Assembly (NCBI RefSeq): GCF_000970045.1
Contig: NZ_CP009505.1
Location: 2,170,001-2,234,000, forward strand
Direction: 5' to 3'
Length of the DNA stretch: 64,000 nucleotides
Origin: Methanosarcina sp. MTP4
Lineage (GTDB): Archaea; Halobacteriota; Methanosarcinia; Methanosarcinales; Methanosarcinaceae
Shown here: positions 1 to 64,000 of the stretch, piece after piece
How positions within the stretch are numbered: the stretch's first letter is position 1
How the letters are laid out: the number at the start of each line of letters is the position of its first letter
Position numbers and translations under genes: made by a program
The notes under the pieces: generated by a model
Seen by the model: only the letters and a program-made list of their open reading frames with translations
What the model was told of the DNA's origin: nothing
Databases searched by the model: none

Positions 1-211
1 TAATATTAATTCTTAATCGGGTTTTTGGGGGGTTTAAGCTCACTTTTCAGAATTGCAGGAAGATTAAGCTCATGATGGCTTGTAGAAAGTTGTGTACTTA
101 CGGGTAAGATTTAAAAAATATAGAAAACTTTTTGTGTAAAAGCTCCAAACTCTTAAAAAAAGAGATTGAAAGTTTTTAAGTTATAAGCTAAGTGTGCAGG
201 GAATTGATCTA
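1..211. other. AT-rich 5' flank, no gene recognised
   Basis: No coding region is visible here. The stretch is AT-rich. A TATA-like run (TTTAAAAAATATAG, about 110-123) lies roughly 90 bases ahead of the Roco start and could be its promoter. No hairpin or repeat stands out. Confidence 0.4.
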
Positions 212-2887
212 ATGGTAAATGAAAGAGTAGTAGAACATATTAAAATGGCTTCTAAAAAGAATCAGTTATCACTTTCTTTATCTGATAGTCAACTTACACA
301 ATTGCCTCCAGAAATTGCAGAACTAAAAAGCCTTAATGAACTTTCCTTGTCACATAATCAACTTACACAATTGTCTCCAGAAATTGCAGAACTAAAAAAT
401 CTTAAGACACTTTATTTATCTGGAAATAAACTGAAACAACTGCCTCCAGAAATTATAAAAATTAAAAATATTACAACACTTCACTTACCTAACAATCAAC
501 TTACACAATTGCCTCCAGAAATTACGGAACTCAAAAGCCTTGAAACACTCTCCTTATCTGGAAATAAAATTACACAGTTGCCTGTAGAAATTGCAGAACT
601 CAAAAATCTTAAAATACTCTCTTTATCGCGTAATCAACTAACACAGTTGCCTATAGAAATTGCAGAACTCAAAAACCTCAAAACATTTTACATATCAAGC
701 AATCAACTAACACAATTACCTATAGAAATTACAGAATTCAAGGACCTTAAAAAACTTGATTTATCTCACAATCTACTAACACAGTTACCTCCAGAAATTT
801 CGAAACTCCAAGACCTAACAATACTTGATTTATCTCACAATCAACTAACACAGTTACCTCCAGAAATTTCGAAACTCAAAAACCTAAAAACACTTGATTT
901 ATCCGGAAATCCATTGGAAATGCCCCCACCAGAAATTGCTTCGAAGGGAATAGAGGCTATTTTCACATATTTGGAGCAAGAAAAAGCTTCTGAACATAAT
1001 GAAGCTAAACTAATATTGGTGGGAAATGGGGACGTTGGGAAAACTTGCCTTGCATACAGATTGGTTCACAATATATTTATGGAAACTGAAATGACCGAGG
1101 GAATCAACGTTTTAAAGTGGAATGTTTCCTCTCCACACTCAGAAAATAATACAATTAAACTCAACATTTGGGATTTTGGGGGCCAAGAGATCTATCATGC
1201 AACTCACCAATTTTTTCTTACAAAACGCTCTGTCTATGTACTTGTATGGAATGCTCGGAGAACCAAAGATTACGACCATATCTACTATTGGTTGCACACA
1301 ATTGAAGCTTTTGGAGAGAAAAGTCCGGTAATATTAGTCATGTCCAAAATGAGAGAAAACGATGATGATCTGAACCTCAGAGATTTGAGATATAAATTTC
1401 CTCAAATTGTAGGTTACTTAAAAGTTGATAGTAGAGATGGAGAAGGAATTCCCAAGTTGGAGGAGAGCATATGCGAAACAGCGTGGGACCTCCCTTTAAT
1501 GAGGGTAAGGTGGGTAAAATCGTGGTATAATGTGAGGAAAAATCTAGAAGATTTAGGTAAAAATTGGATTACCTATGCTGATTTTTGTAAAATTTGTAAT
1601 TCAGAAGGGTTGGACAACAAAAATATTGAAGTATTAGATGGATATCTGCATGATCTAGGTGTAATTCTTCATTTTAAAGAGAATATTGAACTTAAGGATA
1701 TAGTTATTTTGAAACCTGAGTGGGTTACTGGAGCTTTCTATAAAATATTATCCGCGTACTCAGTTCGACGACGTGAAGGCGTCCTATTACACGATGAATT
1801 ATCTCAGATATGGGTACGAAATTTATATCCCTCTGAGATTGATTCTAAACTTTTGAGATTGATGAATAAATTTGAACTTGCTTATGAACTACCTGATGGA
1901 AAAAGCCATCTGGTCGCTGAGCTCTTATCTCCTGAAGCACCTGATTTTATCTGGGGTGATGAAGAAAACCTGCATTTCTATTATTGTTATGACTACTTTT
2001 TACCTCCAGGCATAATAACCCGCTTAATCGTGCGTATGCATCAGGACCTAGAGAAAAAGGAAAATGGTATGCCCCTCTGCTGGAGAGAGGGAGCACTATT
2101 AAAACTCCACGATGCGTGTGCACTTGTGGAGATGAAGCTTGATGAGAAGCAAATCGAAATAAGAATAAAAGGAGACAACAAAAGGAGAGCCCTAGAGATT
2201 ATATGTTACCATCTTGATCATATAAATGCTTCGATAAAAACGATAAAATTCAGTAAAAAAATCCCTTGTAACTGCTCAGAAAGTTGCCCTCAAAGATATT
2301 TTTACGAAGATTTGTTAAAAGCCGAAAAGGCTAACATAAAAACTGTTCAATGCCACAAAAGCTACAAGGAAAGGTCAATTTCATTATTATTAGACGGTTA
2401 CATTAAAAGGGAAGAAAGATGGAAAAAATTTGAAGACTTTTCCGGTAATGGGCCAACTTTTATTATCAGTCCTACTGCATATGCTCATTCAGAAACAAGT
2501 CCAACCATAGCAGTTGAACAAAATACAAGTGTTGATACAGAAGTCAATGTGAACCTAAAGGTGGACTTGCATCTAATTCAAACCGATTTTGACAATCTGA
2601 AAGAAGAAGTTGAGCATTTAGATCCAAAACTTGAAAGGGAATTGGATAAAATTCAGGATAGTTTGGATGAGGTAACTGCTAACTCAGAAAAGGAAAAGTT
2701 AGCCAAACCTCTTAATAAGTTATGTAGGTTCCTGGATAAATTAGACGATGCTAACTCAGAATACCACAAACTCATTTCCGAAACCCAAAAAGGAATGGAG
2801 CTTGCACAGAAACTTGGTAAAGACTATAACAAATGTGCTCAATGGCTTGCGCTACCCCAAATTCCTGATTTATTCCTTGGAAAATGA
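212..2887 (+). CDS. Roco-family protein: leucine-rich repeats, Roc GTPase, COR domain
   Basis: This is a cytoplasmic Ras-like GTPase of the Roco (LRRK-like) family. Roughly ten 23-residue leucine-rich repeats (consensus LTQLPPEIAELKNLKTL) fill residues 20-245. The Roc domain follows, with Walker A GNGDVGKT at 271-278 and the switch II motif DFGGQE from D321. The usual N/TKxD base-specificity motif is replaced by VMSKMREND. A COR-like dimerisation region follows, and the C-terminus (about 790-880) is a predicted coiled coil; there is no kinase domain. ATG at 212 is preferred over the GTG at 194 because AGGG lies 10 bases upstream. The gene stands alone. In prokaryotic Roco proteins the COR domain dimerises and controls the GTPase cycle; the partner here is unknown. 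The near-identical repeats suggest recent expansion. Confidence 0.92.
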   Translation: MVNERVVEHIKMASKKNQLSLSLSDSQLTQLPPEIAELKSLNELSLSHNQLTQLSPEIAELKNLKTLYLSGNKLKQLPPEIIKIKNITTLHLPNNQLTQLPPEITELKSLETLSLSGNKITQLPVEIAELKNLKILSLSRNQLTQLPIEIAELKNLKTFYISSNQLTQLPIEITEFKDLKKLDLSHNLLTQLPPEISKLQDLTILDLSHNQLTQLPPEISKLKNLKTLDLSGNPLEMPPPEIASKGIEAIFTYLEQEKASEHNEAKLILVGNGDVGKTCLAYRLVHNIFMETEMTEGINVLKWNVSSPHSENNTIKLNIWDFGGQEIYHATHQFFLTKRSVYVLVWNARRTKDYDHIYYWLHTIEAFGEKSPVILVMSKMRENDDDLNLRDLRYKFPQIVGYLKVDSRDGEGIPKLEESICETAWDLPLMRVRWVKSWYNVRKNLEDLGKNWITYADFCKICNSEGLDNKNIEVLDGYLHDLGVILHFKENIELKDIVILKPEWVTGAFYKILSAYSVRRREGVLLHDELSQIWVRNLYPSEIDSKLLRLMNKFELAYELPDGKSHLVAELLSPEAPDFIWGDEENLHFYYCYDYFLPPGIITRLIVRMHQDLEKKENGMPLCWREGALLKLHDACALVEMKLDEKQIEIRIKGDNKRRALEIICYHLDHINASIKTIKFSKKIPCNCSESCPQRYFYEDLLKAEKANIKTVQCHKSYKERSISLLLDGYIKREERWKKFEDFSGNGPTFIISPTAYAHSETSPTIAVEQNTSVDTEVNVNLKVDLHLIQTDFDNLKEEVEHLDPKLERELDKIQDSLDEVTANSEKEKLAKPLNKLCRFLDKLDDANSEYHKLISETQKGMELAQKLGKDYNKCAQWLALPQIPDLFLGK

Positions 2888-3155
2888 TTTGTTGACGCTT
2901 TCACATCCTGTTCAGCCTCCAAGTCTGCACCCCCAATATTTTCAATAATGTTTTAAATGTGAGGCTGAGTCAATTAAACTTCTTCTCTTTTTTATGTGTT
3001 TTCTTGAAAAAGCCGGTCTCGCAGGCTCGACCGGTGAGAGCCCGGGGTTCCAATAAACACCACAAAACCTGTTGACAGGCTATCTTTGGCAGGCTACCTG
3101 ATTGAAGCGTCATGTTCGAAAATCTTTATAAATTTGAGGCTGTAATAAAAAAGGC
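2888..3155. other. Spacer with one hairpin-family element and an ade promoter
   Basis: No gene is seen. The spacer holds a short member of the dispersed hairpin family (3003-3055). A TATA-like box (CTTTATAAATT, about 3123-3133) lies about 25 bases before the ade start, so the ade transcript may be nearly leaderless. Confidence 0.45.
3003..3055 (+). repeat. Dispersed hairpin-family element, short copy
   Basis: Stem CCGGTC (3013-3018) pairs with GACCGG (3029-3034), followed at once by TGAGAGCCC. This is the same hairpin-plus-box arrangement as the longer copies near 26.3, 30.0 and 44.5 kb. The 3' part of the long copies is not recognisable here. Confidence 0.5.
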
Positions 3156-4799
3156 ATGAAAACCTTCCAGGGAATCATTGTTGACATTATCGGCAAACGG
3201 CAGTTCAAAGGCGAAATGGCCGTTGAAGACGGGAAAGTCCTGCGCGTGGAAGAAAAGGATCATGACATTGAGCAGTATATCCTCCCCGGGCTGGTCGATG
3301 CGCATGTGCACATCGAAAGTTCCATGACCGTGCCTTCGGTTTTTGCGCGGATGGCTGTTGCCCGGGGAACGGTTGCGGTGGTTAGCGACCCCCACGAGAT
3401 TGCAAACGTGATGGGGGTTGAAGGGATCGATTACATGATAGAGGATGCCCGAAAAACCCCCCTGAAAGTCTTTTTCGGGGTGCCGTCCTGCGTACCTGCC
3501 ACACCTTTCGAGTCTGCAGGGGCTGTCCTGGACCCGGAGGCTGTGGACAGGCTGCTTGCAAGGGACGACCTGCACTACCTTTCCGAGATGATGAACTTTC
3601 CCGGGGTAATCAATGGGTTTCCCGACGTGCTTGCCAAACTGGAATCGGCAAAGAAGTACGGCAAACTCATAGACGGGCACGCTCCGGGGCTGACGGGAGC
3701 CGACCTGGAAAAATATGTGGGAGCAGGCATTTCCACGGACCACGAATGTTTCACTTACGAAGAGGCGGTCGAAAAAATCAAGCTCGGCATGAAAGTGCTG
3801 ATCCGGGAAGGGAGTTCGGCCAGGAACTTCGAAGCCCTGTACAGGCTGATCGACGAGTATCCCGAATCGGTCATGCTCTGCACCGACGATTCCCACCCTG
3901 ACACCCTGATTTACGAAGGGCACATCGATAAGCTGGTCAGGCGCGGGCAGGAGAAGGGGCTCGACATCTACAAGCTGCTCCGGGCAGCGGTACTGAACCC
4001 TGTGGAGCATTACGGGCTTAACGTCGGGATGCTCCGGGAAGGCGACCCTGCAGATTTCATTATTGTGGATGACCTTGAAGCGTTCAACGTGCTGAGTACC
4101 TGGATTGACGGGGGATGTGTTTACGAGGACGGGAAGGTCCTTTTCCCGGCAAGCGAGAGCCCTGCAAAAAATGTCTTTAACAGGAGCAAAATAACGGCTG
4201 AGGACGTTAAACTGCCTCTGCAGCCAGGGGAAGAGAACAGGAAAATCAGGGTGATCGTTGCCGAAGACGGGGAGCTTGTAACAGGGCAGGAACTTGCCTT
4301 TCCGAAGGTGGAAAACGGCAGCCTTGTTTCGGACCCTGAACGGGATATCCTGAAGATGGTAGTCCTGAGCAGGTACGGGGACGACCCTGCACAGGTCGGT
4401 TTCATAAAGAATATAGGCCTGAAAAAGGGAGCCATAGCAAGCAGCATCGCCCACGACAGCCACAACATCATTGCGGTGGGAGCAACTGACGGGGACATAG
4501 TTACAGCCGTTAACAGGCTGGTTGAAAACAAAGGCGGAATAGTCGTGGGAAGCGAAGAGAAACTCCTGGATCTCCCGCTGGAAGTTGCAGGCCTGATGAG
4601 TACCCGGGACGGAGAAGAAGTGGCAGCAAAATACCAGCTGCTGAATGCCGAAGCCCAGAAGCTCGGCACCTCGCTGAAGTCGCCCTTCATGACCCTCTCA
4701 TTCATGTCCCTGCTGGTGATTCCCGAACTTAAACTGGGCGACAAAGGGTTGTTCGATGTGACAAAATTCGAATTCGTCGACCTCTTTGTGAAAGAATGA
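3156..4799 (+). CDS. ade: Adenine deaminase
   Basis: It deaminates adenine to hypoxanthine plus ammonia in cytoplasmic purine salvage. The protein is a 547-residue amidohydrolase, the usual length for the Ade family. Metal-binding motif DAHVHIESS has its histidines at 50 and 52. SDPHEIANVMG (H80), GHAPGLTG and the STDHE motif follow in the family order. The C-terminal part (about 340-547) matches the adenine deaminase-specific domain. ATG at 3156 directly follows an A-rich run with only a weak Shine-Dalgarno, consistent with the close TATA box. The gene appears monocistronic. Its 3' end runs into degenerate AGTAAG/GAATGA repeats and then an inverted-repeat element. Confidence 0.95.
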   Translation: MKTFQGIIVDIIGKRQFKGEMAVEDGKVLRVEEKDHDIEQYILPGLVDAHVHIESSMTVPSVFARMAVARGTVAVVSDPHEIANVMGVEGIDYMIEDARKTPLKVFFGVPSCVPATPFESAGAVLDPEAVDRLLARDDLHYLSEMMNFPGVINGFPDVLAKLESAKKYGKLIDGHAPGLTGADLEKYVGAGISTDHECFTYEEAVEKIKLGMKVLIREGSSARNFEALYRLIDEYPESVMLCTDDSHPDTLIYEGHIDKLVRRGQEKGLDIYKLLRAAVLNPVEHYGLNVGMLREGDPADFIIVDDLEAFNVLSTWIDGGCVYEDGKVLFPASESPAKNVFNRSKITAEDVKLPLQPGEENRKIRVIVAEDGELVTGQELAFPKVENGSLVSDPERDILKMVVLSRYGDDPAQVGFIKNIGLKKGAIASSIAHDSHNIIAVGATDGDIVTAVNRLVENKGGIVVGSEEKLLDLPLEVAGLMSTRDGEEVAAKYQLLNAEAQKLGTSLKSPFMTLSFMSLLVIPELKLGDKGLFDVTKFEFVDLFVKE

Positions 4800-4844
4800 G
4801 TAAAGGAATGAATAAGCAAGTTAGTAAGAGAAATAGTAAGAGAA

Positions 4845-5031
4845 ATATAGTCAAGTATCCAAATTCCTTCACCAATCTCAAGTAAAAGTTTAACCACCGA
4901 AAGCACGGAAAACACGGAATTACAGGTGAAGAAATCACTATCATAAAGGAAATAGGGGCACAATCCTTCCGTGCTTTCCGTGTCTTCCGTGGTTATAAAG
5001 TAAGTGTAAATATTTATGTCCGGGACTATAG
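4845..5031 (+). repeat. MITE-like inverted-repeat element, copy 1 of 3
   Basis: The ends carry ATAGTC on the left and GACTATAG on the right. Inside, an A-rich arm with repeated AAGCACGGA units (from about 4905) is answered by CCGTGCTTTCCGTGTCTTCC (about 4967-4986) on the other side, so the element can fold into one long hairpin. It shares its full length with copies at 7741-7902 and 30104-30283, all in the same orientation. It carries an extra stretch of about 20 bases in the centre compared with copy 2. It codes for nothing. Confidence 0.75.
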
Positions 5032-5126
5032 AAAGAGAATGACAGACATCAATCCTGCTATTAACGTACTTTTGGGATTATCCGGGTTTTTCCGGATTCC
5101 CGAACTCCATTTAATTCATTTAATAC

Positions 5127-5708
5127 TTAAGGTTCACTCAGATCCTTTTCGACAACTCCGGATACGTCAACATTCGATGCTGTCTGGAGCAGCATGTACT
5201 TTTTGCTAACGGAAGCTGTCTTTCTTGCCGCGGTCTCCATTGCAAGCATTATGATTTTTACCGCAAGCTGAAGGTTTCCTTTTTTCCAGTTATCCTTGAA
5301 ACATTTGTTTGCTATTGCTTTTGTCGTGTCGTTTCCAAAGGCTATGAAGTTGCTGCCTTTTCCCTGTGCGGTCACCCTGATTTCCGAACCCTCGATTTCG
5401 GCAATAGCGTAATTTCCTGCCGAAACGTAGAGCCTCCTTTTGCGGACAACGCCTCCTTCGACTGAAGAGACTTCTCCAACCAGAACCCCGTCCCGTTCCT
5501 CGAGTTTGTTCTTGTCGTCCCTGACCGTTATTTTGACTCCGAGCTCTTCAGCTTTTTTCTCCAGCTCAGCGTCCGAAACGATTGCGCCGCTATATAGATC
5601 TTTTTCGAGCTTTTCCCGGTTTTCTTTCTCCCCCTCAAACGTTATTTCCCGCATGTCCCCGGCCATTACAGCGCCGTTTTTTCCGATGAAAGCGATTACA
5701 AGGCTCAT
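5127..5708 (-). CDS. DUF2121-like (COG4079) proteasome-like protein of methanogens
   Basis: This 193-residue soluble protein begins MSLVIAFIGKNGAVMAGDMR, closely resembling the methanogen-specific DUF2121 family as I recall it. GAVMAGDMREITF recalls the early strand-turn-strand of proteasome-type Ntn hydrolases, and LQLAVKIIMLAMETAA resembles their helices. The typical N-terminal catalytic Thr, Ser or Cys is not obvious, so peptidase activity is doubtful. A charged stretch at about 25-75 (many E and K) may be a helical insert. The gene stands alone and faces ade convergently. The family assignment is from memory of the motif, not from a search; the molecular function is unknown. Confidence 0.6.
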   Translation of the reverse strand: MSLVIAFIGKNGAVMAGDMREITFEGEKENREKLEKDLYSGAIVSDAELEKKAEELGVKITVRDDKNKLEERDGVLVGEVSSVEGGVVRKRRLYVSAGNYAIAEIEGSEIRVTAQGKGSNFIAFGNDTTKAIANKCFKDNWKKGNLQLAVKIIMLAMETAARKTASVSKKYMLLQTASNVDVSGVVEKDLSEP

Positions 5709-5929
5709 TTACCGAATCTTCCTTGGGTTTTTTATGCAAATACGGAAATTCCCATATTTAGTGCTATCCTTATTGGAGTAGTTTCTTTTTGAATTAAATA
5801 CAATTCGAAAGGATTCTAAATGATTTGAAATGGAGAAACTGAAGACATCTGACTGAGATTTATACCCAATTTAAGAAAGAAACGGCATCAATAACAGCCA
5901 TTAATAGTGATTCCCGGGTGTTATCCTCC

Positions 5930-5968
5930 GGAAACCGGAATTATTCCGGTTTAAAAACAAAAATACAT
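5930..5968 (-). terminator. Palindrome downstream of the ABC-2 permease gene
   Basis: AACCGGAAT and ATTCCGGTT form a near-perfect palindrome (about 5934-5952) just after the permease stop on the minus strand. It is a plausible transcript end or 3' stabilising hairpin. No long T run follows. Confidence 0.4.
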
Positions 5969-6733
5969 TTATATCATCTCTGCCCTCCGGAAGAAATAAA
6001 CACTGGCGCAGACCATCAGGACCGACAGTGTTAAAAGAATACATACGTCCAGAAGAATTGAGAATTCACAATGACCAATCAATACCCCCCGCAAAGCATC
6101 CACACCGTATGTCAGCGGATCAAAATAAGACAGAATCCTTATCGGGGCAGGCAAATTTGAAACCGGAAATAAAGCTCCGGATAAGAGAAAGAGGGGAAAT
6201 GCAATAAAATTAATAATTGTGCTAAACCCGTGAAAATCCTTTAGTACGGATGACAAAATCAATCCTATATTTATAAAGGTTATCGATATAAGAACCATTA
6301 TCACGACAGAGGACAGGATCGCAGAAATAAAAGGCAGCCTAAAACCAAGTAATACCGACATCATCATAATAATAAGGGCCTGAAGGATTGATGTGGTCGC
6401 ACTTCCGGAGATCATCCCGAGAACAATAGAAACCCTGCTTGCAGGAGTCACCATAACCTCTTTTAAAAATCCGAACTGCTTGTCCATTATGACACTCATA
6501 CCTGCATAAGCAGCCGTAAAAAGAAGAGTCATCCCGATAATACCCGGCACCAGATACTGAAAATATCCTATAGATTCAGGCAGCCCCGGAAATTCAACTT
6601 TTCTAAAGCCCATACCCTGAAAGATCAGCATAAAAGCCGGCATGGCAATAGCGCCCACTACCCTTGATTTTGCCCTGAAATACTTTATCATCTCACGCCG
6701 CCAGAGAACATATACGACTTTTCCCTGAATCAT
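5969..6733 (-). CDS. ABC-2 type exporter permease
   Basis: This 254-residue integral membrane protein has about six hydrophobic helices and the ABC-2 layout of DrrB-like exporters. The conserved segment LLSGALFPVSNLPAPIR, followed by SYFDPLTYGVDALRG at about 190-220, is the classical ABC-2 signature. It should form the pore for the ATPase encoded just upstream, and the two genes overlap by four bases (ATGA), which implies translational coupling. The substrate cannot be told from sequence; drugs, lipids or polysaccharide are typical for the family. Confidence 0.9.
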   Translation of the reverse strand: MIQGKVVYVLWRREMIKYFRAKSRVVGAIAMPAFMLIFQGMGFRKVEFPGLPESIGYFQYLVPGIIGMTLLFTAAYAGMSVIMDKQFGFLKEVMVTPASRVSIVLGMISGSATTSILQALIIMMMSVLLGFRLPFISAILSSVVIMVLISITFINIGLILSSVLKDFHGFSTIINFIAFPLFLLSGALFPVSNLPAPIRILSYFDPLTYGVDALRGVLIGHCEFSILLDVCILLTLSVLMVCASVYFFRRAEMI

Positions 6734-7722
6734 CGGAGCATCCTCCTTCTCATCCGGTCCCGCCTGGCTGACTGCCTGCTGCCTTCCTGCTCTCGTATTA
6801 TCGAACCTGTCAGGCGGATAAAAACATCTTCAAGACTTGGTTTGCTGAAATTTATCGAACTGATCCCGATACCCAGATTGCCGGCAGTCTGAAAAATATC
6901 AGGGATATTTTTCTCATAATCCGAGATAATAACATCAAGCATTTCTCCGTTCTGAACAATTTCCCTTACCCATTCTTTCTCCCCAAGGGCAGTAGCAATG
7001 AGATCTCCCCTCCCCTCAATAGCCAAGCTGACACAATCTCCCCGAAGACAGTTCTTCAGACCTGACGGAGTATCGAGTGCAATAATCTTCCCGTGATCAA
7101 TTATCGCAATGCGGTCACAGAGGTAATCAGCCTCTTCCATATAGTGGGTAGTAAGGATGACAGATGTCCCATAATTTTTGTTCAGGTTTCTGATATGGTC
7201 CCAGATTGATCTCCTGGTCTGGGCATCAAGCCCGAGAGTAGGCTCGTCCAGAAACAGAACCTTCGGATAATGAATAAGCCCCCTTGCAATTTCAAGCCGC
7301 CTCTTCATCCCGCCCGAATAATTTTCAACAAGAATGTCGGCTTTATCAGCCAGACCCACAACATCAAGCACTTCCCGGATTCTTTTTTTCCTCTCCTCCG
7401 AACCGATGCTGTACATCATGGCATGAAATTCGAGATTTTCCCTCCCGGTAAGCCCTATATCAAGCGAAGGGTCCTGAAATATTATTCCGATATTATTCCT
7501 TACCTCACCAGGATCTCTTCTAAGATCATATCCTGCGATTTCAGCATCACCTGCCGTAGGAAGAAGAAGAGTAGTCAGCATATTGAGAATAGTTGTCTTT
7601 CCCGCACCATTAGGGCCTAAAAGCCCGAAAAGTTCTCCGGGCTCAACCGAAAATGAGACACTGTCCACAGCAGTAAATTCCCCGAATTTTTTTGTCAGCT
7701 CTTTAATTATTATTGCACTCAT
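6730..7722 (-). CDS. ABC exporter ATPase, DrrA-like
   Basis: This 330-residue ATPase drives the ABC-2 permease encoded downstream. Walker A GPNGAGKT is at 36-43, the ABC signature is YSGGMKRRLEIARGL, and Walker B is VLFLDEPTLGLD, followed by TTHYMEEA. The extra C-terminal domain of about 90 residues is typical of DrrA/CcmA-like exporters. The reading frame stays open upstream to 7836, but that extension lies inside a MITE-like element, so ATG at 7722 (MSAIIIKELT) is the start. The element now forms the upstream region and may have changed the promoter. Confidence 0.92.
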   Translation of the reverse strand: MSAIIIKELTKKFGEFTAVDSVSFSVEPGELFGLLGPNGAGKTTILNMLTTLLLPTAGDAEIAGYDLRRDPGEVRNNIGIIFQDPSLDIGLTGRENLEFHAMMYSIGSEERKKRIREVLDVVGLADKADILVENYSGGMKRRLEIARGLIHYPKVLFLDEPTLGLDAQTRRSIWDHIRNLNKNYGTSVILTTHYMEEADYLCDRIAIIDHGKIIALDTPSGLKNCLRGDCVSLAIEGRGDLIATALGEKEWVREIVQNGEMLDVIISDYEKNIPDIFQTAGNLGIGISSINFSKPSLEDVFIRLTGSIIREQEGSRQSARRDRMRRRMLR

Positions 7723-7740
7723 ATTAAACAGAACCTTCAA

Positions 7741-7902
7741 ACTATAGTCAATGACCCAAATTCCTTCACCAATCTCAAGTGAAAATTTAACCACAGAAAG
7801 CACGGAAAACACGGAATAAAGGAAATAGAGGCACATACCTTCCGTGTTTTCTGTGTCTTCCGTGGTTATATATAAGTGTAAATATTTACGTTCAGAACTA
7901 TA
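7741..7902 (+). repeat. MITE-like inverted-repeat element, copy 2 of 3
   Basis: The boundaries are ACTATAGTC at 7741 and GAACTATA at about 7895-7902. The central arms (AAAGCACGGAAAACACGG and CCGTGTTTTCTGTGTCTTCC) make a long imperfect hairpin. It sits directly ahead of the ABC exporter operon. The flanks share CCTTCAAACT, so it may have inserted into a small tandem repeat. Confidence 0.75.
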
Positions 7903-7952
7903 AACAAACCTTCAAACTAAACAAACCTTCAAACTAAACAAACCTTCAAACC
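7902..7952 (+). repeat. 17-bp tandem repeat, 3 units
   Basis: The unit AAACAAACCTTCAAACT occurs three times head to tail, with the last base diverging. It lies at the right edge of the MITE-like element; part of the unit is also present on the left edge. Confidence 0.85.
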
Positions 7953-8057
7953 GAGCTTTTTGAACAATTTTAAGAAATTCATCTTTCAAAATTCACCTTC
8001 CATTGACAAAAATAAACAGTGCAAGTTTATATATTATATAAATAAGATTGGTTTTGC

Positions 8058-9779
8058 TCAATGGTTATGGCAGCAAAGCCCTATTCTTGAACCCACAAGC
8101 CTTTTTGTATACTCATCAGAAGGTGAAAGCATCACATCGTGGGAATTACCCATCTCTACAATCTTTCCGGAATTCATAACGGCTATCCTGTCAGCAATCT
8201 TCAGTGTCAGGGAGAGGTCATGTGAAATATATATCATTGCAAACCCTCTCCTGTTCTGAAGGCCCTTTAAAAGACGCAATACGTTTGCAGAGGTTGAAAC
8301 GTCCAGAGCCGAAGTAATTTCATCGGCAATAAGAAGTTTTGGCTCCATAACCATTGCTCTGGCAAGTGCAACCCTCTGCCTCTGCCCGCCGCTGAGTTCC
8401 CCGCAATATTTACGGAGGAAATTATCGGTGGTGGGAAGGCGAACAAGTTCAAGGGCATTTTTTACCATTTGCAACCTGTCACCATTGGCCCCGATCTTAT
8501 TGATATAAAGAGGCTCTTTGACTGCATCAAGCACGGTAAACCTGTTGCTGGTTGAGCTGAAAGGGTCCTGGAATACTATCTGAATGCCGTTGAACCTGTT
8601 TCCGTAGTTTTCCCTGCTGACATTCCCGTCCATAAACAAGACCTCTCCGCATTCGGGCCTTATTACGTTTGCAAGGATATGTGCAAGGGTTGACTTGCCC
8701 GAACCGGTCTGACCGACAAGTGCAAGAACCTCCCCTTCTCTCACTTCCAGACTGACATCATCAACTGCCTGAAGATATTCCCCGTCTGGCAGACGATAAC
8801 TGAAACTCAGGTTTCTGGCTTCCAGAAGGCCTGCTACGCCTCCCCTATGGCACGCAATTTCCCGCCCGCCTCCTGTCGGCACCAGGACAGGGGGAGCTTT
8901 AGTGCATATATCGATTTTTTGTGTACACCTCGGGCTGAAAGGGCAGCCCTTAAACCCATCCCCTGCAGGAACATCCCCAGGAATTCCCCATAAATCTTTA
9001 TAAACGAAAATATCCGGGGTCGAATGGACAAGCCCCCTCGTATAAGGATGGCGGGGAGATACGAGAATATCCCTTACAGGGCCGCTTTCCACAACCTTTC
9101 CTGAATACATGACAGTAATCCTTGACGCCACGGATGACACAAAAGTGATATCGTGAGAGATCATTAACATCGTATACCCGTTCTTCTTCTGAAGGTCGAC
9201 CAGAAGATCCCTGATTTCCTTTCGGGTAAATGCGTCAAGGGCCGAAGTAACTTCATCAAGTATCAGCAATTTTGGATCGCATGAAAGAGCCATTGCCAGA
9301 AGAACCCTCTGCCTCATACCCCCGGAGAGCTGATGGGGATACGAATCCATCCATTTCGGGTCAAGGCCGACAGCCCGGAACAGGTCGGCACATCTACTCC
9401 GGGCTTTTTCCGGGCTGAGATCAAGGTGCCTTTTCATTGGTTCCGTTACCTGAACGCCTACTTTCATAACAGGGTTCATCACCTCCAGGCCGTTCTGGAA
9501 AACGATTGCAATATCCTTCCATCTTAACCTGTCCATCCCGGATTCGGGCAAAGAAGAGATTTCCTCATCCCTGTAGAGAATTTCCCCGGAAATGGCTGCA
9601 TTTTCCGGCAATAGCCCCATAATCCCGAGGGCAACAGTGGTTTTGCCGCTTCCGGATTCTCCGACAATACCCAGGATTTCTCCGTCTTCGATTTCAAAAG
9701 AAATGCCATCGACAGCCCTGACAGTATCAGTATCGGTCAGGTAGTGACATTTAAGATCCTTGATTTGTAGCAGACTCAT
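8058..9779 (-). CDS. Fused double ATPase of an oligopeptide/nickel ABC importer (DppD-DppF type)
   Basis: One 573-residue protein carries both ATPase halves that are usually separate. The N-terminal half has Walker A GESGSGKT at 40-47, signature LSGGMRQRVLLAMAL, and the C-terminal Cys motif typical of Opp/Dpp ATPases (CPFSPRCTQKIDIC, then a later CH). The C-terminal half has GQTGSGKST near 353 and LSGGQRQRVALARAM. It should power the permease pair encoded upstream, from which it is separated by 20 bases. Substrate class (peptide, nickel or nickel chelate) is not fixed by the ATPase. Fusion of the two halves occurs in this family but fixes their 1:1 ratio. Confidence 0.93.
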   Translation of the reverse strand: MSLLQIKDLKCHYLTDTDTVRAVDGISFEIEDGEILGIVGESGSGKTTVALGIMGLLPENAAISGEILYRDEEISSLPESGMDRLRWKDIAIVFQNGLEVMNPVMKVGVQVTEPMKRHLDLSPEKARSRCADLFRAVGLDPKWMDSYPHQLSGGMRQRVLLAMALSCDPKLLILDEVTSALDAFTRKEIRDLLVDLQKKNGYTMLMISHDITFVSSVASRITVMYSGKVVESGPVRDILVSPRHPYTRGLVHSTPDIFVYKDLWGIPGDVPAGDGFKGCPFSPRCTQKIDICTKAPPVLVPTGGGREIACHRGGVAGLLEARNLSFSYRLPDGEYLQAVDDVSLEVREGEVLALVGQTGSGKSTLAHILANVIRPECGEVLFMDGNVSRENYGNRFNGIQIVFQDPFSSTSNRFTVLDAVKEPLYINKIGANGDRLQMVKNALELVRLPTTDNFLRKYCGELSGGQRQRVALARAMVMEPKLLIADEITSALDVSTSANVLRLLKGLQNRRGFAMIYISHDLSLTLKIADRIAVMNSGKIVEMGNSHDVMLSPSDEYTKRLVGSRIGLCCHNH

Positions 9780-9799
9780 AATCGGAACCCTTCTCCTAA

Positions 9800-10819
9800 T
9801 CAGAACCCTTTCTTTATCTTTAATTTCGGATCAAGTATCCTTTCCATATCCCTGCTTATGAATGCCAGACAGAGCAGGAGGAAAATAAGCATAAACAGCG
9901 GGGGCAACAGCCACCACTGCCAGTATGGAGTAAAATATATCGAACTGAAACCGGTTGCATGATTAAGCATCATCCCCCAGCTCTTGGAAGTAGGGTCTCC
10001 AAGCCCCAGGAAGGCAAGCCCCGCTTCGGCTATGATTGCATGGGAGGATATGCCGATGATGAGCACAAGCAGAACAGGCATGACTTCTGGAAAGATATGC
10101 CTCCAGAGCAGGTAGAATGGTTTTGCCCCGTAATTCCGGGCGGCAATAATGTAGCTGTTCTTCTTTAAAAACAGTGTCTGGGAACGCGCAATGCGTGCGG
10201 GTTTGGCCCAGCTGAAAAGAAAGAGGATAAGAATTACGTTAAGAATACTCGGTCCGAGAAAAGCGGATATTACAATCAGGAGAGGAAAACTCGGAAGAGC
10301 CATTGTCACGTCAATTACCCTCATCAGCCCCTGGTCAACGTACCCTCCAATATACCCGGCAAGTATTCCGATAGCTCCTCCCCCAAAACCTGCCGCAAAA
10401 CCTACTGCAAGCCCTATTGTAAGGCTCATTCTTGCACCGTAACATATTTGTGACCAGATATCCATACCAAGTTCATCGGTTCCGAGTATGTGTCCGGGCC
10501 CGGGAGCTTCAAGGGAATCCCCTGTGATTTTCTGAGGAGGATGCATTGTTATCACAGGAGCAAAAACTGCCATTAAAACGATACAGGTAATGCCAAGGAT
10601 CCCAATTTTACCTTCAGTACTGAACCTGGAGAATGTCCCGGTCATGATACTGAACTTCGAAAATATCCTGGCTATAACACTAAATTTAGAGGATGTCTTA
10701 TCTACAGTACTAAATTTAGGAAATTTCCTGGCTATACTGCTGAGAATTCCGTTAATATTTAAAGCCTGAATAAGTGAGAGTATTCCGGCGTTTCCATAGG
10801 CAGCAATATCCTTTATCAT
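9800..10819 (-). CDS. ABC importer permease, DppC/NikC type, with N-terminal tandem repeats
   Basis: This 339-residue permease has the OppC-like N domain and a BPD_transp_1 region with the EAA-type loop (ARNYGAKPFYLLWRHIFPE) that contacts the ATPase. About six membrane helices are visible. Before the first helix lies an unusual cytoplasmic tail of about 75 residues, with four 10-residue repeats of the form KFSxxxxxFS at about 35-72 (30-bp DNA repeats, 10620-10740). Such a tail is not normal in DppC. Its start overlaps the stop of the upstream permease gene by four bases. Function: solute import with the neighbouring subunits. Confidence 0.92.
   Translation of the reverse strand: MIKDIAAYGNAGILSLIQALNINGILSSIARKFPKFSTVDKTSSKFSVIARIFSKFSIMTGTFSRFSTEGKIGILGITCIVLMAVFAPVITMHPPQKITGDSLEAPGPGHILGTDELGMDIWSQICYGARMSLTIGLAVGFAAGFGGGAIGILAGYIGGYVDQGLMRVIDVTMALPSFPLLIVISAFLGPSILNVILILFLFSWAKPARIARSQTLFLKKNSYIIAARNYGAKPFYLLWRHIFPEVMPVLLVLIIGISSHAIIAEAGLAFLGLGDPTSKSWGMMLNHATGFSSIYFTPYWQWWLLPPLFMLIFLLLCLAFISRDMERILDPKLKIKKGF
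10618..10742 (-). repeat. 30-bp in-frame tandem repeat in dppC-like gene
   Basis: Four diverged 30-bp units encode 10-residue repeats ahead of the first membrane helix. The units differ at many third positions, so the array is older than the perfect arrays elsewhere in the window. Confidence 0.75.
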
Positions 10820-11799
10820 ACTACGACTCTCGGATCAAGTTTTCCGTATATTTTGTCGACCAGCAGGTTGCAGACAAGTATGGAGACCGCAATTACCAGG
10901 AGAATACCCTGGATCAGGGGATAATCCCGGCCGACCACAGCACTTCTGAGCGTCATCCCTATGCCGGGATAAGAAAAAACAGTCTCAACAAGTACAACGC
11001 CCCCCATCATTATCCCGATCATAAAGCCTGTTCTTGTCACTACCGGAAGCAGGGCATTCCTGAGTGCATGGCGGTTCCATACGGTTTTTTCCCCAAGCCC
11101 CTTGGCCCGGGCAGTCCTTATATATTCCTTTGTAGTCACCGTAATCAGGGTATTTCTGGTGAGCAGGTACACGCCGGTCAGCTGGGAAAGGGAGAGGGTC
11201 ACGACAGGCAGGAAAGCATGGTACAGTATATCCCAGGCCTGTTCTGCAGGACCGTTATAGTCCGCGAAGGGAGTAATAGCCCCTGCAAGCGGGAAAAGCC
11301 TGAAATACGCGCTAAAAACCAGAAGAAGAATCAGCCCGAGCAGAAATGAGGGAATTTCTGCAAAGGCAATTAATCCCGTCATCATAATTCTGTCACTCCC
11401 CTTTTTCCTGTTTTTTGCCGAAAATGTCCCGAGAACCACACCGGAGAAGGTACTGATTACCGTAGCTCCCACGACAATCAACACAGTCCAGGGGAGATGG
11501 AGCATTATTACGTCACTGACCGGCATTTTGTAATAAATACTCCTGCCCAGGTCGCCCTTCATCAGGTTTTTCATGTATACCAAAAACTGTTCGTGTAGCG
11601 GCCTGTCAAGCCCGTAATAGTTCATGTAATAAAGGCGCTGCTCCTCTGTCATTACAATAATCTCTTCCCCTGCCTCATCTGCGGAAGTGGTTGAGAATGG
11701 GTCTCCGGGCATCATCCTCGGAAGGAAAAAATTAATGGCAAGAATTACAAAAAGGGTCAATAACAACCTGAAAATAAATGAATTCCTGTCCTCTCCCAT
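10816..11799 (-). CDS. ABC importer permease, DppB/NikB type
   Basis: This 327-residue permease has the typical first helix (FRLLLTLFVILAINFFLPRM) followed by PGDPF and the DppB periplasmic loop. The later helices and the EAA-like loop RTARAKGLGEKTVWNRHALRNA are intact. ATG at 11799 is chosen over an in-frame TTG at 11826 because an AAAGGGG sequence lies about 11 bases upstream. It pairs with the DppC-like permease (four-base overlap). A 26-bp tandem array separates it from the methyltransferase gene. Confidence 0.9.
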   Translation of the reverse strand: MGEDRNSFIFRLLLTLFVILAINFFLPRMMPGDPFSTTSADEAGEEIIVMTEEQRLYYMNYYGLDRPLHEQFLVYMKNLMKGDLGRSIYYKMPVSDVIMLHLPWTVLIVVGATVISTFSGVVLGTFSAKNRKKGSDRIMMTGLIAFAEIPSFLLGLILLLVFSAYFRLFPLAGAITPFADYNGPAEQAWDILYHAFLPVVTLSLSQLTGVYLLTRNTLITVTTKEYIRTARAKGLGEKTVWNRHALRNALLPVVTRTGFMIGIMMGGVVLVETVFSYPGIGMTLRSAVVGRDYPLIQGILLVIAVSILVCNLLVDKIYGKLDPRVVV

Positions 11800-11827
11800 C
11801 CAATCATCCGCCCCTTTACCATCCAAC

Positions 11828-11983
11828 CATTTGCTGTTAACTTACTCTTCGATCATTTGCTGTTAACTTACTCTTCGATCATTTGCTGTTAACTTACTCT
11901 TCGATCATTTGCTGTTAACTTATTTTCCGATCCTCTGGCGTTACGTTTCTATCCGATCCTCTGCCGTTAACTTCCCAGGCCAT
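11828..11983 (-). repeat. 26-bp tandem repeat across the methyltransferase stop codon
   Basis: Six units start at 11828, 11854, 11880, 11906, 11932 and 11958. The first three are nearly identical (CATTTGCTGTTAACTTACTC and so on); the last two are diverged and lie inside the coding end of the methyltransferase. The stop codon (11915-11917) falls in the fourth unit. Since 26 is not a multiple of 3, unit gain or loss would change the protein tail. Confidence 0.9.
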
Positions 11984-12820
11984 CATACCGGTATATACAT
12001 CCGATTCGGAACGGTAGATCCCATCCGGAGAGACATTTTGATAATAATCCATTATTTTTTCTTTAGTTTCATCATCAAAATCACGGCTCCTTCCAATGAA
12101 CTCTATTGCCCTTTCTGCGGCTTCTCTCCAGTTTGTCTCTTCATGCCATTCGGAATGGTTGATCCTGACCAGTGGCTTGTAGCCTGAGAGATAAAGGTAC
12201 ATGAAAGGGTAGATCATGCCGTTCATGTTATTCGCAGAGTTTTCACCGAGTATCGAAGTCCGGATATCACGATACGCCCTGTCCTCCCCTCTTCTCAGGA
12301 AGTTACTGTAATAACAGAGGTTTTTTGAGCAGGCCATCATCATATCCAGGTTTTCAACATCCCTTATTCCGGGGGTCATGGACGCAATTACAAGGTCATA
12401 CTCGTTCCTGAATCCAAGGGCATCTATGTCTGCCGTCCACCAGGAGCATTCGATGATATCTATCGGAAGAGGCTCCTTTTTTACGGCATCTTTCAGTCTG
12501 TCGAGCATTCCGGAAGAGATGTCAAGTGAAGTCACTTCCGCTCCAAGCCTTGCAAGGGGAAGGGAGAGGGTACCGGGTCCGCACCCGATATCCAGGACTC
12601 TGGAACCTTCCGGATTAAAACCGGCTTCCTTAAGAAATTCAAGAATGTCGGCGCTTTTCTTCTTTCTTTTGTCCTTGTCAATATTATTAGCATAGTTCCC
12701 GGAGCGTTTGTTCCAGAATTCTGCCGTCCTGCCTTCATCAAGGACAGTCAGACCATTACCCGTAGCTTTTTTCCAGCATTCGATCAGGTTATTGATATTA
12801 TCTTTTCTCTGCAATTCCAT
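11915..12820 (-). CDS. Class I SAM-dependent methyltransferase within the ABC importer operon
   Basis: This soluble protein of 301 residues has SAM motif I VLDIGCGPGTLSLPLA and the acidic motif II region VTSLDIS. The N-terminal EFWNKRSGNYANNI is a common lead-in for this class. The substrate is unknown. ATG at 12820 overlaps the 3' end of the solute-binding protein gene by 23 bases; an upstream in-frame ATG at 12868 has no Shine-Dalgarno. The tight overlap and the operon position between binding protein and permeases suggest it acts on the imported compound or a chelator. The C-terminal 14 residues or so are encoded by the tandem array. The link with transport is inference. Confidence 0.85.
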   Translation of the reverse strand: MELQRKDNINNLIECWKKATGNGLTVLDEGRTAEFWNKRSGNYANNIDKDKRKKKSADILEFLKEAGFNPEGSRVLDIGCGPGTLSLPLARLGAEVTSLDISSGMLDRLKDAVKKEPLPIDIIECSWWTADIDALGFRNEYDLVIASMTPGIRDVENLDMMMACSKNLCYYSNFLRRGEDRAYRDIRTSILGENSANNMNGMIYPFMYLYLSGYKPLVRINHSEWHEETNWREAAERAIEFIGRSRDFDDETKEKIMDYYQNVSPDGIYRSESDVYTGMMAWEVNGRGSDRNVTPEDRKIS

Positions 12821-14456
12821 CCCTCTCAAGATACGAAAGAATGCTGTGGGTTCTTGCATGATGGTCATACATGTTCATCCAGCCGTCGTATTTTGAAATG
12901 CGCCATGCATCATATCTTGTAGTATAATAGAGCGGGATTGCGGGTACATCATCCGCAAGCACGGTCTGCATATTGTATACTATTTCTCTCCGTTCACTAT
13001 CGTCCAGTTCCTGCAATTCCCGGGCACATAGTGCGTTCAGGGTATCATTATGGTAACCAAATACTGCTGCACCGGATGACACACTTCCTGTCTGCGAACC
13101 CGTATCACAGTACCTTGTACGGAGATAATCCGCATCTCTTCCCCAGCCGCCAAAGCCGCTGATCAAAAGTTCAAAGTCCCCGTTCCTAAGGTTGGCATCC
13201 CGGGATTTGCTCTCCAAGGCTCTCACCTGAACGTCAATTCCTGCTTCGCTCAGTCTCTCTTTTATAAGTTCGCCGATGCGGACTTCGCCACTGCCAAGGG
13301 ACAGGACATATGACAGTTTTTCCCCGCCTTTATCGCGTATTCCATCCCCGTCCGTGTCAGTCCAACCGGCTTCGTCAAGCAATGCTCTGGCTTTCTCCGG
13401 GTCGTAGCCATATTCGGGCTGGTCAGGGTTGTGCCATATGTGGTCTTCGGAGAGTATGCCCATTTTACCGGCTTTCCCTGCACCTCTTGCGATCTTTTCC
13501 ACCAGTTCTTCACGGTCAATGGCATAAGCAAAGGCCTGCCTTATTCTTCTGTCGTTAAGCTCCGGACATTTTTTCATGTTGAAATAAAACTGGTAACCCC
13601 AGAAAGCCGGCTGCTGTACCACTCTTACATCAGGGTCTGATGTGAACCGGTCAAGAATATCCGGGGATATGCCTGTGAAATCGATTTCCCCCTGTTCAAA
13701 AGCTATTAACGAATCGCTGACCGGAACAAATTCGACGGATTTAACGGAAGTATCCGGTCCCCAGAATTTTTCGTTTGTTACAAAGCGGTATGATCCGTGC
13801 TCTTTATTGTACTCGTCAAGCAGGAACGGACCGGTACCTGTGACCGCCTCCGGATCAAGGAAACTGGTAGGATCCGATACATCTTCGTATATATGCTCGG
13901 GTATGATCTTAAAACCCGTGAGCTTGTAAAGGAATGTTGAAACAGGCTGGGTCAGTACAAATTTGACTGTACTGGAATCCACTACCTGGACATTGTCTAT
14001 AACCCCTGCCTCAATTCCACCCGCGACAGGTACATTTTCCTGCTCGTAATCGAAAGTAAATTTAACATCGCTTGCCGTAAAAGGTGCCCCATCGCTCCAC
14101 ACGACACCTTCCCGGAGATAAAATGTATATTCCGTCCCATCCGGACTGATCTCCCAGCTTTCAGCCAGCCAGGGAATTATGCCCATTTCATCCCTTTCTA
14201 CCAGGCTGTCAAAGATCATCCCGACCTTTGATGACCCGGGACCCCTGGGATATATCGTAAACGGCTGTGGATAGCCATAATCTCCGCCGCTCAGGTAAAC
14301 AACATCCGCATGCTGTGAGCCGTCAACAGTATTCTCAGCTAAGGTCTCCTCAGCAACGTCCTCGGTCTGAGCACTCTGGCCGATACAGCCCGCCGTAATT
14401 AAAATCAGGGCTGTCAGGAAAACAGAAAATAATACTGATAACTTTTTTTTCTCCAT
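12798..14456 (-). CDS. Lipoprotein solute-binding protein, SBP_bac_5 (DppA/NikA type)
   Basis: This 552-residue extracytoplasmic receptor captures the substrate of the ABC importer. A signal peptide ends in the lipobox ITAGC with the lipidated Cys at 24. The family-5 features follow in order: GMIFDSLVERDEMGIIPWLAESW, the YTFYLREGVVWSDG stretch, GTGPFLLDEY and the RRIRQAFAYAIDREELVEK region. ATG at 14456 is chosen because GAGGTG lies eight bases upstream; an in-frame ATG at 14471 lacks one. It is first in a five-gene operon. Ligand class (peptide, nickel, metallophore) cannot be fixed by eye. Confidence 0.92.
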   Translation of the reverse strand: MEKKKLSVLFSVFLTALILITAGCIGQSAQTEDVAEETLAENTVDGSQHADVVYLSGGDYGYPQPFTIYPRGPGSSKVGMIFDSLVERDEMGIIPWLAESWEISPDGTEYTFYLREGVVWSDGAPFTASDVKFTFDYEQENVPVAGGIEAGVIDNVQVVDSSTVKFVLTQPVSTFLYKLTGFKIIPEHIYEDVSDPTSFLDPEAVTGTGPFLLDEYNKEHGSYRFVTNEKFWGPDTSVKSVEFVPVSDSLIAFEQGEIDFTGISPDILDRFTSDPDVRVVQQPAFWGYQFYFNMKKCPELNDRRIRQAFAYAIDREELVEKIARGAGKAGKMGILSEDHIWHNPDQPEYGYDPEKARALLDEAGWTDTDGDGIRDKGGEKLSYVLSLGSGEVRIGELIKERLSEAGIDVQVRALESKSRDANLRNGDFELLISGFGGWGRDADYLRTRYCDTGSQTGSVSSGAAVFGYHNDTLNALCARELQELDDSERREIVYNMQTVLADDVPAIPLYYTTRYDAWRISKYDGWMNMYDHHARTHSILSYLERDGIAEKR

Positions 14457-14936
14457 TACAGAACACCTCATTTTTGTGAATTACCCTACTAATCACCTGG
14501 TAATTTGAATAAATGATATTAACAAAACATAGATCATACCTAAACATATAAGAGTATTACGAAATGCTCCTAATATAAAGAAAAGTAGGAAAAAAAGATA
14601 TCAAAACCATCTTGAATTATACAATTAGGTTACATACCCTTTCAATTTTATTAATTTATACTCATTCAGCTTTAAAAATTCGGAACTTTTGGTCCCAAAA
14701 TTGGGATACTTTACCGGGGTGATTCCGAATAACAAATATAGAGGGGCATAATTCGAAAAAGAGATTAATTTTCATTGATCAACATAGCTTATTTGCATTT
14801 CCTGTTACAATCCCCCATCTCTTCCCGTATTCATTTGAAAAAAATCAAAAGAAAAAACATCAAAAGAAAAAACATCAAAAGAAAAAACATCAAAAGAAAA
14901 AAAGAAAAGAACCGTAGCGCTTCATGTATAAGATAA
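14457..14936. other. Divergent-side spacer with operon promoter candidates and a 15-bp repeat
   Basis: No gene is seen. On the minus strand, CTTATATGTTTAGG (about 14541-14554) is a TATA candidate for the importer operon. Near it lies an imperfect dyad, AAATGA-17 bases-TCATAC (14511-14539). Further up, TCCCAA-AA-TTGGGA (about 14694-14707) is a small dyad. Nothing else stands out. Confidence 0.35.
14843..14905 (+). repeat. 15-bp tandem repeat, about 4 units
   Basis: The unit CATCAAAAGAAAAAA repeats with exact 15-bp spacing (14858, 14873, 14888) and frays on both sides. It lies just beyond the 3' end of the helical-repeat protein gene. Confidence 0.85.
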
Positions 14937-15626
14937 TCAGGCCCTCTTTAAAACTTCATTTAAATTGGGGATATATGCATAAAGGGGCATTGTGGAAAAA
15001 TCGGTTTCTCCTGATTCTTTTTTCCGGAGGTGTTCCCGGAATTTTTCTATTGTGTCAGCCTGTATGTCCTCCGGGACTTCGCTGCTTTGAAGCATTAAGG
15101 CAAATGTTTCTACATCCGTTTCCTCCAGGGTTTCGATAAGCCAGGACAGAATGTTAAGCCTTACAACTTCTTCCGGATGAGACAGGAATTTAAACATCCT
15201 GTTCGCATCCCCAATGGAAAGAAAACCGACGATCGTAACGGAAGCTCTGGCTGCAAGAACCCCTCCTGTGATTTCGAGGGCTGAAATCAAATGCTCCTTA
15301 ATTATAATCTTTTCTTCTTCGGAAAATTCTTCTTCCATCCCCTGCAAACCTGCTATTGAAGCAAGGAGGTAGTAGAGATTATCTCTTTCTTCCAGTCCTT
15401 TGAGAAGGGAGCTGAACCTGATGTCTTCGGGTATCAAAGAGGGATGGAAAAGGAGATTGGACACCTCCTGGGGCTTATCCCACTTTTCCAGGATTGAACG
15501 GATTTTCTTTATGTCGTTTTCGTCCAGGTGCTGGACCCTCTCTCTTGCTTTTACAAGGTCATCAAGGTCTTCGGTTTCCAGGAATGCCTTTAGCTCGGAA
15601 CTTGCACTTTTTGAAAAAATACCCAT
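14937..15626 (-). CDS. Hypothetical HEAT-like helical-repeat protein
   Basis: I do not recognise the family. The 229-residue protein is acidic, soluble and almost wholly helical, with repeating paired-helix patterns (for example HLISALEITGGVLAARASV and VRLNILSWLIETLEETDVE). These suggest an alpha-solenoid of HEAT or ARM type used in protein binding. There is no signal peptide or membrane segment. It is transcribed alone. Its upstream region has an unusual inverted repeat around a TATA-like box. ATG at 15626 is the only good start. Confidence 0.75.
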   Translation of the reverse strand: MGIFSKSASSELKAFLETEDLDDLVKARERVQHLDENDIKKIRSILEKWDKPQEVSNLLFHPSLIPEDIRFSSLLKGLEERDNLYYLLASIAGLQGMEEEFSEEEKIIIKEHLISALEITGGVLAARASVTIVGFLSIGDANRMFKFLSHPEEVVRLNILSWLIETLEETDVETFALMLQSSEVPEDIQADTIEKFREHLRKKESGETDFSTMPLYAYIPNLNEVLKRA

Positions 15627-15694
15627 GATATATCACTTATTTTATCGGTTTCTTCAGTATAATCGAAGGAAATCCCAAAGGATGAAGTTGAATG

Positions 15695-15734
15695 AGCCCG
15701 GGAAAGCTCCCATATTATAGTCCGGGCTTTTTTT
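15695..15734. promoter_or_regulatory. Dyad AGCCCGG/CCGGGCT around a TATA-like box
   Basis: AGCCCGG (15695-15701) and CCGGGCT (15722-15728) are perfect inverted repeats separated by 20 bases. Between them the minus strand reads ACTATAATATGGG, a good archaeal TATA box for the gene starting at 15626. On the plus strand the dyad is followed by seven T, so it could also be a terminator, but no plus-strand gene ends nearby. Operator is the better guess. Confidence 0.45.
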
Positions 15735-16222
15735 AGGCATAGGATGTTTTTCGCAAACCTGCATGAACTTCAATATACTTGTTTGAAAAGAGAACTATAT
15801 AATTTTTTTCAATCATTGAGATATTATAAAAAGAAAGACATAAAGATACTTTTCAGACCTGCAACGATTTACCTGCAGCAATTTACTTCCCGACTATTAG
15901 CCAGCAAAAATTTATATCACGACACCGGATAATTCTATACTGGGGAGTACGAGATACGTTTCGGTATAGTTGAGCCAGCAGAGTTGCACCAGCAGAGTTG
16001 CACCAGCAGAGTTGCACCAGCAGAGTTGCACCAGCAGAGTTGCACCAGCAGAGTTGCGATGAAATCGCAACAGTACGCTGTCCGTTTCGCTTCGCTCAAG
16101 CGGACTTATGGACGTATTTATTGATTTACAACATAAGCGGACGTATTTATTGATTTACAACATTTTTGAATAACATTTTCGAACAACATTTCCGAACCAC
16201 TTTCTACAGAGGGGGAATTAGA
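15735..16222. other. Spacer with 14-bp and 29-bp repeats
   Basis: No gene is seen. It contains the 14-bp array at 15976-16059, a hairpin-rich stretch (GTTTCGCTTCGCTCAAGC, about 16084-16101), and two copies of GGACGTATTTATTGATTTAC about 29 bases apart (16110-16158). Confidence 0.5.
15976..16059 (+). repeat. 14-bp tandem repeat, 6 units
   Basis: The unit CAGCAGAGTTGCAC repeats six times with almost no variation; the last unit ends GA. It is noncoding and lies about 160 bases upstream of the pirin gene. The purity suggests recent expansion. Confidence 0.92.
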
Positions 16223-17134
16223 TTGGGTAAGGTCAGGAAAATTAAGAAAATCATGAAAAGTATGCCAACTATTGAGGGTGCGGGAGTTCATTTAAAGCGG
16301 GCTTTCGGGTTCCACCAGGTCCCGGAACTTGATCCGTTTCTGCTTCTGGATGATTTCCATTCGGAGTACCCGGAAGAATATATTATGGGTTTTCCCTGGC
16401 ACCCGCACCGGGGAATCGAGACTATTACCTATGTCCTGCACGGGGAGGTCGATCACGGGGACAGCATGGGGAACAGCGGCGTGATTGAGGCAGGAGACGT
16501 GCAGTGGATGACTGCCGGGAGCGGGATTGTCCACCAGGAGATGCCAAAAGGGGAGAAAAGCGGGCTTATGTGGGGTTTCCAGCTCTGGGCAAACCTTCCT
16601 GCTTCCCATAAAATGATGGACCCACGCTACCAGGAGATCAAAAGCAGCCAGATTCCCGAGCTTTTCCTGGAAAAAGGCATAAAGATGAGAATTATCTGCG
16701 GGGCTATAAATGGGGTTGAAGGGCCGGTTAAGGGAATCGTAACCGATCCTGTATATGTGGACGTGACAGTTCCGAGGTATGCAACATTCACCCACATGGC
16801 CATCCCGGGTTATACCATGTTCGCGTACGTGATAGACGGAGCGGGGTATTTCGATGAGGAACGGGACCCTTATGCCTTCGAGCTGGAAGGGGCAAAATAC
16901 TTCGACCTCAGGCAAGACTGCCTGATCGATCAGGAAAACCTTGTCCTGTACGGGGACGGGGACTCAATAGAGGTGACAGCAGGAGAAAAAGGGGTAAGGT
17001 TCCTCCTGGTCTCTGGAAAACCTATCCGTGAGCCTGTAGCCTGGTACGGGCCGATTGTCATGAACACGCAGGAAGAGTTGAAAGTGGCATTTGAGGAATA
17101 CAGAAGCGGGAGATTTATCAAACACCTGAAATAA
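16223..17134 (+). CDS. Pirin family protein (cupin; YhhW-like)
   Basis: This 303-residue bicupin has the pirin hallmarks: PWHPHRGIETITYVLHGEVDHGDSMGNSG, then GSGIVHQEMP and the WANLP region. These supply the His/His/His/Glu metal site of the N-terminal cupin. Family members include quercetin 2,3-dioxygenases and redox-sensing co-regulators; which applies here is unknown. A TTG at 16223 is chosen because GAGGGGGAA lies six bases upstream, and the product then starts in the usual place; the frame is open back to 16166. The stop codon lies within a 12-bp tandem repeat. Confidence 0.92.
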   Translation: MGKVRKIKKIMKSMPTIEGAGVHLKRAFGFHQVPELDPFLLLDDFHSEYPEEYIMGFPWHPHRGIETITYVLHGEVDHGDSMGNSGVIEAGDVQWMTAGSGIVHQEMPKGEKSGLMWGFQLWANLPASHKMMDPRYQEIKSSQIPELFLEKGIKMRIICGAINGVEGPVKGIVTDPVYVDVTVPRYATFTHMAIPGYTMFAYVIDGAGYFDEERDPYAFELEGAKYFDLRQDCLIDQENLVLYGDGDSIEVTAGEKGVRFLLVSGKPIREPVAWYGPIVMNTQEELKVAFEEYRSGRFIKHLK

Positions 17135-17205
17135 CACCTGAAATAACACCTGAAATAATAGCCAGATAATACCCAAAATAATAGCCAGATAATACCCGAA
17201 TAATA
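17123..17205 (+). repeat. 12-bp tandem repeat including the pirin stop codon
   Basis: CACCTGAAATAA occurs three times exactly (17123-17158), each unit reading His-Leu-Lys-stop in the pirin frame, followed by four diverged units (TAGCCAGATAA, TACCCAAAATAA and so on). The array therefore repeats the last codons and the stop of the gene. Confidence 0.9.
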
Positions 17206-17530
17206 CTTTCCATATTTTTATATATTTTTGTTTTCCTGCGTAAGCCATGATAAAATGCGGTACCGCTCTGAAGTACGGATTATCTCCGAAATACTGCGCC
17301 GTTCTACATATGAAGGCTCGTTGGCAGCTAATTATTTGATAAGACATATATTAATAAAAGGCAGACCGTGGATGAAATGTTAAGAGTGGCCCGTTCACAA
17401 ACCAGGAGCATCTTAAGCGATAGAACAGGATTTCTACGGAACCCAAAAATGAATACGAAAATTACTGTAAAAATAAATGACTGTATAAATTATAGATAAC
17501 ATTAACTCTTTTCCAAATCCTTAAATTTTA
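17135..17530. other. Spacer with a partial dispersed element
   Basis: No gene is seen beyond the 12-bp array. A 3' fragment of the dispersed hairpin family is present at 17383-17440. A TATA-like run (TTTTTATATATTTTTG) lies at about 17215-17230. Confidence 0.4.
17383..17440 (+). repeat. Dispersed hairpin-family element, 3' part only
   Basis: The segment from CCCGTTCACAAACCAGG through AACAGGATTTCTACGGAACC matches the 3' block of the long copies, best the one at 44.6 kb. No GC-rich hairpin precedes it. Confidence 0.5.
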
Positions 17531-18430
17531 ATGAAAAGTTGCGGGATATTTGAAAAAAAGCGTTTACAGACGTCAACCCTCTCAAGCCCATGGCTCTTCT
17601 TTATCCTTGCTTACAGCCTTTCCTGGCTCTTTGAGCTCCCGGCTGCCCTGCTGGAAATGCCGGAACATGCATATTTAAGCACGGTACTGCGCTACCTCGG
17701 CGGGCTGATGCTCCCGGTAACGGCTGTTTTTCTCGTATACCTGACCGAAGGAAAGGAAGGGCGGCGGGACTACTGGCAGAGGATAATCGATTACAAACGA
17801 ATCGGGCTGAAATGGTATGCCGTTATTTTTCTCACCGTTCCTCTCCTGACCGGGCTTGCTGCATTTTCCGATTTCCTTCTCGGGGGCAGGGGAATTCAGC
17901 TTGAAGCCGCAGGCCGCTTTTTAGAGCAGCCCCTGGCAATCGTGCCTTTTGCCCTTTTCCTGCTCCTCTTCGGCCCGCTGCCCGAGGAAATCGCCTGGCG
18001 AGGGTATGCCCTAGACCGCCTGCAGTCAAACCGAAACGCCTTGAAATCAAGCCTGATCCTGGGGACAGTCTGGACATTCTGGCACATGCCCCTGTTTTTC
18101 ATCGAAGGCACCTACCAGCACGGCCTGGGCCTGGGCACCCCGGGATTCTGGCTTTTCATGCTGGATAAGATCCCCCAGTCGGTTTTGATGACCTGGATCT
18201 ATAACAATTCCCGGCGAAGCACGCTTTCGGCCATACTTTTCCATTTCATGGTCAATTTCACAGGAGAACTCTTTGAATTCACTGCAAGGGCGGAGATTTA
18301 CTACATCCTGTTCTTGATCATTGCCGCCGCTGCGGTCACAATAATCTGGGGACCCGAAACCCTGAGCAGAAAAAATGAATCGAAATTCTTAGCCGAAACC
18401 CCGATTCGAAACCCTGATTCAAAATCCTGA
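17531..18430 (+). CDS. CPBP family intramembrane glutamic protease
   Basis: This 299-residue membrane protein has seven to eight hydrophobic helices. Motif 1 is PEEIAWRGYALDRLQ (EExxxR type) at about 152-166, motif 2 is FWHMPLF, and motif 3 is HFMVN near 238. These form the active site of CAAX-protease/bacteriocin-processing (CPBP) enzymes, including Rce1-like proteases. The substrate is unknown. The gene stands alone. Its C-terminal tail (ETPIRNPDSKS) and stop lie in a degenerate repeat of about 15 bp that continues to about 18500. Confidence 0.92.
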   Translation: MKSCGIFEKKRLQTSTLSSPWLFFILAYSLSWLFELPAALLEMPEHAYLSTVLRYLGGLMLPVTAVFLVYLTEGKEGRRDYWQRIIDYKRIGLKWYAVIFLTVPLLTGLAAFSDFLLGGRGIQLEAAGRFLEQPLAIVPFALFLLLFGPLPEEIAWRGYALDRLQSNRNALKSSLILGTVWTFWHMPLFFIEGTYQHGLGLGTPGFWLFMLDKIPQSVLMTWIYNNSRRSTLSAILFHFMVNFTGELFEFTARAEIYYILFLIIAAAAVTIIWGPETLSRKNESKFLAETPIRNPDSKS

Positions 18431-18500
18431 ATCAAAATTCTGATCCGAAACCCTGACCCTAAATCCTAACTCGAAATCTTGATCCGAAAAAATGAGCTTG
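18375..18500 (+). repeat. Degenerate 14-16 bp repeat across the CPBP stop codon
   Basis: Loose repeats of the form CCGAAACCCTGATTCAAAATC run from the last coding codons through about 70 bases past the stop at 18428-18430. Confidence 0.55.
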
Positions 18501-18588
18501 CACCTTGAAACTTCGAACTGAGAGGTCGTCCCGGACAGCGACAAAGCACTGAGAAAATTAATAACGAACAATGTATCGAAAAAGCAGT

Positions 18589-18870
18589 TTACAACCCGAA
18601 ATCCCTTAAAAAAGAGACGAAGTCCTCGTATTTTTCCAGGAACATCCGGCCTTTTTCCGTGAGGGAGTAGATCTTCCTCTTCCCTTTATAAGGTTTTAAT
18701 TCGACCAGTTCTTTGGCTTCAAGCTCTCCGAGATATTCCTCAAACATCTGGTAGGAGAGATTGGACAACCTAAGAAGTTTTGTTGGACTGATGGTGCTGT
18801 CGGAGTCGCGGATAACCGTGAGGATGTCCCTTATAATTTCCAGCCGGCTTCGCTTTTGAAACGGCTTCAT
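18589..18870 (-). CDS. Small winged-helix transcriptional regulator
   Basis: This 93-residue protein is one winged-helix domain: RLEIIRDILTVIRD, then SPTKLLRLSNLSYQMFEEYL, and a wing near KPYKGKRKIYSLTEKGR. It resembles the archaeal MarR/PadR-like and DUF-type HTH proteins that bind DNA as dimers. ATG at 18870 overlaps the stop of the upstream membrane-protein gene (ATGA), so the pair is co-translated; an in-frame upstream start exists at 18891 but lies inside that gene. It probably regulates its own operon or senses through the membrane partner, which is inference. Confidence 0.85.
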   Translation of the reverse strand: MKPFQKRSRLEIIRDILTVIRDSDSTISPTKLLRLSNLSYQMFEEYLGELEAKELVELKPYKGKRKIYSLTEKGRMFLEKYEDFVSFLRDFGL

Positions 18871-19658
18871 CCCAGAAGAATGCGACTCCACTTTTTCACT
18901 CCTTTGAGAATTATTGCATAGGCGATAAGGGTCAGGAAATCCAGGGCATAGCCCATAAGTTCATGGCTGTCTTCAATTATTATTGAAAAATTTCCCAGGA
19001 AACTCAGGGTAAAGATCAGGATCAGGCCCAGGTAGTAGGGGTGGGTAAGGGTTTTTGTCCCTTCTCCCGAACGCATGTTTGACCTGATAAGCAGCAGGAT
19101 AAGCACAAAAATAAGGGCCTTGTACCCCAGGGCAAGATAATTCCCGGCAACTGCCAGGACCAGGAGATAGACTATCCCGTCCACCAGTACGAACAGCATG
19201 ACGGAAAGGAAAAACAGGGTTCTGCGGGTCTTTGTCCTGACAATTCCCTCTACAAGTTTCCAGATAATGGAGGAAAGCAGGTTTACTTTGGCAAACAGGA
19301 AACTTAACCCGGTAAGGAAGAATAAAGGCAGAAGGACAACTGCCAGAAGGTACAGGGTTGCCGAGGCTGAGGATTTTGCCAGCAGGAGAGCAAGAGTCAG
19401 TGCAGCCGGGAAGAGGTTTGCAAAGCCGTAGAAAAGGAAGGCGTTTTTGAAATATTTGAGCCCCTCGTACTCCATGAAGGAATAAATCTTCGAAACCTCC
19501 CGGTAGATTTGCAGGGCCAAGGCTGCCATCAGGAAATATGTGATAAGGCTGAATACAAGCTCGGGTATGCTGGTCGATACTGCAGCTTCCGAGGCGAGAT
19601 TAATGAATTCTTCATTAAAGGTCGCATTAAGCGCCCCGAGGGTCATGGGTACGTCCAT
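18867..19658 (-). CDS. Hypothetical polytopic membrane protein
   Basis: I do not recognise this 263-residue protein. It has about seven hydrophobic helices with short loops and no catalytic motif that I can see. Its layout recalls the membrane-sensor half of archaeal paired membrane/HTH systems. It is translationally coupled to the winged-helix gene (four-base overlap). A TATA-like ATTATATATAATT lies upstream on the minus strand (about 19668-19680), so promoter and start are close. Confidence 0.75.
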   Translation of the reverse strand: MDVPMTLGALNATFNEEFINLASEAAVSTSIPELVFSLITYFLMAALALQIYREVSKIYSFMEYEGLKYFKNAFLFYGFANLFPAALTLALLLAKSSASATLYLLAVVLLPLFFLTGLSFLFAKVNLLSSIIWKLVEGIVRTKTRRTLFFLSVMLFVLVDGIVYLLVLAVAGNYLALGYKALIFVLILLLIRSNMRSGEGTKTLTHPYYLGLILIFTLSFLGNFSIIIEDSHELMGYALDFLTLIAYAIILKGVKKWSRILLG

Positions 19659-19914
19659 TAAGCCGGAATTATATATAATTTTTGGAAAAAGTGGAGGTGA
19701 ACTATATTTTTTTACTACCTTATGTATTTATACAAGTAATCCTCTTTTAGAAAACGTCTTTCATTAAGAAAATGCCTTGAAAGCTTCCCGGGGAAGGGCA
19801 GTACGGCTCAGCAGGAGTTTCGGACTATTACGGAGAAGCATGAAGAATAAAGGGGTATAGATATAAAAAATCATATAATGTTGAAAGTGTTCTTTGCAGT
19901 AGAGGAGGTATAAC

Positions 19915-20109
19915 TTGTCTTTATTAGTTATCGGTTTGGGAAGCTTAAGTTTTATTCTTCTGTGGGCAAGCTACGATATCCTCACACAGAAAAAAAGCCT
20001 AAGCAACGTGTTGATGGGCATCTGGATGATTGCTGCGGTCATCTCAGGAATCCTGTACGCAATTGCCTTCTATCTCTTCGGGAAAGGGCAAAATAAGGCA
20101 AATTATTGA
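19915..20109 (+). CDS. Small two-helix membrane protein
   Basis: This 64-residue protein has two hydrophobic helices (VIGLGSLSFILLWASYDIL and VLMGIWMIAAVISGILYAIA) joined by a short basic loop. The start is TTG at 19915, supported by GAGGAGGT five bases upstream. ATATAAAAAATCATATAA about 50 bases upstream is a TATA candidate. No family is recognised. It stands alone between divergent and unrelated genes. Confidence 0.7.
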   Translation: MSLLVIGLGSLSFILLWASYDILTQKKSLSNVLMGIWMIAAVISGILYAIAFYLFGKGQNKANY

Positions 20110-20540
20110 AATTAAAAAAACTATTTTTGAACTGCGCCAAACATTATAAGGCCTAATTCTTTTTCGTTGTCTCTGCTTGTCCGGTGCACCGACACCGGAT
20201 TTAGTCCTCATATTTTATCAGAATTATTTAATTCAGTCATTCGGATATCCTTTTTGGTTAGCCTTACGCACTTTTTTACTCATCTTTGAACGATAGGATA
20301 TACTGCGGTAAACTTCCAGAAGGTGTCAAAGGTGAATTTGGACCTAAAAAAGAGATGTGAAAAAGGGCATTCGTAGACTGTAGCTTTTTCTTTTATAATT
20401 ATGTGAAGCAGAATGCCGGACCAGATAAACCGTTTACTTTGAATTGCTATATTTTTAAAACCCACAGTATGTAAATTTGTTCCGTCTAAAAGGATAGTTT
20501 TATATACAATATGTAATGTAGTTTTGACATCGTGACAAAT
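20110..20540. other. Spacer with one hairpin
   Basis: No convincing gene. TCCGGTG and CACCGGA (about 20178-20197) form a 7-bp stem without a T run. A short minus-strand frame at 20280-20465 has no Shine-Dalgarno or recognisable motif. Confidence 0.35.
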
Positions 20541-20735
20541 ATGAAATTAAGTGGAGAAGTAAAGGAAGACGAAAGAGATTATCGAATTTCAGAAAAAGCC
20601 AGTTTCAAAACCTTCCAGCTAATATGTATAATCCAGGGATTTCTGTATGCAACTCTTGCGATTTTGGACATTCAATTGCCCGCGAAGCCGGTAGTAGGAG
20701 CACTTTTTGCTATTACAGGAATCTCTTATACGTGA
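20541..20735 (+). CDS. DUF2178-like membrane protein, apparently cut short by an in-frame TGA
   Basis: The start MKLSGEVKEDERDYRISEKA and the following two helices resemble the DUF2178 family of small archaeal membrane proteins (DER...ISEKA motif). The frame stops at TGA (20733-20735) inside the second helix. The next codons continue in the same frame as IFYWYRRNM and then TAA at 20763-20765, which is how such a protein would be expected to end. So a single nonsense change probably removed the last ten residues. ATG at 20541 is preferred to GTG at 20532; neither has a strong Shine-Dalgarno. Confidence 0.6.
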   Translation: MKLSGEVKEDERDYRISEKASFKTFQLICIIQGFLYATLAILDIQLPAKPVVGALFAITGISYT

Positions 20736-21023
20736 ATCTTTTACTGGTACAGAAGAAATATGTAAAAGAGATTCCGTAAAAGAAGACAATAGACCTACCA
20801 AGGTTTAGTTCGAGCAGAAGTTAACAAACAAAAAATGGATTTGATAAATCGTATATCATCAACGGTTCTCGGGGAAGTGTCCATCCCCGCAGCAAGCTGC
20901 GGGGTATTCGGCTGGAATAAAACCTGGACTGGCGAAGTTAAATATAAGTACTTTAGAGATGATGTGAAATTTTAATGAAGTGTATAGCATATATTGAATA
21001 AGATTTACAATGGTGTAAAAGAT

Positions 21024-21695
21024 ATGGATAATCTAAACCTAAATAATCTAATATTCGATCCTAATTCGTTTTTCAGGGAGAAAATAGGAACTGAAGTCAG
21101 TTTTAAGTATCCTCTATTGATAATGCTTGTAATATCAATATTTGCAATAGGTTCAAGTTTTCTGGTCATGAATAAACTTAAAGAATTTTTACCTTCTGAT
21201 ATGGATTCATCTATATCTGCTACAGTAATGTCAATCGGTGTCATTGGGGGTATTGTTGGAGGTTTGATTGGAACGTTTTTAAATTGGTTTATACTGGCCG
21301 GAATCTTATATTCTATATCATATGTATTTGCTTCAAAGGGTTCTTTTAAGAGAACGTTAGAGTTTGTAGGCTACGGATTTGTGCCACAAATATTTAGCAG
21401 CTTCATAAGTTTGGTTGTAACGTATGTATTAGTATCTTCAGTAGATTTTTCAGCACAAGACCCACAACTTATGGCCCAGGGTATGGAACAGATGTTCTCA
21501 AATAATCCCCTATTTTATACCTCGCAAATAATTGGAATTTTATGTCTCTTACTGTCTGCATACATCTGGATATTTGCACTCTTGCATGCACGAAATATGT
21601 CATTTAAAAACGCCGCACTCACTGTCTGTATTCCAGCCGGCCTGTCTATTGTTTCCCAAATATACACTTTTCTGTTTACTACCGGAAGCCTGTAA
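21024..21695 (+). CDS. Yip1-domain membrane protein
   Basis: This 223-residue protein has the Yip1 arrangement: a cytoplasmic N-terminus (LIFDPNSFFREK) and five membrane helices, with the GLIGTFLNWFILAGILY segment and the RTLEFVGYGFVPQ loop characteristic of archaeal Yip1-like proteins. Eukaryotic relatives act in membrane trafficking; the archaeal role is unknown. ATG at 21024 with GGTG upstream is preferred to TTG at 20994. It stands alone. Codon use is more AT-rich than in the ABC genes that follow. Confidence 0.8.
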   Translation: MDNLNLNNLIFDPNSFFREKIGTEVSFKYPLLIMLVISIFAIGSSFLVMNKLKEFLPSDMDSSISATVMSIGVIGGIVGGLIGTFLNWFILAGILYSISYVFASKGSFKRTLEFVGYGFVPQIFSSFISLVVTYVLVSSVDFSAQDPQLMAQGMEQMFSNNPLFYTSQIIGILCLLLSAYIWIFALLHARNMSFKNAALTVCIPAGLSIVSQIYTFLFTTGSL

Positions 21696-22007
21696 TTCTG
21701 TAGAAATAAGCTAATAGGAATGTTATATCAAATCTAAGAATTTGTAGCAAAATAGATTAGGCATATAATTTAAGAAGTTGATTTCCAATTGGTGACAATG
21801 ATCTCGAAAATCAATGCATTCAATCGAACCTGTGCATAAGTTGTTCTGTGACGGGTCCTTAGATACCTTTATTTTTATTTCACCATATATTCCAATAATC
21901 TGCCTTTCTTTTTGCTTCATAGTGTAGTCTTTGCGGAAAAAATAGGGCTAAAATATATTTTTCAAATGCCTCCCATTTTTATGTAAGTGTGGGTTTAGGA
22001 GAACAAT
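21696..22007. other. Spacer ahead of the MacB-type operon
   Basis: Nothing is recognised except a TATA-like box (AAAATATATTTTTC, about 21950-21963) about 45 bases before the ATPase start and its Shine-Dalgarno TAGGAG. Confidence 0.4.
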
Positions 22008-22721
22008 ATGGAAAATACGCTGATCACCTTCAGAAACGTCTGGAAAATTTATAAGATGGGAGAAGTCGATGTCAATGCCCTGCAGGGTGTGAGTGTGGAG
22101 TTCGGGAAAGGAGAATTTGCCGCGATTATCGGACCCTCAGGGAGCGGAAAGTCCACCATGATGAACCTGGTGGGCTGCCTGGATGTCCCGTCAAAGGGAG
22201 AAATCTTCCTGAAGTCAAGGAACATCGCCCGCCTGGAGGAATCGGACCTTGCAGTTCTCAGGGGAAAAACCATAGGCTTTGTTTTCCAGCAGTACAACCT
22301 GATCCCGGGGATGACTGCGCTTGAAAACGTGCTTTTGCCCCTGGAAATCCAGGAAGTTGACGATGCAGCCGCCGAAAAGAGAGCAAAGGCGCTCCTGGAC
22401 CTGGTGGGTCTTTCCGATAAAATGCAGCACAGGCCGTCCCAGCTTTCTGGAGGGCAGCAGCAGAGGGTCTCGATTGCCAGGGCTCTTGCCTGCAACCCTG
22501 AAATCATCCTTGCCGACGAGCCCACAGGGGCTCTTGACAGCGTTACTGGAAAAGAAGTACTCGAAACGCTCTACAGGCTGTGGAAGGAAAAAGGAAAAAC
22601 AGTGATCATTGTCACCCACGACAGTCACCTCGCACAGTATGCCCAGAGGCACATCGAACTGAAGGACGGAAAAATAATCCGGGACAAGCCGAATCCCAAC
22701 CAGCTCAAGCCCGAAATTTAA
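22008..22721 (+). CDS. MacB/LolD-type ABC transporter ATPase
   Basis: This 237-residue ATPase has Walker [10 protein letters not shown] near 42-50, signature [16 protein letters not shown], Walker [13 protein letters not shown], and the H-loop VTHDSHLA. The [19 protein letters not shown]-loop is typical of the MacB/LolD/FtsE group. It energises the MacB-like permease encoded two genes downstream. These systems work as mechanotransmission machines that move lipoproteins, peptides or drugs out of the membrane. Stop TAA lies within the AAGGAAGG Shine-Dalgarno region of the next gene. Confidence 0.93.
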
Positions 22722-22733
22722 GGAAGGATGGAG

Positions 22734-24212
22734 ATGACTCTTAAAAAAATAAAATTGTTATTCAAAATACCGACATCTAATAAGTCGAAATCCAAAATAC
22801 CGATATCCAATAAAGCAACGTTCAAAGCACCGATATTCAGGATGTTTGCTGTCTTTACCGTACTGTTAATCGGCCTCTCTTTATTCAGTTCCCCGGCCTT
22901 TGCGCTGGGCGTCCAGGATAAAGGCCTGACAATCGACCTGCTCAACCAGGACCCGGACCCTGTTAAGCCCGGAGACGTCCTTGAAGTCAGGCTCTCGGTC
23001 CAGAACACGGGGTATGATGAACAGGAAAACTGCATCGTAACAATAGAACCCGATTATCCATTCAGGGCCCTCCCGGGAGAGGAACTTTCCAAAAACATCG
23101 GGACGCTGGGAAAACGCTATGAAGACGACCGCGGGAAGGTCGTAAAATTCAAACTTGGGGTCGAAAATGACGTAAATGAAGGAAAATACCCCCTCAAGGT
23201 CTACCTCTACACCGGGGGCAGCAAAAACGGGCTATCCCTTACAAAAGACCTCATAATCGACATTGACAGCGAGTCCAACGCGGAAATCGAGTTCATAAGC
23301 GTTGAGAAAATGGTGCCCGGGACAAAGACGGACCTTACTTTCGGGATCAAGAACGTGGGAAATTCTCCCCTGAAAAATGCAATGTTTTCCTGGGAATGCA
23401 CGGATGACCTGATCCTGCCTGTCGGCTCAAGTAACGTCAAGCACATCAACCTGATCGACATAGGAGAGACCGCAAACGTCAGTTTTGACGTCCTTACCAA
23501 CGTGAACACAAGACCCGGGCTCTACAAACTGGACATGGTCCTTACCTACGACGACATCGAAGAACTCCAGACGATTACGGAAGCAGGCACCGTGGAAAAC
23601 CAGAAGCGAAAAGAGATAAAGAGCAAAGCCGGAATCTACATCGGAGGCACCACGGACTTCGACATCGCTTTTATGGAAAGAAGCCCGACCGGAGCCTACA
23701 CCTTTTCGGTCTCGAACATCGGGAACAACGGCGCAAACTCGGTCAAGATTTCCGTACCCTCCCAGGCTAATTGGAGCGTCACTGACGGGTCCAATTCCGT
23801 AATCCTCGGAAACCTGCAAAAAGGAGACTACACCATTGCCGACTTCAACCTCAAGCCCGCAGAAATAGGGGAAGACCTGCCCATTAAATTCGAAATAAGC
23901 TACACTTCCAGCGACGGCATGAGGCAGGTCGAGGAAAAGGAGCTGAACCTTTATTCCTCACCTTTCACCCTCTCCTCAGAATCAAAGCAGCCCGGGGAAA
24001 ATAGCAGTTCAGGCTTCTTTTCATACAAACTTTTGTTCCTGGTCCTTGCGGGAGCTGCAGCTGTCCTGGTTTACAGGAGGCAGCAGAAAAAGAATGCAGA
24101 GAAAGGGAAAACGGATGATGGGGAGATGGAAAAAAGGAATATTGACGAAGTGGATACGGAAGGAAGGAAAATAGACGAAGCAGAGATGGACAAAAAGCAG
24201 AAAGAAGAGTAA
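22734..24212 (+). CDS. NEW3/CARDB-like membrane-anchored extracellular protein of the ABC operon
   Basis: This 492-residue protein has a signal or anchor helix (MFAVFTVLLIGLSLFSSPAFA), followed by two to three Ig-like domains of the NEW3/CARDB type (VKPGDVLEVRLSVQNTG; TFGIKNVGNSPL; FSVSNIGNNGANSVKISVP). A C-terminal helix (LLFLVLAGAAAVLVY) and a charged cytoplasmic tail follow. Before the first helix lie about 2.5 copies of a 10-residue repeat (FKIPTSNKSK/SKIPISNKAT). ATG at 22734 has AGGAAGG six bases upstream. Sitting between ATPase and permease, it probably acts as the extracytoplasmic partner of the exporter, as in other methanogen MacB-type loci. Confidence 0.87.
   Translation: MTLKKIKLLFKIPTSNKSKSKIPISNKATFKAPIFRMFAVFTVLLIGLSLFSSPAFALGVQDKGLTIDLLNQDPDPVKPGDVLEVRLSVQNTGYDEQENCIVTIEPDYPFRALPGEELSKNIGTLGKRYEDDRGKVVKFKLGVENDVNEGKYPLKVYLYTGGSKNGLSLTKDLIIDIDSESNAEIEFISVEKMVPGTKTDLTFGIKNVGNSPLKNAMFSWECTDDLILPVGSSNVKHINLIDIGETANVSFDVLTNVNTRPGLYKLDMVLTYDDIEELQTITEAGTVENQKRKEIKSKAGIYIGGTTDFDIAFMERSPTGAYTFSVSNIGNNGANSVKISVPSQANWSVTDGSNSVILGNLQKGDYTIADFNLKPAEIGEDLPIKFEISYTSSDGMRQVEEKELNLYSSPFTLSSESKQPGENSSSGFFSYKLLFLVLAGAAAVLVYRRQQKKNAEKGKTDDGEMEKRNIDEVDTEGRKIDEAEMDKKQKEE
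22755..22842 (+). repeat. 30-bp in-frame repeat ahead of the signal helix
   Basis: Units beginning TTCAAAATACCGACATC, TCCAAAATACCGATATCC and TTCAAAGCACCGATATTC are 30 bp apart and code for 10-residue repeats. They lie immediately before the first hydrophobic helix. Confidence 0.75.
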
Positions 24213-24271
24213 TCCCGGATGAATCTGAATAAAAACCGTGTGAACCCGAAAAAACCGGAACCTGTGGTGCC

Positions 24272-25561
24272 ATGAAACCTGCAAAGATTTTGAAAATAGC
24301 CCTGAACATGGTTAAAGCCAATAGGCTGAGAAGCTGGCTTACCATCATAGGGGTCATCATTGGCATTGCCTCGGTAATGGCCATTGTCACGACCGGAGAG
24401 TACTTCCAGGAACAGGTAACCGAAACCCTGGAGAGCCTGGGAGGAGATACGATTACAATTGTCGCCTCTTATCCCTTTGATCCCGTAGAGATGGATTTCG
24501 ACGAGGCAGGCGAGCCGGCAGTATCGGAAGAGCCTCAGGAAATACAAAACCCCGAGCTTACGAAAATGGACGTGCTAACCCTCCAGCGCATCCCCTCGGT
24601 CGAATACGTCAATGTAAATGTAGAAACCGGGGTTGATATGCAATACGGGGGAGAGAAAACCTCGATCCGGGCAAAGGGCGTGGACCCGAGGGTCTGGCCT
24701 GAAATCACCAAAAAGAAAATCGGCGAGGGGAGGATGCTGAAACCCGGGGACAGGGCTGTTGTGGTCATTTCCAACGAGCTTGCAAATGAGGCCTTTGAAA
24801 GGGAAATCCGGCTCAACAAGATGGTCCTCTTAAACGGAAAGTCCTACCGGGTAGTCGGGGTCCTGGCAAAGGACGAGGGCCTCCTTGGGGGCCTGGGCGG
24901 CTTATTCGGAAGCAGCGTCTACCTGCCTTACGAAGAGGTCTACTCTTTTAGGCAGAGTGAGGAAAGCCTGTTTGAAAGGGAGAGGGACGTCTACGACTCC
25001 ATAGAAGTAAAATTGCACAGTGGGGCAGACCACGAGGCTGCCCTTGAAGAAATCGAGAGCAGGCTGAGGCTTTCCCGGAGGGTGGACGAAAAGACCCAGG
25101 ACTTCTATGTGAGTTCCCCGAAAGAAGCTATTGAAGGCACCCGGAAACTTATAGACGGCTTAACCGCCTTCCTTGCCTTAATTGCAGGTATTTCCCTCCT
25201 GGTAGGCTCAACAGGCATCGCCAATACCATGTTTACTTCCGTACTTGAGAAAACCAAAGAAATCGGGATTATGAAAGCCATCGGTGCAAAAAACAAGGAC
25301 ATCCTTTTGATCTTCCTCTGCAACGCCGCCATGATCGGGCTTGTAGGCGGCATCATAGGCATCCTCCTGGGTACAGCCGCTGTCCAGGTAATCGTGTTAA
25401 TGATCTCGGTGAGAATGCAAATCCCCTTTGAGTTTGCTCTCAGTATAAAAGGGACCCTTGTAGCAACCCTCGTGTCCATTATCGTGGGGCTGATCGCAGG
25501 CCTGGTACCTGCAAAGAATGCGTCGGAACTGAAGCCTGTAGACGCTTTGAGATACGAATAA
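24272..25561 (+). CDS. MacB-like ABC permease (FtsX domain)
   Basis: This 429-residue permease has the MacB layout: N-terminal helix with RLRSWLTIIGVIIGIASVMA, a long extracytoplasmic MacB_PCD domain (about 45-270), and a C-terminal FtsX domain with three helices (AFLALIAGISLLVGSTGIANTM; IGIMKAIGAKNKDIL; LIAGLVPAKNASELKPVDALRYE). It partners the ATPase at 22008. A 60-base gap follows the NEW3-like gene. The extracytoplasmic domain carries an acidic insert (EMDFDEAGEPAVSEEPQE). Past its stop is a loose 11-bp repeat (AAGGAATGAAC and variants). Confidence 0.93.
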   Translation: MKPAKILKIALNMVKANRLRSWLTIIGVIIGIASVMAIVTTGEYFQEQVTETLESLGGDTITIVASYPFDPVEMDFDEAGEPAVSEEPQEIQNPELTKMDVLTLQRIPSVEYVNVNVETGVDMQYGGEKTSIRAKGVDPRVWPEITKKKIGEGRMLKPGDRAVVVISNELANEAFEREIRLNKMVLLNGKSYRVVGVLAKDEGLLGGLGGLFGSSVYLPYEEVYSFRQSEESLFERERDVYDSIEVKLHSGADHEAALEEIESRLRLSRRVDEKTQDFYVSSPKEAIEGTRKLIDGLTAFLALIAGISLLVGSTGIANTMFTSVLEKTKEIGIMKAIGAKNKDILLIFLCNAAMIGLVGGIIGILLGTAAVQVIVLMISVRMQIPFEFALSIKGTLVATLVSIIVGLIAGLVPAKNASELKPVDALRYE

Positions 25562-25829
25562 ATAAGGAATGAACAAGGAACGAATAAGGTACGAGTGAAT
25601 AACGTACGGATAAATCAGGAGCAAACTGAAGTTCGAAAGGATGGCCGGGCTTTAATTCTTTAGCCATGACCACGTACAACCGGAAATAGCTGCATTATGT
25701 CGTCCTTGTCCCCGGGCGACAAAGGAGCCCGGCCTTCCCAGAACAAAAATCAGAAAAGAGAGCGGAAAGGAAGAATACAAAAAGCAAAATTAACCATAAA
25801 AACGGCAAGTATGGAAACGGTAAAAATTA

Positions 25830-25990
25830 AAACAAAACAGAACGGCTTTGTAGAAAACCTATCTAAATCAACCCTTACAGGGTAGCTGTAATTTCCCTGT
25901 TCAGCTTTTCCCGAAATCTTTTTTCGACTTGCTTTATAGGTACCGGCGCTCTCAACGGTCGTCGAAGACGACCGGCTTTTCCATAAAGTA
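25830..25990 (-). repeat. Dispersed hairpin-family element, diverged copy
   Basis: On the minus strand, stem CGGTCGTC-TTC-GACGACCG (25956-25974) is followed by a TGAGAGC box, a GATTTCGGG block, CCCTGTAAGGG and finally TTTTCTACAAAGCCG. The order matches the long copies at 26.2 and 30.0 kb, with about half the bases changed. Confidence 0.6.
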
Positions 25991-26006
25991 AATTTAAATG
26001 AGTAAA

Positions 26007-26198
26007 AATAGTAAGAAATTGACTGAAAATAATAGTAAGAAATTGACTGAAAATAATAGTAAGAAATTGACTGAAAATAATAGTAAGAAAGTGACTGAAA
26101 ATAATAGTAAGAAAGTGACTGAAAATAATAGTAAGAAAGTGACTGAAAATAATAGTAAGAAAGTGACTGAAAATAATAGTAAGAAAGTGACTGAAAAT
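26007..26198 (+). repeat. 24-bp tandem repeat, 8 units
   Basis: The unit AATAGTAAGAAATTGACTGA plus AAAT repeats eight times; the first three units have AAATTG and the last five AAAGTG, so a variant spread by stepwise duplication. The 24-bp period leaves frames open on both strands, but no Shine-Dalgarno or start supports translation. Confidence 0.92.
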
Positions 26199-26217
26199 AT
26201 CTGGATACTAAAATATC

Positions 26218-26447
26218 AGAATATCGACGTGAAGTGAGTTGAATAAAAGTAAAAACCAATAATTGCAGTGTATTTTGCAATCGCTTTTTTCAGCAATTTC
26301 GGGATGATCCGCTTGCTTCGCAAGCGGTGAGGGCCCTTGTTACCGATATTTAAAAAGAAAATTCCTGGAACTGGAATCATTAGTAAACCTGGTAACAAAA
26401 AACAGGGCCATTTCAAGCTATATACAGTATTTCTACAGAGCCACAGA
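26218..26447 (+). repeat. Dispersed hairpin-family element, full-length copy R1
   Basis: It begins AATATCGACGTGAAGTGAG, continues through TTGAATAAAAGTAAA, then the perfect stem CCGCTTGC-TTC-GCAAGCGG (26309-26327) and the box TGAGGGCCC. The 3' block contains AGGGCCATTTCAAGC and TTTCTACAGAGCC. Its first 34 bases differ from the 30.0-kb copy at one position only. A structured RNA or MITE are both possible; no protein is encoded. Confidence 0.8.
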
Positions 26448-26520
26448 AACAAACAGAAACAAACGGCAACAAACAGAAACAAACAGAAACAAACAGAAAC
26501 AAACAGAAACAAACAGAAAC
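26441..26520 (+). repeat. 10-bp tandem repeat, 8 units
   Basis: The unit AAACAGAAAC repeats eight times, one unit changed to AAACGGCAAC. It directly abuts the 3' end of the R1 element. Confidence 0.93.
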
Positions 26521-26569
26521 AGATACAATCTGTAAATGTTCTTTCTAATATCTCTTTTTTGCTTCTTTT

Positions 26570-26685
26570 TGAAAGGGCCGCCAGGCAAGCTGGCGGAGGC
26601 ACTTTTATTCAATCAAATCGAAAACCGGCTTCAGGGACAGGTAAAACATTTTCTCCGACCAGAAAGGTATTTCTGAAACTTATTA
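26570..26685 (+). repeat. Dispersed hairpin-family element, diverged copy
   Basis: TTTGAAAGGG leads into stem CCGCCAG-GCAAG-CTGGCGG (26578-26596), followed by AGGCAC. Further on, CAGGGACAGGTAAAAC and GTATTTCTGAAAC resemble the 3' block. This is a weaker match than R1 to R3. Confidence 0.5.
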
Positions 26686-26779
26686 AATCCAGGAACATAA
26701 AGCTTTTTAGGGCCGGAAATAACATCAAAAAATTGATAGGTGGGCATCAAAAAATTGAATCAAAAAATTGGAAATCTGA

Positions 26780-27526
26780 TTACGGGTGATACTTGCTCGA
26801 TCTTCTCCAGTAGTACTCGAACAATTCCCTGCACCAATCCTTAAACCCGGAGTCGGAACCGATAAGGACGCAGTCCCGGTCGATCTTTCCGTCCTGTCCC
26901 GGCAGGCCAAGAAAGGCGTAATGGTCGTTTACGTTCAGGGCGATTCTGATTTCTTCCAGGGTCCTGAATTCAATTCCGGACCTGACTTTTTCGCCCACGG
27001 AGCGCAAAACATTAGTTAAAAATTCTTCCGGATATACGCTCCTGAATTCCACTCCGGCGTCAAGTTTCTGTTCGATTTTTGGAAGGAAGCACCTGGGGAA
27101 GTTATCCGAGAGGTACCAGGAATACTCTCCTATTCCGTCGAAAAGGGAGTCCACATTTTCCATGACCTCAAAGACTCCGGTAACCACTTTTCCTCCCGAG
27201 AGCATGTCCACCCGCCTGAGAAGCTCTGGAGGGATAGGGGAAACGTCGTGGGTCAGGAAGTAAGAAGAGTTCAGGGCGATGAATTCGAGGTTAGGTGCGG
27301 AAGCCATGACAAGGTTCCCGAAGGGTGTAAGGGAGTAAAAGCCGTCAGGCCTTTTTTCCAGCAGGGCTGCATCAATGAGCCTGTTCAACTGCCTGGAAGT
27401 CTCTGGAGAGGTGATCTTCAGATGCTCCGAGATAGCCGTGAATTTCAGCGGTTTCTCACCAAGGGCTTTGAGGATGCCCAGCCTTACTTCCGAACCCAGT
27501 TCGGAAAAGAGTTCATAAGCTTTCAT
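26780..27526 (-). CDS. FilR1-like methanogen transcriptional regulator (HTH plus DUF1724-type domain)
   Basis: This 248-residue cytoplasmic protein has an N-terminal ArsR-like winged helix (ELGSEVRLGILKALGEKPLKFTAISEHLKI, then SPETSRQLNRLIDAALLEKR) at about 5-70. The C-terminal domain (SYFLTHDVSPIPPELLRR..., GVEFRSVYPEEF...) matches the methanogen FilR1 middle domain. These regulators are numerous in Methanosarcina and few have known signals; some respond to methyl substrates or oxygen. ATG at 27526 has CGGGGA five bases upstream; the frame is open to 27562. It stands alone, beside a repeat island. Confidence 0.9.
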   Translation of the reverse strand: MKAYELFSELGSEVRLGILKALGEKPLKFTAISEHLKITSPETSRQLNRLIDAALLEKRPDGFYSLTPFGNLVMASAPNLEFIALNSSYFLTHDVSPIPPELLRRVDMLSGGKVVTGVFEVMENVDSLFDGIGEYSWYLSDNFPRCFLPKIEQKLDAGVEFRSVYPEEFLTNVLRSVGEKVRSGIEFRTLEEIRIALNVNDHYAFLGLPGQDGKIDRDCVLIGSDSGFKDWCRELFEYYWRRSSKYHP

Positions 27527-27921
27527 ATGTTCCCCGGGAAAAGGATTTTTTAATTTGCACATTCAGATGACAGCTTCCTACCCATTCCCATATTTGCATG
27601 CAGTTTGTAAGTATCCCAGCCTTTTTCAAATTTGCATGCAACTTGCAGGTTTTCCAACCATCTTACAGATTTACCTGTTGCATCCGGCTTTTCTAATTAA
27701 CTTGCAGCTTTGTTTACTTTCTAACACAATTCCTACTAACTTAAGATTTTCCCCAGATTTGTTTCAAATAATTCCTGTACGTATTTTCTTTTAGTGGTTT
27801 GAAATAACCGGGCGAGAATCCGAACGTGAATTTGCATTTTCCATTGCCATCATGCGGATGAACATGCTAAAGAACCTTAAAATCGGAAAAGGAACAGAAA
27901 AAAGGAAACTTGAGGCTTAAT
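27527..27921. other. Divergent promoter region
   Basis: This spacer of about 390 bases lies between the minus-strand regulator and the plus-strand membrane operon. Three loose copies of TTTGCATGCA/CTTGCAGGTTTTC-like sequence (27592-27720) give a roughly 50-base repeat. It may hold operators for the FilR1-like protein, but no clear dyad is seen. Confidence 0.35.
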
Positions 27922-28386
27922 ATGAATAACCTTACAAAAGTGCTCATAGCTATCTTTCTAATAATAATCGCCGCCGGAATAATCCTGGCTGGCATTAATT
28001 TCTACGCTGTGGACGAATACCTTGACGACGGATATGCCGAGCAGGAAGTAACCGTTTGGGGGAACGATTCTCTCGATGCGTTCGTGAGCGAATCCGAAAA
28101 CTATGAAGAACACTTCGTATTCAGCTATATCCCGAGAGACCCGAATGCAACCCTTGACTGTTACATGATTTACGAATTCAAACAGGATGGAATCACTCTG
28201 GAAAGTGCAGATAAAAAACTTTACGAAGGAGTTACGGCATCAGACCCCATAGTGCTTGAATTCCCGAGAGTTGAGGACTCCACATACGAACTGGACGTCA
28301 CGATAGAAGATACCTACGGAGTTATCCTGCACAAAAGCGGAATGAAAGTATATCCCCAGAAAGAAGGAAACGAAAGTGAAGTTTGA
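27922..28386 (+). CDS. Membrane-anchored extracellular protein, unknown family
   Basis: This 154-residue protein has one N-terminal helix (VLIAIFLIIIAAGIILAGINF) and an acidic outside domain rich in beta strands (ATLDCYMIYEFKQDGITL; TYELDVTIEDTYGVIL). It resembles small archaeal cell-surface domains of the CARDB/Ig class, but I cannot name the family. ATG at 27922 has GAGG six bases upstream; a TTG at 27910 is also in frame. It is first in a three-gene cluster with a small membrane protein and an ICMT-like methyltransferase. Confidence 0.75.
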   Translation: MNNLTKVLIAIFLIIIAAGIILAGINFYAVDEYLDDGYAEQEVTVWGNDSLDAFVSESENYEEHFVFSYIPRDPNATLDCYMIYEFKQDGITLESADKKLYEGVTASDPIVLEFPRVEDSTYELDVTIEDTYGVILHKSGMKVYPQKEGNESEV

Positions 28387-28423
28387 GTAAAAGAAAAGAT
28401 AGTCGAAAAGAAGGTGAAAACTG

Positions 28424-28618
28424 ATGAGAGAACAGAAAATAAGGGATCATAGGACAGGTAAATGGTTCGGACTTTTAGTACTGGTCGTAGGTGTGCTCTA
28501 CTTGCTCAGCGACCTGGCAAAGACTTTCGAAGCAGGGATAAGCGGCTGGACGACATTCTTCCTGCTTGCCGGGCTCTGGTTGATTTCAAGAAGGCCGGAA
28601 AAACTCCTGGAACAGTAA
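28424..28618 (+). CDS. Small two-helix membrane protein
   Basis: A 64-residue protein with two hydrophobic helices (WFGLLVLVVGVLYLLSDLA and WTTFFLLAGLWLISR) and basic ends. GAAGGTG lies eight bases ahead of the ATG. It sits 37 bases after the preceding gene and 59 before the ICMT-like gene, probably in the same transcript. No family recognised; the pattern is similar to DUF5668/LiaI-like small membrane proteins. Confidence 0.75.
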   Translation: MREQKIRDHRTGKWFGLLVLVVGVLYLLSDLAKTFEAGISGWTTFFLLAGLWLISRRPEKLLEQ

Positions 28619-28677
28619 GCAGCGGGACTTAAGTTCCCGCTCATTCCCACAGAATGAACCTGCAAGGAGGGAGAAAT

Positions 28678-29268
28678 ATGGAAACAAGAATGAAGACGAA
28701 AATGAAGACAAAAGAAATGGCAGAAGGGAAGATAGAAGAGAAAACAGGATCGAGGACAGCAGGATCAAGGACAGAGGTGAAGACGGAAAAAAAGACAAAA
28801 ATCTTACCCCCAACAATCTTCTGGCTCCTTGTCCTGGCTTCTGCAGGAACCTCCCTGTCAACCCGTTTTATTTACCCGGAAGGACAGCTAGCAGCCTCTC
28901 TTCCATATTCGGAAAACTTTGGGATAATCGCCGGAGGCCTGCTGATCGCCGCTGGTATCTCGTTAAACATCTGGACCGATCTGATCTTTAAAAAAGAAGC
29001 GACAACTGTCAAACCTCACGAAGAGCCTTCAAAGCTCATAACTGCCGGGCCTTTCCGGATCAGCCGCCACCCAATGTACCTCGGGATGACTCTGATACTC
29101 TTCGGGCTGCCCCTGATTTTTTCGGGTCCCGCAACAGCATTCGTCTTTCCGGTAGCTTTTGCAATGGCAATGGAACTGTTATTCATCCCCTTTGAAGAAG
29201 CAAACTGCGAGAAAATTTTCAAAAATAGTTATATTGATTATAAAAAAGATGTCAGGAGGTGGATTTAA
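28678..29268 (+). CDS. Isoprenylcysteine carboxyl methyltransferase-like membrane protein (PEMT/ICMT family)
   Basis: This 196-residue integral membrane methyltransferase has a basic N-terminal tail of about 45 residues with small internal repeats (MKTK, SRTAGSRTE), three to four helices, and the C-terminal PEMT/ICMT signature: GPFRISRHPMYLGMTLILFG, then FEEANCEKIF and YKKDVRRWI. These residues bind SAM and the methyl acceptor. The archaeal substrate is unknown, as there are no CAAX proteins; lipid or small isoprenoid thiols are possible. ATG at 28678 has GGAGGG upstream; an in-frame ATG at 28654 lacks one. Confidence 0.88.
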   Translation: METRMKTKMKTKEMAEGKIEEKTGSRTAGSRTEVKTEKKTKILPPTIFWLLVLASAGTSLSTRFIYPEGQLAASLPYSENFGIIAGGLLIAAGISLNIWTDLIFKKEATTVKPHEEPSKLITAGPFRISRHPMYLGMTLILFGLPLIFSGPATAFVFPVAFAMAMELLFIPFEEANCEKIFKNSYIDYKKDVRRWI

Positions 29269-29343
29269 TTCCATGCTAATTTTAGAACAGGGTTAATAAC
29301 AGTTTAGAATAAGATAATAAGAAGCTAGTGCAGGTTAACAAAT

Positions 29344-29640
29344 TTAAATTAACCTGACTGTCCATTCCTCACTTTCAACTGTCATGACCATTGCCATTTT
29401 TTTGCGCAGGCCCTGAAATGAAAAGCTGTCCTCATAATGAGCAAGCCGTATCCGGGTCGTTTCCGGAGCATTTTCAGAATCATTGTCCGTGCTCTGATCC
29501 ACAGACCTTGTGGACTCACTTATAATGTCTTTTTGATAAGATACCGCAGTACCCGAAGAAATATGGACTGCCATCAAAAGTGAAAACATTATTAAAAAAC
29601 AGCATAAACTGAAGACAATTGTGCTGAACCTTCCTTTCAT
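29344..29640 (-). CDS. Small secreted or membrane-anchored hypothetical protein
   Basis: A 98-residue protein with a signal-like helix (TIVFSLCCFLIMFSLLMAV) and a polar Ser/Asp/Glu-rich outside part. No family recognised. ATG at 29640 has GGTGG five bases upstream. TATA-like runs lie in the AT-rich region above 29670. Confidence rests on start context and the clean signal sequence. Confidence 0.6.
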   Translation of the reverse strand: MKGRFSTIVFSLCCFLIMFSLLMAVHISSGTAVSYQKDIISESTRSVDQSTDNDSENAPETTRIRLAHYEDSFSFQGLRKKMAMVMTVESEEWTVRLI

Positions 29641-29873
29641 CTTACCACCCTCATTTAACCCCATTTATTATTATCCTTGTAATTATATTTATGTGATTAT
29701 TATTATATAAATATTATCATAAAAAGAGAAATATTAACACATTAGGGACATAAATGATGAATAAATATACAAAAACGACACAATAGAAGAACTAAGATGT
29801 AAAAATCGTACGAATAAAAGTGGGATAGCAGGGGAAAGAAATTGGCAATGAAAAGACAGAAAGAAAAGGGTAT

Positions 29874-30099
29874 TCAGGCTCTCTAGAATGATGTAATATC
29901 GATTGAAATGGCCCTGGTTTTTGTGACAGGATTTAATGCTGAGTCCAATTCTGGGAATTTCCTTCCTGAAATCGAGTGCAAGAGCCCTCACCGCTTGCAT
30001 AAGCAAGCGGCCTTTCCAAAAATATTGAAAAACAGCGATTATAAAATCAAATTGCCAGTGGAACCCTTTACTTTTATTCAACTCACTTCACGTCAATAT
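29874..30099 (-). repeat. Dispersed hairpin-family element, full-length copy R2
   Basis: On the minus strand it begins AATATTGACGTGAAGTGAG, continues TTGAATAAAAGTAAA and GGGTTCCACTGGCA, then stem CCGCTTGC-TTAT-GCAAGCGG (29991-30010) and TGAGGGCTC. The 3' part has CCAGGGCCATTTCAATC and ends near TCTAGAGAGCC. It matches R1 at both ends, and R3 in the GGGTTCCACTGGCA block. Its 5' end touches MITE-like copy 3. Confidence 0.8.
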
Positions 30100-30103
30100 T
30101 CGA

Positions 30104-30283
30104 ACTATAGTCAATAACCCAAATTTTTTCATAAATCTCAAGTGACAATTTAACCACAGAAAGCACAGAAAGCACGGAAAACACGGAAAACACGGAATAA
30201 AGGAAATAGGGCACAGCCCTCAGTGCTTTCCGTGTCTTCCGTGGTTTAAAGTAAGTGTAAATATTTACGTTCAGGACCATAGT
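30104..30283 (+). repeat. MITE-like inverted-repeat element, copy 3 of 3
   Basis: It runs from ACTATAGTC to GACCATAGT. The left arm has four 9-bp units (AAGCACAGA, AAGCACGGA, AAACACGGA twice), one or two more than in copies 1 and 2, so the arm itself expands by 9 bp. It abuts the R2 element. Confidence 0.75.
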
Positions 30284-30394
30284 TGTATCGTGTCGTTATT
30301 TATATTTAATTTTTAAATTTCCGAAATAACTTGCATTGATTGAAAATTTCTATCTGTTTTTGCTTTTTTTCATTTACTTTCTTCTTTTTCCTAA

Positions 30395-30500
30395 TTTTTA
30401 TTCTGGAAATGCCGGCCGCCTTCGGCGCCCGGGACAAGAACGACACGATATACTAATATGGTTGTATGGGATACAATCAAGGATTCAGAGCCAACCATTA
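30395..30500 (+). repeat. Dispersed hairpin-family element, weak copy
   Basis: TTCTGGAAATGCCGGCCGCC leads into a short stem GCCG-CCTT-CGGC, followed by GCCCGGGAC. Downstream, GATACAATCAAGGATTCAGAG resembles the 3' block. It is the least certain member. Confidence 0.35.
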
Positions 30501-30666
30501 TTTTTATTCTTACTCGAGAACATCAAATGAATAGGCAGGACGACAAAGAAAGGACGACCAGGAAAAAAGGAAGAAAAATAAAAGAAAAAGAAGAAATGAG
30601 AAAGAGAAAAAGAAGAAGGAATTGAAAAACCCGCAAAAGCAGATTCATTCTTCTATTAAATCATAT

Positions 30667-31884
30667 TTACTCTTCTATTATATCCATCACATCAAGGCGC
30701 ATTGTTGGAGGAACTTCTTTTTCCGGCACCCCGATTCTTACAAGCATCTGGACGGTTTCCCCTTCTTCTGCGTATTCTTCGTGGATTTCCTTATACATTC
30801 CAGCCATTTCCGGATACTCTTCAGTGGCCTGGCTCAGGGGCTGCATGGCATATCCCATGTCCGAGGCTGTTAGCAGGAAGCGGCTGTAGAGGATACCGGA
30901 TTCAACCTGGACCGTTCGGCTGTTGCCCTCCGTGATTATCAGAGCGTATGCAGGGGTATTTTCCACGGCAGTTTTGGTCTGGCTGAGGAAGGAGTCCCTT
31001 GAGGCTTCAGGGCTGTTCATGGAGGGGAAAAGGGATAAGAGTCCCTGAAGTACATGGACTTTGAGGGGAGAAAGCCCCTGGCCTTCCATGGTAAAACCGT
31101 AGCGGAACTTGTTCTTCTCCCATTCGTTGGGCCTGAACAATTCGGAGCCTTCCTCCTGGACGCCGGAATTACCAGCTTCAACCTCTGCCGCCCGAAGGGC
31201 GATGTCTCCAAGCTTTTCAACGTCCTCTGCTTCCTGGAAAACGACTATGGTAACGTTTTCCGTGCTCAGGGCCTCGAGCTTCTCAATGTCTTCCTGCTGC
31301 AGCTTTGTTTCCCTGTACGAGACCCTGTAAGTGTCCGGGAGAAACATCACGGGATAAAGAGGTGAAATGTAGCCTCCGGTTTCACGGCTTTCCCGAACTT
31401 CCTCCGGAGCATCCCCGGAAGCTTCTTTCAGGCTCACCCTGGCAACAGGTTTGCTGTCTAAATTTTCAGGAGAGCCTTCGAGCCCGTATTCCCCTTCAGG
31501 GAAAAGCTCGATTTCAGCTTCGTACCCAAGCTCTTCAGCCGCGATCCTTACATATTCAAGGAAAGTTCCCTGGCTGACGGTCGCCTGCCTGCCCGGAGGA
31601 TCGGCTTTCGGGCTCAGCCTGTCCGTATCCACATACAGGAGAAAACTGTCTTCACCTTCCAGAACCACTCTCCAGGACTGGAGGTTGTGGGAATTCGGGG
31701 AAAGCACCCCGTGGGCAAGCACCTGAACCCTCGGGTCCTCAAACTGCTCATGATAGTCTTCAGCCCAGGGCTCAAGGTATTGTTTATGAAGGAAGGTACC
31801 GTCTACTATGACCAGCGCAAAGATGCCGATCACCAGAATACCTGCAAATGCAATTACCGCATTCTGCCAGGTGATTATCGCCAA
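30667..31884 (-). CDS. Membrane-anchored Acg-like nitroreductase-fold protein
   Basis: This 405-residue protein has one N-terminal helix (VIAFAGILVIGIFALVIV) and a large domain with the Acg-type FMN motif HGVLSPNSHNLQSWRV (about 58-73), then a second nitroreductase-like half ending GYAMQPLSQATEEYP. Acg-type proteins bind FMN but may store it rather than reduce substrates. The start is TTG at 31884 with AGGAGG seven bases upstream. It is transcribed alone. Long Glu-rich linkers (about 125-165 and 230-245) are typical of archaeal surface proteins. Confidence 0.82.
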   Translation of the reverse strand: MAIITWQNAVIAFAGILVIGIFALVIVDGTFLHKQYLEPWAEDYHEQFEDPRVQVLAHGVLSPNSHNLQSWRVVLEGEDSFLLYVDTDRLSPKADPPGRQATVSQGTFLEYVRIAAEELGYEAEIELFPEGEYGLEGSPENLDSKPVARVSLKEASGDAPEEVRESRETGGYISPLYPVMFLPDTYRVSYRETKLQQEDIEKLEALSTENVTIVVFQEAEDVEKLGDIALRAAEVEAGNSGVQEEGSELFRPNEWEKNKFRYGFTMEGQGLSPLKVHVLQGLLSLFPSMNSPEASRDSFLSQTKTAVENTPAYALIITEGNSRTVQVESGILYSRFLLTASDMGYAMQPLSQATEEYPEMAGMYKEIHEEYAEEGETVQMLVRIGVPEKEVPPTMRLDVMDIIEE

Positions 31885-32071
31885 TTCATTGCCTCCTGAA
31901 ACTAACCCTTTTTTCTGTGATAATTCCGCTCTCTATAACAATTTCAATAACAATTTCGATAACAATTTCGCATTGATGACGTAAATAACTATTCAAAAAA
32001 GCTAAACACTATTCCCGAACCATAATATTGAACTGCATAACTGAAGTATAGTATTTTCCGGGGTTCTAGAT

Positions 32072-32890
32072 ATGAAAGAGAAAATCCAGAAAAATAGCTG
32101 TCAGAAAAGCAATTCAAGCATTCAGGAAGATAGCTCCCGAGACCCTGTCATCAAAAAAATTTACGATTACCTGCTGGACGTATACGGCCCTCAGGGCTGG
32201 TGGCCCCTGACAGAACTCCACGTAAATGGCGGGTCCAATCCCACAAAAACCGGTTCCGTGCAGGGATACCACCCGGGTGATTACACTTACCCCCGGAACC
32301 GTACGCAGCAGTTCGAAATAATCTGCGGAGCCCTGCTTACCCAGAACACAAGCTGGCCCCAGGTCGAAACCGCCCTTCTCAACCTCAAAAAGCTAAAAGC
32401 CCTCTCTCCCGAAGGAATCCTTGCTCTTGATCCCGAAACCTTAAAAGAAGCCATCAGACCCGCAGGCTACTATAACCAGAAGGCCGGCCGCCTCAAAGCC
32501 CTTGCCGAATGGTTTTCAGACCTGCAGGAAAAAACCCCGGAAAGATCCCCGGAAAGATCCACTGAGATAATCCAGGGAATTCCATCCCGGGAAGAGCTCC
32601 TCTGCCTGAAAGGCGTAGGACCCGAAACCGCTGATTCGATTCTTCTCTATGCTTTTAAGCGACCCTCCTTTGTCGTTGACGCCTACACCAGAAGAATAAC
32701 GGCTAACCTGGGTCTGGCCGGGGAAAAGGCAAAATACGACGAAATTAAGGCCCTCTTTGAAGAAAACCTTCCTGAGGATACGGTCCTATATCAGGAATAC
32801 CACGCCATGCTCGTGGAACATGCAAAGCGGCATTATAAGAAGAAGGGAGCTTACGGAGAATGTCCACTTCTGAAGATTGTCGGGGATTAA
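32072..32890 (+). CDS. Endonuclease III-superfamily DNA glycosylase, MagIII-like (COG2231)
   Basis: This 272-residue base-excision repair enzyme has the HhH-GPD fold: ICGALLTQNTSWPQVETAL, then RPAGYYNQKAGRLKAL, the helix-hairpin-helix LKGVGPETADSILLYAF, and the catalytic Asp in VVDAYTRRI. The C-terminus has a single Cys (GECPL) instead of four, so the Fe-S cluster of endonuclease III is absent, as in the 3-methyladenine glycosylase MagIII. It should excise alkylated bases such as 3-methyladenine. An insert GSNPTKTGSVQGYHPGDYTY near 60-80 is unusual. The gene stands alone. Confidence 0.9.
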   Translation: MKEKIQKNSCQKSNSSIQEDSSRDPVIKKIYDYLLDVYGPQGWWPLTELHVNGGSNPTKTGSVQGYHPGDYTYPRNRTQQFEIICGALLTQNTSWPQVETALLNLKKLKALSPEGILALDPETLKEAIRPAGYYNQKAGRLKALAEWFSDLQEKTPERSPERSTEIIQGIPSREELLCLKGVGPETADSILLYAFKRPSFVVDAYTRRITANLGLAGEKAKYDEIKALFEENLPEDTVLYQEYHAMLVEHAKRHYKKKGAYGECPLLKIVGD

Positions 32891-32930
32891 ATGGTGTTAG
32901 AGTAAAATCAACCATAAAAGATAGCGTAAA

Positions 32931-33038
32931 CTAACTGTTAACTCCTGGAACTGGCATTGCATTTAAAGGCATTTTAATGAACCATAATCCCAGCACGACC
33001 AATAGTAAACCAGCAATAGTCCCTATAAATCTCAGCAT
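32931..33038 (-). CDS. Micro-protein A: 35-residue single-helix membrane peptide
   Basis: The reading frame starts MLRFIGTIAGLLLVVLGLWF and ends at TAG, giving 35 residues with one hydrophobic helix. I propose it as a gene because a second frame at 33291-33386 encodes a related peptide: M-L-K/R-F-I-x-x-x-A-G-L-L-L-V-x-L-x-L-x-F is shared. The upstream DNA is also alike (ATAAATTTT, then TTATTATGA, on the plus strand). An in-frame stop nine codons or less upstream excludes a longer product. No clear Shine-Dalgarno is present, so a leaderless or short-leader transcript is likely. Confidence 0.5.
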   Translation of the reverse strand: MLRFIGTIAGLLLVVLGLWFIKMPLNAMPVPGVNS

Positions 33039-33290
33039 AAAAGATGATACGGTTCATTGCGCATAAATTTTGTTATTATGACATAATATATGAGGTTGGT
33101 CTGCTAAAATAAGAACTAGCAACAAAACCAGTAACTACGAAACCCCGGCAGAAAAAGGAAAAGGTTTCTATAAATATTGAACACTTTTGAGAATGTCATT
33201 TAAGTTAAGGAAGCGTGCCTTATCCGACAAGAAGTCAACAACCAGCCTTAAAAAAAGCCGGGTAAGAGAGGTTTCAAGCCGCTGGCTATC

Positions 33291-33386
33291 TTAAGGGCAG
33301 GGAATTGTATTCAGAAACAACCTGGTAAACCCAAGGCACAGCCCTACCAAAAGTAAACCGGCAAGAGCTTTGATGAATTTTAACAT
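33291..33386 (-). CDS. Micro-protein B: 31-residue single-helix membrane peptide
   Basis: It starts MLKFIKALAGLLLVGLCLGF and ends at TAA after 31 residues. It has one hydrophobic helix with a basic residue near the start. It is a clear paralogue of micro-protein A, 250 bases away in the same orientation, and the similarity reaches about 110 bases upstream. A run of seven T on the minus strand (about 33250-33256) beyond its stop could end the transcript. The function is unknown; small hydrophobic peptides of this kind include membrane-complex subunits and type I toxins. Confidence 0.5.
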   Translation of the reverse strand: MLKFIKALAGLLLVGLCLGFTRLFLNTIPCP

Positions 33387-33742
33387 AAAATGAGTAAGGA
33401 AACATACATAGATAAATTTTCTTATTATGATATATTTAATTAAGTATATTTAGCAAGAAATATTGCAGTTCCAAAACCATAAAATCCGGGTAGAAAAAGC
33501 TCTGAATTTTGGGATCAAAACAGTAATGAGTTCACGTGGATAATTGCTCATTGCAGCTTTTCTGCAACCTGAAGATGGGATACAAAAAGGTGTGGGGGAG
33601 AGAAAGCAATTTCTCGTCTCTAATCAATGTTACGGAATGCACAGAAAAAATCAGGCAATTCCTGTAAACAATTTGTTCATCAAGCGATTCTTTTCGTCAA
33701 GTGATTCTATTTATCAAGCGGTTCACTTATGTCGCAATTTCC
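33387..33742. other. Spacer with micro-protein promoter region
   Basis: The part next to 33386 is the region conserved with the other micro-protein (33400-33500). Beyond it nothing is recognised; short plus-strand frames here lack start signals. Confidence 0.35.
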
Positions 33743-33955
33743 TTAGCCGAGTTTTACTCTGTAGCTGTCGGAGAGTTCTGTCTCAAGGACCCCTTCATGG
33801 ACCATCTTCTCAATCTCGTTTTCAACCTGACCGTAGGTAAACGGGTGGTCATGCGAAATTGCTGAAATCAGATCCGGGCTTGGGCAGGACCTTGTCGGAA
33901 ATGCTTCCCTGAACATTGCTACATTTTCTATAATTAAATTTCTGAGTTTTTCCAT
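33743..33955 (-). CDS. Small winged-helix-like hypothetical protein
   Basis: A 70-residue soluble protein: MEKLRNLIIENVAMFREAFP, then a helix-turn-helix-like part (SPDLISAISHDHPFTYGQVENEIEKMV) and a C-terminal beta pair (GVLETELSDSYRVKLG). This pattern fits a minimal winged helix. ATG at 33955 has GAAGGTG eight bases upstream. TATA-like AATTATATAATG lies above on the minus strand (about 34010-34025). No family recognised. Confidence 0.7.
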   Translation of the reverse strand: MEKLRNLIIENVAMFREAFPTRSCPSPDLISAISHDHPFTYGQVENEIEKMVHEGVLETELSDSYRVKLG

Positions 33956-34237
33956 TTTGTTATCACCTTCTTTTATAGTCATTTCTTTAATTATATATTG
34001 ATTTCTCTACAATTATATAATGCACGACCTCACATATATAGATTGTCCAAATAAACTATATAGTGAATGAATTTATAGGTATTTTGGATTCGGAGAAGGA
34101 AAAAATATTCACCTATAACCCGTCCATTGGTTTTTTCGTCCCAAAAATGAAGCAGAAAAACAAAGCAAAAAAGAGAAGTAGAAAAGTGAAGCAGAAAAAT
34201 GAAAAAACAAAATGAGAAAAATCAGGGCAGGGTTCTC

Positions 34238-34382
34238 TTCAACTGCATATTTCGAACCCCTGCCAATATGGGGCAATAATGTTTGACTATTGAACATTTT
34301 ATTGACCTTATATCAACAAAATGGCTTTTTAGTATAGTATAGTGGCACAAGAGTGCCAGGGTTCGAAATGTGCATTCAACAG
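34238..34382. repeat. Imperfect 25-bp inverted repeat pair, about 95 bp apart
   Basis: ACTGCATATTTCGAACCCC at about 34240-34258 and GGGTTCGAAATGTGCAT at about 34360-34376 are inverted copies. The AT-rich core contains TATA-like TTTAGTATAGTATAGTGG. The arrangement suits a small MITE or a promoter-containing hairpin; no gene lies inside. Confidence 0.5.
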
Positions 34383-34424
34383 CATGAAACAGGAAGAAAT
34401 TCCAGAAAATTAAAGTTCCCTGTA

Positions 34425-34453
34425 AAAAGTTGAAGAGACCCGGAAATCCGGGT
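34425..34453 (-). terminator. Hairpin after rubrerythrin
   Basis: ACCCGG (34438-34443) pairs with CCGGGT (34448-34453) across a four-base loop. It overlaps the stop codon, and CTTTTTAC follows within 15 bases on the minus strand. It is a likely transcript end. Confidence 0.5.
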
Positions 34454-34950
34454 TATTCTACTTTTTCAAACTCGGATGCTGGCGCTCCACAGATAGGGCA
34501 CTTTCCGGAAGGTTCATTTTCCACGGTATTTCCGCAGACCTTGCAGACGTAGTAATCGACTTCCTCATTGTTCCCCAGGTTCTCAAGAGCTTTTTTGTAG
34601 AGCTCTGCGTGGATCTGCTCTACCTGGTTTGCCAGGTTAAAGCTCCAGGCAGCATCTTTGTTCCCTTCTTTTTTTGCTTCCTCGATGTAGGCAGGATACA
34701 TCTCATTGAATTCGAAAGTTTCACCCTCAATCGCCCATTTCAGGTTTTCCCCGGTACTTTTGATTTCCCCCAGGACTCCAAGGTGGTTGTGGGCGTGTAC
34801 CGTTTCCGCAGCAGCCGCGGCCCTGAAAAGTTTGGCGACCTGTATTAAACCTTCTTCATCGGCTTTCTTTGCAAAAGCCAGGTATTTCCTGTTTGCCATG
34901 GACTCCCCGGCAAAGGCTTCCTTCAAGTTGTCGATCGTGCTCGTATTCAT
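34453..34950 (-). CDS. rbr: Rubrerythrin
   Basis: This 165-residue cytoplasmic peroxide-scavenging protein has a four-helix diiron domain with ESMANRKYLAFAKKA and AAAAETVHAHNH, then a second half with NLANQVEQIHAELY supplying the ExxH ligands. The C-terminal rubredoxin knot has VCKVCGNTVENEPSGKCPICG (four Cys for one iron). It reduces hydrogen peroxide with rubredoxin-like electron transfer and protects strict anaerobes. GGAGGGT precedes the ATG, and a TATA-like CATATAT (about 34979-34985) lies 30 bases up. Monocistronic. A peptidoglycan-independent archaeal oxygen-defence role is expected. Confidence 0.96.
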   Translation of the reverse strand: MNTSTIDNLKEAFAGESMANRKYLAFAKKADEEGLIQVAKLFRAAAAAETVHAHNHLGVLGEIKSTGENLKWAIEGETFEFNEMYPAYIEEAKKEGNKDAAWSFNLANQVEQIHAELYKKALENLGNNEEVDYYVCKVCGNTVENEPSGKCPICGAPASEFEKVE

Positions 34951-35372
34951 ACCCTCCGGATTCTGTTAGTTACATTGCATATATGGTTATCATTCTATTA
35001 TGTAATTTTGGATATGGACAGTAGTTCCGAAAATTATAAAAGCATAAAAGAAACACACATTTAGAGAGGTTGGGGAAGATATCTTATTAAGATCCCTCAT
35101 ATAAAATTATAATTGTGAAAATATATATAACGTGAGCAAGAATACGGAACCAGCCAGTAAATTCAAAAAACATTTCTTCAAACTTATTCTGCACACAATA
35201 TGCACATAATATGCACGCACAATAGTACCGGGTTATGGGAAATTATTGCTTATCGGACTGCAAAAGATAAGGTATTCCGGGTTAGGGTAGAAGACACGAA
35301 TCACAATATTTACGTGATTGAGACGACTTTAAAGGGGTTGTCAGCCTGAAGAGGGAAAATACGAGAACGATA
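34951..35372. other. Divergent promoter region of rbr and the sensor kinase
   Basis: TATA-like boxes face both ways: CATATAT for rbr on the minus strand and AAATATATATAACG (about 35118-35131) on the plus strand. No gene or repeat is seen. Confidence 0.4.
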
Positions 35373-37328
35373 ATGGAGCAGTTTCCATCGAAAAACCCGA
35401 ACCCTGTGCTCCGCGCTGGAAAGGTCGGAAGGCTCATTTACGCAAACATGGCAAGTGACCCCCTGCTGCACGAGTGGGGAGTTGGGGTAGGGGAAGAACT
35501 GCCGTCCTCTATCGGAAACGTGGTGCGGGAAGTAATTTCCAGGAATTGCCCGAAAAAATTGGAAGTTAAAGCCGGAGAAAGGGTATACCTTGTCGCTTTC
35601 CACCCCCTGAATGGAGACGAATACGTAAACATTTACGGATTCGACATCAGCGGTCAGAAAGAAATGCAGGAAAAGCTCCGCATAAAAGAAAAACAGCATG
35701 ATGTGCTCCATAAAATGGGAAGGATGGCCCTTACCTGCGGAAGGCTCCAGGGCTTCATGGACGAAAGTGTAAAGCTGGTTGCCCGGACCCTTGAACTCGA
35801 ATACTGCAAGGTTCTGGAACTCCTTCCGGATGGGGACTTCCTGCTCAGGGCCGGGTTCGGCTGGAAGTCCGGGATCGTGGGAAAAGCCATAGTCGAAGGG
35901 AAAAAAGAGTCTCAGGCAGGGTATACTTTGTATTCGAACGGCCCCGTGATGGTAGAAGATATTTGGGAGGAAAAACGCTTCAAACCCCCAGAAATCCTGA
36001 AAGAACACGGGGTGGCCAGCGGGATCAGTGTCATCATAGGCAGTCTGGGAAAACCCTTCGGAGTGCTGGGTGCCCACAGCAGGAAAAAAAGGAAGTTTAC
36101 CGAAGAAGACGCCTATTTCCTCAGTTCGGTGGCTTTTTTGCTCGCGGAAAATATAGAGCGCATGCGTGCAGAAGAAGAACTGAAGCAGCACCGGGAGCAC
36201 CTGGAAGAACTTGTAAGGGAAAGGACTTCCGAACTTACAAAAACAAACGAAATACTCTTCAGGGAAATTTCCGGGCGCAAACAGGTTGAAAAAGCTCTTC
36301 AAAATAACGTAAATTTCCTGGAAGCGTTTCTTGATGCAATCCCTGCTCCCGTATTTTACAGGAATCTGGACTACATCTACCAGGGCTGCAATGAGATGTT
36401 TGCCGGCTACGTTCTGGGCCTTCCGAAAAATAAAGTTATAGGACACTCAATGTATGATTTCAAGAAAGAGTTCTCAGAGGAAATGGTCCGGATCTCCGAA
36501 CGTTTTGACCAGCTACTGCTAAAAGAGGGCAAAAGTCTGCCCCATGAAATAAGAATAAGATGTGCCGAAGACGGCAAAGTAAGGGACTTTATTGCCCACA
36601 AGGCCACCTACAGCAATGTTGCCGGGGAAATAATTGGAATAGTAGGTGTGCTGCTCGACATCACCGAACGAAAAAAGGCGGAAGAAGCCCTCCTGAAAAC
36701 CGAGAAAATCCGCAAAAAAGAAATCCACCACAGGATTAAAAATAACCTCCAGGTGATCTCTTCCCTGCTCAGCCTTCAGGCCGAACATTTTGAGGACAGG
36801 AAAGTTATTGAAGCCTTCCGGGACAGCCAGAACCGCGTGGTTTCAATGTCCCTGATCCACGAAGAACTCTACAAAACAGAGGAAAACAGGGACGTGGAAA
36901 CCCTTGATTTTACGGCATATCTCCGGAAACTGGCAACTGACCTTCTCAGGTCTTACAAAGTGGGGGATGAAAACATCCATTTAAAGCTGGACCTGGAGAA
37001 TGTTTCCCTTGGGATGGATACCGCAATTCCCCTCGGGATCATTGTCAATGAACTTGTTTCCAACTCCTTAAAGCACGCTTTTCCCGACGGAAGAAGCGGG
37101 GAAATCCGGGTCAAACTCCAGAGGGCAGAAACTAACCATGACCACCAATTTACGCTTATCGTTTCTGACGACGGTGTGGGCCTGCCTGAAGCTTTCGATT
37201 TCAGGGATACCGCATCCCTGGGCCTCCAGCTAGTAAACACCCTCGTAGAGCAAATAGAAGGCAGTATCGAGCTTGAAAGGGGAACAGGAACGAAATTCAA
37301 GATCGGATTCGGGGAAACCAGCTTATAA
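35373..37328 (+). CDS. Cytoplasmic sensor histidine kinase, PAS-GAF-PAS-HisKA_2
   Basis: This 651-residue kinase has no membrane helix. An N-terminal PAS-like domain (about 1-95) precedes a GAF domain (about 110-280), a coiled coil, and a PAS/PAC pair (about 320-440, ending VGVLLDITERKKAEEAL). The HisKA_2 phosphoacceptor is H453 in IHHRIKNNLQ. The HATPase has NELVSNSLKHAF, DDGVGLP and GLQLV. It is a close paralogue of the kinase at 50380-52506. The signal is unknown; GAF and PAS suggest a soluble ligand or redox cofactor. No response regulator is adjacent. Confidence 0.93.
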   Translation: MEQFPSKNPNPVLRAGKVGRLIYANMASDPLLHEWGVGVGEELPSSIGNVVREVISRNCPKKLEVKAGERVYLVAFHPLNGDEYVNIYGFDISGQKEMQEKLRIKEKQHDVLHKMGRMALTCGRLQGFMDESVKLVARTLELEYCKVLELLPDGDFLLRAGFGWKSGIVGKAIVEGKKESQAGYTLYSNGPVMVEDIWEEKRFKPPEILKEHGVASGISVIIGSLGKPFGVLGAHSRKKRKFTEEDAYFLSSVAFLLAENIERMRAEEELKQHREHLEELVRERTSELTKTNEILFREISGRKQVEKALQNNVNFLEAFLDAIPAPVFYRNLDYIYQGCNEMFAGYVLGLPKNKVIGHSMYDFKKEFSEEMVRISERFDQLLLKEGKSLPHEIRIRCAEDGKVRDFIAHKATYSNVAGEIIGIVGVLLDITERKKAEEALLKTEKIRKKEIHHRIKNNLQVISSLLSLQAEHFEDRKVIEAFRDSQNRVVSMSLIHEELYKTEENRDVETLDFTAYLRKLATDLLRSYKVGDENIHLKLDLENVSLGMDTAIPLGIIVNELVSNSLKHAFPDGRSGEIRVKLQRAETNHDHQFTLIVSDDGVGLPEAFDFRDTASLGLQLVNTLVEQIEGSIELERGTGTKFKIGFGETSL

Positions 37329-37665
37329 GGTATAAGGAAATGACCTGAACGTCAGGCAAAAAGGAATTGTTTTACTTTAGTTAAGCATAATTTCATTCCT
37401 GAACCCCTTTTCTGTAAGTCCGGATCAAATTTTATAGATCTGGATCAAATCCGGCATCTTATCGTATATTAGGCCCGAAACGACACAGTTCTTCGTAAAA
37501 GATACACTTCTTCGTTTTTGATTTCAAACCGTCCCTTTTCTACTTCCATTGATCTACCTCAAATTTTTCCGGATAAAACATTGATTAGGGTTATAATATA
37601 TATTAACGTGATAATATATATTCAATTACATAAAATATCCGGACAACGAATAGAGGAGGAGACAA
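37329..37665. other. Spacer with a repeated ATCAAAT motif
   Basis: TCCGGATCAAATTTTATAGA and CTGGATCAAATCCGG (about 37420-37453) form a direct/inverted mixture. TATA-like AATATATATTAACG lies near 37595-37608. No gene is seen. Confidence 0.35.
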
Positions 37666-37821
37666 ATGGATACCGGGAAAGTTATCGTCGGGGCGATACT
37701 GCTGATCATAGCGATATGGGTTTTTCTGACAATGTCGGATTTTACAGCCAGATTTGTTGGTGGAGGAGTCCTTGGTATCCTGGGACTGGTCCTTTTAATC
37801 CAGGGGTCAAAAAAGCAGTAA
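37666..37821 (+). CDS. Small two-helix membrane protein, 51 residues
   Basis: This short frame begins MDTGKVIVGAILLIIAIWVF and continues through a second helix (GGGVLGILGLVLLIQG) to KKQ and TAA. A strong GAGGAGGAG lies four to six bases before the ATG, which is why I accept it despite its size. Two hydrophobic helices with glycine-rich packing suggest a membrane-embedded accessory peptide. The two TATA-like repeats upstream (ATAATATATATT) would suit a promoter. No family recognised. Confidence 0.75.
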   Translation: MDTGKVIVGAILLIIAIWVFLTMSDFTARFVGGGVLGILGLVLLIQGSKKQ

Positions 37822-37994
37822 AATGAGACATTTTCAAAAACGAAATTGCATGAAGAATAAAGGGTTAGGAATCATAATTAGTTAGAGAAACATAAAGGGT
37901 CCGGGGAACATAATGATTTGAATTTGAAGGTCATAGAGAATTCAAGGAACATGATGAATTGTGGAACATAATGGGTTACGGAAGAGGATAAGGA

Positions 37995-38933
37995 ATGAGG
38001 AAACGAGATTCAGGGAAGGCATCCCGGGTTATTTTGATTTTTAGCTTGACGGCACTCATGGCGGTACTGCTGCTGGGTTGCGGCTGCATGGAGGCAGGAG
38101 AACTGCAGGTTGAGTCCCGGACGGTTGGACTTGACGGCGCTGAAGCTGCAGATGTAGAACTCGAGATGGTAAACGGAGATATGAAGATCAGCGGAGGTTC
38201 GGATGAACTGCTGGATGCAGAATTCAGGTACAATGTAGCGGAATGGAAACCTGAAATCGAGTACGGTGTCCGGGATAGGCAGGGAGAACTCAGTGTACGG
38301 CAGCCAGAGGCACGCGAAGGTGGGAGCGGAGCCCGGAACGAGTGGGACCTGCTCCTTAACGAGGAACTGCCAATGGTTCTGAAGGCGGAGCTTGAGAACG
38401 GAAATTCTGTCCTTTCCCTAAACAGTTCTTCGCTGGAAACACTTGAGCTCAGCGTCAGAAACGGGAATATGGAAGCAGAAATAGCAGGAAACCAGCCGCT
38501 GCTGGAAGAGCTGGAGCTTACAAACTCCAATGGGAATGTCGTGCTCGGTCTGCCTGGAAACTACCCTTCTTTGACTTCATTAACGATAGAGTCCGTAAAC
38601 GGGAACATCGATGCAAAACTTGCCGGCAGTTATGCTTCCCTGAACAACATGGAGATGAAGCTGAACAGCGGTTCCATCATTGCTGACCTTTCCGGGGACT
38701 GGAGCAGCAATGCCGGTATAGAAGTGTCCGTAAACACCGGGGATATCACCCTAACGCTTCCCCGTGACATCGGAGTTTACGTTGATGCTGTTACCCCGGC
38801 TCGTGTCGAAGCCGACGGTTTTAGCAGGGAAGGAAGCGATTATGTCAACGATGCCTATGGAGAATCGGACGTGACTTTGAAGATCAAAGCTTCTTCGAAC
38901 GCAGGGGCAATTAAATTGCTTCTGGCTGATTGA
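37995..38933 (+). CDS. Toast-rack/DUF4097-like surface lipoprotein
   Basis: This 312-residue protein has a signal helix (VILIFSLTALMAVLLLGCGC) with a lipobox-like LLGC. The rest is a repetitive beta-helix of about 20-residue turns containing N-G-N-x-x (VNGDMKI, RNGNMEAEI, SNGNVVLGL, VNGNIDAKL, NSGSIIADL, NTGDITLTL). This is the toast-rack/DUF4097 pattern of putative adhesins that fold as stacked strands. The protein would be anchored outside the cell; its ligand is unknown. ATG at 37995 follows GGAAGAGGATAAGG. It stands alone. Confidence 0.85.
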   Translation: MRKRDSGKASRVILIFSLTALMAVLLLGCGCMEAGELQVESRTVGLDGAEAADVELEMVNGDMKISGGSDELLDAEFRYNVAEWKPEIEYGVRDRQGELSVRQPEAREGGSGARNEWDLLLNEELPMVLKAELENGNSVLSLNSSSLETLELSVRNGNMEAEIAGNQPLLEELELTNSNGNVVLGLPGNYPSLTSLTIESVNGNIDAKLAGSYASLNNMEMKLNSGSIIADLSGDWSSNAGIEVSVNTGDITLTLPRDIGVYVDAVTPARVEADGFSREGSDYVNDAYGESDVTLKIKASSNAGAIKLLLAD

Positions 38934-39182
38934 GTAGAAGAAGCTTTTTATTATTGAGGCCCTGCGTAGCTGAGCTACAAAATCAAGCTCATTAAACGTT
39001 TCAGTCAAAGTTATGCCTTAGAAGGTTGAAGGTTTAATGCTATTGATTTCCAGTTCAACCACGTAAGCCCCATATATTTCTCCGCACCTGGCATCTTCCG
39101 TAACCTTAAGGGCAGATCTGCCTGAAAAGGACTAGCTCAGGGCTAGCTAATCAGGCTATTTACGAGCATGCTATTAAAGGTG
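38934..39182. other. Convergent spacer
   Basis: A T-rich AGCTTTTTATTATTG just past the lipoprotein stop could end its transcript. GTAGCTGAGCTAC (about 38968-38980) is a short palindrome. Nothing else is seen. Confidence 0.35.
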
Positions 39183-39533
39183 TTAACACATTCCGAGAGC
39201 CTTGAGGAGCTTCTCTATATCGGCCTTTGAGCTTTCGACAAAGACTCCCCGTGTGCCCGAGATCATAACGGTCCATTCGCCGCCGCTGTACATCCAGTTA
39301 TGCTGAGGTACCCAGTTCATCTTAAAGAGCTCCGTGTAGGCACTGGCAAGAGCATCGAACGTCATGTTCACGGTTCCGCAGAACTTGGCGGTCATCCGGG
39401 CCATCGCTTCAGGCATATCGGTTTTGGCTTTGTAATCCACGAGCTTTCCTTCGGGACTGAAAATCCCGGCTGCCATTACGCCATCAAATTTGAGAAGTTC
39501 ATCTAACGATAGGTTGCATTCTTTTCGGTTCAT
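39183..39533 (-). CDS. DUF2173 roadblock/LC7-like protein
   Basis: This 116-residue soluble protein matches the DUF2173 family: LDELLKFDGVMAAGIFSPEGKLVDYK, then EAMARMTAKFCGTVNMTFDALA and GGEWTVMISGTRGVFVE. The fold is roadblock/longin, used for small GTPase regulation or dimerisation. The family is common in archaea and sulfur bacteria and its role is unknown. ATG at 39533 has GGGGAG five bases upstream; upstream in-frame codons to 39593 lack a start signal. Monocistronic. Confidence 0.88.
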   Translation of the reverse strand: MNRKECNLSLDELLKFDGVMAAGIFSPEGKLVDYKAKTDMPEAMARMTAKFCGTVNMTFDALASAYTELFKMNWVPQHNWMYSGGEWTVMISGTRGVFVESSKADIEKLLKALGMC

Positions 39534-40117
39534 ACATTTCTCCCCAACTAAATTTAGTATATGCAGATAAACTACCCGCGAACTAAAGTTCACGCTTCCT
39601 AATTCATGCTTTAACTACTGTTCACAGGTCCACAGGCTCATCTCCATATTCCACATTTGCATAAAATGGTTCCGTAAAATAATGGTTTCTATGAGCCTGA
39701 TTTTCATATAAAGTAATAAAAATGATTTGTGCAATATTATATAAATATATCAAATTAAAAGAAGGAAATTGAAAACTTAAAAATCAAACATCTTCCATGC
39801 ACCTGACCTTCCGCAGAAGTCCACAAAAATGCCATCTATTTTCTCAATATGGTTATGAAATAAAAACCAACTCGCAATAATACAAAGAATATCGGACAAA
39901 TCGGTAAATGAATGATACATTTGTGTACATCTGCGGAAAGTGAGATGCACTGAAAATCTACAAAATCTTTCCTGAAAGTCAAAAGTAGAAGCATTCATAC
40001 AGAAATCCTTAATGGAGAAACTGTCGTTTTTTTGGCAAGACCCACAGATGCAGTCTGTAAAGTATGAAGTTTTGAAAACTAAAAATAAGCCGGAAGCTCC
40101 GTCAAGTTGAAACAAAC

Positions 40118-40185
40118 AGGAAAAACTGATAATCTGAAGGAATTATGGTAAAGGAAAAACTGATAATCTGAAGGAATTATGGTAA
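40118..40185 (+). repeat. 34-bp tandem duplication
   Basis: The 34 bases starting AGGAAAAACTGATAATCTG occur twice without a gap (40118-40151, 40152-40185) and are identical. It looks like one recent slippage or misalignment event. Confidence 0.9.
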
Positions 40186-40364
40186 GGAATTGCATTCTAA
40201 AACTAAAAGGATTTAACCAAGAATCAATGTACTGAAAAACCCTTAAAGGGCGATCCATAAGGCCTGGTCCCAATTTAACGTAGTTTTAATGCATTTTAGT
40301 TCTGTACTCATTAGTCCTTACTCAATTATTTACTACTTATTTGATTTAGTTACTTATTCAAGTT

Positions 40365-40508
40365 AATTTACTTACTCAATTTACTTACTTAATTTACTTA
40401 CTTAATTTACTTACTTAATTTACTTACTTAATTTACTTACTTAATTTACTTACTTAATTTACTTACTTAATTTACTTACTTAATTTACTTACTTAATTTA
40501 CTTACTCA
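40365..40508 (+). repeat. 13-bp tandem repeat, about 11 units
   Basis: The unit AATTTACTTACTT repeats about eleven times; the edge units have CTCA variants. The flanking 100 bases on each side carry looser ACTTACTCAAGTT copies. Noncoding. Confidence 0.92.
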
Positions 40509-40782
40509 CTTAAAGTCCAATTTAATGTAGTTTCGTTCTGTACTCAGTTAGTTAATGCTTATTTAAGTCCTTACTCAGTTAAGTTACTACTTACTCAAGT
40601 TACTACTTATTTAAGTCAAATACCTACTTCGTACGTCTTCTTCATACATTTGGGACTAGCCCTATGGACCAATTGTATATATGTAAGTAATGGTATAAAA
40701 AAACAGCGATAGAAAACTTGTTTTTTAGCAGTACTGCGATTAAAAAATAATCAAAAACATAAGATAAACACACCCTTGTAAA

Positions 40783-41272
40783 ATGGATCCTGAAAAGACC
40801 CTTTCAGGAAAAATACCGAAAAAAGGTTACCCGAGTTCTTTCTGGGAAGAACGGGGAGATCGCCACCACTGCGGTGTTGACCTTTATGCGCCTGGAAATA
40901 CGGAGGTCGTTTCTATCGAAGACGGGATAGGCGCAGAAACCGGCATGATGACTTCTCCTGAAATCCTGCCTTACTGGAACCCGACCTATTATGTGCTTGT
41001 CGAAGGCATTTCAGGACTTTTCTGCAAAACTCAAAGATAAAAACCCCAGTATGCTCCACTTTGAGTTATGGAAAAAGTACCCGGTTACCTCGAGTAAAAA
41101 ATACCTAGGAGGCAACTGGTTTGCCGAAGAAAAACCGTAAAACCTGCTGGACCCAACAGACTACCTGGAATCTATCACGGAGTCTATTGCATCGCAGGCG
41201 GGAAAAATATTACGAAGAGAAGGGATGCTGGCGAGCCAGAGAGCAAATCTTAAAGAAATGAGGGTACATTAA
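40783..41272 (+). pseudogene. Relic of an M23 (LytM-type) metallopeptidase
   Basis: The first frame (40783-41040) reads like the start of an M23 domain: HHCGVDLYAPGNTEVVSIEDGIG has the metal-binding H..D pattern. It then shifts: from about 41012 the other frame reads QDFSAKLKDKNPSMLHFELW, the HxH motif end of the same domain. The middle part (usually the G-x-x-Y-x-H-L strand) is missing, so a deletion plus frameshift occurred. A later in-frame TAA (41138-41140) interrupts EEKP and NLLDPTDYLES. The product cannot be active. Confidence 0.7.
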
Positions 41273-41951
41273 CCGATTTTTTCATTTTGCAGGAGCTTCG
41301 GGAGAAATTCAGGATTTTCTGACATAAACTCGCAGAACATTCAAAACTTATTTAGTACTTGGGATGAATGTCTGGAAAAACGCAGAACACAAAAAATATT
41401 TTGGAAAATATACAAAATATTTAAATAAATTAATAAATATTTTTTAACAATTAGTGCTATGTGTTTCTTCATATTTTGACCTCAAAAAGTGTAGCACATA
41501 CGAAGAAGGAAAGAATAAATAAATATAGTACAATTATAAAGAACTATACTTAATAAAATATACATTGAAATGTAAAAATATAAAAAAAATCACAGATTAA
41601 TATTATTGGGAGAGATGTGGATCGAACGATATCTTTGTAAACTACCCCTATTTAGAAGTTTTCGAGATTCCTTTTTTAGCCATAAACTTGTATCTACAGT
41701 CATCATATTATATTTATTAGTCATTTCAATATTCTTAGGGAAAAGGCCGGCTGCTTCACAGCCGGTGGGAGCACCGGGACCTGAAAAGCGAATAGAGAAA
41801 AATTGCGGGATAACTGAGAGATTGGATTACACCGGTAGGTCCGGATTAAAACCTATTCAGAGGACTGAAGTCTCAATTGAAATTTTAATAGATTTTGCGG
41901 TACGACTCCGAAATCGATGAACTATTTATAAAACGAAGTCAAATTATTCCC
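41273..41951. other. AT-rich spacer with a hairpin-family element
   Basis: A 104-codon plus-strand frame starting at 41606 has a hydrophobic helix (LVSTVIILYLLVISIFLG) but runs directly into the dispersed element at 41735, so it is at best a truncated gene. The remainder is AT-rich with TATA-like runs. Confidence 0.4.
41735..41905 (+). repeat. Dispersed hairpin-family element, diverged copy
   Basis: Stem CCGGCTG-CTTCA-CAGCCGG (41747-41765) is followed by TGGGAGCACCGG, then after about 100 bases by CAATTGAAATTTTAATAG and TTTTGCGGTACG, which parallel the 3' block of R1 to R3. AGGGAAAAGG precedes the stem, as in R2. Confidence 0.55.
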
Positions 41952-42407
41952 ATGCAGGAAAAGGAGCTCACAGCCTATTGCGGACTACATTGCGCCGATT
42001 GCATTCATTTCAGGAACAGGCACAGCAAACTTGCAGAGCAGTTGAAAGCTGAACTTGAAAAGGCGGATTTTCAGAGCTATGCAAGTGTAAAAAGCCCTTT
42101 TGGCTCCGAATTCCAGCACTATGATTCATTTATAGAAGTGCTGGAAGCCCTCATCCGACATTCCTGTACGGAAGGCTGCAGGGTTGGAGGAGGGTGCAGT
42201 AAGGAGCCCTGCCTGGTTATCGCGTGCTGCCGGGAAAAAGGATATGAGGGCTGCTGGGAATGCAGTGCGCTTGAAAGCTGCGAAAAACTCGATTTTCTAA
42301 AGCCCCGCTGTGGAGATGCAGTAATGCACAATCTGAAAGAAATCAGGGAACGAGGTTTTGACGGGTGGAGCAGGCGCCGCAGTCCTTTTTACAACTGGCA
42401 AAAATAA
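41952..42407 (+). CDS. DUF3795 cysteine-rich protein
   Basis: This 151-residue protein starts MQEKELTAYCGLHCADCIHF, the hallmark YCGLxCxxC of DUF3795, and carries further Cys clusters (CTEGCRVGGGCSKEPCLVIACC; CWECSALESCEKL; CGDAV). Twelve or more Cys suggest metal or Fe-S binding. The family is frequent in methanogens and anaerobes and its role is unknown. ATG at 41952 is chosen by family start; the frame runs back to 41895. The Shine-Dalgarno is weak. The 3' end abuts a decayed gene. Confidence 0.85.
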   Translation: MQEKELTAYCGLHCADCIHFRNRHSKLAEQLKAELEKADFQSYASVKSPFGSEFQHYDSFIEVLEALIRHSCTEGCRVGGGCSKEPCLVIACCREKGYEGCWECSALESCEKLDFLKPRCGDAVMHNLKEIRERGFDGWSRRRSPFYNWQK

Positions 42408-42967
42408 TACTGGATACTTTCCAATCAAAATATCTGCCAAATACCAAAATCAAACACCTGTGTGGGGTTGCCATAGAGAAAACCGGAAATAACCGACCTG
42501 AAATTTTAGCCGAAACCTTGTCTGCAATAGATACTGAAAAAGGAATACTTGAGTAACTCCCAGTAATCAAAGATTATTACATTGTCCCTGATGGAGGAAA
42601 ACTCGGCACGGATTTCCTCGAGTATGCCCTGGAAAACAAATTTCCCTTCGTGCTCGTCATCGACAGCGACGGAAATGCCCCTGCTTCAAAAAAGGCAAAA
42701 GTACTGGAAAACGAGGAAGAACTCGTAAAGCTGCTCAGGTCAAAGGCGAACTTCCTGGTATCGGAGAAGGATTTGCGAATATGTTTTAAATGTCCGGTGA
42801 TAATTGTCAACCTTGTTCTTGCATTCCTGATTCCTGTCCGGAACCAGCCCCCAAGCCCCGGAAAGGTTGCTTTCGGTTTTTTGAGCTTCATGGCAGGTAT
42901 ATTTCCCGAGAGGAAAGGAATATTCCGCAAATGTAAACCAGGGGACATAGAAAGTTTATTATATTAA
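42405..42967 (+). pseudogene. Relic gene with an in-frame TAA, possibly nuclease or TOPRIM related
   Basis: One frame runs from inside the DUF3795 3' end to 42967 with a single stop (TAA at 42554-42556). Before the stop it reads LAKIILDTFQSKYLPNTK; after it LPVIKDYYIVPDGGKL and FPFVLVIDSDGNAPASKKAK. The hydrophobic strand followed by DSDG recalls a TOPRIM or similar nuclease core, but this is weak. The upstream part is missing. It may be the remains of a restriction-type gene connected with the target-recognition gene that follows. Confidence 0.5.
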
Positions 42968-43115
42968 TACTTTATAATCAAACTTTACATGGGGATTTTA
43001 GAAGGTCAAAAATTCAGCCTATCCGGGTAAGGCTGTAGCTTTTGTGGATTTGCTGCTCCGGAAAGAGGCTACCGGGCAAAACTTCTAAAATATATAAAAA
43101 ATGAAGGGGAAAAAC

Positions 43116-44333
43116 ATGTTCTGGAGCAAGGACGACATTGTAGGAAGATTGAGTCAGATTCCGCACACACTTGAGGACATCTCAATAGATATCTTCAAGG
43201 GAGTTCCTTCAAAAAATGATTTCCTGCACAGGGTGAACCTTTCGAGAGAAAACTGCCCTGATGCACCGTACGTTTGCAGGAAGTTATACAAAAACGTAAA
43301 CATAGAAAGGGAATTAATGCACCCCTACATGGACGGGGCCCTTTCCAATGAATTTGCTATCCGCCAGACCTCTTATCGCTTTATGCTGCCTTACGACATC
43401 CTCAGAGACGGCATCAGAAAGGAGTACCGGGTCATCCAGCCCGCCGACCTGAAAGCAAGGTTTCCCATGGCTTACGAAAGGCTTCTGGAAATTAAAAATA
43501 AGTCCCTGCTTGATGCAGAGGAGCTTGATTCAGGAAGACTTGATTCAGGAAGACTTGATTCAGGAAGACTTGATTCAGGAAGACTTGATTCAGGAAGACT
43601 TGATTCAGGAAGACTTGATTCAGGAAGACTTGATTCAGGAAGACTTGATTCAGGAAGACTTGATTCGGCTGACTACTACCAGCTTGAGGAAGAAAAAATC
43701 CTCAGTTACACAGGCACCCCTAAAATTATCATTACCGACCACTACCGTTTCCAGGCTTCCTATGATGCAAGCGGAGACCATGTTTTTGCGGACGGGATCG
43801 GAATTGTTCTTGGCGATCCCGGCCTTTACCACTACATCACGGCAGTGCTAAACTGCTCCATATCACGGGCCTTCCCTGAAATCTGGAAACGTGAAAAATT
43901 GAGGACAGACAGCAACCTTTACCCAAAAATGCTTAAGCGATTTCCCATAGCATTCCCGAAAGACGAAAGCACAGAGATCCTGATAAGCACAATCTCCCGC
44001 TACCTGATTTACCTGAACCGGCAAAAATATATTTCAAGCGTCTGCTCCCTGGCATGCTACCAGGAACTCATCGACTTCTACAAAAGAATTGCAGACCTCT
44101 TGATTCTGGACATCTACCTTACAAACGACCTGGACCCGAGATTCATGGAAATCCTCTCCGAAAACATTACCCCCACAGAAGAAGAGTTTGAGTACAGCAG
44201 CAACATGAGCCTCATGATTGCTATGCAGGGCATAAAGAAAAGCATCCTTGATTCCCCCGATTTCCGGAAATGCAAGTTCAACAACGAGTTCACGAATATC
44301 CTGGCTACCATAAAAAACAATGGTGTGTGGTAA
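43116..44333 (+). CDS. Orphan TaqI/Eco57I-like target-recognition domain protein
   Basis: This 405-residue protein resembles only the C-terminal specificity part of type IIG or Eco57I-like restriction-modification enzymes: DISIDIFKGVPSKNDFLHRV at the start, ADLKARFPMAYERLLEIKN, then KIIITDHYRFQASYDASG and FADGIGIVLGDPGLYHYITAVLNCSIS. No SAM motif or NPPY catalytic motif is present. Between residues 136 and 181 it carries nine LDSGR repeats. ATG at 43116 has AGGGG six bases upstream (an ATG at 43101 is also in frame). It may be a leftover of a larger enzyme or a separate specificity subunit; relic sequence lies upstream. Confidence 0.75.
   Translation: MFWSKDDIVGRLSQIPHTLEDISIDIFKGVPSKNDFLHRVNLSRENCPDAPYVCRKLYKNVNIERELMHPYMDGALSNEFAIRQTSYRFMLPYDILRDGIRKEYRVIQPADLKARFPMAYERLLEIKNKSLLDAEELDSGRLDSGRLDSGRLDSGRLDSGRLDSGRLDSGRLDSGRLDSGRLDSADYYQLEEEKILSYTGTPKIIITDHYRFQASYDASGDHVFADGIGIVLGDPGLYHYITAVLNCSISRAFPEIWKREKLRTDSNLYPKMLKRFPIAFPKDESTEILISTISRYLIYLNRQKYISSVCSLACYQELIDFYKRIADLLILDIYLTNDLDPRFMEILSENITPTEEEFEYSSNMSLMIAMQGIKKSILDSPDFRKCKFNNEFTNILATIKNNGVW
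43521..43666 (+). repeat. 15-bp in-frame tandem repeat, 9 units (LDSGR)
   Basis: The unit CTTGATTCAGGAAGA repeats nine times with no change and ends in CTTGATTCGG. The exact 15-bp period keeps the frame, so unit number can vary without loss of the gene. The purity shows recent growth. Confidence 0.95.
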
Positions 44334-44439
44334 GCAAAGTTTGTATTCCGAAATAAGATAAGTTCAGGGAAAAAAGAGAAAGAGGGAAAAATTTCCCATT
44401 TTCAACAAGATTATTTTTCGGACAAAATATTAGAGGCAG

Positions 44440-44655
44440 GATGTCGAAGGCAGGATGTCGAATCAGAGTGCAGGGTTCCACTGGCAGCCTATTCTTCAAG
44501 CATTTTATCCTCAGTGATTTCGGAAAAGGCTGTCCTCTTTGTAGGAGGTGAGAGCCCCGGGAAAAGTCTGAGATCACGAAAAGACTTGAAACCGGGATTT
44601 AACCCGGTCACAAACCATGACCATTTCAAGCGATATAACAGGATTTCTGCGGAGC
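44440..44655 (+). repeat. Dispersed hairpin-family element, copy R3
   Basis: GGGTTCCACTGGCA (44474-44487) is shared with R2, GATTTCGGAAAAGG with R1, then a stem CCTC-TTTGTAG-GAGG (44534-44548) with TGAGAGCCCC. The 3' block has CGGTCACAAACCATGACC, ATTTCAAGCGATATAACAGG and TTTCTGCGGAGCC. The 3' part runs up to the tail of the hybrid kinase gene. Stem sequence differs from R1 while the box is kept, as expected for a selected hairpin. Confidence 0.7.
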
Positions 44656-44684
44656 CGAAACCTCCAACTCCGGTTTTACTATCT

Positions 44685-47378
44685 TCAACAGCACCTGCAC
44701 GTTTCAGCACTACGCTCAACGCATTTGATGAAGGCAATAAGTTTATCCCTGCTCAGGTCCCCTTTTTGCATGACATAAGAAACATTGCTATTGAGCATTT
44801 CTTTTTCCTCGCTTGTGAGGTCTTTTGCGGTGCAGACTATAATCGGGATATCGACCGTGTCCGGATTCCGCTTGAGGGCCTGGATTACGTCAAAGCCGGA
44901 AACCCCTGGCATCATCAGGTCAAGAATAAGGGCATCAGGATGCTCATTTACGGTCTTTTCAATTGCTTCCCTGCCCCCGTATGCACGGGTGACTTCATAA
45001 CCGTTATTTTCAACCATCGAGACCATAAGCTCAACTATTGCGGCCTCGTCGTCAACAACGAGTATTTTCGGGTTTGTTATATCGGTCCTTTCCCTCATGT
45101 GGTCCAGGGAGGAGAGCAGCACGCCTTTTTCAACGGGTTTTACAAGGTGGTCGAATGCACCCCAGAGCATGCTGCATTTCCTATCGTCGTCCATGGAAAT
45201 TACCAGCACAGGAATTTCAGCCGTTGCAGCGTCCTCTTTCAGGTCCTTAAGCACCATCCAGCCGTTCATCTCCGGCATCATGATATCCAGGGTGATCACG
45301 AAAGGTTTCAATTCCTGAGCCAGCAAAAGGGCCTGTTTCCCGCTGGAAGCCTGAGCCACCCGGTAGCCTGCCTCGGTTAATGTGATAACAAGCAGTTCCC
45401 GGGACATTTCGTCGTCTTCGACAACCAGCACCAGCGGTTCGGAACCGAGTGAACCTTCAGGTTCAATAATTTCCGGGATTTTCGAACCTTTTTCAGTCTC
45501 ATCCGCAGCCTTCACCTCAACTTCGCTACCTTCAATACCTGAAAGCCCTGTTTCAGCGGCATTTCCGGAGGTCCCTGTTTCAGCGGCATTTCCGGAGACT
45601 CCATTTTCGGCAGCCCTGATAGACTTTGCACCTTCGTTAGTTCCCCCGTTTACCATCTCATTTCCGGTGCACCTTAGCGGCAATTCGAACATGAATGAGG
45701 AGCCTTTCCCGAGCTCACTTTCCACATGAAGCGAGCCTCCGTGCAGGTCAACAAACTTCCTGACAAGGACGAGCCCGAGGCCCGTGCCTTCATAATGGCG
45801 GTTGGTTGCCGAATCAATCTGTTTAAAGGGCCTGAACAGGTGTTCCATATCCTCTTTTGCAATCCCGATCCCGGTGTCCTCAACCTTTACCCGGACACTG
45901 TCCTCGCATCGAAGAGCCGAGACTTTCACGGACCCTTCATTCGGGGTAAACTTGATTGCATTGCTCACAAGATTGTAGAGGATCTGCTTGAAGCGGACCC
46001 TGTCGGCGCTGATGAAAATGCCCTGTTTCACATCGAATTCTACTGAAATGTTTTTCTTCAGGGAGAGGGGAGTTGTAACAGTTTTGGTGTCGGCAAAGAC
46101 CTCGGGGACAGAGAAGTTCTCAATTTCAAGGTCCATTTTCCCGGCTTCGATTTTCGAGAGGTCTAGGATGTTATTGATCAGCGCAAGGAGGTGTATGCCA
46201 CTGTTGGAAATATTTTTGAGGAAGCGCATATTCTGCTCATCGAGTCCCCCGGTCATGCCTCCGAGCATCAGGTCCGAAAACCCGATGATTGCGGTAAGGG
46301 GAGTCCTCAGTTCATGGCTCATGGTAGCAAGGAATTCACTCTTTGCACGGTTGGCCCCTTCGGCGGCAAACTTTGCCTGGAGCAGTTCTTCTTCTGCTTT
46401 TTTGCGTTCGGAAAGGTCGATGAAACTCTCTACAAAATAAGCGGTCCCCCCGATGGACACGGGCACCACACTCTTCAGGATGGGGACGGGTTCTCCCCTG
46501 GCATTCAGGAGAGAACTTTCAGCCACGTCTGAAGGATGATTCGGGTCAAAGGAAAGACATTTATCTTCTTCTTCCGGAGAAAGAAAACGGTGGCAGATTT
46601 CCCCTAAAAGTTCTTTTTCGGACATCCCGAGAGTGGTCACTGCAACAGGGTTTGCGTCAACTATTTTTTTGCTGGAGGCCTCAATAAGCAAAATACCGCA
46701 GAGGGTATTATCAATTATTGTTTTCAACCTCTCCCTGCTTTCCTGCTCCCACCTTTCGGCTTTTTTGCGGGAGCTTATGTCCCGGGCAACAATCTGGACC
46801 AGTTTTCCATCGTTATGTATAAGGGACGAGCTGACCTCCACGTCAATAAGCTTCCCGTCCGATTTCATGTACTTCATTTCAAAGCATGAAGAACCCTTTT
46901 CGCATGTTACTTTCAGGGCTTCCCGGGCTTCGGGGAGATACTCTCCGGGGACCAGGGACATAAGGGAAACGTTCCCGGTGTCGAACCGGTCAACACCCAG
47001 GACTTCCCTGCCCCTTTCATTGATATCCAGCACCCATTTGCCGTCCGAAATGATGATTGAGTCATTGGACTGTTCGAACAGGGCCCTGTACCTTTCATCT
47101 TTTTCCCTGAGGTTGGCCTCGGCTATCCTGTGAAGGGCAAGGGCATTTTCCGTATCCATCCAGCGTCTCAGGGAAAAAACCCCAAGCCCGAAGGAAAGAT
47201 AAACCGAAAGAGTTAGTAAGCCCCCCAATTCCCACCTGTTAGACTGCTCGACAAACGCCACTACAGATTCAAAAAGGTTATAACTGGAAGCAATTATTGT
47301 AAAGATAAGACCTACAGTCAAAATTAAGAGCAATTCATTTAATGTTTTTGAGAACTGAACTCTGAAAAAACTCTGCAT
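44685..47378 (-). CDS. Membrane-bound hybrid histidine kinase with two receiver domains
   Basis: This 897-residue protein has two N-terminal helices (LLLILTVGLIFTIIASS; ELGGLLTLSVYLSFGLGV), so it senses at or in the membrane. Two PAS domains follow (about 90-210 and 215-330). The kinase core has HisKA with H355 in SHELRTPLT, N box NLVSNAIKF, DTGIGI and GTGLGL. A 60-residue Ser/Thr/Glu/Gly linker with small repeats (ETGTSGNAAETG) leads to two receiver domains (VVEDDEMSREL; LVVDDEAAIVEL with D in LILDLMMPG). It may pass phosphate to the response regulator encoded just upstream. ATG at 47378 has GGGG about eight bases up. Confidence 0.93.
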   Translation of the reverse strand: MQSFFRVQFSKTLNELLLILTVGLIFTIIASSYNLFESVVAFVEQSNRWELGGLLTLSVYLSFGLGVFSLRRWMDTENALALHRIAEANLREKDERYRALFEQSNDSIIISDGKWVLDINERGREVLGVDRFDTGNVSLMSLVPGEYLPEAREALKVTCEKGSSCFEMKYMKSDGKLIDVEVSSSLIHNDGKLVQIVARDISSRKKAERWEQESRERLKTIIDNTLCGILLIEASSKKIVDANPVAVTTLGMSEKELLGEICHRFLSPEEEDKCLSFDPNHPSDVAESSLLNARGEPVPILKSVVPVSIGGTAYFVESFIDLSERKKAEEELLQAKFAAEGANRAKSEFLATMSHELRTPLTAIIGFSDLMLGGMTGGLDEQNMRFLKNISNSGIHLLALINNILDLSKIEAGKMDLEIENFSVPEVFADTKTVTTPLSLKKNISVEFDVKQGIFISADRVRFKQILYNLVSNAIKFTPNEGSVKVSALRCEDSVRVKVEDTGIGIAKEDMEHLFRPFKQIDSATNRHYEGTGLGLVLVRKFVDLHGGSLHVESELGKGSSFMFELPLRCTGNEMVNGGTNEGAKSIRAAENGVSGNAAETGTSGNAAETGLSGIEGSEVEVKAADETEKGSKIPEIIEPEGSLGSEPLVLVVEDDEMSRELLVITLTEAGYRVAQASSGKQALLLAQELKPFVITLDIMMPEMNGWMVLKDLKEDAATAEIPVLVISMDDDRKCSMLWGAFDHLVKPVEKGVLLSSLDHMRERTDITNPKILVVDDEAAIVELMVSMVENNGYEVTRAYGGREAIEKTVNEHPDALILDLMMPGVSGFDVIQALKRNPDTVDIPIIVCTAKDLTSEEKEMLNSNVSYVMQKGDLSRDKLIAFIKCVERSAETCRCC

Positions 47379-47449
47379 CACACAACCCCCACAAAGCAAA
47401 AATCATTCTTTATGGACACTTTTTATCCCTTATCTCAAACAATTCAGTA

Positions 47450-47516
47450 TCGAAGTTTAGTATCGAATTTTAGTATCGAATTTTAGTATCGAATTTTAGT
47501 ATCGAATTTTAGTATC
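47450..47516 (-). repeat. 13-bp tandem repeat across the response-regulator stop codon
   Basis: GAATTTTAGTATC occurs about five times. On the minus strand it reads GATACTAAAATTC, and the gene's last codons (Asp-Thr-Lys-Ile-Arg-Tyr-stop) are made of it. The array continues about 40 bases past the stop (47496-47498). Confidence 0.9.
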
Positions 47517-47876
47517 CGGCAATAACTTTTCCAGCAACAATTTGAACCCTGGAATGTCAATAGGTTTCGAAACATAGCCGTTGCACCCTGCTCTCAGAAA
47601 CTTCTGTTCATCTCCGTACATGGCATGGGCTGTCAGGGCAATAACAGGAATATTCTCAGTTTCCGGATCTTCTTTAAGCCTCTTGAGGACTTCAAGTCCG
47701 TCCATTCCGGGAAGTTGTATATCCAGCAAGATAAGGTCAAAATCACTTTCTTTTACAACTTTCAGAGTTTCAAACCCATCTTCTACCCCTGTATGGCCAT
47801 AACCAAATGATGTCAGTAGGGTTCTGACAAGTTCCATTATCACAGGATTGTCCTCAACTACCAGTATATTATTCAT
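47496..47876 (-). CDS. Single-domain response regulator (CheY-like)
   Basis: This 126-residue receiver domain has no output domain. MNNILVVEDNPVIMELV carries the acidic pocket, DLILLDIQLPGMDGLEVL has the phospho-accepting Asp, and IPVIALTAHAM and GYVSKPID supply the switch Thr and Lys. It lies 117 bases upstream of the hybrid kinase gene in the same direction and is its likely partner. ATG at 47876 fits the family start; no strong Shine-Dalgarno is seen. The last four to six residues are coded by a tandem repeat, so the tail length may vary. Confidence 0.93.
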   Translation of the reverse strand: MNNILVVEDNPVIMELVRTLLTSFGYGHTGVEDGFETLKVVKESDFDLILLDIQLPGMDGLEVLKRLKEDPETENIPVIALTAHAMYGDEQKFLRAGCNGYVSKPIDIPGFKLLLEKLLPDTKIRY

Positions 47877-48381
47877 AAGATGTCGCCATGCCAAAACATT
47901 TTGTTTCCCTTACCGAACCAGAGACATATGAATCAAGAGCCCCTTTCGCAGTTATTCATCCATCAGCCAACATGCCTGGAATATAACATAACATAATTAT
48001 TATTTTAATTAATTATTACTAATATTTTTATAATAGTACTATAAAAACGTTTTGAAATTATATTTTCAACTAAGAGATAAGAATAGATAAATTGAATATC
48101 CAAAATTGTATCCAGTACCCTAGCTACTCCCCCCAAGGCATGATAAAATTTAACAAAGTTAGTAGTTAATTCGAGCTCAAAACATATAAAAATTTTGGCT
48201 CATGTTGGACATCACAGACTATAATAACTAGAGAAATATAAACATAATAATGAAATTACTTCAATATCAAGGAAAAGAAGATCCGGTTATCCAAACCCAA
48301 AAAAGGCAGGGACCTCTAAAACAATAAAAAAATCAGGAGATGAGAATAAATTTTAAAGCGCACCTCCCTGGAACTCATTTT
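47877..48381. other. AT-rich spacer upstream of the response regulator
   Basis: No gene is seen. Several TATA-like runs (for example TTAATTATTACTAATATTTT, about 48006-48025) could serve as the promoter of the two-component genes. Confidence 0.35.
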
Positions 48382-48420
48382 CTTAAATGCTTCTCTTAAA
48401 TGCTTCTCTTAAATGCTTCT
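48382..48420 (-). repeat. 13-bp tandem repeat after the DNase I-like gene
   Basis: CTTAAATGCTTCT is present three times without change. It begins 14 bases past the stop codon of the gene ending at 48435. Confidence 0.9.
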
Positions 48421-48434
48421 CCATGCGCATCTCC

Positions 48435-49514
48435 TTAAAAATCATCTCCAGAGGTGAGGAATTCGGCATAAACGGGGTAGTGATCGGAAACTGCAGTCGT
48501 TTCATCATAAGTAAGGTTATAGGCCAGGTCATACCTGAAAACCCCAACATCTCCGGTGAATTGGGACTCTGCGCCTTCACTTACGATTATCCTGTCATAG
48601 GTATAATCGGTTGCCTTTGTTGTAGTGTCCAGGCTGTTGTTTATCAACCAGTTGTATTCAGGACCGCGAAGGTCGCCCGGGGCGTCCTCATCGTAATATG
48701 AGCCGTCAGCGTTGAGGTCACCCATCAGGATGAAATCATCTTCCTCAGGGTAGGCAGTCCGGGCGTATTCAACGGCCTCGTCAAGGGAGTTTATCTCTTC
48801 TTCAGCCTCGTCAGGATCGGTGTGGACGGTGAGCAGGACAAAACTGAAGTTTTCGCCCGGCAGCTCGAACCCGGCAATATAAGGCTGCCTGTGAAAGGGG
48901 TCAGTACCTTCGGGTTCCGGGTAGGTATGAGGTTCTCCTGCCACCCTGAGCCTGGTGCTGTTATACACGTAGGCATACTGTTCTTTGCTTGTAGTCCTGC
49001 CCAGCCGCTCACTGACCACATATTCGTAGCTTGCCCCCTCACTGTTCACGGCCTCGACAAGCTGAGGGAGAGCAGTCTGGGAACTGTCCCGGATCTCCTG
49101 GACCGCAACGACGTCATAGCTGCGTATGATCTGCGCAAGGACTTCCATAACTTCGGGTTTTGAGGCCTTGGTGACTCCGAATACCTGAATATTAAAAGCC
49201 CCGACCCTTATTGTTTCATCCTGCCCTTCGGCATCCGAAAGGGACCTTGTGGTATAGGGTAGCTCCCCGGTTCCGGCATCACCTGTTTCGCCGCTGTCCT
49301 CTAATTCCCCGACGTCCTCGCCCACAGTGCCATTGGCTCCGTCAACTAGAGCCGGAACCAAGTTTTCCTCCGGGGTCACCGGCAGGGAGGCTTCCGTGTT
49401 GGAAACGTTCCCGATCTCTGTAACAACTTCCTCTGGAGAGCTTATGCACCCTGAAAAAAGTACGATAAGGATTGCAAGAGGAATTACTGTTCTATAGAAT
49501 TTCTTGAAGTCCAT
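48435..49514 (-). CDS. Endonuclease/exonuclease/phosphatase (DNase I-like) lipoprotein
   Basis: This 359-residue protein has a signal helix and lipobox (LFSGC, Cys 23), an acidic linker of about 75 residues, then a DNase I-like fold: IRVGAFNIQVFG, VVAVQEIRDSS (metal-binding Glu), VLLTVHTDPDEAEEEI, FILMGDLNADGSYY (catalytic D and N), YDRIIVSE and AVSDHYPVYAEF (catalytic DH). All key residues are present, so it should cut nucleic acid or phosphoesters outside the cell, perhaps for phosphate or nucleotide scavenging. The gene stands alone. Confidence 0.92.
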   Translation of the reverse strand: MDFKKFYRTVIPLAILIVLFSGCISSPEEVVTEIGNVSNTEASLPVTPEENLVPALVDGANGTVGEDVGELEDSGETGDAGTGELPYTTRSLSDAEGQDETIRVGAFNIQVFGVTKASKPEVMEVLAQIIRSYDVVAVQEIRDSSQTALPQLVEAVNSEGASYEYVVSERLGRTTSKEQYAYVYNSTRLRVAGEPHTYPEPEGTDPFHRQPYIAGFELPGENFSFVLLTVHTDPDEAEEEINSLDEAVEYARTAYPEEDDFILMGDLNADGSYYDEDAPGDLRGPEYNWLINNSLDTTTKATDYTYDRIIVSEGAESQFTGDVGVFRYDLAYNLTYDETTAVSDHYPVYAEFLTSGDDF

Positions 49515-49914
49515 GATATACCTCTATTTCAGGTCATTCAGCCCCGGGCATATGCCGAAGGTCCGAAAGCCTATGAACACATAATAAAAATATTTTTCAA
49601 AAATTGCCTGTTTGCTTTTAAAAAGTAATGCACTATAATAGTTAAGTAAATAAAAATGTGCAGGAAGAATATATTAAATTTATTGCCCTGGTTAAAAAAA
49701 TGCCCAAATGTGTAGTAAAAAAGTAAAGGAAGTCTAAAAACAAGGTGAAAAAACAAAAGATGCAAAAAAGCAAAGAAGCAAAGATGCAATTCATTTTGTT
49801 GCGATTATTCTGTACTTTACTTTCTATCACCCTACTTTTCAATCACTCCACGTTTCATCGAAAAATATATTTAGAAGTTGGGACAGAGTAATAGTACGTA
49901 ATTGGGGAGTATCA

Positions 49915-50346
49915 ATGTCTGAAACCATGCATGAAATAACGCTACGGATAGACAAAGCAATTGAAGCAAAAGACACTGTAACAATACTTTCATATTTCAA
50001 TGAAAACTGTGAAATCTTCCTTTCAGGACAGAAGATTAAGGGGAAAACCGAGGCAAAAAAGTGGACTGAATGGCTCTATAGTTACTTTGCCGAACTTCGG
50101 ATAATCCCTGAAAACGGATTTGTCGGAGGTAGCCTGTTTTTCAGGAAATTCACCCTAAAGGCAATACTCCACGATGGCAGTGAAATCTTATCAAAGCAGG
50201 CTGGAGTACTGGAATTTTCTGACCAGAAAATAAAGAGTCTCAGGCTCGACTTCGACCGAGCTGACTTTGATAGGCTTGACTTAGCATATGCGCTTACAAA
50301 GGCCCCCGGGGGCAAAAAAGAATTAAAGGTGGCGATTGAAAAATAG
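49915..50346 (+). CDS. NTF2-like (SnoaL-type) protein
   Basis: This 143-residue soluble protein has the NTF2-like cone fold pattern: MHEITLRIDKAIEAKDTVTILSYFNENCEIFL, then GKTEAKKWTEWL and strands FFRKFTLKAILHDG and AGVLEFSDQKIKSLRLDFDR. Such proteins bind small hydrophobic ligands or act as isomerases; no catalytic residues can be named. GGGGAG lies eight bases before the ATG. It converges with the kinase gene that follows. Confidence 0.75.
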   Translation: MSETMHEITLRIDKAIEAKDTVTILSYFNENCEIFLSGQKIKGKTEAKKWTEWLYSYFAELRIIPENGFVGGSLFFRKFTLKAILHDGSEILSKQAGVLEFSDQKIKSLRLDFDRADFDRLDLAYALTKAPGGKKELKVAIEK

Positions 50347-50379
50347 AACTCGAGGGTTTAGGGAGGGGATCTCGCAGGT

Positions 50380-52506
50380 TTAAACTTCCGACATCAGTCT
50401 CCGGTTGCTCCCCTGAAGTTCGTTCCTGAACCTGATAATAAACTTTGTGCCTGCTTCTCTTTCCATCTCAATAGTACCTTCTATCTGGTCCACCAGCGCA
50501 TTCACAAGCTGCAAACCCAGAGTCTCCGGGTTTCTGAAATCAATTCCCTCCGGAAAACCCTTCCCATTATCTGAAAAAACAAGCATGAAGCGGTCATATA
50601 TTCCGGAGCTGTTTAGAAAGTTTGCACTGACCCTGGCTTTGTCTGACTTTTCATCCCCACCGATTCCCTCCCTGAGCAGTGTGATATGGATTTCTCCCAG
50701 GGTCCCTGCCCTAAAAGCATACTTAAGAGAATTGGTAAACAGTTCATTGATAATGATTCCCAGTGCAATTACCGTATCAACTCCGAGGACTACCCTTTCT
50801 ACGTCCAGATGCAGACGGATCTCAGAGCTCCCCACGTTATATGACCTGAGGAGGTCCGCGATCAATTTACGAATGTAGGAGCTAAAATCTAGGTAGTCCA
50901 GGTCGCCGGACTCGTACAACTCTTCGTGGATGAGGGACATTGACACGATGCGGTTTTCACTTTCCCGGAAAGCCTCAACAACTTTCTCATCGCTGAATTT
51001 TTCCGCCTGAAGGTCCAGGAGGGAAGAGACGATTTGCAGGTTGTTCTTGATCCTGTGATTTATCTCCTTTTTCCGGAGCTGCTCTGCTTTCGCAAGAGCT
51101 TCCTCCGCAACTTTCCTCTCGGTGATGTCAATGACCACGCCCTGTAAAAGAGTGGCATTGCCCTCCGCATCCCTCTGGATAAAAGTCCTTTCGTCAACCC
51201 AGCGCAGTGCCCCTTCTTTTGTGAATATCCGGTACTCCATCTTGAAACTTTCATACCCTTCCTCAATGCAGCGGTCGAGATCGGCACAGACCCTGTCAAT
51301 ATCTTCCCTGTGGATTATGTTCCCGTAAAGAAACTTTCCGGAGGTGAAGTCCTCAACCGAGTACCCGAACTGGGACACGTTTTCGGATACGAATTCCGAA
51401 GGCCAGTTTTCCTCATTTCGCCAGACAAAGACCACGGCAGGGCTGTTGTTGATAACGGTCCAGAGGACTTTCTGCACTTCAAGGGCCACCCTCAGAGCTT
51501 CCCTGTTCTCCCTCAGCTCGCTGATGTCCACCATTATCCCCAGGTGCTCCGAGTCCTCACCCAAAATGGTTCCTGCATTTTTACTGTAAAATCCCGGAAG
51601 TTCTTTTTGAAGCACTTCTTCCAGTTCAGGTAGGGAATGCCCCGGAATTGATTCCCTTGAAAAGTCCGCTACATGCCGGGAAAAAAGGTCGTTGGAACCC
51701 CCGGAGACTCCGTTCCGGTCCCGGAAAAAAATCGGGGAGGGAATGATCTCAAGCAGGGTCTCAAGAAATAGTATCCTGCTCCGGAGCTTCCGGTCAAACT
51801 TCCCATATTCGAGAATTTTAGTTAGCAGGGTAAGGACAGCCACCATGAAGTGTACATCTTCCGGGGTAAACTCCCTTTGCTTTCTACTGTACAGGGTTAT
51901 CACTCGGGGGGATGCGCCCTGAATTTTGAAGGGAACGCTGATCCCTCCGGCAAACTCATGATCTGCAGGAGGCTGCGCAGTGGTTGAGGAGTGGATTGTT
52001 TGAGGAAACTTTAGAATTTCGCAGGATTCGACTTCAAGGACAGAGGCAACCATAGCTGCGGTCTTATCCAGCAGAGTCTGGTGGCCTGCTGATGAAAGAG
52101 ACAGTTCCCCCAACCTGGAAAGAACTCGCTGCTGGTGTTCTTGCAGACGCGGCTTTTCTTCGTCCGGTTTCCGGGAACTGAGATTTATCCCGTGGATGTG
52201 GACGAATTCCTCATCAAAAGGCTTGAACATGAGTGAGTATTCCTTTTCCCCTCCTTTTACAACTAAATTCCGGGGCTCCCTTTCCCGGAGGACTTTTCGG
52301 GCAAAACATGCAATATTTTCAGGAAGTGCATCTCCTGTACGGATACCCCAGATCTCAAGCAAAGGAGTACCTGCCTCGTTCGCATAGAGCACCTTCCCGT
52401 CTTTTCCCACCCTGAATATGGGCTCAGGGCTGGTTGAGAGGAGCTGCTTCATCCAGGAAAATTCATCCACGTCAGCCTTCGCTGCACCAAAGTTAATACT
52501 GAACAC
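50380..52506 (-). CDS. Cytoplasmic sensor histidine kinase, multi-PAS, HisKA_2
   Basis: This 708-residue kinase has no membrane helix. Its N-terminal PAS (about 20-105) and GAF-like region (about 130-240) match the kinase at 35373, followed by a short PAS-like part (LFLETLLEIIPSPIFFRD) and a full PAS/PAC domain (VLWTVINNSPAVVFVWR to ITERKVAEEAL, about 355-470). The phosphoacceptor is H484 in INHRIKNNLQ. The HATPase has NELFTNSLKYAF, DNGKGFPEG and GLQLV. The two kinases are clear paralogues that differ in PAS number. No response regulator is directly adjacent. Confidence 0.93.
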   Translation of the reverse strand: MFSINFGAAKADVDEFSWMKQLLSTSPEPIFRVGKDGKVLYANEAGTPLLEIWGIRTGDALPENIACFARKVLREREPRNLVVKGGEKEYSLMFKPFDEEFVHIHGINLSSRKPDEEKPRLQEHQQRVLSRLGELSLSSAGHQTLLDKTAAMVASVLEVESCEILKFPQTIHSSTTAQPPADHEFAGGISVPFKIQGASPRVITLYSRKQREFTPEDVHFMVAVLTLLTKILEYGKFDRKLRSRILFLETLLEIIPSPIFFRDRNGVSGGSNDLFSRHVADFSRESIPGHSLPELEEVLQKELPGFYSKNAGTILGEDSEHLGIMVDISELRENREALRVALEVQKVLWTVINNSPAVVFVWRNEENWPSEFVSENVSQFGYSVEDFTSGKFLYGNIIHREDIDRVCADLDRCIEEGYESFKMEYRIFTKEGALRWVDERTFIQRDAEGNATLLQGVVIDITERKVAEEALAKAEQLRKKEINHRIKNNLQIVSSLLDLQAEKFSDEKVVEAFRESENRIVSMSLIHEELYESGDLDYLDFSSYIRKLIADLLRSYNVGSSEIRLHLDVERVVLGVDTVIALGIIINELFTNSLKYAFRAGTLGEIHITLLREGIGGDEKSDKARVSANFLNSSGIYDRFMLVFSDNGKGFPEGIDFRNPETLGLQLVNALVDQIEGTIEMEREAGTKFIIRFRNELQGSNRRLMSEV

Positions 52507-52813
52507 TTCCCCTTCATGTCAAATTATTTTTGTCACCCGTATGATATTGGCAATTCAGTATGATATTGGCAGTTCAGTACAAAAAATATTGCATTAATCG
52601 CAAATTTATTGATTATGTGAATATGTTTAATGAATGAAAAATTAAAAAATGTTTCGAACAAATAATAGGACAGGAATTTAAAACTAAGAGAACTCTGCAT
52701 ATTCTTTTTATTAAATCTCCTGACCCGAAAATTGCCTGAAATAGTAGAATAATTTTTTATTGGTTACTTCCCATCTGTACTCAGGAAGAAAAACTCTGAA
52801 AACATAAGGTGGG
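52507..52813. other. Spacer, nothing clear
   Basis: AT-rich DNA with a doubled ATGATATTGGCAATTCAGTA-like segment (52540-52580). TATA-like TCTTTTTATTAAATC lies at about 52703-52717. No gene is seen. Confidence 0.35.
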
Positions 52814-53264
52814 ATGAAACCTGTCAAAAAAACAAACACTAACAACCCTGGTAATCTTACTCCTTACAGCCACCCTGTTCACATCCGGCTGCCTCAGTGA
52901 GGGTGGAACGAAGTTTTCAATTTCCGATAACGACACGGAAATCGAAGTAGACCTCCCCGGAACCATGGAGGATGAATGGTGTCCGGTTGGCTCCCACGTC
53001 AAGGTCACAAATCCGATCACAAAAAAAGCCCTTGACATGACCGTAATCGGGAAAGAAGAATTCGAAGGGGAAACCCTCTGCAAAGCCGCCCTTGAAACCA
53101 CAGGTGAAGAAGGCACCTCGACCTTCGAATACATGTGGTCCGAAGATAAGAACACAACTGTCTTCACCAAATACGACACCGAAGGAAACGTTTCCCTGAA
53201 ATACATCTCCAAGGACGGAAAGAAGACGATTATTGGTGGAGATGGAAAGACCCTGGAGTTTTGA
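52814..53264 (+). CDS. Small surface lipoprotein with an apparent 1-base frameshift in an A7 run
   Basis: The mature frame (from about 52821) reads a clear lipoprotein signal, TLVILLLTATLFTSGC, and then a domain with DEWCPVGSHVKVTNP, CKAALETTGEEGTSTF and KYISKDGKKTII. The only well-placed ATG (52814, AAGGTGGG just upstream) is in another frame. Removing one A from the run of seven A (52826-52832) gives MKPVKKQTLTTLVILLL, a perfect start. So the gene has a one-base expansion, a sequencing error, or begins at CTG 52821. An intact protein would have about 149 residues. Similar small lipoproteins occur in Methanosarcina; the role is unknown. Confidence 0.6.
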
Positions 53265-53312
53265 GATGAAAATGAATGAAAGAGATGAAAGAGATGAAAG
53301 GGAATGAAATAA
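53265..53312 (+). repeat. Short AGATGAAAG-type repeat past the lipoprotein stop
   Basis: The stop TGA starts a run of GAGATGAAA, GAATGAAAG and AGATGAAAG units of about 9 bp. Confidence 0.6.
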
Positions 53313-53330
53313 AAGAGCTCAAACTTCCCC

Positions 53331-56300
53331 TCATTTCTTTCTTCTGGAAGAGCTAAGCAACAGAAGCACCACAAAAATAAAAACCAGCCCTGTGAAAGCC
53401 GGAGCTTCGGAAATAAAACTTTTAACTGGTTCGGGAATAAAATCTTCAACCGGGCCAAGAATAGATTCGGGATTAAAGCTTTCAACGGATTCCCGGGTCC
53501 CTTTTGAAGAAAAAGGAGAGTCTGAAGCCTTTACGTCGAGGCTCAGGGAATCATGCTGGGAGTAGGTTTTGTCCTCCTCAAAAGAGTAGAAGACATCCGC
53601 TTCAACGGTGTGTTTTCCTTCTTCATTGCCAATCATTTCAAGGGAGATGGTCCTGACATCACTGCCGGGATCAAGCGTATACTTGGCCTGATACATTCCC
53701 CCACCGCTTGTGACAAAATATGAACCCGAAACCGAGACCCCGCTTGGAGGCCTGACAACGAGCTGTACGTTCATTTTTTTGCCTCCGAGAGGGTTCATCA
53801 CCCCCAGGTCGAAAACCGCAGTTTCCCCTACATTGAGCTCTTTTTTAGTGCACTGGAAGGCTACTGACGGGCCTTTCTCGGAAACTTCCAGGGGGATTTC
53901 TTTGTGGTTTTTGTGTTCATTTTCATCGAGGTCAGAGGCTTTGATTTCTATCAGGTGGTCCCCTGCCGACAGAGGCCCCATAACGGTTTTGTAAGCCCCT
54001 TCCTCATGGAAGGTATCTATCAAGGTTCCGTCAATTTCTACCCGGACTGTTTTAATCCCGCTTTCATCCCTGACGAAGAAGTCCAGTTCAAGCTCTTCCC
54101 CGTCCTCGAGAATGGAATCTTCGTCCCCTATTTCGGAAATCCCGGAAACTTCTATCGTGGGAGCCCTGGGGTCTTCCTGCTTCAGGGCCAGGGTGTAAAA
54201 ATCACCCCTGTTTCCCACGTGTATCTGCCCTTCGGTCGGGTAATATGTTTCTTTCTCAACCCTGACCATCACATCACTTTCCTGAATCATTCGGACTTCA
54301 AGGACCCCTTCAAGGTCAGTAGAACCTGTAAAATTGTTCCCGATAAAAACTTCAGCATTGCTGACAGGCTGCCCGAAAGAGTCTTCCACGTTCAAAGTCA
54401 GGGGAACTTTTGCACAGACTATTTCCATTTTAACGCCTGTTAATTCATCATACCCCATTTCCACCTCTTTCATCGATTCAAAGTAATCGGGGTTCAGGAC
54501 GTTTACGATATGAGTTTCTCCCTGGGCAGCTTCGCTGCGGATAAAGCCTTCCTGATCGGTGGACCCGATAAACGTATTGTCAAGATAAACTTCAACCCCT
54601 TCCACCGGCTCCCCGGTACTTTCATCCGCGACCGAAATATCCAGTTTCCCGGAACTCCGGATTTTCTCGACCTGTACCGTGCCGGAAAAATCGTTGTTTG
54701 CCTCGCTTTCTTCCTCGACATACTCCGAATACCCGGCCTTATCCTTCATATCAATATACGCCGTAACCTGATAGTCACCCCCTTCCAGATCCCGGGCAAG
54801 CTTCCAGGAAAATTCGTAGACAGCTGACTCTCCTGCCTGAAGGACAGGAACTTTCTCATAGCCGAGCCTGGAGTCTTCAACATACAGACAGATGTAAAAA
54901 TCTTTTCCCGAACTCAGGCTGCCATGGTTCCCGTACTTTACGGAAAAAGTAACCTCATCTTCGGTTTTCGGGCTTGCAGGGTCCCAGGTAATTTCTTCAA
55001 TTACTAAATCAGGTCCTCCGTCACTTCCGGGTTCTTCCTCACCCTCAGGTTCTTCCTTACTCTCAGGTTCTTCCTTACTCTCAGGTTCTTCCTTACTCTC
55101 AGGTTCTACCTCACTTTCGGGTTCTACCTCACCCTCTGATTCGTCCCCACTTTCGGGTTCTACCTCACCCTCAGGTTCTTCCTCACTTCCAGGTTCTCCC
55201 TCACTTCCAGGTTCTCCCTCACTTCCAGGTTCTCCCTCACTTCCAGGTTCTCCCTCACTTCCAGGTTCTCCCTCACTTCCAGGTTCTCCCTCACTTCCAG
55301 GTTCTCCCTCACTTCCAGGTTCTCCCTCACTTCCAGGTTCTTCCTTACTCTCAGGTTCTTCCTTACTCTCAGGTTCTCCCTCACTTCCAGGTTCTTCCTT
55401 ACTCTCAGGTTCTACCTCACTTTCAGGTTCTACCTCACTTTCAGGTTCTACCTCACCCTCTGATTCGTCCCCACTTTCAGGTTCATCCCCACTTTCAGGT
55501 TCGTCCTCACTTACCTGGAATGTCTTCGAGAAGTTGTTGTTCGTCTCATCGCTTTCCTCGATATCCCCTGAACCCTCGTTTTCGTCCTCCATGTCGATGT
55601 AAGCGGCAACCTTATGTTCACCTTCCAGAACATCCGGGAAATCCGGGTCAACAGTCCAGGTACATTCGCAAACAGAAGATTCTCCGGGCTGGAGATCATC
55701 AACCCATTCATAAGCGACCTGTGAATCATCGACATAGAGACAGATGCCAAAACCATTTCCCGCATTACGGGTCCCCCGGTTGCCGTACATTACTGAAAAA
55801 GTCACTTCGTCCCCGGTTTTCGGAAATTCCGGCATCCATAAGATATCTTCGACAAAGAGGTCGGGGTTTTCGTTTCCACTTACGAAAAAATAATCCTCAA
55901 AATCATTATTCGACTCATCAGTTTCGGGGACCTGGCCGGAGGCATCAATCACCGCAATAACGGAGTGTTCTCCGATTCCCATATCCTCCCCGATATGAAA
56001 TAAAAAATCAACACTTGCACCTTCCCCCGCATCAAGGGGAAACACATCCATCTCCCCTACCAGAGTTCCATCAACAAAAAGAAAAATTACAAAACTTTCA
56101 TTACTCAGGTTCCCGAGATTTGCATATTCCACAGTAAAAATCACGTCATCCCCTATCTGCGGCTCGGGAATATCCGGGACGATTCCCAGAACAGCCAGGT
56201 CAGCCTGTTCTTCGTCAGCTGCCACCGGAATGCAAAGCAAAAGCATCAAAAAAAACACGGAAAAGAGCAATTTTGAATTGGATTTTTTGAATTGAGATGT

Positions 56301-56627
56301 CTTGAATTGAGATGTTTTGAATTGAGATGTCTTGAATTGAGATGTCTTGAATTGAGATGTCTTGAATTGAGATGTCTTGAATTGAGATGTCTTGAATTGA
56401 GATGTCTTGAATTGAGATGTCTTGAATTGAGATGTCTTGAATTGAGATGTCTTGAATTGAGATGTCTTGAATTGAGATATATTGAATTGAGATATATTGA
56501 ATTGAGATGTCTTGAATTGAGATATATTGAATTGAGATATATTGAATTGAGATTTAACAGACCTGGCTGTGATGAAACGAGAGATGTTGATTAAAGATTT
56601 CTTGACCCTGGAATTCCTGAACAGCAA
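53331..56627 (-). CDS. Large CARDB-repeat surface protein with expanded N-terminal and acidic repeats
   Basis: This 1098-residue surface protein starts with about 18 copies of a 5-residue repeat (QFKTS/QFNIS), then a signal helix (LLFSVFFLMLLLCIPVAA). Two CARDB domains follow (ADLAVLGIVPDIPEPQIG..; PDLFVEDILWMPEFPKTG..), an acidic low-complexity linker of about 160 residues (EPGSEGE, EPESKEE), a third CARDB domain, two carboxypeptidase-regulatory-like domains (GKLDISVADESTGEPVEGV; VPLTLNVEDSFGQPVSNA) and Ig-like domains. It ends in a helix and RRKK. TTG at 56627 has GGGGGG upstream. An N-terminal tail before a signal peptide is odd. Confidence 0.85.
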   Translation of the reverse strand: MLFRNSRVKKSLINISRFITARSVKSQFNISQFNISQFKTSQFNISQFNISQFKTSQFKTSQFKTSQFKTSQFKTSQFKTSQFKTSQFKTSQFKTSQFKTSQFKTSQFKTSQFKKSNSKLLFSVFFLMLLLCIPVAADEEQADLAVLGIVPDIPEPQIGDDVIFTVEYANLGNLSNESFVIFLFVDGTLVGEMDVFPLDAGEGASVDFLFHIGEDMGIGEHSVIAVIDASGQVPETDESNNDFEDYFFVSGNENPDLFVEDILWMPEFPKTGDEVTFSVMYGNRGTRNAGNGFGICLYVDDSQVAYEWVDDLQPGESSVCECTWTVDPDFPDVLEGEHKVAAYIDMEDENEGSGDIEESDETNNNFSKTFQVSEDEPESGDEPESGDESEGEVEPESEVEPESEVEPESKEEPGSEGEPESKEEPESKEEPGSEGEPGSEGEPGSEGEPGSEGEPGSEGEPGSEGEPGSEGEPGSEGEPGSEEEPEGEVEPESGDESEGEVEPESEVEPESKEEPESKEEPESKEEPEGEEEPGSDGGPDLVIEEITWDPASPKTEDEVTFSVKYGNHGSLSSGKDFYICLYVEDSRLGYEKVPVLQAGESAVYEFSWKLARDLEGGDYQVTAYIDMKDKAGYSEYVEEESEANNDFSGTVQVEKIRSSGKLDISVADESTGEPVEGVEVYLDNTFIGSTDQEGFIRSEAAQGETHIVNVLNPDYFESMKEVEMGYDELTGVKMEIVCAKVPLTLNVEDSFGQPVSNAEVFIGNNFTGSTDLEGVLEVRMIQESDVMVRVEKETYYPTEGQIHVGNRGDFYTLALKQEDPRAPTIEVSGISEIGDEDSILEDGEELELDFFVRDESGIKTVRVEIDGTLIDTFHEEGAYKTVMGPLSAGDHLIEIKASDLDENEHKNHKEIPLEVSEKGPSVAFQCTKKELNVGETAVFDLGVMNPLGGKKMNVQLVVRPPSGVSVSGSYFVTSGGGMYQAKYTLDPGSDVRTISLEMIGNEEGKHTVEADVFYSFEEDKTYSQHDSLSLDVKASDSPFSSKGTRESVESFNPESILGPVEDFIPEPVKSFISEAPAFTGLVFIFVVLLLLSSSRRKK
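55020..55505 (-). repeat. Acidic coding repeats (EPGSEGE/EPESKEE)
   Basis: Units of about 18 bp (CCCTCACTTCCAGGTTCT on the plus strand) are repeated at least nine times in a row, flanked by variants ending TTCCTTACTC and TACCTCACTT. They code for the acidic linker between CARDB domains. Blocks of variants are themselves duplicated. Confidence 0.9.
56289..56560 (-). repeat. 15-bp in-frame tandem repeat, about 18 units, before the signal helix
   Basis: The unit GAATTGAGATGTCTT, with variant GAATTGAGATATATT, codes for QFKTS/QFNIS on the minus strand. It lies between the TTG start and the signal helix. The 15-bp period keeps the frame open. Confidence 0.93.
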
Positions 56628-56767
56628 TAACGATCCCCCCGAGAATAAGAAAGGAATCCGATTCTTCCTTTAAAGTTTTGAGCAGGCATTAAAAAATGAA
56701 AAATAGGGTTTACTTTTTCATCACCGATTTTTCAGCATTACGCGTTCATCTCATCTGTTCTTCAACA

Positions 56768-57508
56768 TCAGGATTTCCGCCTAGTTCTGAAAAAGGCGAC
56801 TCCCGCAAAAGCCAGCAAAGCGCACACAACCCCAGGCCCTGGTACGGTTTCAGCTTGTGTGCCTGTCCCCTTGCCACCGTCCGGGTCCCCTTCCCCATCG
56901 GTGGGCTCAGGCACCTCCTCTATGTCTTCGGAAACCTCATTTACGACAAAGGGATGGGTAAGCGATATGGGGTAATAACTGTCCTTGTTGTTTTCCGGAT
57001 AGTACAGCCCGGTCAGGTGAAGGGTAAAAGTGCCAACCTTATCGGCTTTGACATTCAGGTACACGGTCCTTGCCTGCCCCGGCGGAACCGTGAAGGTCCC
57101 GTAGACAGTTCCGGCAGCAGCAGCCTGTCCGAACCCTTCCCCATTTACATGAATCCCGGCAGGAACACTGACTCGCACGTCCACGCTCAGGTTAACTTCG
57201 TTAATGGTCGGGTTATCCATGTACATCTCTATCAACCCGTCATCCCCCGAATCAATCACATCGTTGACAGGCCTGAGCTTGACAACCGGCCCGACCCTGA
57301 ACTTTCCCTCACTGCTCACCTGAGCTTCCTCGGGAGCTGGCTCATCATCGTCTTCATCTACACAGTAAGACACACTTTCCGTCTCACATTCTTCCAGGCT
57401 TTCCGTTTCACACCCTTCCGTGCGGGTATCCCCGGTCCCTGCAGCGGGAACTAAAATAAGCATCAAACAAAAAACGATTATAATGAACTTAATAACGAAT
57501 TTATTCAC
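56768..57508 (-). CDS. Secreted surface protein with PGF-CTERM-like tail
   Basis: This 246-residue protein has a signal helix (FVIKFIIIVFCLMLILVPAAG), a Cys/Glu-rich mature start, one Ig-like domain (KLRPVNDVIDSGDDGLIEMYM to LTGLYYPE) and a Gly/Asp linker. The end is PGPGVVCALLAFAGVAFF followed by RTRRKS, similar to the PGF-CTERM sorting signal processed by archaeosortase. It should be cell-surface anchored. It is transcribed in the same direction as the CARDB protein gene 140 bases beyond. The Cys pattern (CETESLEECETESVSYC) is a small repeat. Confidence 0.82.
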   Translation of the reverse strand: MNKFVIKFIIIVFCLMLILVPAAGTGDTRTEGCETESLEECETESVSYCVDEDDDEPAPEEAQVSSEGKFRVGPVVKLRPVNDVIDSGDDGLIEMYMDNPTINEVNLSVDVRVSVPAGIHVNGEGFGQAAAAGTVYGTFTVPPGQARTVYLNVKADKVGTFTLHLTGLYYPENNKDSYYPISLTHPFVVNEVSEDIEEVPEPTDGEGDPDGGKGTGTQAETVPGPGVVCALLAFAGVAFFRTRRKS

Positions 57509-57872
57509 ACTATCCCCCTATACGGAAAGAGCATTTTTATTTAAAAGGCTTTTGGATTATTGCTTAGAAATCAACATCGGGGGAAATTAATTTAAATAGA
57601 TTTTATTAAAATTAGAATATATGACAAATGTGCAGCAGAATATACAAAAAATCTATTCTGATAACTATAAGATGTACAGCGGGATGACCAAAAAAGGTAT
57701 TTCAATGACTGACGGGGGGTATTTTCAAAAATCTGTTTCAGGAAATTTGCATAGATAGGAATCTAGCCCAATTTACAACCGATTTTTATAGTAAGCGCCA
57801 TAAGTTTCTATTGTAGATAAGTTAAAGTTAATCCCGATAAAATATTTTACATAAAAATCAGGTAGACTTATC
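57509..57872. other. Divergent spacer
   Basis: AT-rich DNA of about 360 bases between the divergent surface protein and amidotransferase genes. TATA-like ATTTTTATAGTAAG (about 57783-57796) and AAATATTTTACATAAAA lie before the amidotransferase start. Nothing else is seen. Confidence 0.4.
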
Positions 57873-58568
57873 ATGAAACTCCACTGCCTCCAGCACTCAG
57901 CCATAAACACCCTCGGCACAATCGAAGAATACGCCGAAACCAGAGGCTACCCCCTGGAATCTACCCGCTTTTATGAAACCGAAAAGCAGCCCGAAATGGA
58001 CTCCTTTGACCTCCTGATCATCATGGGCGGGCCAATGGGCATCTGCGACTATGCCGAAAACCCCTGGCTCATAGTTGAAAAGCAGTTCATCAAACAGGTC
58101 ATCGCAGCAGGGAAACCGGTGCTCGGGATCTGCCTGGGGGCGCAGTTGCTTGCCGATGTGCTCGGCGCAAAGGTGTTTGAAAACGGAAACAGGGAAATGG
58201 GCTGGTACCCGATCCGAAAAGCCCCAACCGGGGACAAAACAAAATTTCTGGAAGGGCTGCCGGAAGAGATCACGGTCTTTCACTGGCACGGGCGGACTTT
58301 TGACCTGCCGGAAGGGGCGGTGCACCTTTTCGAGAGCGAAGGGTGCAGGAACCAGGCTTTCATTTATGATGGAAGAGTTGTTGCGATGCAGTTCCACCCC
58401 GAAGTGCACGATGAAAGAGTTGAGTCCATGATCAGCAGGTTCGGAGAGGAGATAGGAAATGGCCCGTTTATCCAGGAAAAGGAGGAGATGCTTGGGCAGG
58501 AAGAGTATCTTACCGGGTCAAAGGAATTTATGTTTTCGGTGCTGGATAATTTTGAAGAAATAGTTTAA
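57873..58568 (+). CDS. Class I glutamine amidotransferase (GuaA-like GATase domain alone)
   Basis: This 231-residue protein is a free-standing GATase1 domain: LLIIMGGPMGICDY, the nucleophile elbow GICLGAQLLADVLG (Cys), and MQFHPEVHDE (catalytic His-x-Glu). The pattern resembles the YfeJ/GMP synthase-like GATase group used as stand-alone amidase or hydrolase. It would release ammonia from glutamine or a gamma-glutamyl compound. It stands alone, so its synthase partner is not visible. It is intact and of normal length. Confidence 0.92.
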   Translation: MKLHCLQHSAINTLGTIEEYAETRGYPLESTRFYETEKQPEMDSFDLLIIMGGPMGICDYAENPWLIVEKQFIKQVIAAGKPVLGICLGAQLLADVLGAKVFENGNREMGWYPIRKAPTGDKTKFLEGLPEEITVFHWHGRTFDLPEGAVHLFESEGCRNQAFIYDGRVVAMQFHPEVHDERVESMISRFGEEIGNGPFIQEKEEMLGQEEYLTGSKEFMFSVLDNFEEIV

Positions 58569-59685
58569 AGAGATAGAAGCTCAAAATCATATAAATCTTC
58601 AGGCACATTTCCCTGCAGGCAAAAATTTGGTGCCCATATATTAATCAAGGCACCGAGAATGTTGCCGCACATGACGAGACTGGCTACTTGAGAGGAGCCT
58701 TTTGGCCCCACAACAGCGTCCAAAAGGGACCTGAAATACCTATTTTCCAAATACCTTAGCTTTTTTAAACAAAGTGCCTTTTTAGCAAATCTCTCTTTTA
58801 CCAAACGGCATCAGAATTGATAACAATGAAAATCTCAGAATAGTGCCTCACAGGACCTATTTTTCTCAAGGATTATATCATTGAGCCAACACAATAAGAA
58901 TAATGCAACTGTCTCAAGGTCGTATTATCATATTTCACTGTATATATATTACACTCAAGTAAATATATGATCTAAGAAAACAATTTAAGACTGTAGCCTG
59001 AGAGGTACAAGCAAAGCTGCATCTTGAGAGCTACAAGCAAAGCGACAGACAATACAACAAGACCACAGAGTAAAAACAAAAAAGTGCAGAACCTATCAGG
59101 ATGAAGAAAGTCAGCAATGACTTGGAGAAGTGGGGAAATTATCAGGAAAGCGGCACATATCCCGCGGGTTGGGGAAATTTAAAAGCATTGTGATCAAGCA
59201 CCTTGTTTTTAAAACCGTGGGGGTCTACACAAAAAACAGGAATCTAACCGAAAAACGGAAAATATGCAGTGCCGCTCCGAGGGGATTTAGGAAAAAAGAT
59301 CTAAATCCCTTATCCCTTTTATACCCACAAGATGCTCTTTTTACCGGACTCTCTTTTTACCGTGCCTTCTTTTTAAGCATGTCTCCTCCCTTAAGCCCGG
59401 TCTCACTTCCCGACTCCGATATGAAAAAAAAGCCAGCAACCGCAAAAAAATCTGCTAAATCTCACGAACCCTTCCTGCAAGAAATGATGGTTCACGAAAT
59501 GCTCGCTTTTGAGATGCTCGTTAGTGAATTATTACTCATAAGATGGCCACGGAAACTTTTCTGAGCTGTAAACCTGGACTCCTTATTTTTTCTGCCCACG
59601 ATAGCTTAATTTATGTTATATGCTAACATGTATCATTGTAACATAATTTCCCAAATAACATTAGATACTTGACTGGAGATAAAAA
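58569..59685. other. 1.1-kb spacer with no supported gene
   Basis: AT-rich DNA. A minus-strand frame at 58565-58804 and a plus-strand frame at 59130-59564 lack start signals and recognisable motifs. GAGAGGTACAAGCAAAGC and GAGAGCTACAAGCAAAGC (about 59000 and 59026) are an imperfect direct repeat. A TATA-like TTTATGTTATATGC (about 59611-59624) suits the symporter genes. Confidence 0.5.
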
Positions 59686-59865
59686 ATGCTAGGAATTTAT
59701 GATCCCCAGATCTGGATTGCATATGTTCTCTGCTTTTTGAGCGCATTCGGATGCATCCTATACGGTGCTCTGAAGTGGAATGTGGGTGCGGAAGAAGAAA
59801 TTGAAAAAGAAATTGCCGAGTGCCCAAAACGGATTGAAAGTGCGGAAAAGGAGGCTGCGGAGTAA
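59686..59865 (+). CDS. Symporter small accessory protein, 59 residues
   Basis: This short protein starts MLGIYDPQIWIAYVLCFLSA, with one hydrophobic helix (about 8-30) and a charged C-terminal helix (EEEIEKEIAECPKRIESAEK). It overlaps the start of the sodium:solute symporter gene by one base (TAATG), a strong sign of coupled translation. Methanogen SSS-family symporters are often preceded by such a small partner, comparable to the small subunits of other SSS transporters. Function: assembly or stability of the transporter, by inference. Confidence 0.85.
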   Translation: MLGIYDPQIWIAYVLCFLSAFGCILYGALKWNVGAEEEIEKEIAECPKRIESAEKEAAE

Positions 59866-61451
59866 TGGCAGTAAACACCCCGGTTTTTGGAGTAATAGTC
59901 CTGCTCTATCTGATGGTAATCTTCTATCTCGGATGGCTGGGCTACAAAAAAACGAAAGATATAGATGACTACATGATCGCAGGGCGGAAAATTCATTCTT
60001 ACATCCTTGCCCTGTCATATGGTGCGACTTTCATCAGTACTTCTGCAATAGTCGGGTTCGGAGGAGCTGCAGGAGCCCTTGGGATGGGACTTTTGTGGCT
60101 CACGTTCATGAACGTATTTGTGGGAATATTTGTTGCATTCGTTTTATTCGGGTCAAGGACAAGGCGCATCGGGCGCAACCTCAACGCCGTCACCTTCCCG
60201 GAACTGCTGGGAAAACGTTTCCAGTCAAGGTTTATACAGGGTTTTTCCGGAATCCTTATCGGGCTCTTCATGCCCCTTTACGCGGGGATCGTACTCATCG
60301 GGGCTGCCAGGTTCCTTGAAACCGCACTCGGGATAAATTATGATGTCGCTGTTTTGATCTTTACAATTATAATCGCCGCCTATGTGATAACGGGCGGGCT
60401 GATTGCGGTCATGTACACCGATGCCCTCCAGGGAACCCTCATGTTCGTGGGAATGGGAATTCTTATGGTCCTGACCTACTCGAAACTTGGCGGTGTTGCG
60501 GAGGCGCACCGGATGCTCACCGACATGGCTCCGCTGGTCCCCGAAGCTCTGGCTAAAGGAGGGCACCTTGGCTGGACTGCAATGCCGGCCTTAGGCTCCC
60601 CTATCTGGTGGACTCTCGTCTCGACCCTTGTCCTTGGTGTCGGAGTGGGAGTACTCGCCCAGCCCCAGCTTGCAGTCAGGTTCATGACGGTTAAGGACGA
60701 CAGGGCCCTGAACAGGGCAATCCTTGTCGGTGGCCCATTCATCTTCATGATGACGGGGGTCGCATTTACCGTGGGAGCCCTTTCGAATGCCTACTTCTAC
60801 AAAACACAAGGCTTAATCTCACTTGCTGTTGCAAAAGGAAATACGGACCTTATCATCCCGGAATACATCAACAGCTCAATGCCTGATGTTTTTGTGATGC
60901 TTTTCATGCTGACACTACTTGCCGCCGCTATGTCCACGTTGAGTTCCCAGTTCCATACGATGGGAACGGCAATAGGACACGATTTTTACCGGGAGTACAT
61001 AAAGAAAGGTGAGTATGGAAAGGCCGTCACCGTAACCAAACTGGGAATTGCAATAACCATCCTTATAAGTGTAATCCTTGCCTACATCCTGCCCATAAGC
61101 ATCATTGCAAGGGCAACCGCAATATTCTTCGGGCTCTGTGCCGCTGCCTTCCTCCCGATGTATTCAGGCGCCCTTTTCTGGAAGCGCATGACAAAAGAAG
61201 GAGCAATCGCAAGCCTCCTTGTCGGGACTTTCAGCAGCCTCTTCTGGCTCACTTTCGTGCATGCAAAAGAAGCCGCACCCCTTGGGATAAGCCAGGCTCT
61301 TTTCGGAAAAACGACTCTGCTTTCCGGCACCTGTACCGTTGTTGACCCGATACTCGTCGCAACACCCCTTGCCCTGATCGTGGCAGTCGTCGTGAGCCTG
61401 GCAACTAAACCGCCTTCTGAAGAGCACTTAAAAGCCTGCTACGGCGAGTAA
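59865..61451 (+). CDS. Sodium:solute symporter (SSS family)
   Basis: This 528-residue membrane protein has about 13 helices with the LeuT-like core of SSS symporters. TM1 (GVIVLLYLMVIFYLGWLGYKKTKDIDDYMIAGRK), the unwound helix with SYGATFISTSAIVGFGGAAG, and the AAAMSTLSSQFHTMG segment that forms the second sodium site are present. It uses the sodium gradient to import a solute, probably a monocarboxylate or amino acid; the exact substrate cannot be told. It follows its small partner directly. A hairpin with a T run beyond the stop probably ends the transcript. Confidence 0.93.
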   Translation: MAVNTPVFGVIVLLYLMVIFYLGWLGYKKTKDIDDYMIAGRKIHSYILALSYGATFISTSAIVGFGGAAGALGMGLLWLTFMNVFVGIFVAFVLFGSRTRRIGRNLNAVTFPELLGKRFQSRFIQGFSGILIGLFMPLYAGIVLIGAARFLETALGINYDVAVLIFTIIIAAYVITGGLIAVMYTDALQGTLMFVGMGILMVLTYSKLGGVAEAHRMLTDMAPLVPEALAKGGHLGWTAMPALGSPIWWTLVSTLVLGVGVGVLAQPQLAVRFMTVKDDRALNRAILVGGPFIFMMTGVAFTVGALSNAYFYKTQGLISLAVAKGNTDLIIPEYINSSMPDVFVMLFMLTLLAAAMSTLSSQFHTMGTAIGHDFYREYIKKGEYGKAVTVTKLGIAITILISVILAYILPISIIARATAIFFGLCAAAFLPMYSGALFWKRMTKEGAIASLLVGTFSSLFWLTFVHAKEAAPLGISQALFGKTTLLSGTCTVVDPILVATPLALIVAVVVSLATKPPSEEHLKACYGE

Positions 61452-61542
61452 GAAAACCGTAAGCTTTGGAAATACTTCATGAACACTTAATGGATGCTCT
61501 GTAAAGATATCTTAAATACCTCCTAAATACTTCATAGAATAC

Positions 61543-61580
61543 TTCGTGGACACCTCAGTCCACGAACTTCTTTTTATTTT
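61543..61580 (+). terminator. Hairpin terminator of the symporter genes
   Basis: TTCGTGGAC and GTCCACGAA (61543-61566) form a 9-bp stem with a six-base loop, followed by CTTCTTTTTATTTT. It lies 92 bases past the symporter stop. Confidence 0.7.
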
Positions 61581-62059
61581 GAAAGTGCACTCAAATCCGA
61601 CTTTCAGTCCCGAACGCACACATCTACATGTAAAAAAATTCATCATTTATTTTGCACCACTCTAGAGCCTTTTCGCTTCAAAAAATATGGAATTATGAAA
61701 GGAAAATGCTTTCAAAAATCTGCCCTGAATCCGGGCTTGAATAGGAAACTTCGGATCAAATTAAGAATTTTTGGCGAATAAAATACTAAATTTCAAAAAA
61801 AAATCACAGAAATTAATAAAAAATATCAGTAAGTTCACCCCCTTGGATAAGCTGCACGTTAGCGTAAATTGGAAACTTCCGGAACATAATAATATAAAAG
61901 TGATAGATAGCTATATATACAAATCAATATTATAACTTTATTGTAAATATAAAATCGTTATGTTTACACAAATTGCCTAAAGTTTGGATTTATAGGTTGA
62001 AATCCAAAAACGGATTACTGGTTCTAATTGCCAGACAGGATTTCCCCAAATACAGGCAA

Positions 62060-62160
62060 AAAGACGGAAAGGTAAAAACGGAAAGGTAAAAACGGAAAGG
62101 TAAAAACGGAACAGACAAAAACGGAAAGGTAAAAACGGAACAGACAAAAACGGAAAGGAT
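62060..62160 (+). repeat. Composite AAAACGGAA tandem repeat
   Basis: Two units alternate: AAAACGGAAAGGTA (14 bp) and AAAACGGAACAGAC (14-15 bp). About seven units are present in the order A-A-A-B-A-B-A. Noncoding. Confidence 0.85.
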
Positions 62161-62600
62161 CTCAGGGCAAGGCGAAGAGAGTATGTCCTCAGGTACAGCT
62201 GGCCATCTGTATGCTCCGTGGATCAAATATATCTTTCTTCTGCCATGTCCGGGACTTGATGTTTAATTTCAACAAATTCCAGAAAATTATTTGCCTGTAT
62301 AATTAAAGTCTTTTTTCACTTACTTTAATATTTCGATTTCGTTTTACTTTTCCCGGAATATTGTAGAAACTGGTGCGTTTTTTCCTGTAAATGCCCTGTT
62401 TTAGTTCATAAGTAGAGAAATCCGGCAAAAAAGCCAACTGTCGAAAGAAAGGATAATTTACTGCTTTTTGAGCCTGAAAGGCCTGGAAAATAAGGAGATT
62501 GGAACTGATAACAGTAAATATATATAAAAATTGACATGGCCGTATAGCTTCCAGACCTTGAGGGAATCTTTATTCTATCATCCATGATTGTTGTACTCTT

Positions 62601-62672
62601 ATGAATCTTAAGACGTTTATGAATCTTAAGACGTTTATGAATCTTAAGACGTTCATGAATTTTAAGACTTTC
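62601..62672 (+). repeat. 18-bp tandem repeat containing the start codon, 4 units
   Basis: ATGAATCTTAAGACGTTT occurs three times (the third ending GTTC), then a diverged ATGAATTTTAAGACTTTC. Each unit brings its own in-frame ATG, so the true start may be any of four positions. Confidence 0.93.
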
Positions 62673-63407
62673 ATCATTCTCTCGCTGGTCCTCACAGTTC
62701 TTGCAAGTTCAGGATGTTCTGGGTTTTATTCGGAAGGAGCCCAAAAGGAATCTACCGATTTTTCCCTCAATTCCTCCCCTGTAAAGTACGCCTCCGTTAA
62801 CGGCGTAGAGCTCGGGTACAGGGAGTTCGGTTCAGGAGAGCCCCTTCTGCTTATCATGGGGTTCGGAGGGACTATGGACATGTGGAATGCAACTTTTGTC
62901 GAGTGTCTGGCACAGGACTACAGGGTTATAAGCTACGATAACAGGGGGATAGGGTACTCTTCCGACAACGAGGAACCTTATTCCACGGAACTGATGGCAG
63001 GGGATGCTGCAGGCCTGCTTGATGCCCTCGAAATTCCGCAAGCCCATGTTTTAGGCACGTCTATGGGTGCCTCAATTGCCCAGGAAATGGCAATCAACCA
63101 TCCGGAAAAAGTGGATAAACTTATCCTCTCCTCGGCAGCTTACAGCGTAAGCGTCCCTGAAACATTCCTCCTGGAAAACCTGCTTCGGTCCTGTGCCGTA
63201 AATTCCGACCTGGACCCGGCAGTCCGGAAACAGGCAGATGCAAACCTGAAATGGAACGGCACTTACGAACACCTGCCTGAAATAAGGAGCAAGACCCTGC
63301 TTTTAGTCGGGACGGACGACGAATTCACACCTCCCTCAATCACTCTTGAGATTGCAGAAAAGCTGCCAGAGGCAGATTATATTGTATTCGAAGGAGCAAA
63401 GCACTGA
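62601..63407 (+). CDS. Lipoprotein alpha/beta hydrolase with N-terminal repeats, ended by an in-frame TGA
   Basis: This 268-residue extracellular esterase-like protein has four 6-residue repeats (MNLKTF) ahead of a lipoprotein signal (FIILSLVLTVLASSGC). The hydrolase fold follows: SGEPLLLIMGFGGTMDMW, nucleophile elbow GTSMGASIAQEMA (Ser), VGTDDEFTP (Asp) and EGAKH (His). The frame ends at TGA (63405-63407) right after the catalytic His. The next 30 codons, in the same frame to 63500, read GERFLPAEYSKAVLDFLRKG, the normal C-terminal helix of the family. So the stop looks like a late nonsense change, or read-through. Each repeat holds a possible ATG start. Confidence 0.8.
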   Translation: MNLKTFMNLKTFMNLKTFMNFKTFIILSLVLTVLASSGCSGFYSEGAQKESTDFSLNSSPVKYASVNGVELGYREFGSGEPLLLIMGFGGTMDMWNATFVECLAQDYRVISYDNRGIGYSSDNEEPYSTELMAGDAAGLLDALEIPQAHVLGTSMGASIAQEMAINHPEKVDKLILSSAAYSVSVPETFLLENLLRSCAVNSDLDPAVRKQADANLKWNGTYEHLPEIRSKTLLLVGTDDEFTPPSITLEIAEKLPEADYIVFEGAKH

Positions 63408-63500
63408 GGTGAGCGGTTTTTGCCAGCCGAATATTCGAAGGCTGTCCTGGACTTCCTGCGCAAGGGCGAACCCTCGGAACTGGCGGGAAACGCCCCCTGA

Positions 63501-63631
63501 TAATACCATCCATTTTTATGTGAGAAGCTCCTTTACGTTTTAAACCGGTTCTGAAATGATTTGCGTAAGCCCTTTTTCTTCAAATTTGCCAAAACTTTCA
63601 GCTGCCTGAAAACAACAAACGCTGATCCGAC
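63501..63631. other. Short spacer before the U32 peptidase gene
   Basis: TGAGAAGCTCCTTTACG and TTTTAAACC are the only recognisable elements. No strong Shine-Dalgarno precedes the next start. Confidence 0.3.
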
Positions 63632-64000
63632 ATGTCTGACAAAAATTTCACCTGCACTCCTCCGGAAATCCTTGCCCCTGCCGGCGACTACGACGCCCTG
63701 CTCGCCGCTATAAAAGGAAAAGCTGATGCCGTCTACCTGGGGGTAGGCGAATTCAATGCCCGCCAGGGGGCAAAGAACTTCACACCCGAAGACCTGGAAG
63801 CCGCCGTTGACCTTGCCCATTCCCACGGGGTCAAGGTCTACGTAGCCCTGAACATCCCAATCAAGCAAAAGGAAATGCAGGCAGCCCTGGAAATAATAGA
63901 CAGGGCTTATGCCGCCGGGATCGACGCGGTTATCCTGCAGGACCTGGGGCTCCTCCGGCTTCTTAGAGAAATCTACCCTGACCTGGCCCTGCATGCCAGC
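63632..64000 (+). CDS. U32 family peptidase, N-terminal part (runs off the window)
   Basis: The frame starts MSDKNFTCTPPEILAPAGDY and stays open to the end of the window (123 codons). PEILAPAGDYDALLAAIKGKADAVYLGV, FNARQGAKNFTPEDLEAAV and VYVALNIPIKQKEM are the typical U32 (YhbU/RlhA-like) barrel start. U32 proteins act in collagenase-like proteolysis, tRNA or rRNA hydroxylation or ubiquinone synthesis; which subgroup applies needs the missing C-terminal part. Expected length is 400-800 residues. Confidence 0.9.
   Translation, partial: MSDKNFTCTPPEILAPAGDYDALLAAIKGKADAVYLGVGEFNARQGAKNFTPEDLEAAVDLAHSHGVKVYVALNIPIKQKEMQAALEIIDRAYAAGIDAVILQDLGLLRLLREIYPDLALHAS

Follow-up and report, generated by a model that had tools for sequence, protein, structure and literature searches.

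Two neighbouring microgenes, A and B, in the window (the whole 64,000-nucleotide stretch of Methanosarcina sp. MTP4 DNA analysed here) are protein-coding paralogues, and the short peptides that they encode are under selection. Microgene A (32931..33038, minus strand) is an ORF of 35 amino acids, MLRFIGTIAGLLLVVLGLWFIKMPLNAMPVPGVNS, and microgene B (33291..33386, minus strand) is an ORF of 31 amino acids, MLKFIKALAGLLLVGLCLGFTRLFLNTIPCP. Both lie, in the order B, A, between two genes that serve as synteny markers: a gene of 79 amino acids upstream of B (33743..33982, minus strand), which has no Pfam or NCBIfam family, and a HhH-GPD base-excision repair gene (32072..32890, plus strand; Pfam PF00730, E 4.3e-19), which is convergent with A. 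A gap-free alignment of the two peptides covers 31 residues, of which 53-55% are identical. Their BLOSUM62 score is 76, shuffled sequences average 21 (sd 4.2) and none of 5000 shuffles reached it, and B is the sole match when A is used as a query against its own whole genome (E = 8e-4). The pair of minus-strand frames with shared residues, 35 and 31 codons long, that a preliminary description had picked out by eye is borne out by the ORFs and by these shuffles. The copies have also diverged, A carrying W19 and no cysteine and B carrying two cysteines, a difference suggesting that each peptide has its own partner or condition.

The genus sample consists of four genomes, the window's own (G000) and those designated G001, G002 and G003, to which a more distant Methanosarcina, G096, adds one further relative. 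Column shuffling of a six-sequence alignment of A, B and their relatives, scored in all six frames, gives z = 4.68 (P 0.0003) for the A/B frame, with the five other frames ranging from -2.9 to 2.1. The same score is 2.7 for A from the window, G001 and G096, and 3.9 for the A-B pair alone. Between A and B the synonymous sites are saturated (pS 0.79) while pN is only 0.26, in keeping with the earlier claim that codons change while residues are kept. The dN/dS ratio is below 1 in every pair, from 0.05 to 0.66, with several single pairs individually non-significant. B of G001 and B of G002 differ by six synonymous changes and one nonsynonymous change (dN/dS 0.05), and the constraint appears weak in some other comparisons, as for B of the window and G001 (0.66). 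Between these same two genomes the coding sequences are 90.6% identical and the adjacent non-coding DNA 80-84%, the sole indel in either gene falls at the C-terminal end of A, and the 31 codons shared by all six genes contain no indel. Selection on the peptide, which the preliminary description had proposed from the pair itself, is thus supported across the six sequences.

The products of A and B are probably single-span membrane peptides, as judged from their composition and a predicted structure. Each has a basic N-terminus, a hydrophobic segment from about residue 7 to 21, a lysine or arginine at position 22 and then a short tail that carries a conserved I/M-P-x-P motif near the C-terminal end (P-x-S in one G001 copy). 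Kyte-Doolittle hydropathy over 19 residues is 2.0-2.3 in all six members, and AlphaFold2, run on the single sequence of A, predicts one helix over residues 2-27 with a mean pLDDT of 86, in agreement with the one helix per peptide proposed earlier. No convincing family match was found in Pfam, NCBIfam, PHROGs or PADLOC. Pfam yields nothing up to E = 10, where very short models are insensitive, and NCBIfam returns two weak non-toxin matches far under the cut-off. A mobile origin was considered and rejected, as searches of viral contigs and plasmids yielded no relative.

Upstream of each gene lies a copy of a repeated box. The box of A (33063..33081, minus strand; TCATAATAACAAAATTTAT) ends 24 nt before the ATG and that of B (33412..33430, minus strand; TCATAATAAGAAAATTTAT) ends 25 nt before it. 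In the longer form TATGTCATAATAACAAAATTTAT / TATATCATAATAAGAAAATTTAT the two agree in 21 of 23 positions, a likeness that none of 1000 shuffles equalled, and the 19-base core TCATAATAANAAAATTTAT occurs exactly twice in the 4.2-Mb genome, both times at this locus. A second block, CTTTTTCTRCCSGGRTTT, which lies some 113-119 nt ahead of the ATGs, matches at 15 of 18 bases and is marginal (P about 0.02); outside these two segments a shuffle comparison detects no likeness between the upstream regions. The duplicated upstream DNA noted earlier is therefore solid for the 23-base core, and its extent of some 110 bases was overstated. The boxes are probable BRE/TATA promoter elements. Archaeal BRE/TATA elements generally lie about 25 nt from the start site, so a box 24-25 nt before the ATG would put the start of transcription only a few bases from the ATG. 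The A and B mRNAs would accordingly be leaderless or nearly so, and no Shine-Dalgarno sequence is visible before either gene. Methanolobus psychrophilus, another member of the family, has its BRE/TATA elements about 19-22 nt away from the start site, and 16% of its transcripts lack a leader (PMC5378194). A scan for sigma-70-type promoters was set aside, being unsuited to archaea and giving a result at chance level.

The distribution of the pair is narrow and patchy. Both genes are present in G000 and G001, where the A orthologues are 82-85% identical, and the B orthologues of G001 and G002 are 83% and 84% identical to B of the window. G002 has B alone; the position of A is occupied by an IscB gene of 459 amino acids (NF040563, E 3.7e-104), with no remnant of A seen in its flanks. 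G003 has neither gene, its intergenic gap measuring about 343 bp, and in genomes without the microgenes the corresponding gap is only about 250-340 bp. Wherever a relative carries the locus the frames are kept; one congener and most Methanosarcina genomes lack it. With dN/dS also under 1 in every pair, the outcome that the preliminary description had named as a refutation (frames not kept in relatives, or dN/dS near 1) was for the most part not observed. G096 is the sole homologue-bearing genome in the larger Methanosarcina group searched, with one A-like gene, MFKLIHTVSDLLLIGMGIWITKMLMFIIPSP, that adjoins the same HhH-GPD gene and is preceded by a similar box, TATAATAAAATTTAAG. Its E-value in a single-sequence search is about 0.5, and its strong profile E-value arises by construction, as the gene was itself in the profile; none of 5000 shuffles reached its score. 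Because of the synteny, the similar box and the shuffle result, we regard it as a true relative. Profile searches across the family and the class yielded no convincing member beyond G000, G001, G002 and G096, and the other Methanosarcinaceae genomes searched are without A and B. Weak profile matches in G177 and G181 were dismissed as chance, since they fall inside long frames (186 and 422 amino acids), one with a stop, and no similar motif turned up in L192.

In a tree of the HhH-GPD protein, G096 is sister to the four congeners, and G003 is the first branch among these with modest support. The simplest history has one origin before the split of G096, a duplication around that time, and the later loss of both genes from G003 and of A from G002. 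The G096 peptide scores 67 against A and 58 against B; because it is closer to A, G096 may have lost B. That loss is less certain because the assembly of G096 breaks in the gap between the 79-amino acid gene and the microgene, at a 16-base tandem repeat, GAATTGAATAACGTTT (L094:1-130 and the end of L109).

What the peptides do is best approached through small proteins of methanogens and bacteria, which often bind and tune bigger membrane complexes. Because such behaviour is common among small single-span proteins, we propose, at roughly even odds, that the separately transcribed, leaderless genes A and B encode single-span membrane microproteins acting as modulators of a membrane complex. An old local duplication would have given rise to paralogous A and B and carried the promoter along, so that each gene would be transcribed from its own TATA-type promoter, with its 3' edge 24-25 nt before the ATG. 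The products, probably membrane-spanning peptides with a basic N-terminus, may then attach to a complex of membrane proteins and adjust its activity, in a role that would be a dispensable, lineage-specific adjustment and not a core function. The modulator role is drawn by analogy, because no membrane complex is encoded next to A and B: a Pfam survey of the neighbouring genes found none, and the locus neighbours (the repair protein, rubrerythrin, a nitroreductase-like protein and a histidine kinase) give no pointer to a partner. The same survey bears on the possibility, raised in the preliminary description, that A and B are small membrane subunits. Structural subunits in the manner of KdpF or CydX, instead of regulators, are likewise about 30-40 amino acids long with one helix, and annotation often misses them. 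Unlike these subunits, A and B stand outside any membrane-complex operon and match no Pfam or NCBIfam family (very short Pfam models being insensitive), and their absence from most relatives is not what one would expect of a structural component that serves a shared complex. A subunit role is conceivable but unlikely, no adjacent membrane complex backing it. Slightly more weight, still well short of a likely account, goes to the idea that A and B are young, marginally selected genes, which would have arisen from intergenic sequence in the clade's ancestor and been kept temporarily with little specific function. The very narrow range, the short gap in genomes without them, the absence in G003 and the replacement of A in G002 all suit recent birth, but selection has acted on the residues through a duplication whose synonymous sites are saturated, and the promoter box has been kept.

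The dispensable nature of the locus and its patchy occurrence would also suit archaeal type I toxins, that is, membrane-damaging hydrophobic peptides silenced by antisense RNAs from the opposite strand, which the preliminary description had likewise suggested. The bacterial toxins Fst, Ldr, TisB and others resemble A and B in having about 30 amino acids and a single hydrophobic helix and in often standing in tandem. A plus-strand A/T-rich, TATA-like stretch near 33170 could start an RNA across B, but the alignment shows it altered in G001 and missing in G002, and no antisense promoter conserved in relatives was found on the opposite strand. RNA folding of the spacer and leaders is not significant on either strand (z of -0.94 and 0.05 for the spacer), Rfam has no match at the locus, and neither NCBIfam nor PADLOC relates A or B to a known type I toxin family. 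Unlike the bacterial toxins, A and B have an apparently leaderless promoter layout and an archaeal host; because they seem to lack both a 5' leader and a Shine-Dalgarno sequence, the usual target of an antisense RNA would be missing. Type I toxin-antitoxin systems are reported so far from only a few bacterial phyla (PMC12390103). The toxin proposal is consequently not supported and we consider it improbable; the stricter claim that the two genes form a tandem of membrane toxins controlled by RNA antitoxins, and so the first archaeal type I system that we know of, is very improbable. A duplicated non-coding RNA with incidental frames is hardly credible either. The spacer between B and A (33100..33290, minus strand) is indeed conserved, 84% identical between the window and G001 with no indels, but the coding signal is in one frame only, structure and Rfam signals are absent, and the coding sequences are better conserved than the spacer.

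By type, A and B fall among the numerous lineage-specific small proteins that are coming to light in Methanosarcina (PMC11456600). In Methanosarcina mazei, translated unannotated sORFs are established, including a membrane-associated one (PMC11456600). Small membrane proteins found there by Ribo-seq, such as sORF_05, resemble A and B in being short, missed by annotation and often genus-restricted, with a hydrophobic helix; sORF_05 itself is part of a methylamine operon that includes a permease (PMC11456600). A and B differ in being a freestanding pair with no linkage of this kind, and G096 is the only one of the Methanosarcina genomes searched in which a homologue was found. MtrI and MtrR of M. 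mazei are lineage-restricted sORF proteins that bind and modulate a membrane complex (PMC12774963, PMC13370731). MtrI has 68 amino acids and a zinc ribbon, and MtrR has 49, is hydrophilic and has no transmembrane domain (PMC12774963, PMC13370731); neither is membrane-spanning, in contrast to the hydrophobic single-helix peptides A and B. The pair is new at the family level and ordinary in kind. It adds to the Methanosarcina-type small proteome a microprotein family without a model in the four protein-family libraries searched, and by itself does not change the understanding of how such proteins work. The natural series of strains with both copies, with A replaced by IscB and with neither makes function testable by strain comparison.

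Several further features of the locus were observed. Within the spacer, a stretch at about 33180-33235 is nearly invariant in three genomes and shows neither a coding signal nor a significant fold; it is possibly a 3' end or a regulatory element. An opposite-strand frame of 33 basic-rich residues ending at 33294 was rejected as a gene: it is open in the window and G002, is interrupted by a stop in G001 and has a coding z of about 0. The IscB gene, for an RNA-guided endonuclease, lies at L010:6761-8140 on the minus strand, and the arrangement in G002 is identical. The 79-amino acid gene adjoining B is kept in nearly all Methanosarcina genomes searched, and in G002 (L010, about 5842-6099) it is apparently frameshifted into two pieces.

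Follow-up and report, generated by a model that had tools for sequence, protein, structure and literature searches.

Target-recognition domains (TRDs) are usually encountered as parts of methyltransferases or as subunits that serve one. CamA is an orphan adenine methyltransferase of C. difficile. In Type I HsdS proteins, two TRDs are separated by a repeat and the protein has an HsdM partner; variants that differ in repeat length have reportedly been seen in EcoR124-type systems and in the HsdS repeats of M. pneumoniae. The CamA polypeptide consists of a catalytic domain (residues 1–320) and a TRD (residues 320–577), with R425, Q438, W439 and R441 contacting bases and the catalytic domain supplying two of the seven DNA-facing loops, as set out in PMC8187626. 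Persistent Methanosarcina systems are named in a survey of archaeal restriction-modification systems (PMC10609329), the available part of which makes no mention of a stand-alone TRD. In our literature search we did not find a stand-alone Methanosarcina TRD family described, and 'Methanosarcina' combined with 'TaqI-like C-terminal specificity' returned nothing.

Here we describe a gene from a 64,000-nucleotide stretch of the Methanosarcina sp. MTP4 genome (the window), which a sequence-only reading had taken to encode just the specificity half of an Eco57I/TaqI-like enzyme, with no SAM or nuclease motifs and with nine perfect LDSGR repeats. Domains of this kind are familiar; what varies here is their lone, genus-wide use with no adjacent methyltransferase.

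The gene and its predicted fold

The features of the locus are given in Table 1. Together, ORF listing, an exact-copy search and TRF confirm an open reading frame with nine identical LDSGR repeats. Position 43116, the start adopted in the earlier reading, is likelier than 43101 because the frame of the nearest relative opens only at the equivalent MFW methionine, with a stop upstream of it, and because a GGGG stretch at 43106–43109, a possible ribosome-binding site, lies 6 nt before 43116.

Table 1. Positions of features at the stand-alone TRD locus (window coordinates)
Feature	Position	Strand	Basis
Relic of unrelated upstream gene family	42473..42871	+	tblastn: 60.5% identity across 152 aa, E 4.9e-49; no Pfam match
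Stand-alone TRD gene	43101..44333	+	ORF open, 410 aa; 405 aa if start is 43116
Likely start codon	43116..43118	+	G003 orthologue: TAG precedes the equivalent ATG
TRD-matching region, residues 8–341	43122..44123	+	VIA-align: CamA 321–577, Z 17.0, rmsd 3.4, 233 residues aligned
15-bp tandem array: nine identical LDSGR-encoding units and a further partial one	43524..43666	+	TRF, exact-copy search
Segment YQLEEEK, residues 193–199, equivalent to CamA Y435–R441	43677..43697	+	HMM alignment to CamA, column counts
C-terminal helical extension, ~70 residues past the CamA match	44124..44330	+	Family alignment A4; range of CamA match

Searched alone against Pfam and NCBIfam, the window protein matches no TRD model and nothing else; the absence of methyltransferase and nuclease domains agrees with the earlier reading, and a protein with neither an N6 methylase nor a nuclease by these libraries does not qualify as a Type IIG enzyme. 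The suggested comparison with PF12950 (TaqI_C) gave a divided answer. Of 13 family members, 11 match (E threshold 1, best E 9.7e-5), but the window protein itself has no hmmscan match at E 1 and scores 14.5 bits in a genome search, under the cut-off of 26.5, and so membership holds for the family through relatives, fold and profile evidence, not for the window protein directly. PADLOC methyltransferase models match the window protein weakly, over their C-terminal part; the Type IIG model aligns over only a portion of its C-terminal region (736–854 of 1182) and reaches 2.2e-13 among the 13 family members. A profile of 44 family members matches Type IIG frames of other archaea (E 4e-23, profile positions 7–288), and three of the matched frames, scanned with Pfam, contain an HSDR_N match, an Eco57I methylase and TaqI_C, in that order.

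Among PDB sequences, the window protein alone finds no TRD. What it does match there (E 0.08–0.7) are designed proteins, beta-helical and pentapeptide-like, that align with the LDSGR repeat, and we attributed these matches to chance similarity of composition. A profile built from 13 of the stand-alone members also found nothing in the PDB sequences. The sole profile to reach CamA was the bridging profile A4, built from stand-alone and fused TRDs (E 2.3e-8).

In an AlphaFold model of middling confidence (pLDDT 69.2, pTM 0.69), residues 8–341 match CamA (Z 17.0); the next fold matches of the model are M.BseCI (16.9), BrxX (15.0), BpuSI (13.3), MmeI (12.0) and HsdS (1yf2; 9.6). M.BseCI (E 1.4e-5) is the only Foldseek match under 0.001. 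A member without the repeat gave a second model of poor quality (pLDDT 59.1), for which CamA TRDs are likewise the best matches (Z 12.4). Because the matched part of CamA (321–577) coincides with its TRD (320–577), the window protein would correspond to a whole TRD cut at the inter-domain linker. Judged from the model and the profiles, it is the complete TRD of a gamma-class adenine methyltransferase or Type IIG enzyme, with the fold predicted over the whole domain to be that of CamA and M.BseCI, and the earlier assignment to the specificity half of such an enzyme was right.

The window protein nevertheless differs from each known system. CamA is matched over its entire TRD, from the linker to the C terminus, but the window protein lacks the methyltransferase half and has additional C-terminal helices. 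In alignment A4 this helical extension is common to the stand-alone proteins, and the fused Type IIG frames lack it. M.BseCI, BpuSI, MmeI and the Eco57I-like archaeal Type IIG frames are alike in TRD fold or profile, but in M.BseCI and the Type IIG/IIL enzymes the TRD is fused to a methylase, with or without a nuclease, whereas the window protein is a TRD only. The TRD fold of BrxX/PglX of BREX systems is likewise similar, and the PADLOC PglX model matches 5 of the 13 family members, but the window protein has no BREX methyltransferase domain and no PF07669 or PF02384 match nearby. Type I HsdS proteins are also separate TRD-carrying proteins with short in-frame peptide repeats; by comparison, the window protein has not two TRDs split by conserved helices but one TRD and a C-terminal helical part, with its repeat inside the TRD and no adjacent HsdM. 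Esub1 (PDB 8vsq and 8vsr, known to us by their entry titles), a small protein of 196 residues, has a TRD-like fold, matched at a Z of 7.9, a level at which chance arrangements occur.

Distribution and maintenance of the family

All 44 full-length relatives that we compared are stand-alone and come from Methanosarcina. The 43 named loci are recorded as Methanosarcina, Methanosarcinaceae or Euryarchaeota bins. A profile search of 111 genomes of the taxonomic family matched 36 (four in genus g1, two in g2, 29 in g8, and G093). The G093 match sits inside a 1067-aa frame, and three of the 35 matching genomes in g1, g2 and g8 (G001, G010 and G118) are represented by fragments or frameshifted pieces alone. 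Most of the genomes with full-length copies contain one to four of them. At the level of the phylum, the profile matched 28 of 392 genomes, including nine outside g1 and g8 in which the match falls within frames of 465–1438 aa; none of these nine has a stand-alone gene of ~360 aa. A family tree from a quick search resolves three clades of 16 (including the window), 6 and 22 rows, and by these sequence relationships the family is vertically inherited in three clades. A mobile-element origin was considered and rejected: of 31 stretches of viral contigs that matched our patterns none was confirmed as a relative, and a plasmid search with one query (L061) found none.

Over 12 chosen pairs, dN/dS ranges from 0.11 to 0.21, with dS above 1 in two pairs that involve L053. 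The family is maintained under purifying selection. Some lineages are losing copies, with broken or frameshifted members at L084 (= L032), L085, L087 and L088 and in G010 and G118.

Possible roles of a lone TRD

We hold with moderate confidence that the window gene belongs to a genus-wide Methanosarcina family of domesticated stand-alone TRDs that probably bind DNA without catalysis. The ancestor would have been an adenine methyltransferase, Type IIG or CamA-like, that lost its catalytic half at the linker and retained a complete TRD; the C-terminal helical extension would have been gained afterwards. The old TRD face would still bind DNA, probably in a sequence-selective manner, and the protein would neither methylate nor cleave DNA but act by occupying it, whether as a regulator, a roadblock or a chromosome factor. 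Retention of the whole TRD, a basic residue at a contact position and purifying selection suggest that the lone TRD perhaps binds DNA. Since the CamA catalytic domain provides part of the DNA contacts, binding by a lone TRD may be weak.

Charge would count against DNA binding. The stand-alone TRDs are slightly acidic on average (mean net charge −0.6 per 100 aa, mean pI 6.7), although that of the window is not (+0.9 per 100 aa, pI 8.3). Five of seven fused TRDs are net positive (+0.4 to +3.7 per 100 aa), and the two non-positive ones come from strongly acidic whole proteins, probably reflecting the acidity seen in haloarchaea. The acidic pI of many members is one reason to consider that the scaffold has been repurposed for a role away from DNA, for example as a protein-interaction module. 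The C-terminal extension, which is strongly conserved and which the aligned fused enzymes lack, points the same way, as does the alignment at the CamA contact residues: Q438 and W439 are not conserved in the family, and the W439 aromatic is lost in all 44 rows. On the other hand, the TRD core is kept over its whole length, and of the three base-contact residues compared it is the basic residue at R441 that is mostly retained (K or R in 32 of 44 rows). The Y435-equivalent position is Y in all 44 rows. We consider a non-DNA role unlikely, but the most serious alternative to a lone DNA-binding TRD.

That lone TRDs form a conserved, vertically inherited, multi-copy family and have no methyltransferase nearby suggests reuse of the recognition half of a restriction-modification enzyme in a genetically tractable methanogen genus. 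If the proteins bind specific sites, archaeal regulators could have arisen from them that do not belong to the usual helix-turn-helix families.

Relation to methyltransferases

A lone TRD could also serve as a specificity subunit in trans, docking on an HsdM-like or Type II methyltransferase encoded elsewhere and directing it as HsdS does. The model's resemblance to HsdS is compatible with this arrangement, and candidate partners exist: PF02384 is matched in 14 of 14 genomes searched, and the window genome has four N6_Mtase (HsdM) loci. Each of these four loci, however, has its own Methylase_S match within ~4 kb. In 21 distinct genomes (9 and then 14 searched), there is no PF02384 or PF07669 match within 55 kb of a family gene, nor, for the draft assemblies among them, anywhere on the contig of the family gene; the adjacent HsdM expected of a Type I HsdS is thus missing over this range. 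On this evidence the window gene is not half of a nearby enzyme. G128 is a complete single-contig genome of 3.1 Mb with two intact family members. It has no DNA amino-methyltransferase detectable by PF07669, PF02384 or PF01555; its weak PF02384 and PF01555 matches both fall on one THUMP-UPF0020, RNA-methyltransferase-like protein. Action as a subunit in trans appears doubtful.

The LDSGR array

The array consists of nine identical units of CTTGATTCAGGAAGA, starting at 43524, 43539 and so on to 43644 and spanning 43524–43658; TRF reports 9.5 copies at 100% match. It is not a chance occurrence: when two units serve as the search pattern and up to 3 mismatches are allowed, nothing else in the 4.21-Mb genome matches, and the backwards control gives zero. 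Within the window, 15 arrays pass a filter of period 10–30, three or more copies and a match of 90% or higher; the same filter finds 13 in ten other loci totalling 189.5 kb, one of them from the window's own genome. The LDSGR array is real, but locally it is one of many and not exceptional.

The earlier reading drew an analogy to HsdS spacers, in which the number of repeats alters target spacing, and proposed that length variation here might alter recognition. The first element of the analogy fails, because the array lies inside a single TRD with no second half whose spacing could change. What stands is the location: in the CamA alignment, the array falls between the equivalents of R425 and of Q438/W439/R441, and because these residues contact bases in CamA, repeat number may affect DNA contact or recognition. 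The number of units also differs between orthologues in three species-level genomes (nine in the window, three degenerate in L054, the nearest relative, and one in the frameshifted G001 orthologue), and a unit length of 15 bp preserves the reading frame. A contingency locus like those with HsdS repeats, in which the number of units in this loop, ahead of the DNA-facing segment, would tune recognition, is nonetheless very unlikely. Only the window member and L054 have an array among the 44 full-length members, the other 42 having a single short stretch at that place; the segment is predicted to be disordered (residues 145–183, pLDDT below 50); and the window is rich in such arrays. We regard as highly improbable the more elaborate proposal that a TRD domesticated at the base of Methanosarcina gave rise to multi-copy sequence-specific regulators, with a slippage-prone 15-bp array adjusting the binding of one paralogue in the window lineage.

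In the favoured reading the array is a recent local expansion, probably neutral or minor in effect. In-frame slippage would have multiplied a unit that the loop preceding the DNA-facing segment already contained, and the product would be tolerated as a disordered insert, most likely with little effect. On present evidence the repeat itself is of little importance.

The upstream relic and neighbouring genes

One could cite the missing catalytic domain and the broken relatives (G001, G010, G118, L085, L087 and L088) for a pseudogene left by truncation of a Type IIG enzyme, but this possibility is negligible. All 44 full-length rows are stand-alone and form vertical clades, none of these relatives carries the full-length enzyme that such a truncation would imply, and dN/dS between the window gene and L054 is 0.13 and low in both halves (0.15 before the repeat, 0.12 after).

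The sequence-only reading had suggested that a relic at 42405–42967 might be the missing part of the enzyme. We rejected this candidate for the methyltransferase part. The relic is a decayed copy of a separate neighbouring gene, and its tblastn counterpart, of ~350 aa, is encoded in L054 on the upstream side of the TRD gene. Members of this family are intact just upstream of the TRD gene in relatives (L054:520-1572, L052:6465-7505); three of them do not resemble the Type IIG frames searched, and two of the three have no Pfam match. The family contains a GGGKIGTDFL-like motif and lies upstream of the TRD gene in several loci.

Neighbouring genes were called as ORFs by a greedy procedure, with eight proteins scanned against Pfam and most neighbours compared by BLAST clusters. 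Genes of a 7TM histidine-kinase cluster lie downstream of the TRD gene on the same strand in many loci (L046–L049, L055–L057, L060, L061, L063, L066, L067, L082 and L085), with nearest gaps of 185–1682 bp. The one downstream histidine kinase scanned contains PF16927. An operon with the histidine kinase was rejected in view of these gaps and of the opposite strand of the histidine kinase in the window, and we treat the association as synteny.

The density of short arrays in the window is higher than in the ten other loci sampled. A 1098-aa ORF on the minus strand (53331–56627) contains an 18-bp array of 28 copies (55009–55512) and a 15-bp array of 18.8 copies (56273–56553). Further near-perfect arrays are found at 40363–40506 (13 bp, 11 copies), 26007–26199 (24 bp, 8 copies) and 47446–47516 (13 bp, 5.5 copies), and 69-bp repeats at 271–937 are of the leucine-rich-repeat type as judged by eye.

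Follow-up and report, generated by a model that had tools for sequence, protein, structure and literature searches.

The in-frame repeats that precede the first membrane segment of several proteins of Methanosarcina sp. MTP4 seem to be mostly an ordinary outcome of repeat slippage. Within the window analysed here, a stretch of 64,000 nucleotides of the chromosome, these repeats are probably variable-number tandem repeats generated by slippage or unequal recombination in an array-rich genome, the tail that leads up to the first membrane segment being among the few coding sites that tolerate them. The initial annotation had described four proteins with an in-frame repeat between the start codon and the first hydrophobic segment, and all four were confirmed: the internal similarity of the repeat exceeded that of 999 amino-acid shuffles in the CARDB-domain protein, the DppC-like permease, the NEW3/CARDB-like protein and the alpha/beta hydrolase (P = 0.001 each). 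A fifth gene with the same layout, overlooked at that stage, encodes a PEMT-like membrane protein (28678..29268, plus strand) with K/E-rich repeats (KMKTK, GSRTAGSRTEVKTEKKT) before the first helix (shuffle P 0.002). The four repeats had been characterized as all basic and containing Phe, Lys and Ser or Thr, which described them well except that the NEW3 unit lacks Phe and the QFNIS units of the CARDB protein are neutral. No unit sequence common to the four proteins was seen, and at all four loci both the number and the sequence of the units vary by species.

The CARDB-domain secreted protein (53331..56627, minus strand; Pfam CARDB 7.7e-41) has a putative TTG start at 56627, followed by a 15-bp array and then a signal-like segment (SNSKLLFSVFFLMLLLCIPVAA). 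The array was called by TRF at 56273..56553 on the minus strand (period 15, 18.8 copies, 95% matches), and its 18 whole units comprise 13 QFKTS, 4 QFNIS and 1 QFKKS; the QFKTS units are encoded by 12 copies of CAATTCAAGACATCT and one synonymous variant. At the same place, the orthologues carry shorter and different arrays (QLKTS, QFKPS, QLKKS x5; G003, G001, G002), and unit number ranges from about 3 to 18 across species, the orthologues having about 3-5 units, some with proline. A search of the genome with the array region returned only two other places, both weak matches. The same gene holds a second array at 55009-55512 (18-bp units, 28 copies), encoding an acidic linker rich in Glu, Pro, Gly and Ser (GEPGSE, EEPESK), and the stretch at 56627-56680, just 5' of the TTG, is nearly identical among three species (L188, L189) and may be a leader or promoter element.

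As the CARDB unit contains no stop in any of the three forward frames, its open frame alone is no proof of translation. The TTG at 56627 is the sole far-upstream in-frame start, and its conservation suggests that the array is translated, which we regard as likely from the comparison of sequences. Alternatively, some arrays might be untranslated 5' leaders, that is, noncoding satellites beside genes, with the true start of the CARDB gene located beyond its repeat and that of the hydrolase gene at the last of its repeated ATGs. Such a leader would agree with the three open frames of the CARDB unit and the upstream start being only a TTG, with substitutions between this TTG and the array that have no clear codon pattern (judged by eye), with the ATG found in each hydrolase unit, and with the many arrays that sit just upstream of genes. 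However, a CARDB start after the array would leave an n-region without positive charge, and arrays located 5' of first helices, window included, were open in frame in 12 cases, against 5 and 7 when the frame was shifted. Orthologues starting after the repeat had been named beforehand as evidence against the four in-frame repeats; for DppC and NEW3 this objection fails, with the starts in relatives lying upstream of the repeat. We consider it improbable that some of the arrays, those of CARDB and the hydrolase being the candidates, are untranslated leaders.

The long CARDB array might also form a pentapeptide-repeat-like beta-helix in the cytosol, as AlphaFold2 predicted continuous strands with block-mean pLDDT of 84-91 over the array and a weak Pentapeptide_4 match (1.1e-5) was obtained. 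However, confident false beta-solenoids are a documented AlphaFold2 artefact for perfect repeats (PMC11795689), and the predicted solenoid is of this type; the few units and the prolines of the orthologues also argue against it. Foldseek with the array model gave no match at E <= 0.001, and the Pfam Pentapeptide score of 25.8 bits was under the gathering cutoff of 38. We rejected this fold for the array as highly improbable.

The alpha/beta-hydrolase lipoprotein (62601..63407, plus strand; Abhydrolase_1 1.5e-28) begins at its very start with three MNLKTF units and one MNFKTF unit (TRF 62599-62668, 3.9 copies), which precede a lipobox-type signal, and every unit carries its own ATG. There are four units here and in G001, three in G003, and two in both G002 and Methanosarcina sp. 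KYL-1. In two Methanosarcina relatives (L076, L012), other 6-7-residue Leu/Lys periodic units occupy the same place (TLENLYILKRRL; SLKNLF), a hint of an old array whose sequence has been turning over. No units were found at the tail of hydrolase orthologues from more distant genera of the family. The Leu/Lys-rich periodicity of 6-7 residues is kept across two genera, which goes beyond what tolerance alone requires and counts against slippage with tolerance as the full explanation. Pre-signal tails of this archaeal lineage might instead be actively kept as basic tethers that are built of repeats and able to evolve: selection would retain a periodic Lys-rich tail ahead of the membrane segment while slippage replaces its sequence, and orthologues would thus have a repeat at the same place built of different units. 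We give this possibility a low probability.

Unit number might further serve as a contingency switch that tunes expression by phase variation, as at some bacterial gene starts, given that it differs between species and that each hydrolase unit adds a start codon. Changes of unit number between relatives are also known for bacterial VNTR and contingency loci in general. At contingency loci, units usually shift the frame or alter promoter spacing, whereas frame-neutral units dominate coding DNA here and no sign of frame-shifting units or of switching within a strain was seen with one genome per species. A switch of this kind is very unlikely.

The DppC-like ABC permease (9800..10819, minus strand; BPD_transp_1 3.9e-26) carries degenerate 30-bp/10-aa units from about residue 31 to 72 (KFPKFSTVDKTSSKFSVIARIFSKFSIMTGTFSRFS; roughly 3-4 units), and its TM1 lies at about residue 76. 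Most of the distant relatives have a single unit (FSKFSTEGK), whereas G002, G003 and G033 have two, G001 has three, and about four are present here. Because the start MIKDIA and the pre-repeat sequence are conserved in the relatives, the DppC repeat is very probably translated. In the NEW3/CARDB-like secreted protein (22728..24212, plus strand; CARDB + NPCBM_assoc), two degenerate 10-aa units lie at residues about 12-32 (KIPTSNKSKSKIPISNKAT). The start MxMTLKKI of its orthologues is conserved within the genus, and the repeat takes the form (KIPTL)x5 in G001 (L047) and is absent from G003 (L048).

Tandem arrays are abundant throughout this genome. In 1.6 Mb of stretches of the same chromosome, plus the window, we counted TRF arrays with a score of at least 40 and a unit of at least 5 bp, using gene calls and starts from our own simple script, which may be wrong in single cases. 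The density was about 1.3-1.38/kb in noncoding versus 0.24/kb in coding DNA, and an order-2 Markov null of noncoding DNA produced only 5 arrays per 134 kb. Arrays with at least 4 copies and a unit of at least 10 bp amounted to 112 per Mb of the sample. In four relatives of other genera, the noncoding density was apparently lower (0.34-0.78/kb, with 100 kb sampled each). Among the remaining arrays of the window, those at 11828-11973, 15975-16057, 26007-26199, 40363-40506, 43524-43666, 47446-47516 and 62060-62158 have units of 10-26 bp and are mostly intergenic, and the protein at 194-2887 has leucine-rich repeats that are encoded by 69-bp repeats at 271-937.

The periods of these arrays, sorted by remainder modulo 3, numbered 312/259/253 in intergenic and 221/16/15 in coding DNA. 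A period that is always a multiple of 3, as pointed out for the four proteins, thus holds for 221 of the 252 coding arrays versus 312 of 824 intergenic ones, and since intergenic periods are nearly evenly spread modulo 3 and coding periods skewed, it is explained by frame filtering. The multiple-of-3 period is a reading-frame filter only. A shared mutational cause, which the initial annotation had considered possible, is well supported by the very high array density genome-wide and by units that differ per locus and species.

An enrichment of repeats upstream of first membrane segments, proposed earlier as a genome-wide check, was found in the 1.6 Mb sample. The enrichment test with TRF only had low power, as degenerate repeats such as those of DppC and NEW3 fell below or near its threshold, and a test of amino-acid self-similarity was therefore added. 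Outside the window, repetitive segments at P <= 0.01 occurred in 9 of 85 pre-helix tails, in 2 of 308 soluble N-termini (Fisher P 3e-5) and in 9 of 308 soluble interiors (Fisher P 0.006). In-frame arrays outside the window reached 0.66/kb before the first helix, compared with 0.51/kb in intergenic DNA, 0.19/kb after the first helix and 0.18/kb in soluble proteins. The pre-helix value corresponds to 7 arrays in 10.7 kb, of which two share a gene at 205354 and another belongs to an ORF at 118679 that is rich in Phe and looks like an artefact. The comparison of this value with the intergenic rate, resting on 6-7 arrays, is compatible with a twofold excess or deficit.

Three genes with repeats from outside the window were compared with relatives, and in each of them unit number was variable: gene 253009 (TVKNRL-type units, one extra in G001), DppA2 at 3555939 (several extra KQGL units in G003, the same number in G001) and DppC2 at 3558898 (extra IQES-type units in G003). 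A count of indels between G000 and G001 orthologues gave one pre-helix event in 126 residues from 89 pairs, too few residues for power. In the second dpp/opp operon (L169 15939-20000; G000:C1:3555939 onward), both the binding protein and DppC have repeats in the pre-helix tail, and the ATPase (3559947) has a Lys/Asn/Glu-rich repeat insert near its N-terminus.

If the repeats had been selected for a common role in membrane targeting, repeated basic residues would lengthen and charge the n-region and tune SRP/Sec recognition or topology. The enrichment of repeats in pre-helix tails and the expansion of the same site by different units in different species would be expected from such a role, and acidic residues are nearly absent from three of the four tails (KR/DE: CARDB 23/0, NEW3 9/1, hydrolase 4/0; DppC 10/3). 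However, tails with repeats are only a little more basic than those without (KR 0.18 vs 0.14; DE 0.064 vs 0.083), and the PEMT-like and DppC2 tails are mixed in charge. The basic character of the repeat tails fits ordinary n-region composition. Moreover, the units are unrelated, some orthologues have one or no unit, and the in-frame array density of the tail is near that of intergenic DNA, which speaks against the shared functional role that had been suggested for the four proteins. A role in targeting, translation speed or length control is not needed to account for the observations, and we judge selection for targeting to be unlikely.

In the explanation that we prefer, slippage combined with tolerance, replication slippage or unequal recombination would create arrays everywhere in the genome, and those out of frame within genes would be removed. 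Folded coding sequence would reject most arrays, and the cytosolic tail that leads to the first membrane segment, being unstructured and loosely constrained, would accept those that stay in frame about as often as they occur in intergenic DNA. Units that leave the tail unstructured and mostly basic or neutral would persist, their number shifting between species. We infer slippage as the mutation and near-neutrality as the regime, constrained only by the composition that n-regions normally have.

The richness of Methanosarcina in tandem repeats is already known, its counts of short-unit satellites being the highest among the archaea tabulated in a survey (Satellites in the prokaryote world, 2019, PMC6749651). 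The satellites described there resemble ours in belonging to the same archaeal family, in their many arrays with 10-30 bp units and species-specific sequences, and in long coding units that are multiples of 3; the 112 arrays per Mb found here are of the same order as the 7-89 per Mb that another caller gave for species of Methanosarcina. Against the at least four head-to-tail copies named in that survey, the CARDB array has 18.8, and the hydrolase (3.9), DppC and NEW3 repeats are below four copies or degenerate; satellites being mostly locus- and species-specific agrees with CARDB units that differ in every relative. In contrast to our analysis, the available part of the survey contains neither a concentration before signals or first membrane segments nor a comparison of units in orthologous tails (PMC6749651).

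Also known are the in-frame amino-acid tandem repeats (aaTRs) found in Borg elements, where secreted and membrane proteins are enriched in them (PMC9879509). They share with the present arrays their pervasiveness, the restriction to in-frame units within genes and not in intergenic DNA, the enrichment in secreted and membrane proteins, the sometimes N-terminal position and the fast turnover. However, Borg arrays lie on extrachromosomal elements, consist of nearly perfect repeats and have been argued to be strongly selected (PMC9879509), whereas the arrays here are chromosomal, the window lying inside a single 4.21 Mb contig of a genome that is 99.91% complete, are often degenerate, and have rates that fit tolerance. 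Our search for literature on repeats in signal n-regions or on their concentration before membrane segments, which covered journals mostly other than subscription ones, found nothing relevant, and a concentration of repeats in the tail that leads into the first membrane segment may be new.

These results allow mutation and selection to be separated: intergenic DNA gives the raw array rate, the pre-helix tail has nearly the same rate of in-frame arrays, and other coding sequence has about a third of it. They advise caution in inferring function, or AlphaFold2 beta-solenoids, from such repeats, and gene callers may misplace starts at repeat-bearing loci. For these archaea, the n-region tail would be nearly free sequence space.
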